Assembly: GCA_019429465.1 (NCBI GenBank)
Contig: JAHYIV010000005.1
Location: 1 to 64,000 of the forward strand
Source: Desulfoarculaceae bacterium
GTDB lineage: Bacteria > Desulfobacterota > Desulfobulbia > Desulfobulbales > Desulfocapsaceae
Reading direction: 5' to 3'
DNA: 64,000 bases
Below the pieces are notes generated by a model. The model did not search any database. It worked only from the letters and a program-made list of their open reading frames with translations, and had not been told where the DNA came from. The position numbers and the translations under genes were made by a program. Shown in pieces: positions 1 through 64,000 of this stretch (position 1 is the stretch's first letter; the number at the start of each line of letters is the position of its first letter).

Positions 1-126
1 GCGCGCAAATTTCGAGGAATGAGGCGTACTTGAGTACGCCGCAGTGACGAGATAATTCGGAGTCTCGTGACCTCGCTTACCTGCAGCAACGAAGCAGTTG
101 ACGACTTTTTACGACGCCATCAAGAT
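1..126 (+). mobile_element. MITE family A, copy 1 (truncated by window edge; carries an extra internal segment)
   Basis: GCGCGCAAATTTCGAGGAATGAGGCGTACTTGAGTACGCCGCAGTGACGAGATAAT...GCAGCAACGAAGCAGTTG.CGACTTTTTACGACGCCATCA. Confidence 0.85.
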
Positions 127-174
127 TCAAAGAAACCCTTGCAAGGCTCATGTTAAATAAAAAAACTTCATTCC

Positions 175-188
175 TTGACCTAGATCAA
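175..188 (+). promoter_or_regulatory. FNR/CRP-family (HcpR-like) palindrome TTGACCTAGATCAA upstream of hcp
   Basis: TTGAC-n4-ATCAA inverted repeat about 210 bp upstream of the hcp start; HcpR/FNR family consensus is TTGA(C/T)-n4-(A/G)TCAA. Confidence 0.55.
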
Positions 189-232
189 AGAAGTCTTCAC
201 CAATATGCAATAGTGTATCAGACATAAATGAT

Positions 233-314
233 CTGACCCCGATGAACGGGACAAGTGCCTTTCACAGATTATTTTCTGGCAAAAAAACAAGAAAACAAGC
301 TGTAAGGCTCCTAA
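233..314. repeat. Family B palindromic repeat, copy 1
   Basis: CTGACCCCGATGAACGGGACAAGTGCCTTTCACAGATTATTTTC...GAAAACAAGCTGTAAGGCTCC. Confidence 0.8.
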
Positions 315-401
315 CTTGTACCAACATCTTCACAAGGCGCAAAAATTGACCTATGCTTTGTCAAGAACTTTTTTCACTCACCCCAACCAAGGAGAATAAC
401 C

Positions 402-2039
402 ATGTACTGCAATCAATGTGAACAGACCGCCAAGGGAATCGCCTGTACCACCATCGGTGTCTGCGGCAAGAACGAGGAAGTGGCAGGACTCGAAGATCTT
501 CTCACCCATGCCATCCAGGGGCTGTGCCTGGTGGCTGACGCCGGCCGCAAGGTCGGGGTTGTTGATAACGCGGTTGACCGTTTCACCTGTGAGGCTATTT
601 TTTCCTGCCTCACCAATGTCGATTTTGACCCGGCCCGCTTTGGCGTCCTGATCCACAAGACTGTCGCCCTGCGTGAAACCCTGAAGGCCGAGGTAAAGGC
701 CGCCGGCGGCAAGATTGATTTTACCGCCGCCGCAGCCACCTTTTCCCCGGCCGATTCCCTGACCGGTCTGGAAGAGCAAGGCGCCGCCCTCAACTTCATC
801 AACACCCTCGATGCCAATCCCGACCTGCAGTCCCTGAAGCAGACCACCATGTACGGCCTGCGCGGCCTTGCCGCCTATGCCGATCATGCCGCCATCCTCG
901 GCCAGGAAGATGATGCGGTCTACGCCTACATCCATGAGGCCATGGCCGCCCTCACCGGCGACATGGATCTCAATTCGCTGGTGGCCCTCGCCCTCAAATG
1001 CGGCGAGGTCAACCTCAGGGCCATGGAGCTGCTGGACGCCGGCAACACCGGCACCTACGGCCATCCGGTTCCGACCCCGGTGCCGCTGGGTCATATCCCC
1101 GGCAAGTGTATCCTGGTCACCGGCCATGACCTCAAAGATCTGGCCATGCTCCTGGAGCAGACCAAGGACAAGGGCATCAACATCTACACCCATGGCGAGA
1201 TGCTGCCCTGCCACGGCTATCCCGAGCTGAAGAAGTACAGCCACTTCTACGGCCACTTCGGCACCGCCTGGCAGAATCAGCAGAAGGAGATGCCTGAATT
1301 TCCAGGGGCCATCCTCTTCACCACCAACTGCATCCAGAAGCCCAAGGATTCCTACAAGGCCAATGTCTTCACCACCGGCCTGGTCGGCTGGCCGGATGTC
1401 GCCCATATCGGCGAGGCCAACGGCACAAAGGACTTCACCCCGCTGATCAACCGGGCCCTGGCCCTGCCCGGATTCACCGACACCGTCGACAATGATTCCG
1501 TGCTCGTCGGCTTTGCCCGCAACACCGTACTCGGCGTGGCCGACAAGGTGATCGAGGCTGTGAAATCCAAGGCCATCCGTCACTTCTTCCTGGTCGGCGG
1601 CTGTGATGGCGCCAAACCCGGCCGCAACTACTACACCGAGCTGGTCGAACAGATCCCGGCCGACTGCATGATCCTGACCCTGGCCTGCGGCAAGTTCCGC
1701 TTCTTTGACAAGAAGCTGGGCGATATCGGCGGCATCCCGCGTCTGCTGGACGTTGGTCAGTGCAATGACGCCTACTCCGCCATCCAGATTGCGGTGGCCC
1801 TGGCCGGCGCCTTTGAATGCGGGGTCAATGATCTGCCCCTGTCCATGATCCTTTCCTGGTACGAGCAGAAGGCGGTGGTCATCCTCCTGACCCTGCTCAG
1901 CCTGGGGATCAAGAACATCCATCTCGGACCCTCGCTGCCGGCCTTCATCACCCCCAATGTCCTCAATGTACTGGTGGAGAACTTCAGCATCAAACCGGTC
2001 ACCACTCCCGAGGCGGACCTGAAGGCCATCCTGGGCTAA
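402..2039 (+). CDS. hcp: Hydroxylamine reductase / hybrid cluster protein
   Basis: N-terminal MYCNQCEQTAKGIACTTIGVCGK Cys motif, 545 aa, full-length Hcp-like. Confidence 0.96.
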   Translation: MYCNQCEQTAKGIACTTIGVCGKNEEVAGLEDLLTHAIQGLCLVADAGRKVGVVDNAVDRFTCEAIFSCLTNVDFDPARFGVLIHKTVALRETLKAEVKAAGGKIDFTAAAATFSPADSLTGLEEQGAALNFINTLDANPDLQSLKQTTMYGLRGLAAYADHAAILGQEDDAVYAYIHEAMAALTGDMDLNSLVALALKCGEVNLRAMELLDAGNTGTYGHPVPTPVPLGHIPGKCILVTGHDLKDLAMLLEQTKDKGINIYTHGEMLPCHGYPELKKYSHFYGHFGTAWQNQQKEMPEFPGAILFTTNCIQKPKDSYKANVFTTGLVGWPDVAHIGEANGTKDFTPLINRALALPGFTDTVDNDSVLVGFARNTVLGVADKVIEAVKSKAIRHFFLVGGCDGAKPGRNYYTELVEQIPADCMILTLACGKFRFFDKKLGDIGGIPRLLDVGQCNDAYSAIQIAVALAGAFECGVNDLPLSMILSWYEQKAVVILLTLLSLGIKNIHLGPSLPAFITPNVLNVLVENFSIKPVTTPEADLKAILG

Positions 2040-2136
2040 GCGGCTGTAAAAAAATAACATGGCCATCTAAGTGCCCGGTGCGGCATAAGCCGTAACGAAA
2101 TAGATATAAATGGTCATGTTATTTCGTAACGGCTCC
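2037..2136. repeat. Family C MITE-like repeat, short copy
   Basis: TAAGCGGCTGTAAAAAAATAACATGGCCATCTAAGTGCCCGG.GCGGCATAAG...CGTAACGAAATAGATATAAATGGTCATGTTATTTCGTAACGGCTCC. Confidence 0.85.
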
Positions 2137-2271
2137 GAAGTTACAGGTAATTGTTACAGAGAGTTGTTTCCCCTCAGGCAGGGTATGATTCAGGTTTCCA
2201 TGCCCTGCCTGTTTTTTTTATTTTTCAAATATTTTCCTGCCAGGAAAACAGTTGAAAAAGAGCGCCCCAAT

Positions 2272-2838
2272 ATGAATCCAGATAAACAAAAAGCTGAGAG
2301 CTATTTCAGCAAGATGAAGGGGATTTCCCAGAGCCCGCCCGCCGTAAATTTTTCCGAGATCTTCTGGTCGTGGATTGGCGCCTTCCTCGGCATTTCCGCC
2401 GTCTCGTATCTTCACTTCAACCTACTACTCACCACCACCGATCTTGAAATGCTGGTAGGCTCTTTTGGCGCCTCTGCCGTCCTGATCTATGGTGCGCCCA
2501 AGAGCCCCCTGGCCCAGCCACGAAATCTGATCGGCGGCCATATCATCTCGGCCATCATTGGCGTCGCCTGCTATAAATTCATTGGAGATCCACACCTGTG
2601 GCTGGCCTCGGCTCTTGCTGTGGCCACGGCCATTGCCGCCATGCATGCGACAAAAACCCTCCATCCGCCGGGCGGCGCCACCGCGCTTATTGCCGTAATC
2701 GCCAGCGACAAGATCCACAACCTGGGATTCTTCTTTGCCATCATCCCTGTGGGCGCCGGGGCCTTGATCATGCTGATCGTGGCGCTCCTGGTGAACAACA
2801 TCCCCAAAAGTCGACGGTATCCTGAGTTCTGGCTTTAA
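2272..2838 (+). CDS. HPP family integral membrane protein
   Basis: LHPPGGATALIAV HPP motif and hydrophobic segments; ATG at 2272 (MNPDKQ) preferred to the 2110 ORF start, which lies in repeat DNA. Confidence 0.85.
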   Translation: MNPDKQKAESYFSKMKGISQSPPAVNFSEIFWSWIGAFLGISAVSYLHFNLLLTTTDLEMLVGSFGASAVLIYGAPKSPLAQPRNLIGGHIISAIIGVACYKFIGDPHLWLASALAVATAIAAMHATKTLHPPGGATALIAVIASDKIHNLGFFFAIIPVGAGALIMLIVALLVNNIPKSRRYPEFWL

Positions 2839-2884
2839 GCCGCTGATTTTAATAAAAATAACCTTCATCACTCTCTTACAGAAA

Positions 2885-3517
2885 ATGACCAGTAACCAGA
2901 AGACATTCACCGTCATCCCCGGCCTGAGCATGGGCCTCTTGGCCCCCCGGGAGCTGGAAGAGATTGTGGCCGTCATCAAGACATACGACGTCCCCATGAT
3001 CAAGATCACCTCGGCCCAACGCCTGGCCCTGCTCGGCATGGACGAGGAAGACCAGGAGCGGATCAAGGCCGAACTCCAGCCCCTGATCCGCCCGATGACC
3101 GCCAATAACCTCGAGTATGTCCATGCCTGTCCCGGCTCCCGGTGGTGCAAATACGGCACCAGGGATTCTCTGGCACTCGGCGCCCGGATCGAGCAGATCT
3201 CCCTTGCCGAACCCCTGCCCGCCAAAGTCAAGGTCGGGATCTCCGGTTGCCGGATGTCCTGCGCCGGACCCTATGTCCGGGATGTTGGCATCTTCGCCAC
3301 CAAAAAGGGCTGGACCCTTGTTTTTGGCGGCAACGGCGGCGGGAATCCGCGCCTGGGTGATGTGGTGGCCGAAGGGCTGACCGATGACCAGGTGGTTGAT
3401 CTGGTTCGGAAATGCCTGACCATCTACCAGCAGAAGGCCACATTCAAATCCCGGACCGCCCGCTTCATGGAGCGTTTCGGCATTGACGCCTTCAAAGAGG
3501 CCGTTCTTACAAAATAA
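2885..3517 (+). CDS. Small siroheme/4Fe-4S nitrite/sulfite reductase-like protein
   Basis: 210 aa; CPGSRWC and CRMSC cysteine spacing of siroheme-4Fe4S reductases. Confidence 0.8.
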   Translation: MTSNQKTFTVIPGLSMGLLAPRELEEIVAVIKTYDVPMIKITSAQRLALLGMDEEDQERIKAELQPLIRPMTANNLEYVHACPGSRWCKYGTRDSLALGARIEQISLAEPLPAKVKVGISGCRMSCAGPYVRDVGIFATKKGWTLVFGGNGGGNPRLGDVVAEGLTDDQVVDLVRKCLTIYQQKATFKSRTARFMERFGIDAFKEAVLTK

Positions 3518-3538
3518 TTCAGTCAGGAGGGACTCATC

Positions 3539-4189
3539 ATGCAATGCCCTGGACAGGACAACCGCTACTGGAGCGGGGAGGCCGTTTTTGAACTGCCCTG
3601 CCCCCACTGCGGCAACATACTGGAGTTCTTCAAGGATGACAGCCAGCGCACCTGCAAGCAATGCGGACACAAGGTACTGAACCCCAAGATCGATTTCGGC
3701 TGCGCCTCCTACTGCCCCTATGCCGAGCAGTGCATGGGCGCGCTGCCTTCCGATCTGCGGCATGGACTGGCTGATCTGTTCAAGGAGCGGCTGGCGATCG
3801 CGGTGCGGAAACGGTTGCTGGATCAGGAGCAGACATATCGTCTGGTCACCACCAGGGCGGAGTTCGCCGAAAAACTGTGTCAGGAAGAAGGCGGCAATAT
3901 GGCCGCCGTTGTCGCCGCCGCCCTGCTCAGCGAGACCGAGGACGCTCCGGCACTCCTGACTGAGCTCAAAGCGGAAGAAACCCTGAGCAAAGAGATAGTC
4001 CAGCTTCTGTCCCTCAAACCGGCCGCACACGAGGAAGAAAACAGGTCGGCCGCCATCTTCCATGATGCCTGTCTGCTCGGTGCCATGAGCCTTGGGCTCC
4101 TTGCCGGCCCGTCCGGGGAATGGCTGACAGCGACAGGAAGACGGGAAGCAGAGACAATAAAGACCCGGATCAACTTGCAACCGGAATGA
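3539..4189 (+). CDS. Conserved protein with zinc-ribbon-like Cys pairs
   Basis: CPHCGN...CKQCGHKV paired CxxC plus FGCASYCPYAEQC; immediately follows the siroheme protein. Confidence 0.6.
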   Translation: MQCPGQDNRYWSGEAVFELPCPHCGNILEFFKDDSQRTCKQCGHKVLNPKIDFGCASYCPYAEQCMGALPSDLRHGLADLFKERLAIAVRKRLLDQEQTYRLVTTRAEFAEKLCQEEGGNMAAVVAAALLSETEDAPALLTELKAEETLSKEIVQLLSLKPAAHEEENRSAAIFHDACLLGAMSLGLLAGPSGEWLTATGRREAETIKTRINLQPE

Positions 4190-4258
4190 GCCCCATTTAT
4201 TTTAAGGGTGCTTGAACTGCCCAACCAGCTTCTGTCGTATACTTCAAAAGGAGGGAGA

Positions 4259-4525
4259 ATGCCCATTTTCAGTTATCTTGTCATCCCGAAAGCAGGCGCC
4301 ATTGACACGTTACATGCCGAGTTAACGGCCCTGCCATGGTGCGAAATAATTCCAGCTGACAACAAAGAGATTGTCATTCTGGTGACTGATACGCCGGATG
4401 CCGCCACAGAAAAAAAACTGCAGGAACGGCTCAAGGAACTGGATTCCTTGCAGTCCATGAGCATGACTTTTGGCCATAATGATGAAGACCAACCAGGAAA
4501 ACAACGAGGTGATTATGAAGCTTGA
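4259..4525 (+). CDS. napD: NapD-like chaperone of nitrate reductase
   Basis: Small protein immediately upstream of napA; NapD-like pattern; ATG 4259 with GGAGGGAG ribosome binding site. Confidence 0.65.
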   Translation: MPIFSYLVIPKAGAIDTLHAELTALPWCEIIPADNKEIVILVTDTPDAATEKKLQERLKELDSLQSMSMTFGHNDEDQPGKQRGDYEA

Positions 4526-6833
4526 CAGGAGAGCATTTATCAAGAGCGCAGCTGCCAGCAGCGCCATTGCAACCGCCGCGGCAATATTCCCCGGCATCAG
4601 TTTTGCCGAATGGAAGAAACAGGAAGGCGCCTCCGGCATGATCACCTGGAAAAAAGCACCCTGCCGTTTTTGTGGCACCGGTTGTGGTGTCCTGATCGGT
4701 GTCTCCGGAGATCGCGCGGTAGCCGTGAAAGGTGATCCTAATTGCAGCGTCAACAAGGGCCTGTGCTGCGTAAAGGGGTATCACTCCGTGCAGGCCCTCT
4801 ATGGCAAGGATCGACTCACCAAGGCCAAGGTCAGGCGCAACGGGGAGATGGTTGAAGTGCCGATCAAAGAGGCCCTTGATATCATCGCCGCCAAGATGAA
4901 GGACACCATGGCCAAGCACGGGAAGGATTCTGTCGCCATGTATGGCTCAGGCCAGTGGACCATCCCCGATGGCTATGTTGCCTCCAAACTTTTTAAAGGC
5001 TGTCTCGGCACCAACAATCTTGAGGCCAACGCCAGGCTTTGCATGTCCAGTGCGGTCACCGGTTTCATGACCTCTTTCGGCATTGATGAGCCCATGGGCT
5101 GTTATGAAGACATTGATTACGCCAATGTCTTTGTTACCTGGGGCAACAACATGGCGGAGATGCATCCGGTCCTTTTTTCGAGGATGCTGGCCAACCGCAA
5201 GCGCCGCAACAATGTCGAGATTATCGACTTTGCCACCCGTACCACCAGAACCAGTCAGGCCGCCGACAGATCCATTCTGTTCAGGCCGCAGACCGATCTG
5301 GCCGTGGCCAATGCCATCTGTTATGAAATTATCCACAATAACTGGGTGAACTGGGATTTCCTCAACACCCACGTCTCGTTTCATAAAGGAAAGACCGATA
5401 TCGGCTATGGAACCGAAGATCACTTCGCCTTCACCGATAAAGAGGAGCCTATTAATTTTGAAGAATACAAAAAATTTCTCGAAGATTATACCCCGGAGAA
5501 GGTGGAAAAGATCTCCGGGGTCTCAGCCAGAGACATCAAGTACATGGCCTCGTTGTACGGTGATCCGACCAAAAAGGTGACCTCCTTCTGGTGCATGGGG
5601 ATGAACCAGCACACCCGGGGGACCTGGATCCAGAACCTGGTTTACAATATCCATTTGCTGACCGGCAAGATCTCCACCCCGGGCAACAGCCCATTTTCCC
5701 TTACCGGGCAGCCCAGCGCCTGCGGAACGGTGCGCGAGGTCGGCACCCTGACCCATGCCCTGCCCCACGGCGGAGTCGCCAATGAACATGACCGGGAAAT
5801 GGCGGCCAAAATCTGGGATGTGCCGGTGAGCAACATTGACCCGAAACCGACATATCATACTGTGGAGATGTTTCGGGCCCTGGATCGCGGCGATATCAAA
5901 TTCATGTGGATCCAGGTCACCAATCCCATGGTCACCATGCCGAACCTCAATCGTTACCGCCAAGGGGCCCTGAAGGACGACCGTTTTATCGTGGTCTCCG
6001 AGGTCTACCCGACTCCGACCACCGATGTTGCCGATGTTATTCTGCCTGCCGCCATGTGGGTTGAGCAGGAAGGCATGTTCGGCAACTCCGAACGGCGCAC
6101 CCAGCATTTTGCCCAGATTGTCCCTCCTCCGGGTGAGGCCATGTCCGACACCTGGCAGCTGATCGAAGTTGCCAGAAGGCTGGGTTTTGAAAAGCAGTTT
6201 CCCTGGAGCGAAGAGGAACACATCGGCAAGATCTGGGAAGAGTACCGGCGTTTCCATGAGGGTCCTAAACACAACATGGCCCCATACACGGTTCTCCTCG
6301 AACGCCCGGGGGTCATGTGGCCCTTTGTCGATGGCAAGGAGACCAGGTGGCGCTTCAACCCCAAGCATGATCCAGCCTGTACCAACGGCAAGGATTTTGA
6401 TTTCTACGGCAAAGCAGATAATAAGGCCTGGATCTGGGCCCGTCCCTATGAGCCGGCTGCCGAGTCACCGGACGCCGAGTATAACTTCTGGCTGAATACC
6501 GGTCGCGTCATCGAGCATTTTCATACCGGCTCCATGACCCGGCGGGTCCCCGTCCTCCATCAGGCCATGCCCTCTTCCTATGTTGAGCTGAACCCTGAAG
6601 ATGCGGCGGGTCTTGGCGTCATCAACGGCGAGATGGTCAAGATCATCTCCAGAAGGGGATCGGTCACCATGCCGGCCTCAATCAATGGCCGCGGTGTTCC
6701 GCCCCGGGGCATGGTGTTCGTCCCGTTTTTTGATGAAAGCTACCTGATCAACGAGGTGACGCTGGATGCCTTTTGTCCAATTTCAAAACAGCCTGATTAT
6801 AAAAAATGTGCGGTCCGACTGGAGAAAGCGTGA
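4515..6833 (+). CDS. napA: Periplasmic nitrate reductase catalytic subunit (Mo-bisMGD)
   Basis: TAT signal MKLDRRAFIKSAAAS; CRFCGTGCGVLIG 4Fe-4S motif; NARLCMSSAVTGF catalytic Cys region; EVYPTPTTDVADVILPAAMWVE. Confidence 0.93.
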   Translation: MKLDRRAFIKSAAASSAIATAAAIFPGISFAEWKKQEGASGMITWKKAPCRFCGTGCGVLIGVSGDRAVAVKGDPNCSVNKGLCCVKGYHSVQALYGKDRLTKAKVRRNGEMVEVPIKEALDIIAAKMKDTMAKHGKDSVAMYGSGQWTIPDGYVASKLFKGCLGTNNLEANARLCMSSAVTGFMTSFGIDEPMGCYEDIDYANVFVTWGNNMAEMHPVLFSRMLANRKRRNNVEIIDFATRTTRTSQAADRSILFRPQTDLAVANAICYEIIHNNWVNWDFLNTHVSFHKGKTDIGYGTEDHFAFTDKEEPINFEEYKKFLEDYTPEKVEKISGVSARDIKYMASLYGDPTKKVTSFWCMGMNQHTRGTWIQNLVYNIHLLTGKISTPGNSPFSLTGQPSACGTVREVGTLTHALPHGGVANEHDREMAAKIWDVPVSNIDPKPTYHTVEMFRALDRGDIKFMWIQVTNPMVTMPNLNRYRQGALKDDRFIVVSEVYPTPTTDVADVILPAAMWVEQEGMFGNSERRTQHFAQIVPPPGEAMSDTWQLIEVARRLGFEKQFPWSEEEHIGKIWEEYRRFHEGPKHNMAPYTVLLERPGVMWPFVDGKETRWRFNPKHDPACTNGKDFDFYGKADNKAWIWARPYEPAAESPDAEYNFWLNTGRVIEHFHTGSMTRRVPVLHQAMPSSYVELNPEDAAGLGVINGEMVKIISRRGSVTMPASINGRGVPPRGMVFVPFFDESYLINEVTLDAFCPISKQPDYKKCAVRLEKA

Positions 6834-7486
6834 TGAAAAAAGCAGCTGACAAGATCGGCAAAAGGACTCTGGCTCTTGCCGCTCTCTGCCTTCTCGGTGT
6901 CGGGGGACTGGATTTAGCAATGGCAGCGCCGGATATCCCCCATACCTTTGATGCAGGCGGCGAGAAAATTTTCAGGAGCTACAATGCAACTCCGCAAGAG
7001 TACATGGCGGCAGACTCCGGCAACCGGAATCTGATGGGCTTCTATGAGCTGCGACAGTATCCCGGCTCTCCGCCGCGGATCCCCCATGCAGTTGCCCAAT
7101 CTTTTAGTGAACAGCCGGACAACTGCCTCTCCTGCCATGCCAAGGGTGGCTATAATGCCGAGCTGGATAGATTCGTGCCGGTCACACCGCACCCGGAGAA
7201 TGAACTGTGCACTCAATGCCATGTGCCTCAGCGCCAGGAAGGACTCTTTGTCGAGACCAACTGGCAGTCAATAAATCCCCCGAAACTGGGAAGATCGTTC
7301 CTGGCAGGTTCTCCCCCGCCTATTCCCCACAGCCTGCAGTTGCGGGAAAACTGCATTCCCTGTCATACCGGGCCGGCAGCCGTTACCGAGATTCGAGTCG
7401 AGCATTCCTCCCGTGGAAATTGCCGCCAATGCCATGTCCCGGTTATAAGCACTGACCCTCGCCTGGAATTTGTGAGAAAACAGTGA
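6833..7486 (+). CDS. NapB-like multiheme cytochrome c (four CxxCH)
   Basis: CLSCH, CTQCH, CIPCH, CRQCH; signal peptide; directly downstream of napA. Confidence 0.8.
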   Translation: MKKAADKIGKRTLALAALCLLGVGGLDLAMAAPDIPHTFDAGGEKIFRSYNATPQEYMAADSGNRNLMGFYELRQYPGSPPRIPHAVAQSFSEQPDNCLSCHAKGGYNAELDRFVPVTPHPENELCTQCHVPQRQEGLFVETNWQSINPPKLGRSFLAGSPPPIPHSLQLRENCIPCHTGPAAVTEIRVEHSSRGNCRQCHVPVISTDPRLEFVRKQ

Positions 7487-8118
7487 TCTGGAGAACTCTA
7501 ATGAAAGTACGCTCTTGCTCCAACCTGTCAGCACTCATGTTCGTCATATTGATGCTGTCAGGCCAGAGTTCCTTGGCCAGTCAGGGTTCGGTCACCGACA
7601 GAATCCTGGAAGCCAATGAACCTTTTGATAATAGTCAGATCGAATCCGCTCACTCCCTTCCCGACCAGACGGTGTGGGCCAAGGAAAATTTCCAGGGCCG
7701 AAAATTCAAGGTCTTGGCCCGTAAGAACCATATGGTACGGTATCGCTGCACCACCTGTCACAATAACGAAAAAAAAATTCTGGTGAATGATGGTGTCTTG
7801 CTCACCCACGGTGATATCAAAATGAATCATGGGCAGGGAGAGAACAATTTGACCTGCGTGGAATGCCATCATCCACAAGACCGTGACGCCCTTATCGATA
7901 AACAAGGTGAAAAGATTGATTTCGATCACAGCTACCAACTCTGCGGACAATGCCATTTCAGGCAAAAAAGAGACTGGCTTGGCGGAGCACATGGGAAGCG
8001 GGTTAAATATTGGGCGGGGGAACGGGTGATCCGAAACTGCACCACATGCCACCCTGCCCATGCCCCCAAATTCAAAAAAAGAATGCCGGCAACATATTCT
8101 CTGCCATTAACAAAATAG
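7483..8118 (+). CDS. Tetraheme cytochrome c
   Basis: Four CxxCH: CTTCH, CVECH, CGQCH, CTTCH; N-terminal signal; overlaps the previous stop. Confidence 0.8.
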   Translation: MIWRTLMKVRSCSNLSALMFVILMLSGQSSLASQGSVTDRILEANEPFDNSQIESAHSLPDQTVWAKENFQGRKFKVLARKNHMVRYRCTTCHNNEKKILVNDGVLLTHGDIKMNHGQGENNLTCVECHHPQDRDALIDKQGEKIDFDHSYQLCGQCHFRQKRDWLGGAHGKRVKYWAGERVIRNCTTCHPAHAPKFKKRMPATYSLPLTK

Positions 8119-8124
8119 GGGTAT

Positions 8125-9099
8125 TTGATGAACTCCCGCAAAGATGAAACAGATCCAATGAACAAAGAAGAGATCGTTGAAGGAAAAAGCAGCCGCAGAT
8201 CCTTTCTCAAAGGACTGTCCATTGCGGCGGCGGCAAGCTCGGCCGCTCTGGTCACGGGAGGCTGCTCCCTGGAGAGTCTTCCGAAGTCCCGGGAGGAGCT
8301 GGGCCTGAAATGGGAGACATATTTCCAGGAAAACTACCGGCTCATGACCCAGGAAGAAAAGGATCAGACCGTCGAACGGTTGACGAGACAGGCAAAGCTG
8401 GAAGACAATCTTGATATTCATATCAGCAGTCAGCCCCCCCGGGAAAAAGTGCTGTACGGCTATGCCTTTAATATCAGCAGATGTGAAGGGTTCATGGATT
8501 GCGTGGAGGCCTGCGTCCAGGAAAACAACCTGGATCGCAACGCCAAGACCCAGTACATCCGCATCTTTGAAATGGAGCCCGGCAAACTCGATCCGAGCAC
8601 CGGGGACGGCAAGTATTTCCATAAAGTCCCGGTGGATGATAAATTCTACATGGGCGTCCAATGCTTCCATTGCGAAAATGCGCCCTGTATCAAGGCCTGT
8701 CCGGTCAAGGCCACCTGGCGCGAGCCGGACGGCATCGTGGTCGTCGATTATAACTGGTGCATCGGTTGTCGATACTGCATGGCCGCCTGCCCCTATTATG
8801 GGCGTCGTTTTAATTGGGGAGAACCCTCTGTACCCGAAGAAGAGATCACTCGCCAGCAGCATTACCTGGGCAACAGGAAACGGATGAAGGGAGTCATGGA
8901 GAAATGCACCTTCTGCATCCAGAGAACCCGGCAAGGCAAACTTCCTGCCTGCGTCGAAGCCTGCCCCACCGGTTCCCGGGTCTTTGGCAATCTGCTCGAC
9001 CCGGACAGTGAAATCAGATTTGTCTTAAAAAACAAGAAGGTCTTCAGGTTTAAGGAGGAGCTGGGAACAGATCCGAAGTTTTGGTACTTTATTGATTGA
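8125..9099 (+). CDS. 4Fe-4S dicluster protein, NrfC/HybA-like, TAT-exported
   Basis: SSRRSFLKGLSIAAAASSA TAT motif; multiple CxxCxxCxxxC ferredoxin motifs. Confidence 0.9.
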   Translation: MMNSRKDETDPMNKEEIVEGKSSRRSFLKGLSIAAAASSAALVTGGCSLESLPKSREELGLKWETYFQENYRLMTQEEKDQTVERLTRQAKLEDNLDIHISSQPPREKVLYGYAFNISRCEGFMDCVEACVQENNLDRNAKTQYIRIFEMEPGKLDPSTGDGKYFHKVPVDDKFYMGVQCFHCENAPCIKACPVKATWREPDGIVVVDYNWCIGCRYCMAACPYYGRRFNWGEPSVPEEEITRQQHYLGNRKRMKGVMEKCTFCIQRTRQGKLPACVEACPTGSRVFGNLLDPDSEIRFVLKNKKVFRFKEELGTDPKFWYFID

Positions 9100-9318
9100 C
9101 GGGTGCCGCCGGGACTTCGCTGGTCATGCCTTTGACCAATGCATGTTCCTTCTCCGGCGGTCCTGCACCAAGGATCGAAGCTTCAAACTGATAGAATACA
9201 ATGAAATGGCCGCAGAGGGTTGACTCGATACAATTGAGCCGTTGGCACATTGATCAATTTGATCCTGTTGAGTCTCTCCATAAACGAATTTCAGGCACAA
9301 CCTGCAGAGAGAAAAATA

Positions 9319-10560
9319 ATGAACAATTCCCCCGGAAAAGGATGTACCGGTTTTATTGCAGACTGTAGTAAATGGGCACTCACCGGCAGCACCAGCTATA
9401 AGGTATACCTTTTAGTCCTCCTTGCCATCATCGGGACAGGGGCCTGGGCCTATTCCAACCAGTTCCGAGATGGGCTCATCGTTACCGGCATGTCTGATAT
9501 TGTCAGCTGGGGGCTCTATATCTCCAATTTCACTTTTTTTGTCGGGGTGGCGGCCGCTGCCGTGATGCTGATCCTGCCGGCATACATCTTTAAGGATGCG
9601 GACTTCCATGAGGTTGTGATCATTGGTGAATGTGTTGCGGTTGGTGCCCTGGTCATGTGCCTGCTCTTTATTTCCGTTGATATGGGCGGGCCGCTCAGGC
9701 TGTGGCATATTATTCCAGGTATCGGCCTTTTCAACTGGCCGTCCTCCATCCTGACCTGGGACGTCCTGGTTTTAAACGGGTATCTGGCCTTAAACGTCTT
9801 TGTTCCTCTTTATATCCTCTATTGTAACTACAACAACAGGAAACCGGTTGGCTGGAAATATCAACCCTTTATCTTTCTTTCAATCTTCTGGGCGGTATCC
9901 ATTCATATGGTGACCGCTTTTCTCTACCAGGGCCTGCCAGCCCGACCATTCTGGAATAATCCTCTGCTTGGTCCCAGATTTCTGGCCTCAGCCTTTGCCG
10001 CCGGGCCGGCTGTTATAATGATGGTTATCATTATAATAAAAGAGAACACAACCTTTCACATTGATCCGATCATCTTTAAAAAACTCAAGAGAATCATTGT
10101 GATCTCGGCCATCATCAATCTCTTGATGCTCTTTTCCGAGGTCTTTAAAGAATTCTACACCTTCACCCATCACAGCCTGTCGGCCCAATATCTCTTCTTT
10201 GGCCTTGATGGTCGTGATGCCCTTGTCCCTTGGATCTGGACGGCCATCAGCCTCAATATCTTCGGCACCCTGCTCTTTGCCTTTGGTCCGCGTACATACA
10301 AACCTAAATATCTCATGGTGGCGGCGATCTCTCTTTTTACCGGCATCTGGATTGAAAAGGGTTTCGGTCTGATTGTGCCGGGATTTATCCCGTCTCCCCT
10401 TGGGGAGGTCATTGATTATAGCGCCAGTGGGATAGAAATTTTAATTACCCTGGGGATTCTTGCCACCGGGATATTAATCGTGACCCTGCTCATCAAGCCG
10501 GCCTTGAAAATTCTCTCCCGGTATAAAGATTTTGAGCGTCAAAAGCTCCCGTCATCATAA
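9319..10560 (+). CDS. NrfD/PsrC-family membrane quinol oxidoreductase subunit
   Basis: Multi-TM protein following the FeS subunit; NrfD-like composition. Confidence 0.85.
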   Translation: MNNSPGKGCTGFIADCSKWALTGSTSYKVYLLVLLAIIGTGAWAYSNQFRDGLIVTGMSDIVSWGLYISNFTFFVGVAAAAVMLILPAYIFKDADFHEVVIIGECVAVGALVMCLLFISVDMGGPLRLWHIIPGIGLFNWPSSILTWDVLVLNGYLALNVFVPLYILYCNYNNRKPVGWKYQPFIFLSIFWAVSIHMVTAFLYQGLPARPFWNNPLLGPRFLASAFAAGPAVIMMVIIIIKENTTFHIDPIIFKKLKRIIVISAIINLLMLFSEVFKEFYTFTHHSLSAQYLFFGLDGRDALVPWIWTAISLNIFGTLLFAFGPRTYKPKYLMVAAISLFTGIWIEKGFGLIVPGFIPSPLGEVIDYSASGIEILITLGILATGILIVTLLIKPALKILSRYKDFERQKLPSS

Positions 10561-10663
10561 ATATTCCGCAAGCTATTTCCCGATTTCCCTTGGCACCAGA
10601 GAGGTGCTGCCTCTTTGCTGGCGCCGAACCTTCTGGTGCCGGCAAATTTCATCAACAGCAATA

Positions 10664-10697
10664 AAAAAATCCCCCGCCAGATCGGGGGCTTTTTTTA
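10664..10697 (+). terminator. Rho-independent terminator
   Basis: AAAAAAATCCCCCGCCAGATCGGGGGCTTTTTTT. Confidence 0.85.
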
Positions 10698-10707
10698 TAG
10701 TATGGGT

Positions 10708-10721
10708 TTGACCCAAGTCAA
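10708..10721 (+). promoter_or_regulatory. FNR/HcpR-like palindrome TTGACCCAAGTCAA upstream of ferredoxin gene
   Basis: Perfect TTGAC-n4-GTCAA inverted repeat about 100 bp upstream of the 10818 start. Confidence 0.6.
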
Positions 10722-10817
10722 GGTGACAGGGATGAATTCTGTTATAATGGGATCATGCAAAACAGGATCACAGAGAACAAATCATTCCTAACCCCTTTTC
10801 CCGATGAGGACACCCAA

Positions 10818-11570
10818 ATGAAAATAATGCGCAAAATTATCAAGATCAACGAAGAACTGTGTAACGGCTGCGGTCTCTGTGTGCCGGACTGCGCGGAAGG
10901 CTCCCTGCAGATCATCAACGGCAAGGCCAGGCTGGTGGCCGACAAGCTCTGCGACGGCCTGGGCGCCTGCCTTGGTTCCTGCCCCACCGGCGCCCTCCAG
11001 ATCATTGAACGCGAGGCCGAGGACTTCAATGAAGAGGCGGTCCATGAGTTTCTGGCCAACAAGAAGAAGCAGGAAGAGGCAAAGTCCAGCCCTAAAAGCT
11101 CCGGTTGCCCATCGGCCAGGCTCAAGACCTTTGCCCCGCAGACCCCCTGCCAGAGTGCCAATAAACCGTCCCTAGCCGTCACCGGCGGCACCTCGGCACT
11201 GAGCCACTGGCCCATACAGATCCGCCTGGTACCGCCAACCGCCCCTTTCCTGCAGCAGGCCGATCTGCTGGTGGCCGCCGACTGTTCCGCTGTCGCCGCC
11301 GCCAATTTTCAGGCCGACTTCCTGGCCGGCAAGGTGGTAATGATGGGCTGTCCCAAGTTTGACGATGCCGCCGGCTATGTCCAGCGCTTTGCCGAGATCA
11401 TTGCCACCTGCAACCTGAACAGCCTGACCATCCTGATCATGGAAGTCCCCTGCTGCTCCTCGATGATTGGCATTATCAAGCAGGCCATGGAACAGGCCGG
11501 CAAGAGCGTCCCGGTAGAACAGATCACCCTCTCCACCCGCGGCGAGGTCATCAGCCGCACCAAGTGGTAA
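10818..11570 (+). CDS. 4Fe-4S ferredoxin-domain protein
   Basis: CNGCGLCVPDC and CDGLGACLGSCPTGAL clusters. Confidence 0.88.
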   Translation: MKIMRKIIKINEELCNGCGLCVPDCAEGSLQIINGKARLVADKLCDGLGACLGSCPTGALQIIEREAEDFNEEAVHEFLANKKKQEEAKSSPKSSGCPSARLKTFAPQTPCQSANKPSLAVTGGTSALSHWPIQIRLVPPTAPFLQQADLLVAADCSAVAAANFQADFLAGKVVMMGCPKFDDAAGYVQRFAEIIATCNLNSLTILIMEVPCCSSMIGIIKQAMEQAGKSVPVEQITLSTRGEVISRTKW

Positions 11571-11670
11571 AGGGTCGGCAGAACGCTCTCATATTCCGTC
11601 TTCATCCCAGGCCGTTCCGGCTCCCCTGCTCCACGCACGGGAACCGGAACGGCCTCTTTTCAAGAGAACT

Positions 11671-11823
11671 TTCCTTTTTCATCCAGGGCCTTCCGTAGAG
11701 CGCTGGTCAGATTCTGAACCGAGACGGGCTTCTTCTGGCAGGCATGGATACCCAAAGCCCTGGCCTCTTCACTATTGACCAGTTTATTATAACGGCTGCA
11801 GAGAATGACCGGAAATCCGGGCA
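11671..11823 (-). pseudogene. Remnant of response-regulator receiver C-terminus, paralogous to the end of the 22983..25058 gene
   Basis: Minus-strand PDFPVILCSRYNKLVNSEEARALGIHACQKKPVSVQNLTSALRKALDEK closely matches LPVILCSGFNKLVNKKEARALGIHVCLEKPVSVRELSWAIRKALDEK. Confidence 0.8.
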
Positions 11824-11831
11824 ATTTTGGC

Positions 11832-12467
11832 TCACTCTCTCAACCCGCCTGTATTTGAGGCGGGATTTTCATCCCCGACCACAAAGATGGCGGCCGCCTC
11901 CTGACGCCGCAGCTTGGCAATGGTGCCGGCCATTTTGTCCATGACCGCGTCGACATCCTGGCCTTCGCCCTCAACCCCCGGCAGCATGGCCCTGTTCAAA
12001 ATATTTTCCGCCTTGCCCAGGTTATCGCAGAACAGGAGATAGCTCGACGCGGCACGGTAGACACTCCGGACCAGGGCGGGATAGCTCTCCCCTCTCCCGA
12101 CAAGCAAGCGCCTGTAATGCTCGGCCAGGAGCAGGAGCCAGGCACGATAGGGGGCCTGCGCTGCTTCAGGGATACCCTCAAGCCGGTGCAGGACTGCGTC
12201 AACATCAAGGGCATGGTCGTTGGCCACGGCCTCCATGGCCGCTTCCAGAGCCCAGCTCCGTGATATCTGATAATGATCGGCAAAGGTCTTCAAACCCTTC
12301 TTGTATGCTTTCACTTTAGAGGCGAAAAACACAAAAAAGATCGGCATAAAAATCATCCAGATGGGTGGCTCCGGCTTGTCAACAACCCGCACCGCCAGCT
12401 GGCGAGCCATGCTGTTCTCATTATCCAGGATCAGGGCCTTCTTGTCGGCCAGGGAAAGGATGGTCAT
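11832..12467 (-). CDS. Conserved hypothetical membrane-anchored protein
   Basis: 211 aa ORF with single hydrophobic segment IWMIFMPIFFVFFA. Confidence 0.6.
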   Translation of the reverse strand: MTILSLADKKALILDNENSMARQLAVRVVDKPEPPIWMIFMPIFFVFFASKVKAYKKGLKTFADHYQISRSWALEAAMEAVANDHALDVDAVLHRLEGIPEAAQAPYRAWLLLLAEHYRRLLVGRGESYPALVRSVYRAASSYLLFCDNLGKAENILNRAMLPGVEGEGQDVDAVMDKMAGTIAKLRRQEAAAIFVVGDENPASNTGGLRE

Positions 12468-12532
12468 AGAGCTTCTCTCGTTTTAAGGTTGACATATGAC
12501 ACTGGGGCGGGTCACCAGACAAAAACGGTCAT

Positions 12533-14002
12533 TTACCGGTAGCTGGCAGCAGTGCCGCCGAGGCGGCCAAGAATTTTCTGCAGGGCCACCCGAGAGAGAC
12601 CCGAGACACGAGCCGCTTCCGAGACATTGCCCCTGGTGACGGTGAGCAGTTCGTCGATATAACGCCGGGTAAAGCTGTCCACCACCTGCTCCTTGGCAAC
12701 CTTGTAGGAAGTGGACGGCGCCTCGGCCGGCAGCTCCCGGCTGGTGAGGGCGATCGGGCCCGACCCTTGGCCGCCATCAAGCAGGGCCCGGGCCAGATCC
12801 AGATCAATAAGGGAACCGGGGCAGAACACCGTGAGGCGACGGACAAAATTCTCGAGTTCCCGAACATTGCCCGGCCACGGCCTGGCTGCCAGCCAGCGCA
12901 GCACCTCGGGGGTCATCTCCTTTTCCTCCAGGCCGGATTCCCGACAGGTACGCTTCAGGAAGTGCAGGGCCAAAAGCGGGATATCCTCCTGACGCTCCCG
13001 CAGGGGCGGCAGGGTCAGGGACAGGACATTGAGCCGGTAATAGAGGTCCTCCCGAAAGGTCTTGTCCCTGATGCGGGCCTCCAGATCCTGGTTGGTGGAG
13101 GCAACAATGCGCACATCAACCAGGAAACTCTGGTTTGCACCCACCGGCCGCACCTCGCCGTTCTGCAGGCAACGCAAGAGCTTGGTCTGGATAACCGGAT
13201 TGATATCGCCGATCTCGTCAAGTTGCAGGGTACCGCCCTGGGCCGCGGCAAAGAGCCCCCGATGATCCCGATCGGCACCGGTGAAGGCGCCCTTCACATA
13301 GCCGAACAGCTCACTCTCCAGCAGATTTTCCGGAATGGACGGACAGTCCACCGAGATAAAAGGTTTAGCAGCACGGGCCCCGGACCGATGAATGAGGCCG
13401 GCCACCACCTCCTTGCCGGTGCCAGACTCACCGCGGATCAACACGTTATAATCCGATTGGGCTATGGTGGCAATGGTGCGTCGCAGCTGCTGCATGGCAG
13501 GGCCTTCCCCCACCAGATCCCGGCGGCCATCGACCTGGCTGGCCAGGATCTGGCGAAGGCGACTGTTTTCCTCGAGCAGGCGGCAGCGTTCCAACCCCTT
13601 ATCCACCACACGATAAAGCTGATCCGGCTCAATGGGTTTGGTGAGAAAGTCATAGGCCCCGGCGTGCAGGGCTTCCACCGCTGTTTCAATGGTGCCATAG
13701 GCGCTGAGCACCACAATACTGAGATCCGGCACCCTTTTCAGGGCCTCGCCGATCAACTGCATGCCGTTCATCTCCGGCATCCGTAAATCCGTGATGACCA
13801 GCTGAGCCCCTCGGCAGGACAGGATTTCCAGGGCTTCCTTGCCGCTGTGGGCAGTGGCCACCTCCATGGCCGGGTAACGCCCCCTGATCAGTCGGGCCAG
13901 ACCCAGGGCAAAATCTTTCTCGTCGTCTACGACAATGAGCCGGGCGGCTGCTTCCTGCTGGACCGGTAAACCGGCCACCTGTGGGGATGACGGTCTGGTC
14001 AT
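12533..14002 (-). CDS. NtrC-family sigma54-dependent response regulator
   Basis: Receiver LIVVDDEK, AAA+ GESGTGKE and GAFTGA, C-terminal HTH (Fis). Confidence 0.95.
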   Translation of the reverse strand: MTRPSSPQVAGLPVQQEAAARLIVVDDEKDFALGLARLIRGRYPAMEVATAHSGKEALEILSCRGAQLVITDLRMPEMNGMQLIGEALKRVPDLSIVVLSAYGTIETAVEALHAGAYDFLTKPIEPDQLYRVVDKGLERCRLLEENSRLRQILASQVDGRRDLVGEGPAMQQLRRTIATIAQSDYNVLIRGESGTGKEVVAGLIHRSGARAAKPFISVDCPSIPENLLESELFGYVKGAFTGADRDHRGLFAAAQGGTLQLDEIGDINPVIQTKLLRCLQNGEVRPVGANQSFLVDVRIVASTNQDLEARIRDKTFREDLYYRLNVLSLTLPPLRERQEDIPLLALHFLKRTCRESGLEEKEMTPEVLRWLAARPWPGNVRELENFVRRLTVFCPGSLIDLDLARALLDGGQGSGPIALTSRELPAEAPSTSYKVAKEQVVDSFTRRYIDELLTVTRGNVSEAARVSGLSRVALQKILGRLGGTAASYR

Positions 14003-16449
14003 GTTTTTTCAGTGCCTCCTGTCTCGATTGTGGCCTCGACCGGCGCGGCGGCGGGCAGGTAGACGGTGAAACAGGCGCCCCCCAGCTCGCTGGACCGGCC
14101 AATCTCCACCCTCCCTCCGACATCGCTCACAATACCATAGATAACGGTGAGTCCAAGCCCGGTCCCGGCCCCCACCTCCTTGGTGGTAAAAAACGGATCA
14201 AAGATATGGTCGACAAGATCCGTGGCAATGCCGGGCCCGTTATCCGCCACCTCCACAACCACCAGCTTTCCTTCGGCCGGTACGATTCTGATCAGAATCT
14301 CTCCTGTTTCAGCCGGCACCGCATCCAGGGCATTAATTACCAGATTACTGATCACCTGTTCCATGGCACCCACCCCAAGCCCGACCATGAGGGGCTGCAC
14401 CGGGCAGTGAAGGCGAATCTGCACATGTTTTTTGGCGGCCTGAACGGAAAAGACATCTTTTATCAGGGCAGCCACGGCACAGGCATCACCACTGCCCGAA
14501 TCAGCGGCCTTGGGTCGCGCGAAGTTGAGCAGGTCCTGCAGAACCCGCTGAGCTTGGCGGGTATGACGGATGATGACATCCAAATCACCGACCTGTTCAG
14601 GGTCCTGGGCAGCCTGACGTAACAGACCGGCATAGCAGAGAATGACGCCAAGGGGATTATTGATCTCATGGGCGAGCCCGGCGGTCAGCTGGCCCACGGT
14701 GGCCATTCTTTCAGCATGCCAGATCTGCTTCTGCATCTCATTTTCCTTTGTTGTTTCACGGAGATAAATAACGACCTGGCCGATCTTGTCGTTGTCGCTC
14801 GGCACCGGATAGAGGGCCAGTGCAAAGGAGCGCCCGCCGGCCAGCTTTACCTCGCGCAGATCAGCACGGCCCCGGCTGATTGTTTCCCGAAGGGGACAGA
14901 GGGAGGAACTGACATCAAAGAAAAAGGAAAGGATATTGTCATCCTGACGCTGACCGCCGCTGAGCTCCGTGGTGAGCCGGCAGGCCGCCTTATTGGCGGT
15001 CAGCGTCACACAGTTGGCATCCACCAGCACCAGCGGGTCGCTGATCCCCTCGAAGATCGTTTCAAGGATATTCATCTGACGGGCCAGGCTGTCCATGGCG
15101 CTCAGATTTTCTGCGGCAATGCCGAGCTGACGCCCCAGGGCCTGTAAAACATGCTTATCATGGCGGGCCGCCTCCTCGCTGCTGGACCAGACCAGCTCAA
15201 GAAGCCCCTCGGCACTGCCGCTGCCTGATGACACCGGCACATAAACCACCGGACCTTCGGCCACACAAACACCACTCGTGAGGAGTTTGGCAAAATTTGA
15301 CGGCAGTACCGGATCGGTTTTACCCGCTGGCCAGACAAAGGAACTCTGCGGCCCCATGGTACAGCGATAGGATATTTGCTTGGCCCCGAACCGCCTACAG
15401 ATCTGCGGCAGGGCCAGTTGCCAGAGCTGGGCCCGTGAACGACTATTGTGCATATTGGCCAGCAGATTGACAAAGAGCTGCACATCATCCTGGCGGGCCG
15501 TCATTTCAACAGAAAGGGCATGGGTACGTTCGTCCACCATGCGCCGCAGATTTTCGGCATAATCACGAAGCTGTTCCTTGGCGGCAAAAAGATGCTGGCC
15601 CATCTGCTCAATGCCGTCCACCAGCTCGTCGATTTCATCACCATGGTCCAGGCGGCTGAGCAGGGCTGCGTCCTCCCCCGCCTCGATGTTTCGACGGAAA
15701 ACGTTGTTGAGACGCTTGAGGTTCTTCATCACCAGGACGCGAAACAGGACATTGCTGGTGAAGAAAAAGAACAGTGCCGCCAGGGCAAAAAAGGCAAAAT
15801 AGGTAAAAATGGTCTGCTGAACCCGGCCGACGCTTTTCGACACCGATGCCCCGACAAAATCCACACCGGCAATGACTCCCAGCTCCTTGCCGAAGCCGCG
15901 CAGACCGTAGCGTTCAATAAGCTCCACCGGCGCTTCCTCGGCCCGGCCGTGGCAGTACATGCACTCCTCCACAAAACGCACCGGCCGGGCCATGACGTAA
16001 TAGCGTTCGCCATCGACCACCCTGTAGCCCTGCCAGAGATCATCGCCGCCGTTCTGACGAAAATGATCGATCAACTGCCGTTCGTGCTCGTTGGCCTCAT
16101 AGGCGGGATTGCGGGCGTCAATGGCCGCCCGGCGGTAGAGGGTGCCATCGCCGGGGATATTCACCGAGGCCATGATTTTCCGTGACACATAGGAAGAGGA
16201 CATGCCCTGGATAATAAAAGAGGCAGGGAGACGTTCATACATGGTGGGTCGCAGCACATCCCGGACATAGAGCTGAATGGAATCTACATGCCTGAAGATG
16301 AGACGCGCCTTGTCGCGCACCTCAGCCTCCAGCACGCGGCTCATGTGATAATAGGAACCCACGGAAAAAACAGCCCCGAGAAGGAGCACGGAAACCACCA
16401 GTCCGACAATAAATTTGGCCTGTATCTTCTGCGGTTTGGGGATTTGCAT
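13999..16449 (-). CDS. Sensor histidine kinase with periplasmic c-heme (DUF3365-like) domain
   Basis: CMYCHG heme motif; AGLAHEINNPLGV H-box; GTGLGL ATPase; 4-nt overlap with response regulator gene. Confidence 0.92.
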   Translation of the reverse strand: MQIPKPQKIQAKFIVGLVVSVLLLGAVFSVGSYYHMSRVLEAEVRDKARLIFRHVDSIQLYVRDVLRPTMYERLPASFIIQGMSSSYVSRKIMASVNIPGDGTLYRRAAIDARNPAYEANEHERQLIDHFRQNGGDDLWQGYRVVDGERYYVMARPVRFVEECMYCHGRAEEAPVELIERYGLRGFGKELGVIAGVDFVGASVSKSVGRVQQTIFTYFAFFALAALFFFFTSNVLFRVLVMKNLKRLNNVFRRNIEAGEDAALLSRLDHGDEIDELVDGIEQMGQHLFAAKEQLRDYAENLRRMVDERTHALSVEMTARQDDVQLFVNLLANMHNSRSRAQLWQLALPQICRRFGAKQISYRCTMGPQSSFVWPAGKTDPVLPSNFAKLLTSGVCVAEGPVVYVPVSSGSGSAEGLLELVWSSSEEAARHDKHVLQALGRQLGIAAENLSAMDSLARQMNILETIFEGISDPLVLVDANCVTLTANKAACRLTTELSGGQRQDDNILSFFFDVSSSLCPLRETISRGRADLREVKLAGGRSFALALYPVPSDNDKIGQVVIYLRETTKENEMQKQIWHAERMATVGQLTAGLAHEINNPLGVILCYAGLLRQAAQDPEQVGDLDVIIRHTRQAQRVLQDLLNFARPKAADSGSGDACAVAALIKDVFSVQAAKKHVQIRLHCPVQPLMVGLGVGAMEQVISNLVINALDAVPAETGEILIRIVPAEGKLVVVEVADNGPGIATDLVDHIFDPFFTTKEVGAGTGLGLTVIYGIVSDVGGRVEIGRSSELGGACFTVYLPAAAPVEATIETGGTEKT

Positions 16450-16578
16450 AATGATTTCTCGACTCGACATCCGATGGTGCATAGGCGGCGTTAAAATAGG
16501 GACCAGCCCGTCCGGCCGGCGGCCCGACGGGTGCCATCTTCTGCTCACTCTTCAAAATAGCACACAAACACCCTTCCC

Positions 16579-16833
16579 TCAATGAAGGGAAGAACAGGTG
16601 GTCCCATCAGGGCGGACCAAGGCGCTGCGCAGATACGCCTCACCTTCGGCAACCTGCCGCACATCGGTGTAGTAATAACGGCTGGGGTCAATATCATATT
16701 TTTCCAGCAAGACGGCGGTCTCCTGCAGGATGGGAACGGAACGGGTCAGGAAGGGTAAAAAAATCTGAAAAAAGCCCACCCCCACCACCAGGGCCACACA
16801 TAAATCTCGGAGTCGCAAGGGCAGGCTTTTCAT
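16579..16833 (-). CDS. Small single-TM hypothetical protein
   Basis: Short ORF between kinase and transporter; hydrophobic N-terminus. Confidence 0.45.
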   Translation of the reverse strand: MKSLPLRLRDLCVALVVGVGFFQIFLPFLTRSVPILQETAVLLEKYDIDPSRYYYTDVRQVAEGEAYLRSALVRPDGTTCSSLH

Positions 16834-16893
16834 GGGATCACCATTTCTTTGCCGGGGCGGCGGAGAGCCGACCCGGGCAGGGGCAAACATCCT

Positions 16894-18642
16894 TTAAATT
16901 CTGGCGGTTATTTCAGGAAACACCAGGTAGAACATGACATAGGCCATGATCAGGGTGAGACACAGGTTGAGGCTCTGGCCACAGACATAGAGAATAAGGG
17001 GTTTGCCGCCCTTGAAGTATCTGGCGAGCTCACGGAAGTTGGTGGACAGTCCGATAGCGGCAAAGGAAAGGGCAAAAAACCAGCCCCTGAGCAGGCGGGT
17101 ACCGCCGCGCACTGCCCCCTGATCAATCAGCGCCGTGGACAAATCCTTACCAAGGGCGGTGTCGATTATGGAGAAAAGGATGGAAGCCGCCAGAAAGCCC
17201 AGCACAAATTTCGGAAAACGGTGCCAGATCTCGATGGGTCCCACTATCTTACACGCATCACGCTCCACCCTCAGACACCAGTAGAGGGCGACACAGAAGG
17301 CGGTGACGCCGATCATGACATTCTGGATCATCTTGATGGTGGCGGCCACGTACATGGCCTTGTCGCCCAGGAAGGCCCCGGCGGCAGCCACGGCGCCGGT
17401 GGAATCGATGGTGCCGCCGATCCAGGCGCCGCCCAGAATCTCGGGCATGCCCACCGCCTTGATGAAGGCGGGCAGGGCAATCATCATGATGGCCGTGAAA
17501 ACGAGGGAGAGGCCGATAGAAAGGGTCAATTCTTCTTTCTTGGCGCGGCAGGCAGCTGCCGTGGCAATGGCCGCCGAGGTGCCGCAGACCGACATGTCGG
17601 CTGAAATGACGATATTGAGGGTCTTGGAGGGCATTTTGATGACCTTCTGGCCCAGGATATAGGTGGTGACGAGCACGGCGGGGGTCACCACCCAGGCCAC
17701 GAAGATGCCGGGCAGACCAATGGCCATGATCTTGCCGAACAGCACCTCGGCACCCAGAAGAACAAGGCCGGTCTTGATGAAGAACTCAACCTGGCAGGAT
17801 GGCAGGACCCATTTTGGGGTGCCGACGGTGTTGGCGATCAGCATGCCGAGGAGAATACCCCAGGCCTCGGCGCCGAATCCATACTGTTTGGAGATGGCCT
17901 GGCCCCCGAGGAGATAGGCGAGCACCGTCACCAGGAAGACAATAAAAAAGCCCTTGGCAAAGGCCATAAAACTCTTGCCCATCAGGGCGACCCCGGCCCC
18001 GAAGATAACGATAAAAAAGAGACAGAGGCCAATCAGGCCGGGGACATAGTTATAGGCTTTCTGGGAGGCCTTCTTCTTAGCGTCGGCCGCTTTTTTGTCA
18101 GCAGCCCGCCAGTCTTTGATCATGGCACCGGCCTTGTCGTTCAGCCCTTCATCAACAAAGGCGGCAGCCATGGCCACGGCCTCCGCTGTCCTGGCCAGTT
18201 CCAATGCCTCTTTTGCCTTATCCCGGGCAAGCTCATAGGCAGGCATGGCCTTGACATTCAAGGCCTGGGCCTGAGCCTCGGTGCGGATGAAGGCATCCAC
18301 GGGATTATTCTTCCATGATCCCGGTTTTTTGGTCCAGTGGCTGACAAATTTACCAAAGACCGAGCTGGAAGCCTTAAGTTTTTTCTTGTCATCATCGGCC
18401 GTGTACCAGGCAACGGTCTTAAAGGGCGCCCTGGCCGCCTCCGCCTCTTGAATCTGGGCTGCCGCCTCAATTTTAGGGACGAATTCCGCCCTGGGTCCAA
18501 ATCCAAAATAGGCCACGAGGCTGACCGCGATGATCAGAAACCCCAACCAGATCGCGAGATAGTCCTCCTTGGTCCATAGATCCGACCATCGACTTTCGGC
18601 GTGGTCAACAACGATGTTCTGCTCTGCCTGTGACATTGTCAT
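16894..18642 (-). CDS. Putative sulfate exporter family (YeiH/UPF0324) transporter
   Basis: 582 aa, WGILLGMLIANTVGTPKWVLPSCQVEFFIKTGLVLLGAEVLFG, many TM segments. Confidence 0.85.
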   Translation of the reverse strand: MTMSQAEQNIVVDHAESRWSDLWTKEDYLAIWLGFLIIAVSLVAYFGFGPRAEFVPKIEAAAQIQEAEAARAPFKTVAWYTADDDKKKLKASSSVFGKFVSHWTKKPGSWKNNPVDAFIRTEAQAQALNVKAMPAYELARDKAKEALELARTAEAVAMAAAFVDEGLNDKAGAMIKDWRAADKKAADAKKKASQKAYNYVPGLIGLCLFFIVIFGAGVALMGKSFMAFAKGFFIVFLVTVLAYLLGGQAISKQYGFGAEAWGILLGMLIANTVGTPKWVLPSCQVEFFIKTGLVLLGAEVLFGKIMAIGLPGIFVAWVVTPAVLVTTYILGQKVIKMPSKTLNIVISADMSVCGTSAAIATAAACRAKKEELTLSIGLSLVFTAIMMIALPAFIKAVGMPEILGGAWIGGTIDSTGAVAAAGAFLGDKAMYVAATIKMIQNVMIGVTAFCVALYWCLRVERDACKIVGPIEIWHRFPKFVLGFLAASILFSIIDTALGKDLSTALIDQGAVRGGTRLLRGWFFALSFAAIGLSTNFRELARYFKGGKPLILYVCGQSLNLCLTLIMAYVMFYLVFPEITARI

Positions 18643-18953
18643 TCCTCCTTGTATGTGCGCGTCAAATTAAGGAGCGGGTCCCACGGACCGTGCCTATTCC
18701 TGTTCCTGCTCCACCCACCTCTCCTTAAGCAATATATATGCCACCCCCATGCTTAAAACAATTATCTTTTAATTATAACATATTATCAAGCACCATATCG
18801 CCGCTCATGTAAACTCAGGTTGTCACCAAGGGGCCAGCAGCCAGCCGGTGCAAACACAAATTTGCACCTGGTGACAAGAAATCGCTTTCAACCGCCCTGA
18901 CAGAAAACGGGGCATCAAGGGAAGCTACCGGTCCAGGTTCCTTGAGCGCCTGC

Positions 18954-19922
18954 CTAACCCCTGTCTCCAAACTGAAGCACAAGCTCCTGGAAATTTTCCG
19001 GTGACGAGAGGCAGGCCCGTCCTTCGCTGCACTGGCTCAAAAGAAAACAAAAATCGAGAAATTCATTCATCAAACGGGTTTTCGCCTTGTTTTTGTGTTG
19101 AATGATATAAAGTTGCCGTTTCATATCCACTCCCTCAAGCAATATCCGCTGCAGCCAGCCCCGACTGATGGCCCGGCATACAGTCAAGCTTGAAAGGCAC
19201 CCAATGCCGGCGCCGGCCTCCACTGCTTTCTTAATCGCTTCAGTATGACCAAGCTCCATTACCACATGAAGGTCGGTCACGTATTTGCCCAGCTTGCTTT
19301 TGAAGATCTGGGCGGTTCCTGAACCGGCTTCACGCATGACCCAGTTATATTTATTCAAGTCGGTTTTGACGTCACAGATAAAGTCCTTTTTTGACCCTTT
19401 TGTCGGCCGGCTGATCAGAACGAGTTCATCCTGAAACCAGGAGGTGACTGTAATCTGTTCATGATTGACCTCCCCTTCAACAAATCCGAGATCAACTGCA
19501 CGGTCAAGGATAAGCTTCTCTGCTGTTTTGGTGTTATAGACCAGCATGTTGACATGCACATCCGGATGCATGCTTTTAAAGGCTGTTATCAGGTAAGGCA
19601 GGACGTAGTTGCCGATGGTGGAACTGGCAACCAGCTGAAGAGAACCGGCAATTCGACCGTTCTTTTCATTCATCAAGTTGTCAAGATCTTGAAATTTATC
19701 GAGAATCTCGCTACTGAGAGGGAGAAAGTATCGGCCTCTGTCGTTGAGTTCAAGGCGTCTGCCGGAGCGATCGAAGAGGGGTCCTCCCAGCTGAATTTCC
19801 ATTTCATTCAAGGCAAGACTTACTGCCGATTGGGTGAGCAGGAGATTCTCTGCGGCTTTTGTGACCTGACCGCTATCGACAACGGCCTTGAAAATTTCAA
19901 GTTGCCGGATGGTTACTGGCAT
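18954..19922 (-). CDS. LysR-family transcriptional regulator
   Basis: N-terminal HTH VTIRQLEIFKAVVDSGQVTKAAENLLLTQSAVSLALNEME. Confidence 0.93.
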   Translation of the reverse strand: MPVTIRQLEIFKAVVDSGQVTKAAENLLLTQSAVSLALNEMEIQLGGPLFDRSGRRLELNDRGRYFLPLSSEILDKFQDLDNLMNEKNGRIAGSLQLVASSTIGNYVLPYLITAFKSMHPDVHVNMLVYNTKTAEKLILDRAVDLGFVEGEVNHEQITVTSWFQDELVLISRPTKGSKKDFICDVKTDLNKYNWVMREAGSGTAQIFKSKLGKYVTDLHVVMELGHTEAIKKAVEAGAGIGCLSSLTVCRAISRGWLQRILLEGVDMKRQLYIIQHKNKAKTRLMNEFLDFCFLLSQCSEGRACLSSPENFQELVLQFGDRG

Positions 19923-20147
19923 AAATGATCCGCGTCTCAAGTTAACATTAATCAAACTAATACTAAATATTATTATAATAAATTTTACTTATCACAAATG
20001 ATACGTTACTTTTTTTTAAGAGTCAAAAAAACATCAGCTTCTGATTGGAACATACTGATACTGTACAAAGGTTTTCTGAAAATGGATTGATGATCAGGCT
20101 GTGAGGCCCGGTCAAAATTTTGTTTGAGATTGAAGGGAGGAAGGCTC

Positions 20148-20420
20148 ATGTTTCTGCAATCCGAATTGCCATGTTGGAAAATTATCCAGTGCAACAGAGA
20201 GCGGAACTGTCTGCTTGCAAACGATAGTGAAAGGGAATGCTGGGAAGTGGTCAGGGACGATGAGGCCTGTTCCTTCCATATCTGCGTTGACTGCCTGGTT
20301 TATTTAGTCAAGCAGAAGGACTCCCTGATCAGTGAAGAGGACTTTTCTTCTATCCTCAAACAACGAAAAGTAGAGGGAGTACGAGAACATAAGTGCAGTC
20401 TTGCCTATGCCTCTTATTGA
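20148..20420 (+). CDS. Small Cys-rich protein, two-CW-like
   Basis: CWKIIQCNRERNCLL...ECWEVV...CSFHICVDC. Confidence 0.55.
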   Translation: MFLQSELPCWKIIQCNRERNCLLANDSERECWEVVRDDEACSFHICVDCLVYLVKQKDSLISEEDFSSILKQRKVEGVREHKCSLAYASY

Positions 20421-20481
20421 ATAGTCGTCTCCGGCCTCAGGTCACCATGAAATAACTTCTTTTCGTTCACCGAGAATACGA

Positions 20482-20961
20482 ATGAACCTCACAGTAGCCT
20501 TAATAGATTACAGAATCTCCGCCTGGATGGATAAATATTGCCAGATCTTGATGAGAATATCCCTGGCCCTGATCTTTATCTGGTTTGGCCTGCTGAAACC
20601 TTTGGGAATGAGCCCTGAAGAGGAGCTGATAAAGCGGACGGTCTATTTTTTTCCTCCTGATATCATCTTGAATATTCTTGGATGCTGGGAGGTTGCTATC
20701 GGCATCGGCCTGCTTTACCGGCCATTGCTGCGCCTTGCCCTGCTCCTCTTGCTTGTTGAACTCCCCGGTACCTTTCTTCCGCTGATTATCCTGCCTGAGA
20801 TCTGCTTTCATTCGATCCCATTCGGACTCAGCCTCGAAGGGCAGTATATCATAAAAAATCTTTTTCTGATTGCTGCCGCCTTTATGATTGGCAGCAAGGT
20901 CTCCAGAAATCCGGTGCACCGTGAACATTCCAAGCCTGTCAGTGACAGACCTGAACGATAG
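20482..20961 (+). CDS. DoxX-like membrane protein
   Basis: ISLALIFIWFGLLKPLG and 4-TM pattern. Confidence 0.65.
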   Translation: MNLTVALIDYRISAWMDKYCQILMRISLALIFIWFGLLKPLGMSPEEELIKRTVYFFPPDIILNILGCWEVAIGIGLLYRPLLRLALLLLLVELPGTFLPLIILPEICFHSIPFGLSLEGQYIIKNLFLIAAAFMIGSKVSRNPVHREHSKPVSDRPER

Positions 20962-21062
20962 TTGTGGTCTGTCCTTGTCGCCACGAGTCCCATTTTGCAT
21001 GAGGAACACTCGATATGGTATTGGGAGAATGTGAAAGCAGATCAGTAGAGAGGAGAAAAATC

Positions 21063-21263
21063 ATGCGTGACAAAATCCTTGATTTGCAATCAGTCCTGGA
21101 AGAAAACAACCTGCTGGACACATACGTTCATGGATATTTTGGTGAGGACGATAGGGAGATCGACCTGTTTCATTGTAAGCTTCGAAAGTTAAATCACCCC
21201 GGTCATTGCGTAGGTGCTGCCCATTGTGGCGATGATTCTGAGCCTCTTGATTTTGGAGAATGA
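21063..21263 (+). CDS. Small hypothetical protein
   Basis: Short ORF, MRDKILDLQSVLEENNLL start with upstream AGAGGAG. Confidence 0.35.
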   Translation: MRDKILDLQSVLEENNLLDTYVHGYFGEDDREIDLFHCKLRKLNHPGHCVGAAHCGDDSEPLDFGE

Positions 21264-21644
21264 GAACCATGGAAGTCTTCTCTTGCTCTTTAAATTTAAG
21301 TGACATGAAGAAAAGGATACTTTTTCAAGAGAGGGTTTGCGCTGGAAAAATTTATGGGACAGCAATGGCCAAGGATATTTTTTGCATAACAGAGAGTTGT
21401 GAAAGTTTACCAGTACCCTGCTTTTAACCATTTTGGACCTTTTTCCATAGATCCCCCTCCTTTCTATGGGAAAACCCGGAATAGATGAGTGGAGTTACTT
21501 TGCAAACTCGGTTGTCCGGTGCTGGTAAACTTTTACATTTTTCTCCAAGTTAACTCAAAGGAGTCTATTCAAAAGAACATGAACAAAGAGACTCATGAAG
21601 ATACTGGCGAGATGCTCTATCGCCGTGAAATTCGCATTTGTATA

Positions 21645-21895
21645 ACGACCCACTGGCGATAAACCGGCGGCCCCGCTGACAAGGGTCTGGGCGAGAAACT
21701 CGCTGACCTTGACGGCCACCGTGACTGTGCGCTGTCCAAGGACCAGGCTGCGGTCGAAGTCCTTTTGATTGCAGATGCGGTCTTCGATCAGTTGGCCGTG
21801 CTTGTCGGTCTGGCCCCTGGTGGGGCGTCAGCCCCCGAGATCCTTTCCAGATCGACCCGGGTCACCTTGCAGGTGTAGGTCCGCCGTACCGGGAG
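21645..21895 (-). pseudogene. Frameshifted remnant of type I restriction enzyme R subunit (HsdR/EcoEI-like)
   Basis: Minus-strand RRTYTCKVTRVDLERIS then, in another frame, RGQTDKHGQLIEDRICNQKDFDRSLVLGQRTVTVAVKVSEFLAQT, resembling the HsdR ...NQKDFDR.LVLEKRT..VA.KV.EFL segment. Confidence 0.7.
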
Positions 21896-21934
21896 ATGAG
21901 CCCGGCCGGAGAATGGTTGTCTGGTTTTGCAGGC

Positions 21935-22357
21935 TTAACGGATGACCATGACGCTGCGGTCGCTTTTGTTCACCACCTTGTCGGCCACGCTGCCCAGCCG
22001 CCCGGGTCCGGCGCCGTGCTTGCCGGCGGCGCCGATGACGATGAAATCGGCCTGGAACTCATCGGCGCATTTAACGATGCTTTCGACCTCACTGCCCGCT
22101 TCGATCCGGACCTCGGCGCTGGTTCCGTAATTTGCCAGTTTTTCGTTGATCCTGGCTTTGATGCCCTGCGCTTCCTCGTAAAGGGTTCTAGTGATGATTT
22201 TGCACTCGTCAAGGCCCACGTCCACCAGGCAGAGATCAGGCACCACGATTACCACTTCGATCTTGGTTTCTCCGCCCAATTTCTTGGACAGCTCAACCGT
22301 CTGTTCCAAAGCCTTGTAGGCGTGTTCCGAGCCGTCGTGCGGGACTAAGAAATTCAT
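21935..22357 (-). CDS. Universal stress protein UspA family
   Basis: MNFLVPHDGSEHAYKAL...DFIVIGAAGKHG...GSVADKVVNKSDRSVMVIR. Confidence 0.92.
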   Translation of the reverse strand: MNFLVPHDGSEHAYKALEQTVELSKKLGGETKIEVVIVVPDLCLVDVGLDECKIITRTLYEEAQGIKARINEKLANYGTSAEVRIEAGSEVESIVKCADEFQADFIVIGAAGKHGAGPGRLGSVADKVVNKSDRSVMVIR

Positions 22358-22731
22358 TATGGACCTCCTTTGTTTGAGAGTTATCTGATGGTGTGTTTGC
22401 CGTTTGCCGGGCTGTAGGTCAACCATAATCAAGCAATATGTGTGCCAGATTTTTTGGGGGTCGGGATTATTGTTGGTAACTCTCGTTATTACAGTATGTT
22501 GACAGTAGACATGAGCCTCACTGGTAGTACCTGACGGTTCCGGTTGGCACTCGCCTGCTGCCTTCGGTTGGCAGCAGGTGCAAACTCCGACTGTCACCCC
22601 TGCGGAGGTTTTTGCTAAAAAGCGGCCGCTTGTGCTCTTATCATCGCTGTCGATGATACTGTCACGGCCAAGACCCCGGCGGGCCGGGAGAGTTGACGGA
22701 ATATTACACCTTTTATCTTACCGATGACAGG

Positions 22732-22810
22732 CTGACCCCAGTGAACGGGATAAGTGCCTTACAGATTGTTTTCTTGCTTTTTTTGCAAGAAAACAATCTG
22801 TAAGGCACTC
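22732..22810. repeat. Family B palindromic repeat, copy 2
   Basis: AGTGCCTTACAGATTGTTTTCTTGC-TTTTTTT-GCAAGAAAACAATCTGTAAGGCACT perfect stem. Confidence 0.88.
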
Positions 22811-22982
22811 AATGTTTGGAGTCCGTGGTTGCGGCCAGTCCTTTCAGTCTGGCCGCAACGAGAAGAAGGTGCGTTCTCGATTATGACATCCGGGGCGCCG
22901 CCTTACGAGATCGTACTAACAGGTGTTCCGGTTCCCCTGCACCACGCCTGGGAACCGGAACAGCTCCTCTTCAAGAGAACGT

Positions 22983-25058
22983 TCATTTTTCATCCAGGGC
23001 CTTACGTATGGCCCAGCTCAGCTCCCGGACAGATACGGGCTTTTCCAGGCAGACATGGATACCCAAGGCCCTGGCCTCTTTCTTATTGACCAGTTTATTA
23101 AAACCGCTGCAGAGAATAACCGGCAGGTCCGGCCGAACAGCCAAGACCTTTTGAATCAGCTCAAGACCGGTCAGGTCAGGCATACTCATATCGGTCAAAA
23201 GCAGATCAAAGGCGGTGGGATCCTGTACAATAAAGGCCAAGGCCTCCAGGCTGTTATTGAAAGCAATGACCTGATAGCCAACCTGGGCGAGGATTGTTTT
23301 AAACATATTGGTGATAACCTCTTCATCATCTACCACCAGTATGCATTCTGCGCCGGCAGCAACGGGCAATAACGGCCCATCCTCCTTCAAGAATAATTCT
23401 TCAGCAATGGAGGGCAGATAGACCTGAAAGCTGGTCCCTTTACCCGGCTCACTCTGCACGGCAATATGCCCATGATAGCTTTTAACAATACCGTGAACAA
23501 CGGAAAGTCCCAGGCCGGTTCCTTTCCCTTGACCCTTGGTGGTGAAATAGGGTTCAAAGATTTGCTCCAGTATCTCACGATTCATGCCGCAGCCGCTGTC
23601 GCTGACCTCAAGGACGCTATAGACTCCGGGGACAAGTCCTGAATCGAGCAACCTGCTGTCTTCTTTGCCAATGATCGTCTTTGCCAGACTCACTTGCAGC
23701 ACCCCGCCGCTCTCATTCATGGCATACTGGGCATTGCGGCAGAGATTCAGGACAATCTGGTGAAGCTGGGTTGGATCAGCCAGGATCATACCGCAGTCGT
23801 CCGCGAACTTGGTCTTGATCTCGATAGTGGCTGGCAGGGAGGCTCGCAGGAGCTGGAGCACCTCCCGCACTACCAGCTGTGGTTGAAAGGATTGCTTTTT
23901 CTGAGGAGCTTTGCGGCTGACGGCAAGGATCTGGGCGATCATATCCTTGGCCCGCAGGGCGCCTTTAATAATCTGCTGCAGATCCGATCTCAAGGGGTCA
24001 TCGGCGGCAATTCTCGACTCAGCCAGTTCGGCATAGCCGAGAATAGGGACCAGGATATTATTGAAATCATGGGAAATCCCCCCTGCCAGGACACCAACTG
24101 CCTCCATCTTCTGGGATTGCCTGAGACGTTCCTCCATCTGCAGATAGTCAGTGATATCCTTGGCAATAGCAACAAAACCGACAATCCCGCTTTGCTCAAG
24201 CAGGGGAACAGAGGTGACAGTAAAGGTCTTTCTCAGATTTTTGTAATAGATATTCGCCTGCTGATTGGTCTGAGTCATCCGGGCAAGAATCTCCGGACAG
24301 TCATGACAGGGTTCGTCTGCCCCCCTGAACACCTCGTAACACCATTTGCCGATGAGCTCTGCCGGGTCCATCTGAGTCAGGACGCCTGCCGCCCTATTGG
24401 CCCGGATGATCCGCATGTCCAGGTCATGAACGGTCACGATATCATCTATGGCATCAAAGGTTTGTTCCCATAGCTCCCTGGCCTTGCGCACCTCTATCTC
24501 GGCAAGTTGCTGTTCGGTCAAATCACTGATCACCATGCGGCATCCAAGCGTGCCGTCACTTTCCTGGGCCGGAATCGCCTGCAGCCGCGCCCAAAACAAG
24601 GATCCGTCTGCCCGCACCATTCTCAACTCGCAGATCCGCGGCGGCCCTTCCTTGTCAGTAAGCTGCTGGCGATAGAGATAGTAGCGATCCTGATCTTCTG
24701 AGAAGATAAAGCTGGAGAGCGGCCGCTTGACCAGCGAACTCCTGGCCACGCCAAGTAAACTGGAACAGGTGAGGTTGGCTTCTTGAATACGCCCCTCTTC
24801 ACTGAGGGTCAGATAGCCCACCGGGGCCAGATTATAGAGATCAAAGTAACGTGACCGCGAGGTCTCCAGGTCCTCCTGACTGCGGCGCAACTCCTCATTC
24901 TGCATCTCCAGCTCTATCTGATGCACCCGCAGTTCATGGAGCAGCTGTTTCGCCGCCTCGGCAGACACTGTCTCCTGAGCTGCGTCCTCGGCTTCCCGCA
25001 GCTTTTTTTCGGCCCGTTTACGCAACTCCCGAGCTGACTCAACAGAAGTATCCGTCAT
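22983..25058 (-). CDS. PAS-domain hybrid histidine kinase with C-terminal receiver
   Basis: PAS segments, GGISHDFNNILVPILGYAEL H-box, ECILVVDDEE receiver. Confidence 0.93.
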   Translation of the reverse strand: MTDTSVESARELRKRAEKKLREAEDAAQETVSAEAAKQLLHELRVHQIELEMQNEELRRSQEDLETSRSRYFDLYNLAPVGYLTLSEEGRIQEANLTCSSLLGVARSSLVKRPLSSFIFSEDQDRYYLYRQQLTDKEGPPRICELRMVRADGSLFWARLQAIPAQESDGTLGCRMVISDLTEQQLAEIEVRKARELWEQTFDAIDDIVTVHDLDMRIIRANRAAGVLTQMDPAELIGKWCYEVFRGADEPCHDCPEILARMTQTNQQANIYYKNLRKTFTVTSVPLLEQSGIVGFVAIAKDITDYLQMEERLRQSQKMEAVGVLAGGISHDFNNILVPILGYAELAESRIAADDPLRSDLQQIIKGALRAKDMIAQILAVSRKAPQKKQSFQPQLVVREVLQLLRASLPATIEIKTKFADDCGMILADPTQLHQIVLNLCRNAQYAMNESGGVLQVSLAKTIIGKEDSRLLDSGLVPGVYSVLEVSDSGCGMNREILEQIFEPYFTTKGQGKGTGLGLSVVHGIVKSYHGHIAVQSEPGKGTSFQVYLPSIAEELFLKEDGPLLPVAAGAECILVVDDEEVITNMFKTILAQVGYQVIAFNNSLEALAFIVQDPTAFDLLLTDMSMPDLTGLELIQKVLAVRPDLPVILCSGFNKLVNKKEARALGIHVCLEKPVSVRELSWAIRKALDEK

Positions 25059-25201
25059 ATTTTTCCCTTCTTGCCCTTATTTTCAAAATGATTTTGACAA
25101 TGATCATGTGAAATTCTGCCCAGCAGGATCTGACAGCAACCTCTCTATTTTTAAGGCTATCACACTCCTGAATCAACGATCAAGAAGAAAGGAAAGGGGT
25201 C

Positions 25202-26240
25202 TCAATCGGATGTCGGTAACGACATATTCCGCTCGGTCGTCGCAATGGCATAGACCTGCCCGGCCTCATCGAGCAGGGCAGTTGCGGTCAGCCACACCTC
25301 GACGACAGTGCCATCTTTGGCAATCCGCTTGGTACGATATGGTTTCAGCATCTCTTCCAGGATCAGCTGCTGCATCCTGGCCAGCCTTTTTTCCCGTAAC
25401 CCCTCCGGTACCAGATCACGGATATTCATGGTCAGCGCCTTGGTCTCACTCCAGCCATACATCCTCTGCGCCGCCGGATTCCAGGCGAGGATACGACCAT
25501 CAAGATCGTGCATCAAAATGGCATCGTTGGCATCATTGACGATTGCAGCCAGACGCTGGTTTGTCTCCCGCGCCCGTTTAATCTCCATGATATTGACAAA
25601 GGTGATCACCGCCCCCTCGATCACATTCTCCAGGGTACGATAGGGGCGGATGCGCAGCAGAAACCAGTCGCCACTGGTCGTCCTCACTTCAATCTCTCTG
25701 GGGGCCAGGGTGTCAAGCACCGCCTGCACATCTGCCACCAGGCTGTCATAGCGGGAAAGATTGGAGACGACATGTCCCAGCGGCCGCCCCACGTCAGGGA
25801 GAATCAGATTAATCACCGAGGTAATGGCCGGGGTGAAACGCTGGATACGCAGATGATGATCGATAAAGATCATGCCGATATCGGTGCCGGCCAGCAGGTT
25901 GTTCATGTCATTATTGGCGCGTGACAGATCTATGACCTTGGCCTGCAGCTCACTGTTGACTGTCGCCAGCTCCTCGTTCACCGATTGCAGCTCCTCCTGT
26001 GAGGTCTCCAGCTCCTCGTTGGTCGACTGCAGCTCCTCGTTCACCGACTGCATCTCTTCGTTGGAGCTGTCGAGTTCCTCAATATTGTGTTGAAGATACT
26101 CTTCCTTGAGCCGCAGCTCCTCTCTCAAGGCAGCAATCTGTTTGTCAACATCAGCCAAGTCCTGACCAGTGCCTGCTCGCTGATCAAAGCCCCCGCCGGT
26201 GCATAGCGCTGAAATAACGCAGATGATGTTTACCGGTGCC
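25202..26240 (-). pseudogene. 5'-truncated/frameshifted CheB/CheR-PAS fusion remnant
   Basis: ORF 25202..26158 has the coiled LDSSNEEMQSVNEELQSTNEELETSQEELQSVNEEL and PAS of CheB/CheR fusions, without the methyltransferase; upstream a different frame encodes ALFQRYAPAGALISEQAL. Confidence 0.7.
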
Positions 26241-26916
26241 CTTCAGTTAAATTGCCGTTTCTTCTCATTGTCAGCTTCAGCCCCTGGCGAGATTCAGAGA
26301 CAGGCACACCGGAGGCTTGCAGCAGTTGAAAGAGCGGGCGGCCAAACAGAAAAAGCTCGTGGGCCAGCAGCAGGTTAAATTCTCTTACCACCCGGTCCCG
26401 GAAGGCAAGATCCGTGTTGACCAGCCCCTCCAGTGAGCGCAAGGCGCAGCCGTCCTGCGCCGCCAGATTTTTTTTTACCTCACCCAGATCAGGACAGGGG
26501 CAGAGGCGCTCATGCTCCAGCACCAAAGGCCGGAGCGGGTCTTGCGCCCCCAGAATATCCAGCCGGCTGAGAAGATCCTGACCCACAAGGGCCAGGGTTT
26601 CCTCCGGCTGCCAGCACTTCAGCACCCCGCAGGCCAGGGGCCGGCCCCCGTAGATGGAACACCCCTTGCTTGCGGGCTCATAATAACAGCAGCTCCACTC
26701 CTGGCCGGTTCCACGGATCTTCACCAGTTCCTGACCAACCGGTTCAATCGCATCGGACAGCGGGTTATAAGCCAATTCACCACGGCGGATGGTAATCAGG
26801 TTTTCCATGGGCAGCCGGCCGCCGCGGACCAGGGCCAGATCCGGCCCATGCAGGGCAGGCCCGCCTTTCTGACAGCAGATACCGCAGCGTTTGCACTCTG
26901 TTTGCTTTTGCTTCAT
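26230..26916 (-). CDS. YkgJ-family Cys-cluster protein
   Basis: CKRCGICCQKGGPAL, later C clusters; start MKQKQTE at 26916 rather than the ORF start in repeat DNA. Confidence 0.8.
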   Translation of the reverse strand: MKQKQTECKRCGICCQKGGPALHGPDLALVRGGRLPMENLITIRRGELAYNPLSDAIEPVGQELVKIRGTGQEWSCCYYEPASKGCSIYGGRPLACGVLKCWQPEETLALVGQDLLSRLDILGAQDPLRPLVLEHERLCPCPDLGEVKKNLAAQDGCALRSLEGLVNTDLAFRDRVVREFNLLLAHELFLFGRPLFQLLQASGVPVSESRQGLKLTMRRNGNLTEGHR

Positions 26917-26957
26917 ATTCCATACAGTGAAAAAGAGACGATCCCCGGTAAACGGGA

Positions 26958-27116
26958 TAAGCCGCTGTAAAAAAAAACATGGCCATCTTAGTGCCCGGAG
27001 CGGCATAAGGAGCCGGTCGCTCCTACGCCGTCCATGGCGCTCGCGACACTGTGCCATCCCTGGCCTGCGTAACGAAATAGATATAAATGGCCATGTTATT
27101 TCGTAACGGCTCCTAA
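26958..27116. repeat. Family C MITE-like repeat, full copy
   Basis: TAAGCCGCTGTAAAAAAAAACATGGCCAT ... ATGGCCATGTTATTTCGTAACGGCTCCTAA, inverted ends. Confidence 0.88.
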
Positions 27117-28990
27117 AATTCAATCCTGAAACTATGCACCCCTTCCTCCACCTGGCTCTGCACCTTGTAGCCGGAATGATTGAATATGGCCTGCATCCGT
27201 TTGTTGTCACGCAGGACTTCGGCGGTAAAACCGCTGATACCGCTGGCCTTGGCAATGGTCATCAGATGGCGGAAGAGAAAACTGCCCAGTCCCTTGTTCT
27301 GCCACTCATCCCGGATCACAAAGGCAACCTCGGCCAGGTTGGTGCGCTCATCGAGATAATAGCGGCCGACCGCGATGATATCATCGCCATGAGCCTCGGG
27401 CAGGGTACCGACAATGGCCACATCCTTGCGGTGATCGACATAGACAAAATCCTGAATCTGCTTCTGGCCGAATCGCTGGTTATGGCTCATGAAACGATAA
27501 TAGAGGGTCTCCTTCGACAGGTCATAGAGCAGATCCCGCATCAGAGGTTCATCGGTGGGATGAATGGGCCGGAAGTTGACCTGGGTGCCACTGTCGAGCA
27601 GAAAACTGGTCTTCATCAGATCCTCGGAGGCAATAACAAATTTCCCCTCCACCTCGGAAAATTCCCGCCGGATATACCTGGCCTCAATGGCCTGCTTCAG
27701 AAGCTGTCCCCGATGATCAGGATGGGCAATGGACACGAGGGCCAGGGTGCGATCCTGGACCGATTTGCCGTGCAGATAGGCCACCCCGTATTCAGTGACC
27801 ACATAATGAACCGTGCCCCGGCTGATCACCACCCCGGAACCGCTGCTGAGCGCGGCCACAATACGTGATTTGCCGTCGCTGGTGGTGGCCGGCATGACGA
27901 TCACGGCCCTGCCGCCGGGCGAGCTGGCCGCCCCGCGATTAAAGTCCACCTGACCTCCGATCCCGGAATAGAAATTCCCGCCCTCGGAATCAGAACAGAC
28001 CTGGCCGGTCAGATCAATCTCAAGCGCCATATTGATCGAGACCATCCGGTTCTGCCTACCAATCACACCAGGATTATTGACATACTCCGTTGGCCGGAAC
28101 GAAAACAGGGGATTGTCATGAACAAAGTCATACAGCCTTTTCGATCCCATGCAGAAGCTGGTGACGATTTTGCCCCGATCCGTGGATTTACTGGCCCCGC
28201 TCACCGCCCCCGACTCTATCAGGTCAATGATATCATCGGTGATCAGTTCGGTGTGGATCCCCAGATCATGCTTGTCGTGCAGGGCAGACATCACGGCCTG
28301 AGGTATCCGGCCGACCCCGGGAACCCGGCCGAGCCCAAACTCCACCGTGGCGCCGTTGGGGACGAGTGCTGCCACCAGCTCGGCAATCCTGGCGCTCACC
28401 GCATGCACCGGTTGCGATTTACGCTCCAGCAGGGGCACGTCGGCCGGGACCAGGATATCAAGATCATAGACATCAATCTGGCTGTCGCCTCGGGTCCAGG
28501 GCATCCGCGGATTGACCTGAGCTATGACCAGCGAGGCGTTTTCCGCAGCAGCCTTGACAATATCAACGGAGACCCCGAGGCTCATCTTGCCCCTGGCATC
28601 AGGCGGAGTCACCTGGATCAGGGCCACATCAAGGGGCAGCTGCCCGGAGTTCAATAAGCCCGGGATGTCCGACATGAGAATGGGGGTATAATCACCCCTG
28701 CCCTCCTGAAACATCTCCCGCACATTATGACCAATAAAAAAAGAATTGACCTTGAAGCAGTCGGCATATTTGAGGTCGGCATAGGGGGCATCGCCTTTGG
28801 TCAGAAGCTGGACGATCTCGACATCGGCCAGATTACCCGCCATCTCGGTCATGGCCTGCACCAGCACGGTCGGTTCACCGCAGCCCGTTCCCAGGAAGAC
28901 CCTATGGCCGGATCTGACAAGGGCCAGGGCCTGCTTGGGGGTCATGATCATATCCTTATATTTCTCTTTCCAGCTGGCATCATATTCCAT
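27113..28990 (-). CDS. Acetyl-CoA hydrolase/transferase fused to GNAT acetyltransferase domain
   Basis: CoA-transferase N-terminal ~430 aa plus C-terminal GNAT (ADVAFVIRDEWQNKGLGSFLFRHL-like). Confidence 0.9.
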   Translation of the reverse strand: MEYDASWKEKYKDMIMTPKQALALVRSGHRVFLGTGCGEPTVLVQAMTEMAGNLADVEIVQLLTKGDAPYADLKYADCFKVNSFFIGHNVREMFQEGRGDYTPILMSDIPGLLNSGQLPLDVALIQVTPPDARGKMSLGVSVDIVKAAAENASLVIAQVNPRMPWTRGDSQIDVYDLDILVPADVPLLERKSQPVHAVSARIAELVAALVPNGATVEFGLGRVPGVGRIPQAVMSALHDKHDLGIHTELITDDIIDLIESGAVSGASKSTDRGKIVTSFCMGSKRLYDFVHDNPLFSFRPTEYVNNPGVIGRQNRMVSINMALEIDLTGQVCSDSEGGNFYSGIGGQVDFNRGAASSPGGRAVIVMPATTSDGKSRIVAALSSGSGVVISRGTVHYVVTEYGVAYLHGKSVQDRTLALVSIAHPDHRGQLLKQAIEARYIRREFSEVEGKFVIASEDLMKTSFLLDSGTQVNFRPIHPTDEPLMRDLLYDLSKETLYYRFMSHNQRFGQKQIQDFVYVDHRKDVAIVGTLPEAHGDDIIAVGRYYLDERTNLAEVAFVIRDEWQNKGLGSFLFRHLMTIAKASGISGFTAEVLRDNKRMQAIFNHSGYKVQSQVEEGVHSFRIEF

Positions 28991-29002
28991 TCTTTTCTCC
29001 TT

Positions 29003-29059
29003 AGGTGCCGTTATCGAAAGAGCAATGGCTTTTTCTTGATCTTTCGGTTTACGGCACCT
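29003..29059. repeat. Intergenic imperfect inverted repeat (possible terminator or processing hairpin)
   Basis: AGGTGCCGTTATCGAAAGA ... TCTTTCGGTTTACGGCACCT. Confidence 0.5.
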
Positions 29060-29091
29060 TATGCCGCTGAGACGACATGGTATCGTTATAG

Positions 29092-38384: not shown

Positions 38385-38867
38385 ATGAAACATACAATTT
38401 CCGTACTTCTTCAAAATAAGCCGGGGGTTCTTTCACGAGTCACCGGCCTGTTCAGCGGCCGCGGCTTTAACATTGAAAGCCTCAGTGTCGCTGAAACTCT
38501 CGAAGCCAGCATCTCCTGCCTGACTCTCGTCACCCGCGGCGACGAGGCCATTATTGAGCAGATAACCAAACAGCTGCACAAGCTCATCGATGTCATCAAG
38601 GTCTCCGACATCAGTGACAGCGAATATGTGGAGCGGGAGATGGTCCTGATCCGGGTCAAGGCCGAGGCCCAGTCCAGGGCCGAGGTTCTGCGGGTCATTG
38701 ATATCTTCCGGGGCAAGGTTGTGGATGTCAGTCCAAGATCCTATACAGTTGAGGTAACCGGCTCCGCCTCAAAGGTCCAGGCCATCATTGATATTCTGAA
38801 ACCAATCGGTATTCAGGAGATCGTACGCACCGGAACTATTGCCATGGCCAGGGCCAGTAAAAAATGA
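38385..38867 (+). CDS. ilvN: Acetolactate synthase small subunit
   Basis: ACT domain TISVLLQNKPGVLSRVTGLFSGRGFNIESLSV. Confidence 0.95.
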   Translation: MKHTISVLLQNKPGVLSRVTGLFSGRGFNIESLSVAETLEASISCLTLVTRGDEAIIEQITKQLHKLIDVIKVSDISDSEYVEREMVLIRVKAEAQSRAEVLRVIDIFRGKVVDVSPRSYTVEVTGSASKVQAIIDILKPIGIQEIVRTGTIAMARASKK

Positions 38868-39508
38868 AATCTCCCGAGATCCCGATCGCCAGGGAAGGGT
38901 ATCCATTTATTGCCCTCAGCGCCTTTGTCACCCTCATTATCGCCATTTTAGGCTACACCCTTCTTGCCCTGCCGGCGCTGGCCATAACCACCTTTGTCGT
39001 TTATTTTTTCCGCGACCCGGAACGCATCGGACCGGTCAGCGATGATGCCCTGACCTCACCCGCCGACGGCAAGGTCATCCTGATCGAAAAGATTATTGAT
39101 GACCAGTATCTCCTCGGCCAGGTGTACAAGGTTTCAATCTTCATGAACGTCTTTAACGTCCATGTCAACCGAGCCCCGGTGAACGGTACCGTGGAGAAAG
39201 TCGTCTACACGCCTGGTAAATTTTATTCGGCGGACAGCGACCGCGGGGCCATGCATAACGAACATTGCGCCACTCTTCTCCACAGCGCCAGCGGACACCG
39301 GCTGGCCTTTGTCCAGGTGGCCGGCCTTATTGCCAGAAGGATTGTCTGCTGGCTGGAAGTTGACGATCAGGTTCGTCGCGGACAGCGTTTCGGCCTGATC
39401 CGTTTTGGCTCCCGCGTTGATCTCTATATCCCCACCCAGACTCAGCTTGAAATTGCGGTCGGTCAGAAAGTAAGGGCGGGCGAAACGGTTATTGGCTATC
39501 TTTCCTGA
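38864..39508 (+). CDS. psd: Phosphatidylserine decarboxylase proenzyme (short type)
   Basis: 214 aa; VYFFRDPERIGP, SADGKV, C-terminal FGSRVDLYIP; followed by CDP-DAG-serine transferase. Confidence 0.92.
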   Translation: MKSPEIPIAREGYPFIALSAFVTLIIAILGYTLLALPALAITTFVVYFFRDPERIGPVSDDALTSPADGKVILIEKIIDDQYLLGQVYKVSIFMNVFNVHVNRAPVNGTVEKVVYTPGKFYSADSDRGAMHNEHCATLLHSASGHRLAFVQVAGLIARRIVCWLEVDDQVRRGQRFGLIRFGSRVDLYIPTQTQLEIAVGQKVRAGETVIGYLS

Positions 39509-39526
39509 AAAAAAAGCGGATCAAAG

Positions 39527-39685
39527 TAAGCCGCTGTAAAAAAATAACTGGCCATCTAAGTGCCAGGAGTGGCATAAGGAGCCGGTCGCTACTACGCCGT
39601 CCATGGCGCTCGCGACACTGGGCCATCCCTGGCCTGCGTAACGAAAGAGATATAAATGGCCATGTTATTTCGTAACGGCTCCTAA
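39527..39685. repeat. Family C MITE-like repeat, full copy
   Basis: Same 159-bp sequence as 26958..27116 with few differences. Confidence 0.88.
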
Positions 39686-39757
39686 CATGCGCAACCAGTG
39701 ATCCAGACATCCCTATTGACGCATCCCCGAACTCATCCTCACAGGCGGAAATCTTTC

Positions 39758-40516
39758 ATGTCAGACAATCAACAGGAAACAAGCTCCAGGTTTTATCCGC
39801 TCCCATGCATGTTTACCCTGGCGAGTCTCTTCTTCGGATTTTACTCCATGATCGCCTCTATCAATAAAGATTTCAAGATCGCAGCCATCGCCATTCTGGT
39901 CGCCGCCATCTTTGACGGCCTTGACGGTCGGGTCGCGCGCATGACCAGGTCCACCAGTCAATTCGGAGTGGAGCTGGACTCACTCTGCGACATGGTCTCC
40001 TTCGGGGTCGCCCCCGCGCTCCTGGCCTATCTCTGGGCACTGCATCCCTATGGCCGCTATGGCTGGCTGGCCGCCTTTCTCTATGTGGCCATGACCTCAT
40101 TGCGCCTGGCCCGTTTCAACTCCCAGGACACCAAGTCGGACAGTAAGGATTTCGTCGGTCTGCCCTGTCCGGCCGCTGCCGCCATGATCGTCACCAGCGT
40201 CCTGTTTTCTTATTATCTTGGCATCACCGGCGAGGTCAAACACATCCTACTGCTGCTGCTGGTCTATCTGCTCTCCTACCTGATGGTCTCGACTCACAAG
40301 TACCTCAGCTTTAAAAAACCGGCTGCCGGGAAGCTCAAGACCTTTCAGATCCTGGTTGTGCTGCTGCTGCTCTTTATCCTCATTGCCTCTGAGCCGGATA
40401 TCATGCTCTTTGCTATCTGCCTTCTTTACATTGCCTCAGGCCCCGGCCTGGCCATCTACACCAGGATTCGCAGGATAAAGAAAGGGCCGGAGCCACCTCA
40501 GGATCATTCATCTTAA
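39758..40516 (+). CDS. pssA: CDP-diacylglycerol-serine O-phosphatidyltransferase
   Basis: DGLDGRVARMTRSTSQFGVELDSLCDMVSFGVAP signature. Confidence 0.94.
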   Translation: MSDNQQETSSRFYPLPCMFTLASLFFGFYSMIASINKDFKIAAIAILVAAIFDGLDGRVARMTRSTSQFGVELDSLCDMVSFGVAPALLAYLWALHPYGRYGWLAAFLYVAMTSLRLARFNSQDTKSDSKDFVGLPCPAAAAMIVTSVLFSYYLGITGEVKHILLLLLVYLLSYLMVSTHKYLSFKKPAAGKLKTFQILVVLLLLFILIASEPDIMLFAICLLYIASGPGLAIYTRIRRIKKGPEPPQDHSS

Positions 40517-40587
40517 TCAGACAACAGTGCCTTGGAAATAAGGCGCACCAGAAAAAAGACCAGCATCTTCATAAGGAAAAAAATAAA

Positions 40588-41616
40588 ATGACCAATGAAC
40601 AGAAAAAATATAACGTTGCCATCGCCGGCGCAACCGGTGCCGTGGGCGGCGCCATGCTTGAGGTCTTACGCCGGAGAAACTTTCCCGTGGGTGAATTGCG
40701 GCTCCTGGCCTCCGAACGCTCCATCGGCAAAAAGATTTCCTTTGGCGGCAAGGAACTGTCCGTCCAGCTCCTCTCCAAGGACGCCTTCCAGGGCATTGAC
40801 ATTGCCCTTTTTTCCGCCGGTGGTGATCGTTCCCTCGAATTCGCGCCGGCCGCTGCCGCCGCCGGCGCGGTAGTCATCGACAATTCGAGTGCCTTCCGCA
40901 TGGACCCCGAGATCCCCCTGGTCGTTCCCGAGGTCAACCCCCATGCCATAGCGCAATACACCAAGCGGGGCATTATCGCCAACCCCAACTGCTCCACCAT
41001 TCAGATGCTGGTAGCCTTAAAACCGATCCACGACAAGGTCGGCATCAAGCGGCTGGTGATCTCCACCTATCAGGCGGTCTCCGGCACCGGCGCCGAGGCC
41101 ATAGACGAACTGAAGGCCCAGGTGCAGGCCTATGCCGCCGGCCAGCCCATGGTCCATAAGGTCTATCCCCACCAGATCGCCTTCAACTGCCTGCCGCACA
41201 TTGACAGCTTTCTTGACAACGGCTACACCAAGGAAGAGATGAAGATGGTCAATGAGACCAGGAAGATCTTTGAAGACGACACCATTGGCATCACCGCCAC
41301 CGCTGTACGGGTGCCTGTTTTTTACGGACACTCCGAGGCCGTGAACATCGAGACCAGAAAGAAGATCAGCGCCGCCGAGGTCAAGGAGCTTCTGGCCCAT
41401 GCCCCCGGCGTCCAGCTTGTTGATGAACCGACCCTGTCCCGCTACCCCATGGCCGTCGACTGTGAGGGGAAATTCGAGACCATGGTGGGCAGGATCCGCG
41501 AGGATGATTCCATCGCCAACGGCATCAATCTCTGGGTGGTATCCGACAATATCCTCAAGGGCGCGGCCCTCAATGCTGTCCAGATCGCCGAATATTTTAT
41601 CGCCAACCATAAGTAA
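40588..41616 (+). CDS. asd: Aspartate-semialdehyde dehydrogenase
   Basis: VAIAGATGAVGGAMLEVL; GIIANPNCSTIQMLVALKP. Confidence 0.96.
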   Translation: MTNEQKKYNVAIAGATGAVGGAMLEVLRRRNFPVGELRLLASERSIGKKISFGGKELSVQLLSKDAFQGIDIALFSAGGDRSLEFAPAAAAAGAVVIDNSSAFRMDPEIPLVVPEVNPHAIAQYTKRGIIANPNCSTIQMLVALKPIHDKVGIKRLVISTYQAVSGTGAEAIDELKAQVQAYAAGQPMVHKVYPHQIAFNCLPHIDSFLDNGYTKEEMKMVNETRKIFEDDTIGITATAVRVPVFYGHSEAVNIETRKKISAAEVKELLAHAPGVQLVDEPTLSRYPMAVDCEGKFETMVGRIREDDSIANGINLWVVSDNILKGAALNAVQIAEYFIANHK

Positions 41617-41623
41617 CTGAAGA

Positions 41624-42265
41624 GTGAGAATTATAAGCGGATGGGCCAAGGGTAGAAAACTTTTTACGCCGCCGGCTCGTGACAATACCATTCGGCCCAC
41701 CTCTGACCGGGCGCGGGAAGCACTCTTCAACATCATCGGTGCTCAGGTCACAGGGGCCACTGTCCTCGATCTCTTTGCCGGGACCGGGGCCCTCGGAGTT
41801 GAGGCCCTGAGCCGCGGGGCCAGCAATGTCTGCTTTGTCGATTATCTCCCCCAGGCCCTGGAGCTCATCAGCAGGAACGTTCAGGTCTGCATGGACGCCA
41901 TCGACAAAAACCGGGATCTGCTGGAAAAAAATCAAAGCGGCCACATGCCCGACGCCTTTAAGCCTGTGACCCTGATCAGACACGACCTGCGCCATGGCCT
42001 GCCTTATTTTTCGGACAAGCTGCGCGCAACTCCGGGTTTTGATCTGATTTTTCTTGACCCGCCCTACTCCCAAGGCCTGTCAATACAACTGCTGCTGGCT
42101 TTAGATACCAGTGCCCTTCTCCGTGAGCAAACCCTGCTTGTCGTTGAAGATCGTGCCAAAGAAACCCTGCCGGAGAAGCTGATGAAACTGACCCTGGTGG
42201 ACCAGCGTAAATATGGCGAAGCCGGTTTCTGGTTTTACCAGCCACTGCCGGACGGGACCAGCTGA
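41624..42265 (+). CDS. rsmD: 16S rRNA (guanine966-N2)-methyltransferase
   Basis: MRIISGWAKGRKL, RPTSDRAREALFNI, VLDLFAGTGALGVEALSRG, LDPPY. Confidence 0.94.
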   Translation: MRIISGWAKGRKLFTPPARDNTIRPTSDRAREALFNIIGAQVTGATVLDLFAGTGALGVEALSRGASNVCFVDYLPQALELISRNVQVCMDAIDKNRDLLEKNQSGHMPDAFKPVTLIRHDLRHGLPYFSDKLRATPGFDLIFLDPPYSQGLSIQLLLALDTSALLREQTLLVVEDRAKETLPEKLMKLTLVDQRKYGEAGFWFYQPLPDGTS

Positions 42266-42759
42266 TGATCGCATCACCCACTATCGCCATTTATCCTGGT
42301 ACATTTGATCCCATCACCATGGGCCATATCGACATCATCAATCGGACCCTGAATCTCTTTGACCGTGTCATTATCGCCATTGCCATCAATCCGGGGAAGA
42401 CTCCGCTGTTCACACTTGAACAGCGGCTGGAGATGGTGCAACAATGTTTTCCCGAAGACTACTCGCGCATAGAAGTCGCCGCAGTCTCCGGCCTTCTGGT
42501 CGACTACGCCATGCAGCGTGGAGCCCGGGCGATTATTCGGGGGCTGCGGGCGGTCTCGGACTTTGACTATGAATTCCAGCTGGCGCTGATGAATCGTAAA
42601 CTGGAAAGAGAGGTGGAAACCCTTTTTCTGATGCCCGGCTTCCGCTGGATCTATATCAGTTCTTCAATCATCAAAGAGGCTGCCAGATACGGCGGAGACG
42701 TCAGTGAACTGGTGCCGGCGCACGTAAACCAGCTCCTGATAGACACCTTTTCTTCCTGA
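42265..42759 (+). CDS. coaD: Phosphopantetheine adenylyltransferase
   Basis: AIYPGTFDPITMGHIDIINR; ISSSIIKE. Confidence 0.97.
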   Translation: MIASPTIAIYPGTFDPITMGHIDIINRTLNLFDRVIIAIAINPGKTPLFTLEQRLEMVQQCFPEDYSRIEVAAVSGLLVDYAMQRGARAIIRGLRAVSDFDYEFQLALMNRKLEREVETLFLMPGFRWIYISSSIIKEAARYGGDVSELVPAHVNQLLIDTFSS

Positions 42760-42791
42760 AGTCTGGATACATCCCCTGGAAACACCTGCAA

Positions 42792-43211
42792 TTGTCACTT
42801 GTCATGCCCTCAAAACGCCCTCACTCCCAGGCCCTCAACCGACGGCGCCTCGTTCTTCTCATCGGCCTCCTCGCCCTCTGCTACCCGATCCTGCGCTTTC
42901 TTGGATTTAAGGTTCCCCGGCAAACTCGTCTCGTTGAGATCAAGTCCGCTTTAGGCCCTCGCGGATATTTCCTGGGACCTGATTTCATCCTCTTTGAGGA
43001 CGAACAAGGCCCCTGGGCCGTCTCAAGGACATGCACCCATCTCGGCTGCAAGATCAACCACCGGGAAAAAGAAGGATTTCTGGAATGCCCCTGTCACCAA
43101 TCCCGTTTCTCCATCCAGGGCGAGGTCATTCAAGGACCGGCCAAAAGGCCACTCCCCCGTTTCAAGGTTGAGAAGATTGGCGATGCAGACGGCTACATCG
43201 TCACCATCTAA
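42792..43211 (+). CDS. Rieske [2Fe-2S] protein
   Basis: CTHLGCKINHREKEGFLECPCHQSRF. Confidence 0.93.
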   Translation: MSLVMPSKRPHSQALNRRRLVLLIGLLALCYPILRFLGFKVPRQTRLVEIKSALGPRGYFLGPDFILFEDEQGPWAVSRTCTHLGCKINHREKEGFLECPCHQSRFSIQGEVIQGPAKRPLPRFKVEKIGDADGYIVTI

Positions 43212-43229
43212 CAACCACTGAGCGTTCCC

Positions 43230-44069
43230 ATGCATGGCATATTAAAAGAGAAACTAGCCGAGGTTCAATGGGGAGCATGGTCTCTGATCGCCCTTTTCAT
43301 TTCGGTGCTCTCAGGGGTGCTGGTTGCCTACCACTATGACCCGACCACTCCGCTCTACTCTGCCAGCTCCCTTGATGTACTTGTTCCTTTTGGCGACTAT
43401 TTCCGCTCGCTCCATTTCTATTCCAGCCAGTTGTTCTTCCTGCTCTCCATCGTCCATCTCTGGGCCATCTTCAAACATAGCGACACCTATAGCCGAAACC
43501 AATGGCTCAGGCTGACCGCCACCCTGCCAGTGGGACTGCTCATTCTCTTTTCCGGTTACGTCCTGCGGGGAGACAGCACCGGCTCCTCCGCCGGCCTGAT
43601 TGGTGAAAATATCATTACCGCCATTCCCGTCATGGGAACCATCTTCAATGATCTCCTCTTCTCCATCAGCGATGAAGGGATGAAACGGATCTATGTTAAT
43701 CATATCATTAGCTTCGGCATAGTGTGGGGAGTCCTTATCTGGGAACATCTCCGCCGCTACCGAACCTCTTTCCGCCAGCATCCTCTGCTGACTGCCGTTA
43801 TTCTTCTTTTCGGCCTTCTGCTCACTGCCCCGTTTGAGCCCGAAAGACTAGGGCTTGCACACATCAATGGCCCCTGGTTTTTTCTCGGCCTCCAGGAACT
43901 GCTCAGGTTCCTCCCCCCCCTGGTGGCCGGGGTCATCTTCCCCTCCACCCTGATCCTGGCCCTATTCTTCCTGCAACGAAACAGCAAATACTCATCCCAG
44001 GCTCTCAACTTCATCCTCGGCTGGCTTGGACTCTATGCCATCCTCTCAGCTGTTGCCCTCTGTCGCTGA
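43230..44069 (+). CDS. Cytochrome b N-terminal domain protein (b6-like)
   Basis: Multi-TM, FRSLHFYSSQLFFLLSIVHLWAIF and VNHIISFGIVWGVLIWEHLR heme-ligand-like His. Confidence 0.88.
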   Translation: MHGILKEKLAEVQWGAWSLIALFISVLSGVLVAYHYDPTTPLYSASSLDVLVPFGDYFRSLHFYSSQLFFLLSIVHLWAIFKHSDTYSRNQWLRLTATLPVGLLILFSGYVLRGDSTGSSAGLIGENIITAIPVMGTIFNDLLFSISDEGMKRIYVNHIISFGIVWGVLIWEHLRRYRTSFRQHPLLTAVILLFGLLLTAPFEPERLGLAHINGPWFFLGLQELLRFLPPLVAGVIFPSTLILALFFLQRNSKYSSQALNFILGWLGLYAILSAVALCR

Positions 44070-44215
44070 CCGCAAGAGAGGCTCCTTGCTACTTGCCAAC
44101 TTAGAGGCCTGACCCCGGATCTTCTTGACCCCGGATCTTCTCGGATCTTGCTCATCATGTTGACCAACAATATATTTAGTGCTATATTATAGCACTAATC
44201 AATAATCAAAAAAAC

Positions 44216-44503
44216 ATGGAGGTTTCTATGCCTGCTTTAGCTAAACAGCCCTGCATCAAAATGATTGGTGCAAATGGTCAGATTTCAATTGGTAAACAAT
44301 TTGCCGGTCGTCCAGTACTGGTTGAAGAGCAAGAGCCAGGTGTTTGGTTGGTACGAACCGCCACAATCACTCCCGACAACGAACGTTGGCTTCACGAAGT
44401 TCAAGCCGCGACTGATCTTACGCGTGCTATGAATTGGGCCCAAACGACCCCCCCCAGTGATACCAATACGGATAATGTCATCAAGAAGCTTACCAATGGC
44501 TAA
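44216..44503 (+). CDS. Candidate antitoxin (AbrB-like N-terminus)
   Basis: KMIGANGQISIGKQFAGRPVLVEEQEPGVWLV; stop overlaps downstream ATG. Confidence 0.55.
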   Translation: MEVSMPALAKQPCIKMIGANGQISIGKQFAGRPVLVEEQEPGVWLVRTATITPDNERWLHEVQAATDLTRAMNWAQTTPPSDTNTDNVIKKLTNG

Positions 44504-44822
44504 GAAAGATTCACATTCTCTAGTCAGGCTTGACCTGAACAACCCGGTTTTCCAGGAGAATCTGCTTTCGCTGCAAAAGCCTGAACGACTCGCCGCACTT
44601 GACACTTTAAACAAGCTTCGCCAACTCACCTGGAATCAGCTTTACTGCGACAACGGCTTAAAATGGGAGAAAGTATTCAGTGTCATACCGCCCTCTGGTG
44701 TTGATGCTATCTACTCGCTACGCATCACCCAATCACGCCGGGCAACGGCATTCCGCGACGGCGATTTCATTCGCCTGCTCACCATAGCCCCAGACCACGA
44801 CAGCGCTTACGGGAAAAAATAG
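44496..44822 (+). CDS. Candidate toxin (RelE-like)
   Basis: MAKKDSHSLVRLDLNNP...WEKVFSVIPPSGVDAIYSLRITQSRRATAFRDGDFIRLLTIAPDHDSAYGKK; ATG overlaps upstream TAA by 8 nt. Confidence 0.5.
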   Translation: MAKKDSHSLVRLDLNNPVFQENLLSLQKPERLAALDTLNKLRQLTWNQLYCDNGLKWEKVFSVIPPSGVDAIYSLRITQSRRATAFRDGDFIRLLTIAPDHDSAYGKK

Positions 44823-44929
44823 CGGGAGACAGAGGAATATATCAATAAGTCAAGCCTGACCCCAGCATGACCCCCAGCACATGACCCCAGCACATTGTTT
44901 GTAATTTTACTTTGACCCCTTTTACTTTT

Positions 44930-45238
44930 GAATTAGCGCCTTTTTTTATTTTTTTCATAATCCATGATGGATTTCGGCGCATAGGCATGACCGCAACAAC
45001 ATACGCAATATTTTCGATAAGTTCATAGTAAATAGCATGGGAACCGCATGGAAAACATTTGAAACAGGCCAAATTTTTTGCTGTGAATACCAGCATATAC
45101 AATAAGTGATTCCATATCTGCAACCAAACAATCCCAGAAATATTCTCCAACACCGGTTTCCTGAAGATCGTAAAATACTTTCCCTTCATTTAAATCGTCA
45201 AATGCTTCTTCCAAAATAAAAACTTCTTTTATTTTCAT
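44930..45238 (-). pseudogene. Frameshifted ParE/RelE-type toxin
   Basis: MKIKEVFILEEAFDDLNEGKVFYDLQETGVGEYFWDCLVADMESLIVYAG.. then in another frame CFKCFPCGSHAIYYELIENIAYVVAVMPMRRNPSWI. Confidence 0.75.
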
Positions 45239-45441
45239 TGATGACGACTCTTCTTGAGTTCAGAAAGTGAGATGAAACGCGCCAACCCACCTGTAATTTT
45301 TTCTTTTCTTTCCTGAAGTATTTTTTCATGCCATTCAGGAGTTTCAACTACATCGCTTTCATAGAGAAGACTCTCCCAAAGCGCCTCCATGGCTTGCAAT
45401 CGTTCTGTCGTACTCATTTTCTTTACCTCGGCAATATTCAT
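45235..45441 (-). CDS. Addiction module antitoxin
   Basis: MNIAEVKKMSTTERLQAMEALWESLLYE...TPEWHEKILQERKEKI. Confidence 0.8.
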   Translation of the reverse strand: MNIAEVKKMSTTERLQAMEALWESLLYESDVVETPEWHEKILQERKEKITGGLARFISLSELKKSRHQ

Positions 45442-45625
45442 TTCTTGATTCCTCCTCACACTCATTATTGAGTCTCAGCTTGGCTGTTGACGAACAATGT
45501 TACTCATTGCCAGAACATAAAAAGTATACCAAATATCAGACCAATAGAAAATAGAAAGCCATCGCTGGCAGGTGGGACTTCAGTCCGCTACCTGTTGGCT
45601 CGCCTCCCTGCATCATGGCAGGAGT

Positions 45626-45718
45626 AGCCTGGATGGAGCGGCAGCGGAATCCGGGGCCGGTGGGGGTTTGTGCTACGCCCTGCCCCGGATTCCATTGCAT
45701 TGCATCCGGGCTACCTGT
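45626..45718. repeat. REP-like imperfect palindrome
   Basis: GTAGCCTGGATGGAGCGGCAGCGGAATCCGGGG...CCCCGGATTCCATTGCATTGCATCCGGGCTAC; near copy at 46040-46133. Confidence 0.75.
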
Positions 45719-45823
45719 TGACTCCAATCTCAAAGCCGACACAAGGTCGGGCTGCAGCCCGACAACCCCGCACGAAATCCAGACAAAAGTAACATTTCAA
45801 GACCTGACCCCAGCCATTCCTTA

Positions 45824-45992
45824 CGCCAGGCTCAGGGTTGCTTTGGAACGCGCTGGCACTCCCATCGGCAGTAATGATTTACTTATTGCATCGCAAGCAA
45901 GCGCCTTGGGTCTTACTATCATCACGGGGAATGTTAAAGAATTTTCCCGCATTCCTGATTTGGCCATTGAAAACTGGCTAACGTCAAGATGA
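45824..45992 (+). pseudogene. C-terminal remnant of VapC-type PIN toxin
   Basis: YARLRVALERAGTPIGSNDLLIASQASALGLTIITGNVKEFSRIPDLAIENW. Confidence 0.8.
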
Positions 45993-46039
45993 AACTGAGC
46001 GTAAAGCCCAGTTGTCAACCATGACCCCACCCCCAAAAG

Positions 46040-46133
46040 TAGCCTGGATGGAGCGGCAGCGGAATCCGGGGCCGGTGGGGGGTTGAGCCAAGTCCGGTCC
46101 CGGATTCCATTGCCTTGCATCCGGGCTACCTGT
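46040..46133. repeat. REP-like imperfect palindrome, second copy
   Basis: GTAGCCTGGATGGAGCGGCAGCGGAATCCGGGGCCGG...GATTCCATTGCCTTGCATCCGGGCTAC. Confidence 0.75.
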
Positions 46134-46188
46134 TGCCATTTTTTCTTGTTACAGAATGTCAATAAGTCAAGCCTGACCCCAACCCTGC

Positions 46189-46476
46189 CTAAGACAATTT
46201 TTTCGGCCACATCATCGATGCATGGATGACACGGAGGATATAGACGGTGTTGCCTTTCTGGATATAAGGCAAGATATAAGGAAGGTTGGGAATGACAAGC
46301 TCTCGTGTGCCCGCAACCCTGCCGGGGCGACCAAGGTTCGGCTGCAAGACCAGCAACTGCGAAGTCTGCCAAATTCGTCGGGCCACATCCTTGGCGGCCG
46401 CAGGATTATTGCCGCCAATATACTCAACGGCATCATCGAGGTTGGTTAAGGCTTTCATCGTCCACTTAACTTGCAT
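46189..46476 (-). CDS. ParE/RelE-family toxin
   Basis: MKALTNLDDAVEYIGGNNPAAAKDVARRIWQTSQLLVLQPNLGRPGRVAGTRELVI. Confidence 0.9.
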   Translation of the reverse strand: MQVKWTMKALTNLDDAVEYIGGNNPAAAKDVARRIWQTSQLLVLQPNLGRPGRVAGTRELVIPNLPYILPYIQKGNTVYILRVIHASMMWPKKLS

Positions 46477-46705
46477 CTACACCCCATTTACTGAAGGCGC
46501 CTTTTACTTCGGCATCACCAGCGACTTCGCCTCGCTCAATTTCGGCAAGTCCTTCGCTGACCTCCGCCTTAAACCATTCTTCATACTCCACAAAACGCTC
46601 CAAGGCCTGCTGGATCACAAATGATCTTGGCCGGCTCAGTGATTTCGCTATTCCATCAACCCGATCAAGAAGCTGGTCGTCCATCCTAACGGTCGTCATT
46701 TTCAT
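46466..46705 (-). CDS. Ribbon-helix-helix (CopG-like) antitoxin
   Basis: MTTVRMDDQLLDRVDGIAKSLSRPRSFVIQQALERFVE; overlaps toxin start. Confidence 0.9.
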   Translation of the reverse strand: MKMTTVRMDDQLLDRVDGIAKSLSRPRSFVIQQALERFVEYEEWFKAEVSEGLAEIERGEVAGDAEVKGAFSKWGVDAS

Positions 46706-47269
46706 TGTTCCCTCCTGACGTTTTTGTATTCATCAAGAATACATCTAAATACACCGAAAATCAACCAGGTAACTTTGCAAAGAGTTCCATTGCCACTCAG
46801 GTGTCTTGTCAACAACATTGAGGATGCCTATTCCACTGAATCCGGCCACCGATTCTACGCCATTCCGGCCCCGGATGCCATTGCCTTGCATCCGGGCTAC
46901 CTTAACTACTTGACAACTTAGAGGCCTGACCCCGTTTTTTGCTGTTAACCCCAATCTCAAAGCCGACGCTGCAGGTCGGGCTTCAGCCCGACAACCCCGC
47001 CTGACAATTTTTGTCACCTGTTGCCATTTATTGCCAGATTAAGCCCTTGCCTGGCTGTTTTTTGGTCCGGAAAAAGAAAGGCGAGGTTAGAGAGGACAGC
47101 GTTCAGTGCCGAGAATAGTGTGATATTCCCCTGTCTTGTTTTTTTTCCACATTACTTTTGACAAATGGCATAATTTGTGAAAAGGTACTGTCAATGAAGG
47201 ACACCAGTCAGGAAAGCACTGTCCACCACGCACCACCCTTTAACCACACCCTGAGGAGGGGAACAAATC

Positions 47270-47686
47270 ATGATGAAAGAACTTGCAAGAAAACGGAAGA
47301 ACAACCAGAAGGGCTTCACCCTGGTGGAGTTGATGATCGTCGTCGCCATCATCGGCATCCTGGCGGCCATCGCCATCCCGCAGTTTGCGGAATTCAGAAA
47401 AAGAGGCTACGTCGCTACGTTGAATAGTGATGCTAAAAATGCCTATACTGCTTCTGCAGCAATTATTGCTGATGGTAAGTCCCCTTCAACAATAGCACTT
47501 ATCCAAGCTGCGGGCTATGTCCCAACACCTGGCGTTATCCCCACTATTACATATACTGATGATTCTGATTATGTAATAAAAATAACCGAGAAAACTGGTT
47601 GGGATCTTGGTAAACCCACAGCGGAAATTGACCAGGATGGGTTATTAACACCAGCAGCAGCAGCAGCAGCAGCAGTAGTACCATAA
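47270..47686 (+). CDS. pilA: Type IV pilin-like protein with poly-Ala tail
   Basis: Prepilin motif [31 protein letters not shown]-terminus from a (GCA)7 run. Confidence 0.9.
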
Positions 47687-47747
47687 TAATAAAAATAAGT
47701 ACAAAGATCGGCCAGAGTTGTTACATCTTAAGGTAAGAACATCATCA

Positions 47748-47780
47748 GGAAAAAGGCTGCCTTCACGGGCAGCCTTTTTT
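47748..47780 (+). terminator. Rho-independent terminator after pilin
   Basis: GGAAAAAGGCTGCCTTCACGGGCAGCCTTTTTT. Confidence 0.9.
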
Positions 47781-48211
47781 ACATCTGGTTACATCTGGTT
47801 CCCATGCGCCGCATGGGAACCCCTCCAGGATGCGCTGCATCCCGTGGCCCAAGAGTGCCAGCTCCCCGGGTCAAGAAATGGGGTCAGGCCTCCAAGATGA
47901 CAAGATAGATATGGTGAATGGGTGAATGGGGACGTTGTTGCTTTATTGCTTTAGCAGAACAAAGAACAAAGGGGTCAGGCTCAACAAAGGGGCATCTCAC
48001 AGCCACGGGGTCAGGCCTCTAAGTTGGCAAGTAGTCCTGAAGTAAAAAAGAGAAAAAATTCATTTTTTAAGAATCGCCCACTCTCCCAGCCACCCTCCGC
48101 TTCAGCGTCCCGACAAAAAGAAAAAAGCCGAAACAGTCATTCCCCGGCAATGAAATAGGAGAAAACAAATCTGTACTTTTTACTCGTCAATACAACAAAC
48201 CAAACATTGAC

Positions 48212-48652
48212 ATGCGTAACCCAAAGGGTTACAAACTTTTCACGATTAAATCGTTCAAACATAAAGGTTTGGAAAACTTTTTCTATTCCAGCACCAAAAA
48301 AGGCATCAAACCTGAACATGCCGACAAATTGGAAAGAATATTAGACCGACTTCATGCTTCGAGTGATTTAAAAGATATGAATTATCCAAGTTCAAATTTA
48401 CACGCATTGAGTGGCGATCGAAAAGGCCAATATTCGGTGAGAGTTTCAGGGAATTGGCGTGTAATTTTTGAGTTCATCAATGGTGACGCATACATAGTCG
48501 ATTATGACGACTATCATCAGAAGATATCATATGGGAACGAGAGCAATGAAAAGACAACCAACCCACCCTGGAAAAATCTTAAAAGAAGATTATTTAAAAC
48601 CATTATCCATCACCATTCAGGACATGGCTTCCGGATTGGGTGTTTCACGTAA
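48212..48652 (+). CDS. HigB-like toxin (C-terminal extension overlapping higA)
   Basis: IKSFKHKGLENFFYSSTKKGIKPEHADKLERILDRLHAS...LSGDRKGQYSVRVSGNWRVIFEFINGDAYIVDYDDYH. Confidence 0.85.
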   Translation: MRNPKGYKLFTIKSFKHKGLENFFYSSTKKGIKPEHADKLERILDRLHASSDLKDMNYPSSNLHALSGDRKGQYSVRVSGNWRVIFEFINGDAYIVDYDDYHQKISYGNESNEKTTNPPWKNLKRRLFKTIIHHHSGHGFRIGCFT

Positions 48653-48851
48653 GACTTTATCAAAAATCATTAATGAACATGGGGCCGTCACGCCTGACAT
48701 GGCCTTACGGTTGTCCAAGGCATTTGACACTACTCCTGAATTATGGCTCAACCTCCAAAAAAGATATGAGTTATGGCATGCAGCCCATGACTCAACAACA
48801 TGGAAAAAAGTTAAGTCCGTCTTGCCTGCCATTATGGACTCACATGCATAG
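48504..48851 (+). CDS. HigA-like XRE antitoxin
   Basis: HPGKILKEDYLKPLSITIQDMASGLGVSRKTLSKIINEHGAVTPDMALRLSKAF. Confidence 0.9.
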   Translation: MTTIIRRYHMGTRAMKRQPTHPGKILKEDYLKPLSITIQDMASGLGVSRKTLSKIINEHGAVTPDMALRLSKAFDTTPELWLNLQKRYELWHAAHDSTTWKKVKSVLPAIMDSHA

Positions 48852-48940
48852 GATTGGCATAAGAACGAGAACGGGGTCAGCTTGTAACTCTTCTGTTGTT
48901 TTTTGTTGACGATTGACGTTACGCGTCATATCATGCCGTC

Positions 48941-49225
48941 ATGATAAAATCATTCAAATGCAACGATACGGAAAAACTTTTTAATGACCTTGATGTCAGA
49001 AAGTTCAGAGGTATATCGAGAATTGCAAGGATAAAACTGGAGGTTTTGCATGCGGTTGTTTCTTTAACCAGTCTGAGGATACCTCCAGGAAACCGACTCG
49101 AGCAATTAAAAGGCGACAGAAAGGATCAGTACAGTATCAGAATCAACGATCAGTGGCGCATCTGTTTTCTGTGGAAAGAAGAAAATGTCTACAATGTTGA
49201 AATCGTAGATTATCATAAGGGGTGA
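48941..49225 (+). CDS. HigB-like toxin
   Basis: MIKSFKCNDTEKLFNDLDVRKFRGISRIARIKLEVLHAV...LKGDRKDQYSIRINDQWRICF...VEIVDYH. Confidence 0.92.
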   Translation: MIKSFKCNDTEKLFNDLDVRKFRGISRIARIKLEVLHAVVSLTSLRIPPGNRLEQLKGDRKDQYSIRINDQWRICFLWKEENVYNVEIVDYHKG

Positions 49226-49229
49226 AAAT

Positions 49230-49556
49230 ATGGCAAAAAAGTTATCTCCAATTACGCCAGGCGATGTGCTCCTGGAAGAGTTTCTCGGGCCTATGGGTAT
49301 CAGTCAAAACCAGTTGGCAAAGGATATTCATGTCCCGGCGAACAGGATAAGTCAACTCGTGCGCGGCAGAAGGGAAATTTCTACCGATACAGCATTACGA
49401 TTAGGAAGATATTTTGGCATTGAACCGGAATTCTGGCTTAACCTGCAGGTTCGTTACAACATGAAAATTGTTCAAAGCAAGGTGGGAAAGAAAATCGAAA
49501 AAGAGGTGAAGGTCCATCACTCAAAAACACAAGACCAGAATTTTTTCCCGGCATAG
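49230..49556 (+). CDS. HigA-like XRE antitoxin
   Basis: ITPGDVLLEEFLGPMGISQNQLAKDIHVPANRISQLVRGRREISTDTALRLGRYFG. Confidence 0.93.
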   Translation: MAKKLSPITPGDVLLEEFLGPMGISQNQLAKDIHVPANRISQLVRGRREISTDTALRLGRYFGIEPEFWLNLQVRYNMKIVQSKVGKKIEKEVKVHHSKTQDQNFFPA

Positions 49557-49664
49557 CCGTACGGGGTGAATGGGGACGTTGCTGCTTTATTGTTTTAGTC
49601 TCGGTTCTAACTCGTGCAGGTCAGGCTTCAGCCTGATAAAAATCAGGAAAGCTCAAAAGACAAA

Positions 49665-50045
49665 TTAGGTAGAGTAGGAAGCTGACTTCTCGAGCATGGT
49701 CAGGACTTTTATTTGACGCCTCGCCGCCCGCGGCTACTACGTGTCTACCAACATGTTCGTTCATCAGCTCCCCCTCATCAAACCGTACGTGCGCTATTAA
49801 CGCATACGGCTTTCCGATGTTCTTCACGCCAAGGCATGCGCCGAGCACCAGCCCGCCTTCACAGGAACCTTATACAACCCATAACGCCCGTAGAGCTCGG
49901 TCCTCGGGAAACGGTGCCGACCGGCTCCCCTACTCTTAACCTTGTGGCGCTTCATCAAGTGGATTCGCAACCGTTCTTCCGCATGGTTCCTGACCTTGAC
50001 CATAATCAGACTTGAATTCCGACAGTGAAAGTAGTTCACCCAGCC
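49665..50045 (-). mobile_element. 3'-terminal remnant of a group II intron (maturase C-terminus plus 3' RNA domains)
   Basis: Colinear with 53990-54370; MNYFHCRNSSLIMVKVRNHAEERLRIHLMKRHKVK...YGRYGLYKVPVKAGWCSAHALA and TCCTACTCTACC 3' end. Confidence 0.85.
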
Positions 50046-50051
50046 TCTCAG

Positions 50052-50119
50052 GCTACTAAGACAAGGAGTCAGGACTCCAAGACGTTAACCTCATCTTGTC
50101 ATCTTGGAGGCCTGACCCC
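50052..50119. repeat. GTCAGG palindromic island repeat, copy 1
   Basis: ACTAAGACAAGGAGTCAGGACTCCAAGACGTTAACCTCATCTTGTCATCTTGGAGGCCTGACCCC; other copies 53206-53272 and 58730-58792. Confidence 0.85.
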
Positions 50120-50230
50120 GCTGTGACCCGTGACCCCGTTGTGACCCCGTTGTTGATTGGATAATCAAAGAGAGGGGGGGCAGGCTTGACTGATAACCAC
50201 TTTGTCCAATCAGTCATCCTGGATTCGTTC

Positions 50231-50506
50231 TTATCGATACACCTCGTCATGACTGCCGACATCAAGCAGATGGATTTCATGATCCGCGATCAAGAGGGTC
50301 AGGGTAAGACGGTAGCTGGAGGTGATACTGATTGCCTGCACACCCTTGAGCTGGCCACCAAGGTGATGGTATCGAAGATGCGGCTGAAAAGGGTCACGCT
50401 CCAGGACACCAAGAATTGCAGCGAACTTCTCCCGCAAGTCCGGATGCCGCTTGAGAAACTTGCCAGCCGCACGAGTGAAGCCGGATGTCCACACAAGGGT
50501 GTACAT
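50231..50506 (-). CDS. RelE-like toxin
   Basis: MYTLVWTSGFTRAAGKFLKRHPDLREKFAAILGVLERDPFQPHLRYHHLGGQLKGVQAISITSSYRLTL. Confidence 0.88.
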   Translation of the reverse strand: MYTLVWTSGFTRAAGKFLKRHPDLREKFAAILGVLERDPFQPHLRYHHLGGQLKGVQAISITSSYRLTLTLLIADHEIHLLDVGSHDEVYR

Positions 50507-50509
50507 GCC

Positions 50510-50773
50510 TCAACCTTCCTGATCCAACTCTTTAAGCAGCTCTGCCGCTGTGCCGCGTTGCGCTCGGCCAGCCTGTATGTCTGCCAGTGAGGCCAGCACT
50601 CGCGCCGTGTACGCCTCGTCTTGAGCCTCCAGCAAAGCCTGATAGCGGGCTTCGGAAAGCACCACGTATTGCGGCTTATTGTTGCGGATCACATGCACGT
50701 CGCCTTGAGCAATGAGATCATCCACTGCAGCGATACCGCGCCGTTTAATTTCTTGGGCAGGTATGGTGTTCAT
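50510..50773 (-). CDS. Phd/YefM-like antitoxin
   Basis: MNTIPAQEIKRRGIAAVDDLIAQGDVHVIRNNKPQYVVLSEARYQALLE; adjacent to toxin. Confidence 0.88.
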   Translation of the reverse strand: MNTIPAQEIKRRGIAAVDDLIAQGDVHVIRNNKPQYVVLSEARYQALLEAQDEAYTARVLASLADIQAGRAQRGTAAELLKELDQEG

Positions 50774-50884
50774 GTTAGACTCCTTTTAGTACTTGTTTAG
50801 ATACTAAATACCATATCAAACATAAAAAGGCAAACCCCTCTTCACTTTCCGGGTCTAAGCGGTGGGTCAATTTGTGAGCCAGGC

Positions 50885-51071
50885 TTGACAAATGGGTATT
50901 TCATTCCATCTCATCCTGACTTTCTCCACCTGTCCAGCCAGGCGACCATCCTCGGGCAACCGTTTTCGCAAGCGGCCGGGAGGCCGGCAGACTCCCGACA
51001 ATTCCCGCTAAAAAAAAGCTGCGGCCACCGTCCTGGTCGGAAACATGCACTGCGCCGGTAAAATGAATTCC
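50885..51071. repeat. Diverged ~190-bp dispersed repeat (also 58240-58432)
   Basis: CATTCCATCTCATCCTGACTTTCTCCACCTGTCCAG...TCGGGCAAC.GTTTT.GCAA.CGGCCGGGAGGC shared. Confidence 0.75.
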
Positions 51072-51326
51072 AAATTTGATAGTCTTGCAAAAAGTCTAAA
51101 ATGTCAAATATCGCATTTGTAACCTGCTGAAATTACGAGGGCGAAATTTGGGAAAAGGCCTGTTTTGGGACTTTTTGCGAGACCATCAAATTTACATGCA
51201 ATGTGATGATGAGCAAATATAGCCGGTTATATGGCTATATGAAAAAGCATGTTTCTGCCCCTTGTCTTCCCGGCCCCTGTGCGCTATTCTATACTGTATA
51301 CGTAATACGTAAGAAATGGAGGCATT

Positions 51327-51557
51327 ATGCATAAAAAAATGACCATCTCGCTTGATGAAGCGGTGTACGAAGGATTATACCGGACCATTGGCCGGCGGCA
51401 TATGAGCCGGTTTATCGAGGATCTGCTCCGCCCGCATGTCCTGGACAGCTCGTTGGACGCTGGCTATAAGGCCATGGCCGCCGACAGAGAGCGGGAGAGC
51501 GAGGCAAAAGAATGGTGTGACACCCTGGCAAAGGATATGATTAATGAAACGCGGTGA
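51327..51557 (+). CDS. MazE-like antitoxin
   Basis: MTISLDEAVYEGLYRTIGRRHMSRFIEDLLRPHV; overlaps MazF. Confidence 0.85.
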   Translation: MHKKMTISLDEAVYEGLYRTIGRRHMSRFIEDLLRPHVLDSSLDAGYKAMAADRERESEAKEWCDTLAKDMINETR

Positions 51558-51870
51558 GGTCTGGTGGGTGGAGTTTGATCCTGCCGTGGGGAGTGAGATC
51601 CGCAAGACCAGGCCCGGCATTATCATCAGCAATGATGCCGCCAACCGGAATCTTGCACGGGTGGTTGTCGTGCCCCTGACCAGCAGTGTGGACCGTCAAT
51701 ATCCCGGTGAAGCGTTGGTGACCGTGGATGTAAAACAGGCAAAGGCCATGGCGGATCAGATCATGGCCGCCGATAAAAGCCGCCTGCAAAGCCAGCTTGG
51801 TGTTTTATCCAAGGCGGATATGCACTTGGTGGAAGACGCCATCCGCGTTCATCTGGGTTTGCGTAAATAG
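51544..51870 (+). CDS. MazF/PemK-family toxin
   Basis: MKRGEVWWVEFDPAVGSEIRKTRPGIIISND...VVVPLTSSVDRQYPGE. Confidence 0.95.
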   Translation: MKRGEVWWVEFDPAVGSEIRKTRPGIIISNDAANRNLARVVVVPLTSSVDRQYPGEALVTVDVKQAKAMADQIMAADKSRLQSQLGVLSKADMHLVEDAIRVHLGLRK

Positions 51871-52179
51871 GGGATTTGGTATTGTATCGAGGTAGATGGG
51901 GTCAGAGGTAGACATCTGGTTCCCATGCGCCGCAGGTAAGCGAAGACTCCGGGGGAACCCCTCCAGGATGCGCGGCATCCCGTGGCCCAAGAGGTGCCAA
52001 TTCCCCGTGCATCCGCAGCCCCCCGCCCTTTCCACCTGCCTTCTCCGGCGCTTACGGAGAATCACCGCTCTTGCGCAGGCTTGTGCCGGAGGATGCTCCG
52101 CATGGGAACGAGGGAAAACCACCCCCGGCCCCTCCTTAACAAGGAGGGGAGCCAGGGACAAATGAGCAAGAGAGGGTAG

Positions 52180-52413
52180 TTACGGGTATCGCAGGCAGAA
52201 TTTGCCAGGGCAATTGGTGTTTCTCCTCTGCGGATAGCACACGTTACCAGAGGAGCGCGCCCGGTGACGGCAGAATTGGCATTGCTGTTTGGCCACGCCT
52301 TCGACCAGTCACCGCAATACTGGATGAACCTAGAGGCAGACTTCGACTTGAAAATTGCAGAGTCTTGTCTTGGTGACCGCCTGGTTGCTGTTCTTACTTT
52401 CGTGCAGAGTTAA
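52180..52413 (+). pseudogene. HigA-like antitoxin remnant (5' truncated)
   Basis: LRVSQAEFARAIGVSPLRIAHVTRGARPVTAELALLFGHAFDQSPQYWMNLEADFDLKIAESCLGDRLVAVLTFVQS*; stop codon immediately upstream. Confidence 0.75.
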
Positions 52414-52516
52414 GAGATATCACGATAATCAGTCAAAGAGAGGGGGGCAGGCTGGACTAATGGGCATTGCGCTTCATTGGTTGAAAATAATAACCATAAC
52501 ACACGGCATCACCGAT

Positions 52517-52888
52517 TTACTTTTTGAAATAGTTGACACCTGGAATGTTGGCGAAGTGAATATCTTGCGTCCAAATTGTTGCGTTACAATATCTGGCAGT
52601 CGTTAGGATTATACTGTCTGCCATTGGCAGCTTGCTTTGCAAACTGATTTGTGATGCATCAACCGCCAATTTTGCTGTCAAATCAACAATTTTCCCTTTC
52701 TGCATCGCCGCGATTACCTGCACAGCTTCATCACTTCCGGACTCCCGCAAAACGACCTTTGTGACTTCATAGATTATAATTGTAGGAACAATGAGGGATT
52801 GAATATCCTGCAATGGAGACAAAAAATGCTCCGCGGAAGGATCATCGGCAAAAAACGACAACCAGCCTGAAGAATCGACAATATTCAT
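52517..52888 (-). CDS. VapC-like PIN-domain toxin
   Basis: MNIVDSSGWLSFF...LPMADSIILTTARYCNATIWTQDIHFANI. Confidence 0.9.
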   Translation of the reverse strand: MNIVDSSGWLSFFADDPSAEHFLSPLQDIQSLIVPTIIIYEVTKVVLRESGSDEAVQVIAAMQKGKIVDLTAKLAVDASQISLQSKLPMADSIILTTARYCNATIWTQDIHFANIPGVNYFKK

Positions 52889-53091
52889 ATTCTGTCGTTC
52901 TCTCGCTCAAAGTCAGTATTGATTCCCTTAAGAAATCCTCGCAGGGAGGCAATGTCCCGCTCTGGAACCAGTTCAATTCTTCCAGCATATTCGATGACTT
53001 GCATCTTCTGTCCCGGGCGGAGTTGTAGCGATTCCCTCACAGCACGGGGAATAACGACTTGAAATTTTGGTGACACAGTTACTGTTTGCAT
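52885..53091 (-). CDS. VapB/AbrB-like antitoxin
   Basis: MQTVTVSPKFQVVIPRAVRESLQLRPGQKMQVIEYAGRIELVPE; 4-nt overlap with vapC. Confidence 0.92.
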   Translation of the reverse strand: MQTVTVSPKFQVVIPRAVRESLQLRPGQKMQVIEYAGRIELVPERDIASLRGFLKGINTDFERENDRI

Positions 53092-53205
53092 GACACGCCT
53101 CCTATCGATGATGTTATGGTATGACGATATCAACATCGTTCTTGTTTTGCAACTGATAAAGGAAAAAGGGGACAGAATTGGAATTACACAAATAGGGTAA
53201 TTAGG

Positions 53206-53272
53206 CTACTAAGACAAGGAGTCAGGACTCCGAGACGTTAACCTCATCTTGTCATCTTGGAGGCCTGACCCC
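53206..53272. repeat. GTCAGG palindromic island repeat, copy 2
   Basis: CTACTAAGACAAGGAGTCAGGACTCCGAGACGTTAACCTCATCTTGTCATCTTGGAGGCCTGACCCC. Confidence 0.85.
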
Positions 53273-53368
53273 GGCACACGCATGACCCCGGCACACGGCA
53301 AGTCCCTTGACGTCAGGCCCAATCTGACGTACAGTAATCCTGTACATCATTTTCCACGGAGGATACCA

Positions 53369-53647
53369 ATGTCCATTCAAACAACTTACACTGATGCCCG
53401 CGCGCGATTTTCTGGTCTTTGTGATGCCGCGACGGCAGACAGGGAAGTCATCATTATTCGACGGCGTGGCGCTGAAGATGTAGCGCTTATTGCCGCAGAT
53501 GAACTTGAAAGTCTTCAGGAGACCGCGCATCTTCTGCGTTCCCCTAAAAATGCCAGACGCCTTCTTACCGCCCTCGAACGAGCATTGCAACGGTCTGAAA
53601 AACCTGAGTCATTGAAAAGTCTTCAGAAGGAAATGGGGCTTGAGTGA
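53369..53647 (+). CDS. Phd/YefM-family antitoxin
   Basis: MSIQTTYTDARARFSGLCDAATADREVIIIRRRGAEDVALIAADELESLQETAHLLRSPKNARRLL. Confidence 0.93.
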   Translation: MSIQTTYTDARARFSGLCDAATADREVIIIRRRGAEDVALIAADELESLQETAHLLRSPKNARRLLTALERALQRSEKPESLKSLQKEMGLE

Positions 53648-53934
53648 AAAAAACCGCTCCTGCAAAGAGTAAAATATATAGAGACGCTGTTTTTCATCCT
53701 GAATTTCGAGACGATCTCCGCCACTGGGTGGAAACAGACCGGAAGACGGCATTACGAGTCCTGACTCTTGTCGAGACCATTCTCCGCGATCCATTTCATG
53801 GTATCGGCAAGCCTGAACCCTTGAAATATCTGACACCCGGCACATGGTCACGGCGATTGACACAGGAGCACAGACTTGTCTATCTGGTCACAGATGACCG
53901 GGTGGATTTTCTTCAGGCTCGTTACCATTACTGA
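53644..53934 (+). CDS. Txe/YoeB-family toxin
   Basis: FHPEFRDDLRHWVETDRKTALRVLTLVETILRDPFHGIGKPEPLKYLTPGTWSRRLTQEHRLVYLV. Confidence 0.95.
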   Translation: MKKTAPAKSKIYRDAVFHPEFRDDLRHWVETDRKTALRVLTLVETILRDPFHGIGKPEPLKYLTPGTWSRRLTQEHRLVYLVTDDRVDFLQARYHY

Positions 53935-53987
53935 TTGAAGCCCCCTCAAATCTCACCTATCTTAACAGGAAATAGGTGGAAAAAGCA

Positions 53988-55990
53988 GGGTAGAGTAGGA
54001 AACTGATTTGCCAGTCAGCGCACAGGACTTTTATTTGACGCCTCGCCGCCCGCAGCTACTACGTGTCAACTGGCCTAATCGTCCATCAGCCTCCCCTCAT
54101 CAAACCGGACGTGCAGTTTTCCCGCATCCGGCTTTCCGATGTCCTTCACACCAAGGCATGCGCCGTGCGCCAGCCCGCAACTGTAGGAACCTTGTATAAC
54201 CCGTAACAATCATAAAGATCGCGACTTGGAAAACGACGTAAGCCGGTTCCTCTGTCCTTCACCTTATGACGCTTCATCATGTGAGTACGTAACCGGTCTT
54301 CCGCATGTGTCTTGACCTTGCCCATTACCTCACTTGAATTACGATAGTGGAAATAGTTCACCCAGCCTCGCAGGCTCCGGTTCACGTTGCCAACAATGTT
54401 TTCCAAGGGGATGGGGGTCAAGTTCCTCCCCGTCAATTTCTTCAGTTTCGCCTTGATCTTCATAAGCGATTTATCGGCAGGTCGGACACTTGGATATTGC
54501 TTTCCAGTTTTCATACCTTGACTCATCTGAATCGTAAAACCCAGGAAATTAAATCCGGTTTGGGTGGCATCCACTATATGGGTCTTGGTCTCGTTGAGGC
54601 TGAGGCCCAGTCGTTCCAATACATGACGCACCACCTTCAGCGGTTCCTCTACATCTTTTCGACACATGACTACAAAATCATCGGCATACCGCACGAGATG
54701 CGCTTGCAGTTTGCCTTTCAAGTGCCGCCTTTGCCATATCCGGTCAAGAATATGCAAGTAGCAGTTGGCCAACAGCGGGGAAATCACACCACCTTGCGGC
54801 GTCCCTTTACGATTGGACTTGCCGCCACCCACGGTCTTCTTCACACCGTTTTCGTCTTCACCAATGATCGGGGCTTTGAGCCATTGCTTAATGAGATGTA
54901 ATATCCCCCCATCGACAATACGCTCGGCCACCACAGCCATCAGCTTGGCGTGCGGGATGCTGTCAAAGTATTTCGACAGGTCCGCATCAATGACTTGGGT
55001 ATAGCCTGCCCATAGTGTATTGGCAATGTCATCCACTGCATCGTGTGCCGATCTCTTGGGCCGGAATCCGTACGAGTGCGGACAGAAATCAGCTTCAAAA
55101 ATCGGTTCGATGATGAGCTTCACCGCCATTTGTGCTACCCGGTCTCGGATAGTCGGAATCCCCAACGGTCGCAAACTGCCATCCGCTTTAGGAATCATGA
55201 CGCGCCGCACCGGTTGGGCTCGGTAGGTCTTCTCTTTCAGATCACGGGCCAGTTCCTGCAAAAACGTTTCTACCCCTATTCCGTCCTCTATGGCCTCGAA
55301 GCTGAGTCCATCAACACCCGGACCACCTCGGTTGGCACGAACAAGTCGCCAGGCATGACTGAGTATGTCTCCCCGGCTGATCTTGTCGTAGAGCGCGTAA
55401 AAGCGATAGGCCGGTTCTAGCTTGGCCTTGGCATACAGCTTCCTCTGTAGCGTCCTGATTCTGTCTGGGGTGGTTAGCGACATGGCAATCCCCTGATCCT
55501 CCGCTCTTTGGTTGCATGAACAAAGCAGGGTCCCTTCCCTCGTCCGGGGTTATGTTGTCCCACGAACTCTAACGGTACTATGAACCCCTCCGACTCCCGC
55601 TTCGGGACGATGCGCTTTCGTTTCCTTATACGCACCGATCGGTGGCCTCCCCACCTCCAGAAACGGGTCTCCAGCACTGGGCAATAAATCTTCGAAAACA
55701 TGCCAACCTTGCTACCCCGGGAGTCGATAGATGCCACTTCCGTTATTCCAGCACCCATCCAACGGCCTTCCCCTTCTGACCACAGGGTCGGCTTCTCCAA
55801 ATCAATTTACGAGGCTACTTGTGGGTTCACTTACGTTTCGGCCTGCTTTCTTGCTGTTTGGAAACTCACGACCCCGTGTTACCACGACGCCGCTTCCTCA
55901 TACTACCGGGGCGTACGGACAACTCCCCAGACGGGACTTCAACCCGCTAGATTTACTGCTGTTACTGCGAACGGTCAGGTCTTGCAATCC
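53988..55990 (-). mobile_element. Group II intron (approximate 5' boundary)
   Basis: LtrA-type ORF with 3' GAGCCGGATGCGGGAAAACTGCACGTCCGGTTTGATGAGGGG and TCCTACTCTACCC terminus on the minus strand. Confidence 0.8.
54146..55483 (-). CDS. ltrA: Group II intron reverse transcriptase/maturase
   Basis: [30 protein letters not shown]-terminal maturase/GIIM-like segment. Confidence 0.96.
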
Positions 55991-56085
55991 AATAAATTGA
56001 CCAGTTAATACGTGCAAATGTCAGGCTTGACTTCAGACCTCGTAAACAACGAGGGAAGATAGGGACACTCCCGAATGGCGCTAGT

Positions 56086-57740
56086 TTAAGGGTTTGTAGC
56101 GCGATATGCGCTCCGATGCGGAGTCTCTCTCATTTCATGTCTCGGCGAGTTCATTAAATCATAATTTTTTCGTCGTCGCTTAAGGCATCGAGGTTCTTTT
56201 CGCCCTGGGCGTTGCCTGATCGGAGTGTTGGTCATCGCGTCATACAAATCACTGATCATTCTGAACCGCTTTATCCGGCTGATCTTCGTCTGATTTAGAT
56301 GTGGCTCCCAGCTGCGGAGGGCCTGCACACTGCCCTTAAAGCTTACTACTCGAACCTCAAGACCCGCTTCCTCTGCCGCCTCGTACATCAACCGCCGGAT
56401 ACAGTTATAGGCAATGAAATTCATTAAGATTGATGGCGTCGTAAAAAGTCGCCAACTGCTTCGTTGCTGCAAATTATCTCGTCACTGCGGCGTACTCAAG
56501 TACGCCTCATTCCTCGAAATTTGCGCGCCTCGCATTTGACGCTTTTTACTTAGCCATCCCAGAAATTGAGTTTTTACGAAACCATCAAGATTTCTTTGCG
56601 AATCATCTCTGGTGTTCGGCAGCGCAAGATATCCAGGCCCATAGTCGTCTTGATGTCGCGGAAAAACAGCTCGACATCCCCCCGCTTTAAGTAAAGATCG
56701 GCAATTTGCTCAGCAGGATATTGCTTGGCATCGAGCAGGGTGGTAACGATGTGACACCCCTGTGTCCTAAATCCAGGATGTGTCACCGTGACCTTGATTT
56801 GTCTCAAAACCAGCTCTTTCGGCAGCTCCTCCCATGCGTCTTTCGAATACGACAGAATGGTGTTATAGACGGGGCGTTCCCATTTTATCAGCAGATCGTT
56901 ATTCCCGAGTTTTTTGAGGCTGCCAGCTGAGCTGACCGGCGTTCTTCCGGCAAGGGTAACAACGCTATCAACACCTTGCTTTTCCAGGTTTGCGATGTCG
57001 AAATAACTACAGAACCCTTTGTCTCCCAGAAAGATGTCACCCTGCCTGAACATCTTCCACTGTTTACGGAACAACGGCAGCTCATGATTTTTCTTATTAC
57101 CGATGGCGTAACTGAGTAAAGCCCCACTTTCCAGAGAAAAACAGGCGCAGATACGAGCCGTCGGGAATCCGCATCCCGGCTTCTGGGAGGCCAACTGTGG
57201 CCAAACCTCCTGGTTCTCCGGGGTATCCGGCATGCTGACTCCTGTCCCTTCAACAACAATAACCCGCCGGTTATTCAGCAATCCGGCCACCGGTATTTTA
57301 TCAAGCCGATCTGCCGTGTGTTCAAAAATCTCAAAGAGCATCTGTTCATCTAACTTCTTACGAGCCGTGCAGTATGAAGCGGTCGAAGATGAAGGAACTT
57401 TGATTCCCTTGACGGAGGCATAGGACTGAAGCTTGCGGATCACTTCCTTGCAGCCTCCGTCCGCATCCAGCACCTAACTGAAAAAGGCCCAAAAGGTATT
57501 CTCTTTGGAGAAAATCCTTCGGCGACTCATGGCCCCGTCCCGCTCCTGCTTGAGAAGTGTGCGAGGAATAAACCTTTCAAAGACCTCGCCGATCTGTTTG
57601 AAAGATTTTTGCCTCAACAGAGCTATTTTTTCGGCAAGTTTCTGCTGGGCTGAACGTGGTTTACGACGCAAGGTACGCGACTGAAACCCTGGAAGCATTG
57701 GCATTGTTTTTATTATATTTTGCATTGGTAAATATACCAA
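56086..57740 (-). pseudogene. IS4-family transposase interrupted by an amber codon and a MITE
   Basis: Three colinear pieces: ...FWAFFS(TAG)VLDADGGCKEV...; YLKRGDVELFFRDIKTTMGLDILRCRTPEMIRKEIL [MITE] MNFIAYNCIRRLMYEAAEEAG. Confidence 0.9.
56431..56586 (-). mobile_element. 156-bp MITE (family A), copy 3, inserted in the IS4 transposase
   Basis: Reverse complement of 31294..31449; flanked by AAGAT direct repeats; removal restores the ORF. Confidence 0.92.
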
Positions 57741-57824
57741 TTTTAGCCAATGTTTTCAGCTTGTTTCTCCTAGAAAAAAACCTTAAACTAGTGCCATTCG
57801 GGAGTGTCCCTAATTTCCCAAACA

Positions 57825-64000: not shown

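Follow-up and report, generated by a model that had tools for sequence, protein, structure and literature searches.

MITEs of ISMac2, an IS1182-family element, are known from Methanosarcina acetivorans, where they measure 160 and 169 bp and occur in 7-14 copies (PMC3852290). In the same family, ISPse1 makes 4-bp repeats (PMC3281130), and IS1272 takes the place of stem-loops and leaves no duplication (PMC5678879). The MITE Chunjie of Geobacter uraniireducens, 235 bp long and inserted in and near genes, is described in a review (PMC10969869). Multicopy intergenic elements of Geobacter metallireducens with the central palindrome GRCGTAGCGCTGCTACGCC were predicted as short RNA elements and are said to occur in Desulfotalea too (PMC2700814). 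A literature search found no paper linking the repeat described here to an IS in Desulfobacterota. The repeat lies in the window, the whole 64,000-nucleotide stretch of DNA that was analyzed, where it interrupts an IS4-family transposase gene, and it is very probably a non-autonomous MITE that depends for its movement on the trans-acting transposase of an IS1182-related IS, as judged from sequence comparison.

Limits and parts of the repeat

A sequence-only reading had located a mobile repeat at 56426-56592, and this interval reads exactly as AAGATT, 155 bp and AAGATT. Its proposal of a mobile unit with a target duplication stands, and the sizes it gave, 156 bp with a 5-bp duplication, are corrected to 155 bp and 6 bp. 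The plus-strand reading of the element starts GATGGCGTCGTAAAAAGTCG and finishes GAGTTTTTACGAAACCATC, so that the ends are symmetric (GATGG...CCATC) with AAGATT on either side. In a single copy the boundary looks ambiguous, since CCATC is usually followed by an A that also opens the duplication. Considering 38 copies together, including those with the duplications AAGTAA and TTATTT, fixes the element at 155 (or 179) bp and the duplication at 6 bp. Terminal inverted repeats of the form GATGG(TTT/CGT)CGTAAAAA are present at both ends in inverted orientation. No ORF of at least 60 aa is contained within this short element, and the only ORFs are those entering from the flanks; the element is transposase-less. 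By chance, 0.07 end matches would be expected in the window; 8 are present. The copy at 31294-31448 has the same length, again 155 bp, and the ACCTT duplications read there earlier belong to 6-bp flanks that agree at 5/6 positions (Table 1).

Table 1. Positions of the MITE, its copies and the interrupted gene in the window
Feature	Position	Strand	Details
Left target duplication	56426-56431		AAGATT, 6 bp
MITE	56432-56586	minus	155 bp; GATGGTTTCGTAAAAA…TTTTTACGACGCCATC
Outer left end of MITE	56571-56586	minus	GATGGTTTCGTAAAAA
Right end of MITE	56432-56447	minus	
Internal end-like motif	56543-56558	minus	GATGGCTAAGTAAAAA; third such motif in the MITE
Hairpin core	56432-56558		127 bp; closed by the internal motif and the right end
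Right target duplication	56587-56592		AAGATT, 6 bp
Second MITE copy	31294-31448	plus	Letter-for-letter the same as the 56432-56586 copy over 155 bp
Flanks of second copy	31288-31293, 31449-31454		GACCTT and AACCTT; 5/6 positions match
Third MITE copy, partial	1-121	plus	Family sequence in two blocks, 1-62 and 82-121; truncated at the contig start
IS4 transposase ORF, 5' part	56574-57473	minus	Extends a few codons into the MITE
IS4 transposase frame, 3' part	56086-56425	minus	Runs on from the 5' part when the element and one duplication are taken out
Different MITE	51078-51187	minus	110 bp; ends GATGGTCTCGCAAAAA / GATAGTCTTGCAAAAA
Duplication of 110-bp MITE	51072-51077, 51188-51193		AAATTT, 6 bp, perfect

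Copies and target preference in the host genome

The host assembly comprises 2.84 Mb in 72 contigs, is 94.8% complete, and has many contigs that end in repeats. A search of this genome with the 155-bp query returned 40 scored matches, and a 179-bp class, which has an extra 24 bp in the interior, comes in addition; near-identical copies of these two sizes number in the dozens. The host genome has 108 occurrences of the end motif TGATGGnnnCGTAAAAA, nearly all of them in inverted pairs that span ~157 or 181 bp, and 0 of the reversed control. Perfect duplications of at least 6 bp flank 34 of the 38 copies for which both flanks were read; three others match at 5/6 positions and one, L021, has no duplication. 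Apparent duplications of 7-11 bp arise where the target itself is repetitive. The target is mostly AANNTT, with 28/34 duplications starting AA and 31/34 finishing TT. The sequence-only reading had held that copies and flank duplications should be sought throughout the genome and that other copies lacking them would count against mobility; the copies exist and the duplications are there. Among the 155-bp copies listed, 10/23 are identical in sequence, and the amplification is therefore taken to be recent. On the evidence of its copies, the repeat is a recently amplified MITE. On contig C48 of G000 (L097), 155-bp copies at 2494-2648 and 4569-4723 lie in opposite orientation on the two sides of a dnaA-like ORF.

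The 110-bp MITE in the window (Table 1) has the same kind of ends as the 155-bp MITE and an unrelated interior. Because it combines these ends with a 6-bp duplication, more than one MITE family seems to draw on a single transposase group. A MITE with the same ends also occurs at L202 (2066-2198); its interior palindrome, CGTCATnCCGG...CCGGAATGACG, resembles a widespread bacterial repeat, which MITEs of this kind may carry as cargo in this group. Two further repeats are present in the window. One is a different 156-bp repeat (34038-34193 and 35925-36080; ends GTAACTATCC / GGATAGTTAC), whose two copies are 99% identical, inverted and flank an apparent 2-isopropylmalate synthase gene. The other is a dispersed family of ~160 bp with ends ...TTATTTCGTAACGGCTCC at 2049-2139, 26958-27119 and 39527-39688, a member of which directly adjoins the MITE copy L017.

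IS1182-related elements with matching ends

The sequence-only reading predicted an IS with GATGGTTTCGTAAAAA-like ends that would encode the transposase. Such ISs are found in relatives, where they are IS1182-related and have the same duplication, and not in the host assembly. They measure ~1.87-1.96 kb, have the ends GATGGnnTCGTAAAAA and are flanked by a 6-bp AANNTT-like duplication. The element of Desulfobulbaceae bacterium UBA2276 (L125:405-2296) is 1892 bp long with GATGGTCTCGTAAAAA at both ends, lies between perfect 6-bp duplications (ACTCAT) and encodes a 580-aa transposase. The partner transposase scores above cut-off for DUF772 (PF05598), DDE_Tnp_1_6 (PF13751) and DDE_Tnp_1 (PF01609). 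IS1182 is its best match of all NCBIfam families, with an E-value of 4e-47 over nearly the whole length. The scores against the IS1182 profile NF033551, 161.3 and 159.8 bits, fall below the curated cut-off of 270, and the partner is therefore called IS1182-related and not a family member.

Relatives were sought by alignment of three IS1182-related transposases. This search returned 59 loci in public genome contigs, mainly from Desulfobulbaceae, Desulfocapsa, Desulfofustis, Desulfosarcina and other Desulfobacterales, and relatives occur in 35/258 genomes of the order. Perfect 6-8-bp duplications flank 25 of 42 distinct IS copies with two ends; 23 of these 25 start with A and finish with T, and 21 start AA. 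The MITE and the partner ISs have their ends, boundary, duplication length and target preference in common, and the ISs at L236 and L193 have 18-20 bp exactly in common with the MITE right end. IS and MITE stand in tandem in two relatives, as IS-AATTTT-MITE-AATTTT at L175 and IS-AACCTT-MITE-AACCTT at L202, each with the same 6 bp also before the IS. This side-by-side arrangement is consistent with one transposase having used a single target more than once. Nothing beyond the ends is common to the interiors of the MITE and the ISs, which indicates that the MITE did not arise by simple internal deletion from any IS seen.

No IS1182-related transposase was detected in the host assembly (~95% complete, 72 contigs), and relaxed end searches found no IS-sized end pair there. 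We therefore infer transposition in trans, in which an IS1182-related transposase would act on the MITE; in the host lineage its source would be an IS since lost or missing from the assembly. The host assembly without such a gene, together with the unrelated interior, would also suit a real MITE moved by some other transposase family with similar ends and a 6-bp stagger. This is improbable, since one transposase lineage, present in several genera, agrees with the MITE in its ends, boundary, duplication length and preference for AANNTT, MITEs adjoin ISs of that lineage with a common duplication, and no different transposase with such ends was seen. Weak similarity to an ISNCY/ISDol1-type partner (NF033593) led to the right locus, where the transposase is closest to IS1182. 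Fragmentary MITE matches in G048 and G007 and a stray end at C4:21880 were considered as IS ends and are relics or partial copies with no IS; the candidate at C16:151689 looked like chance sequence.

Hairpin core and internal end

The whole element folds as a strong hairpin (DNA folding z-score -5.7), and its internal motif sits 28 bp inside the outer left end. In an alignment of 17 diverged cores, 96.2% of cells pair. Compensatory changes are seen at 8 pairs that change on both sides (32 cells), a level reached in 0/500 shuffles and far above the slid controls, with much of the contrast falling between two lineages and so representing few independent events. No duplication abuts the internal motif in any copy examined, including the copies of relatives, and the outer motif is the boundary. 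Movement of the inner 127-bp hairpin alone was rejected because its inner end adjoins a duplication in no copy.

The core was found in 124/395 genomes and 77/245 genera sampled across the phylum. Where checked, at L317 and L320, the copies have the same layout and 6-bp duplications; among other genera and families, matching duplications were found in 13/38 distinct copies, mostly older ones. At L329 (contig C2 of G405), a hairpin homologous to the MITE core and carrying the Geobacter-type palindrome lies between different outer ends, AACGGCTTCG...CGAAGCCGTT, which suggests that the core can travel with other ends. L329 was one of 14 loci tested. The MITE arms had no match above shuffles in the thirteen other sampled elements with the GRCGTAGCGCTGCTACGCC palindrome, and the idea that the MITE belongs to the 'short RNA' elements of Geobacter metallireducens, with 1/14 loci in its favor, was set aside.

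The compensatory changes, the phylum-wide core matches and the homologous core with other ends at L329 are the reasons for a tentative reading, more doubtful than likely, that the core is an old module under selection for its folded shape across Desulfobacterota, which travels with different transposon ends and whose internal end would take part in its maintenance or regulation. The strong hairpin with its compensatory changes, and the conserved multicopy palindromes of Geobacter metallireducens annotated as predicted short RNAs (PMC2700814), could also point to a REP/BIME-like palindrome or a regulatory RNA element that spread otherwise, with incidental duplications. As an account of mobility this is already contradicted by the precise 6-bp duplications at most copies, a feature foreign to the spread of REP/BIME palindromes, by insertion within coding sequence where orthologous sites are empty and by the same ends on IS elements, and Rfam gives no RNA family at the element; its probability is very low.

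Interrupted IS4-family transposase gene

The ORF interrupted by the MITE scores 160.7 bits against the IS4 profile NF033592 (cut-off 115), placing it in the IS4 family. Joining the flanks without the element and one duplication gives a single open frame of 408 codons through R-K-E-I-L-M-N-F-I-A-Y-N, and the claim that deletion restores the frame exactly is confirmed. The sequence-only reading correctly recognized an insertion into a transposase gene, but the gene was not otherwise intact. A further in-frame stop is present upstream, between the ORFs 57474-57740 and 56574-57473, which adjoin in a single frame. The genus-mate G009 reads on at this position, and the window copy is therefore broken twice.

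G009 and a second genus-mate, G008, carry the same IS4 gene with the MITE site uninterrupted and ~88-90% identical DNA upstream. The G009 gene is ~90% identical upstream of the site and 82% downstream and has a 502-codon open frame across it. A view of the 155-bp segment as something that the IS4 lineage has carried from its ancestor, an origin that had been named as what would refute an insertion, has its position inside the gene and nothing else in its favor and virtually no chance of being correct, since the identical sequence stands at dozens of unrelated sites and the genus-mates carry the gene without the segment.

Inverted repeats of 43 nt (56053-56095 and 57777-57819, 91% complementary) look like the ends of the MITE-invaded IS4-family element. 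A group II intron adjoins this element on the minus strand (53990-55940; RT ORF 54146-55483), with Rfam group II matches at both ends, and the 3' end of a second intron lies at about 49669-49814.

Discussion

Sequence directly shows the limits of the MITE, its duplications and multiple copies, the uninterrupted site in genus-mates, and autonomous ISs whose ends and duplications match. In the mechanism proposed for this MITE, an IS1182-related transposase would recognize the two inverted ends (GATGGnnTCGTAAAAA) and, by 6-bp staggered cuts, place the element in palindromic A+T-rich targets close to AANNTT, and host repair would leave the 6-bp duplication. The insertion is one of two lesions in the IS4 transposase gene, the other being the in-frame stop.

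The finding is well supported, and its usefulness is increased by the likely autonomous family now identified and by the spread across the phylum. What was an anonymous repeat can now be placed among the named kinds of mobile element, with an enzyme open to test, and this accounts for a multicopy hairpin in about a third of the sampled Desulfobacterota genomes. This should aid annotation because conserved palindromes of such a sort have been taken for regulatory RNAs in related bacteria. It also defines an IS1182-related group whose 6-bp target is clear and AANNTT-like, in contrast to IS1272, which replaces stem-loops.

The partner IS resembles the IS1182 family (NF033551; ISPse1, IS1272) in its profile match and its DUF772 and DDE_Tnp_1_6 domains, but has 6-bp duplications where ISPse1 has 4 bp (PMC3281130) and IS1272 none (PMC5678879). 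Chunjie is likewise a MITE of related sulfur- or metal-reducers, inserted in and near genes, and at 235 bp it differs in length. The Geobacter metallireducens elements and the MITE have a similar central GGCGTA...TACGCC stem (PMC2700814). The closest parallel is with the ISMac2 MITEs, which are likewise non-autonomous, tied to an IS1182-family IS and share their ends with it, but belong to an archaeal host and are reported with 25-26-bp inverted repeats and with direct repeats of either 4 bp or 0 bp (PMC3852290). The present MITE differs in its 6-bp duplication, different ends, conserved hairpin core and internal third end. MITEs of IS1182 elements are thus already known from Methanosarcina (PMC3852290), and what sets the one described here apart is how widely it has spread and its additional internal end.
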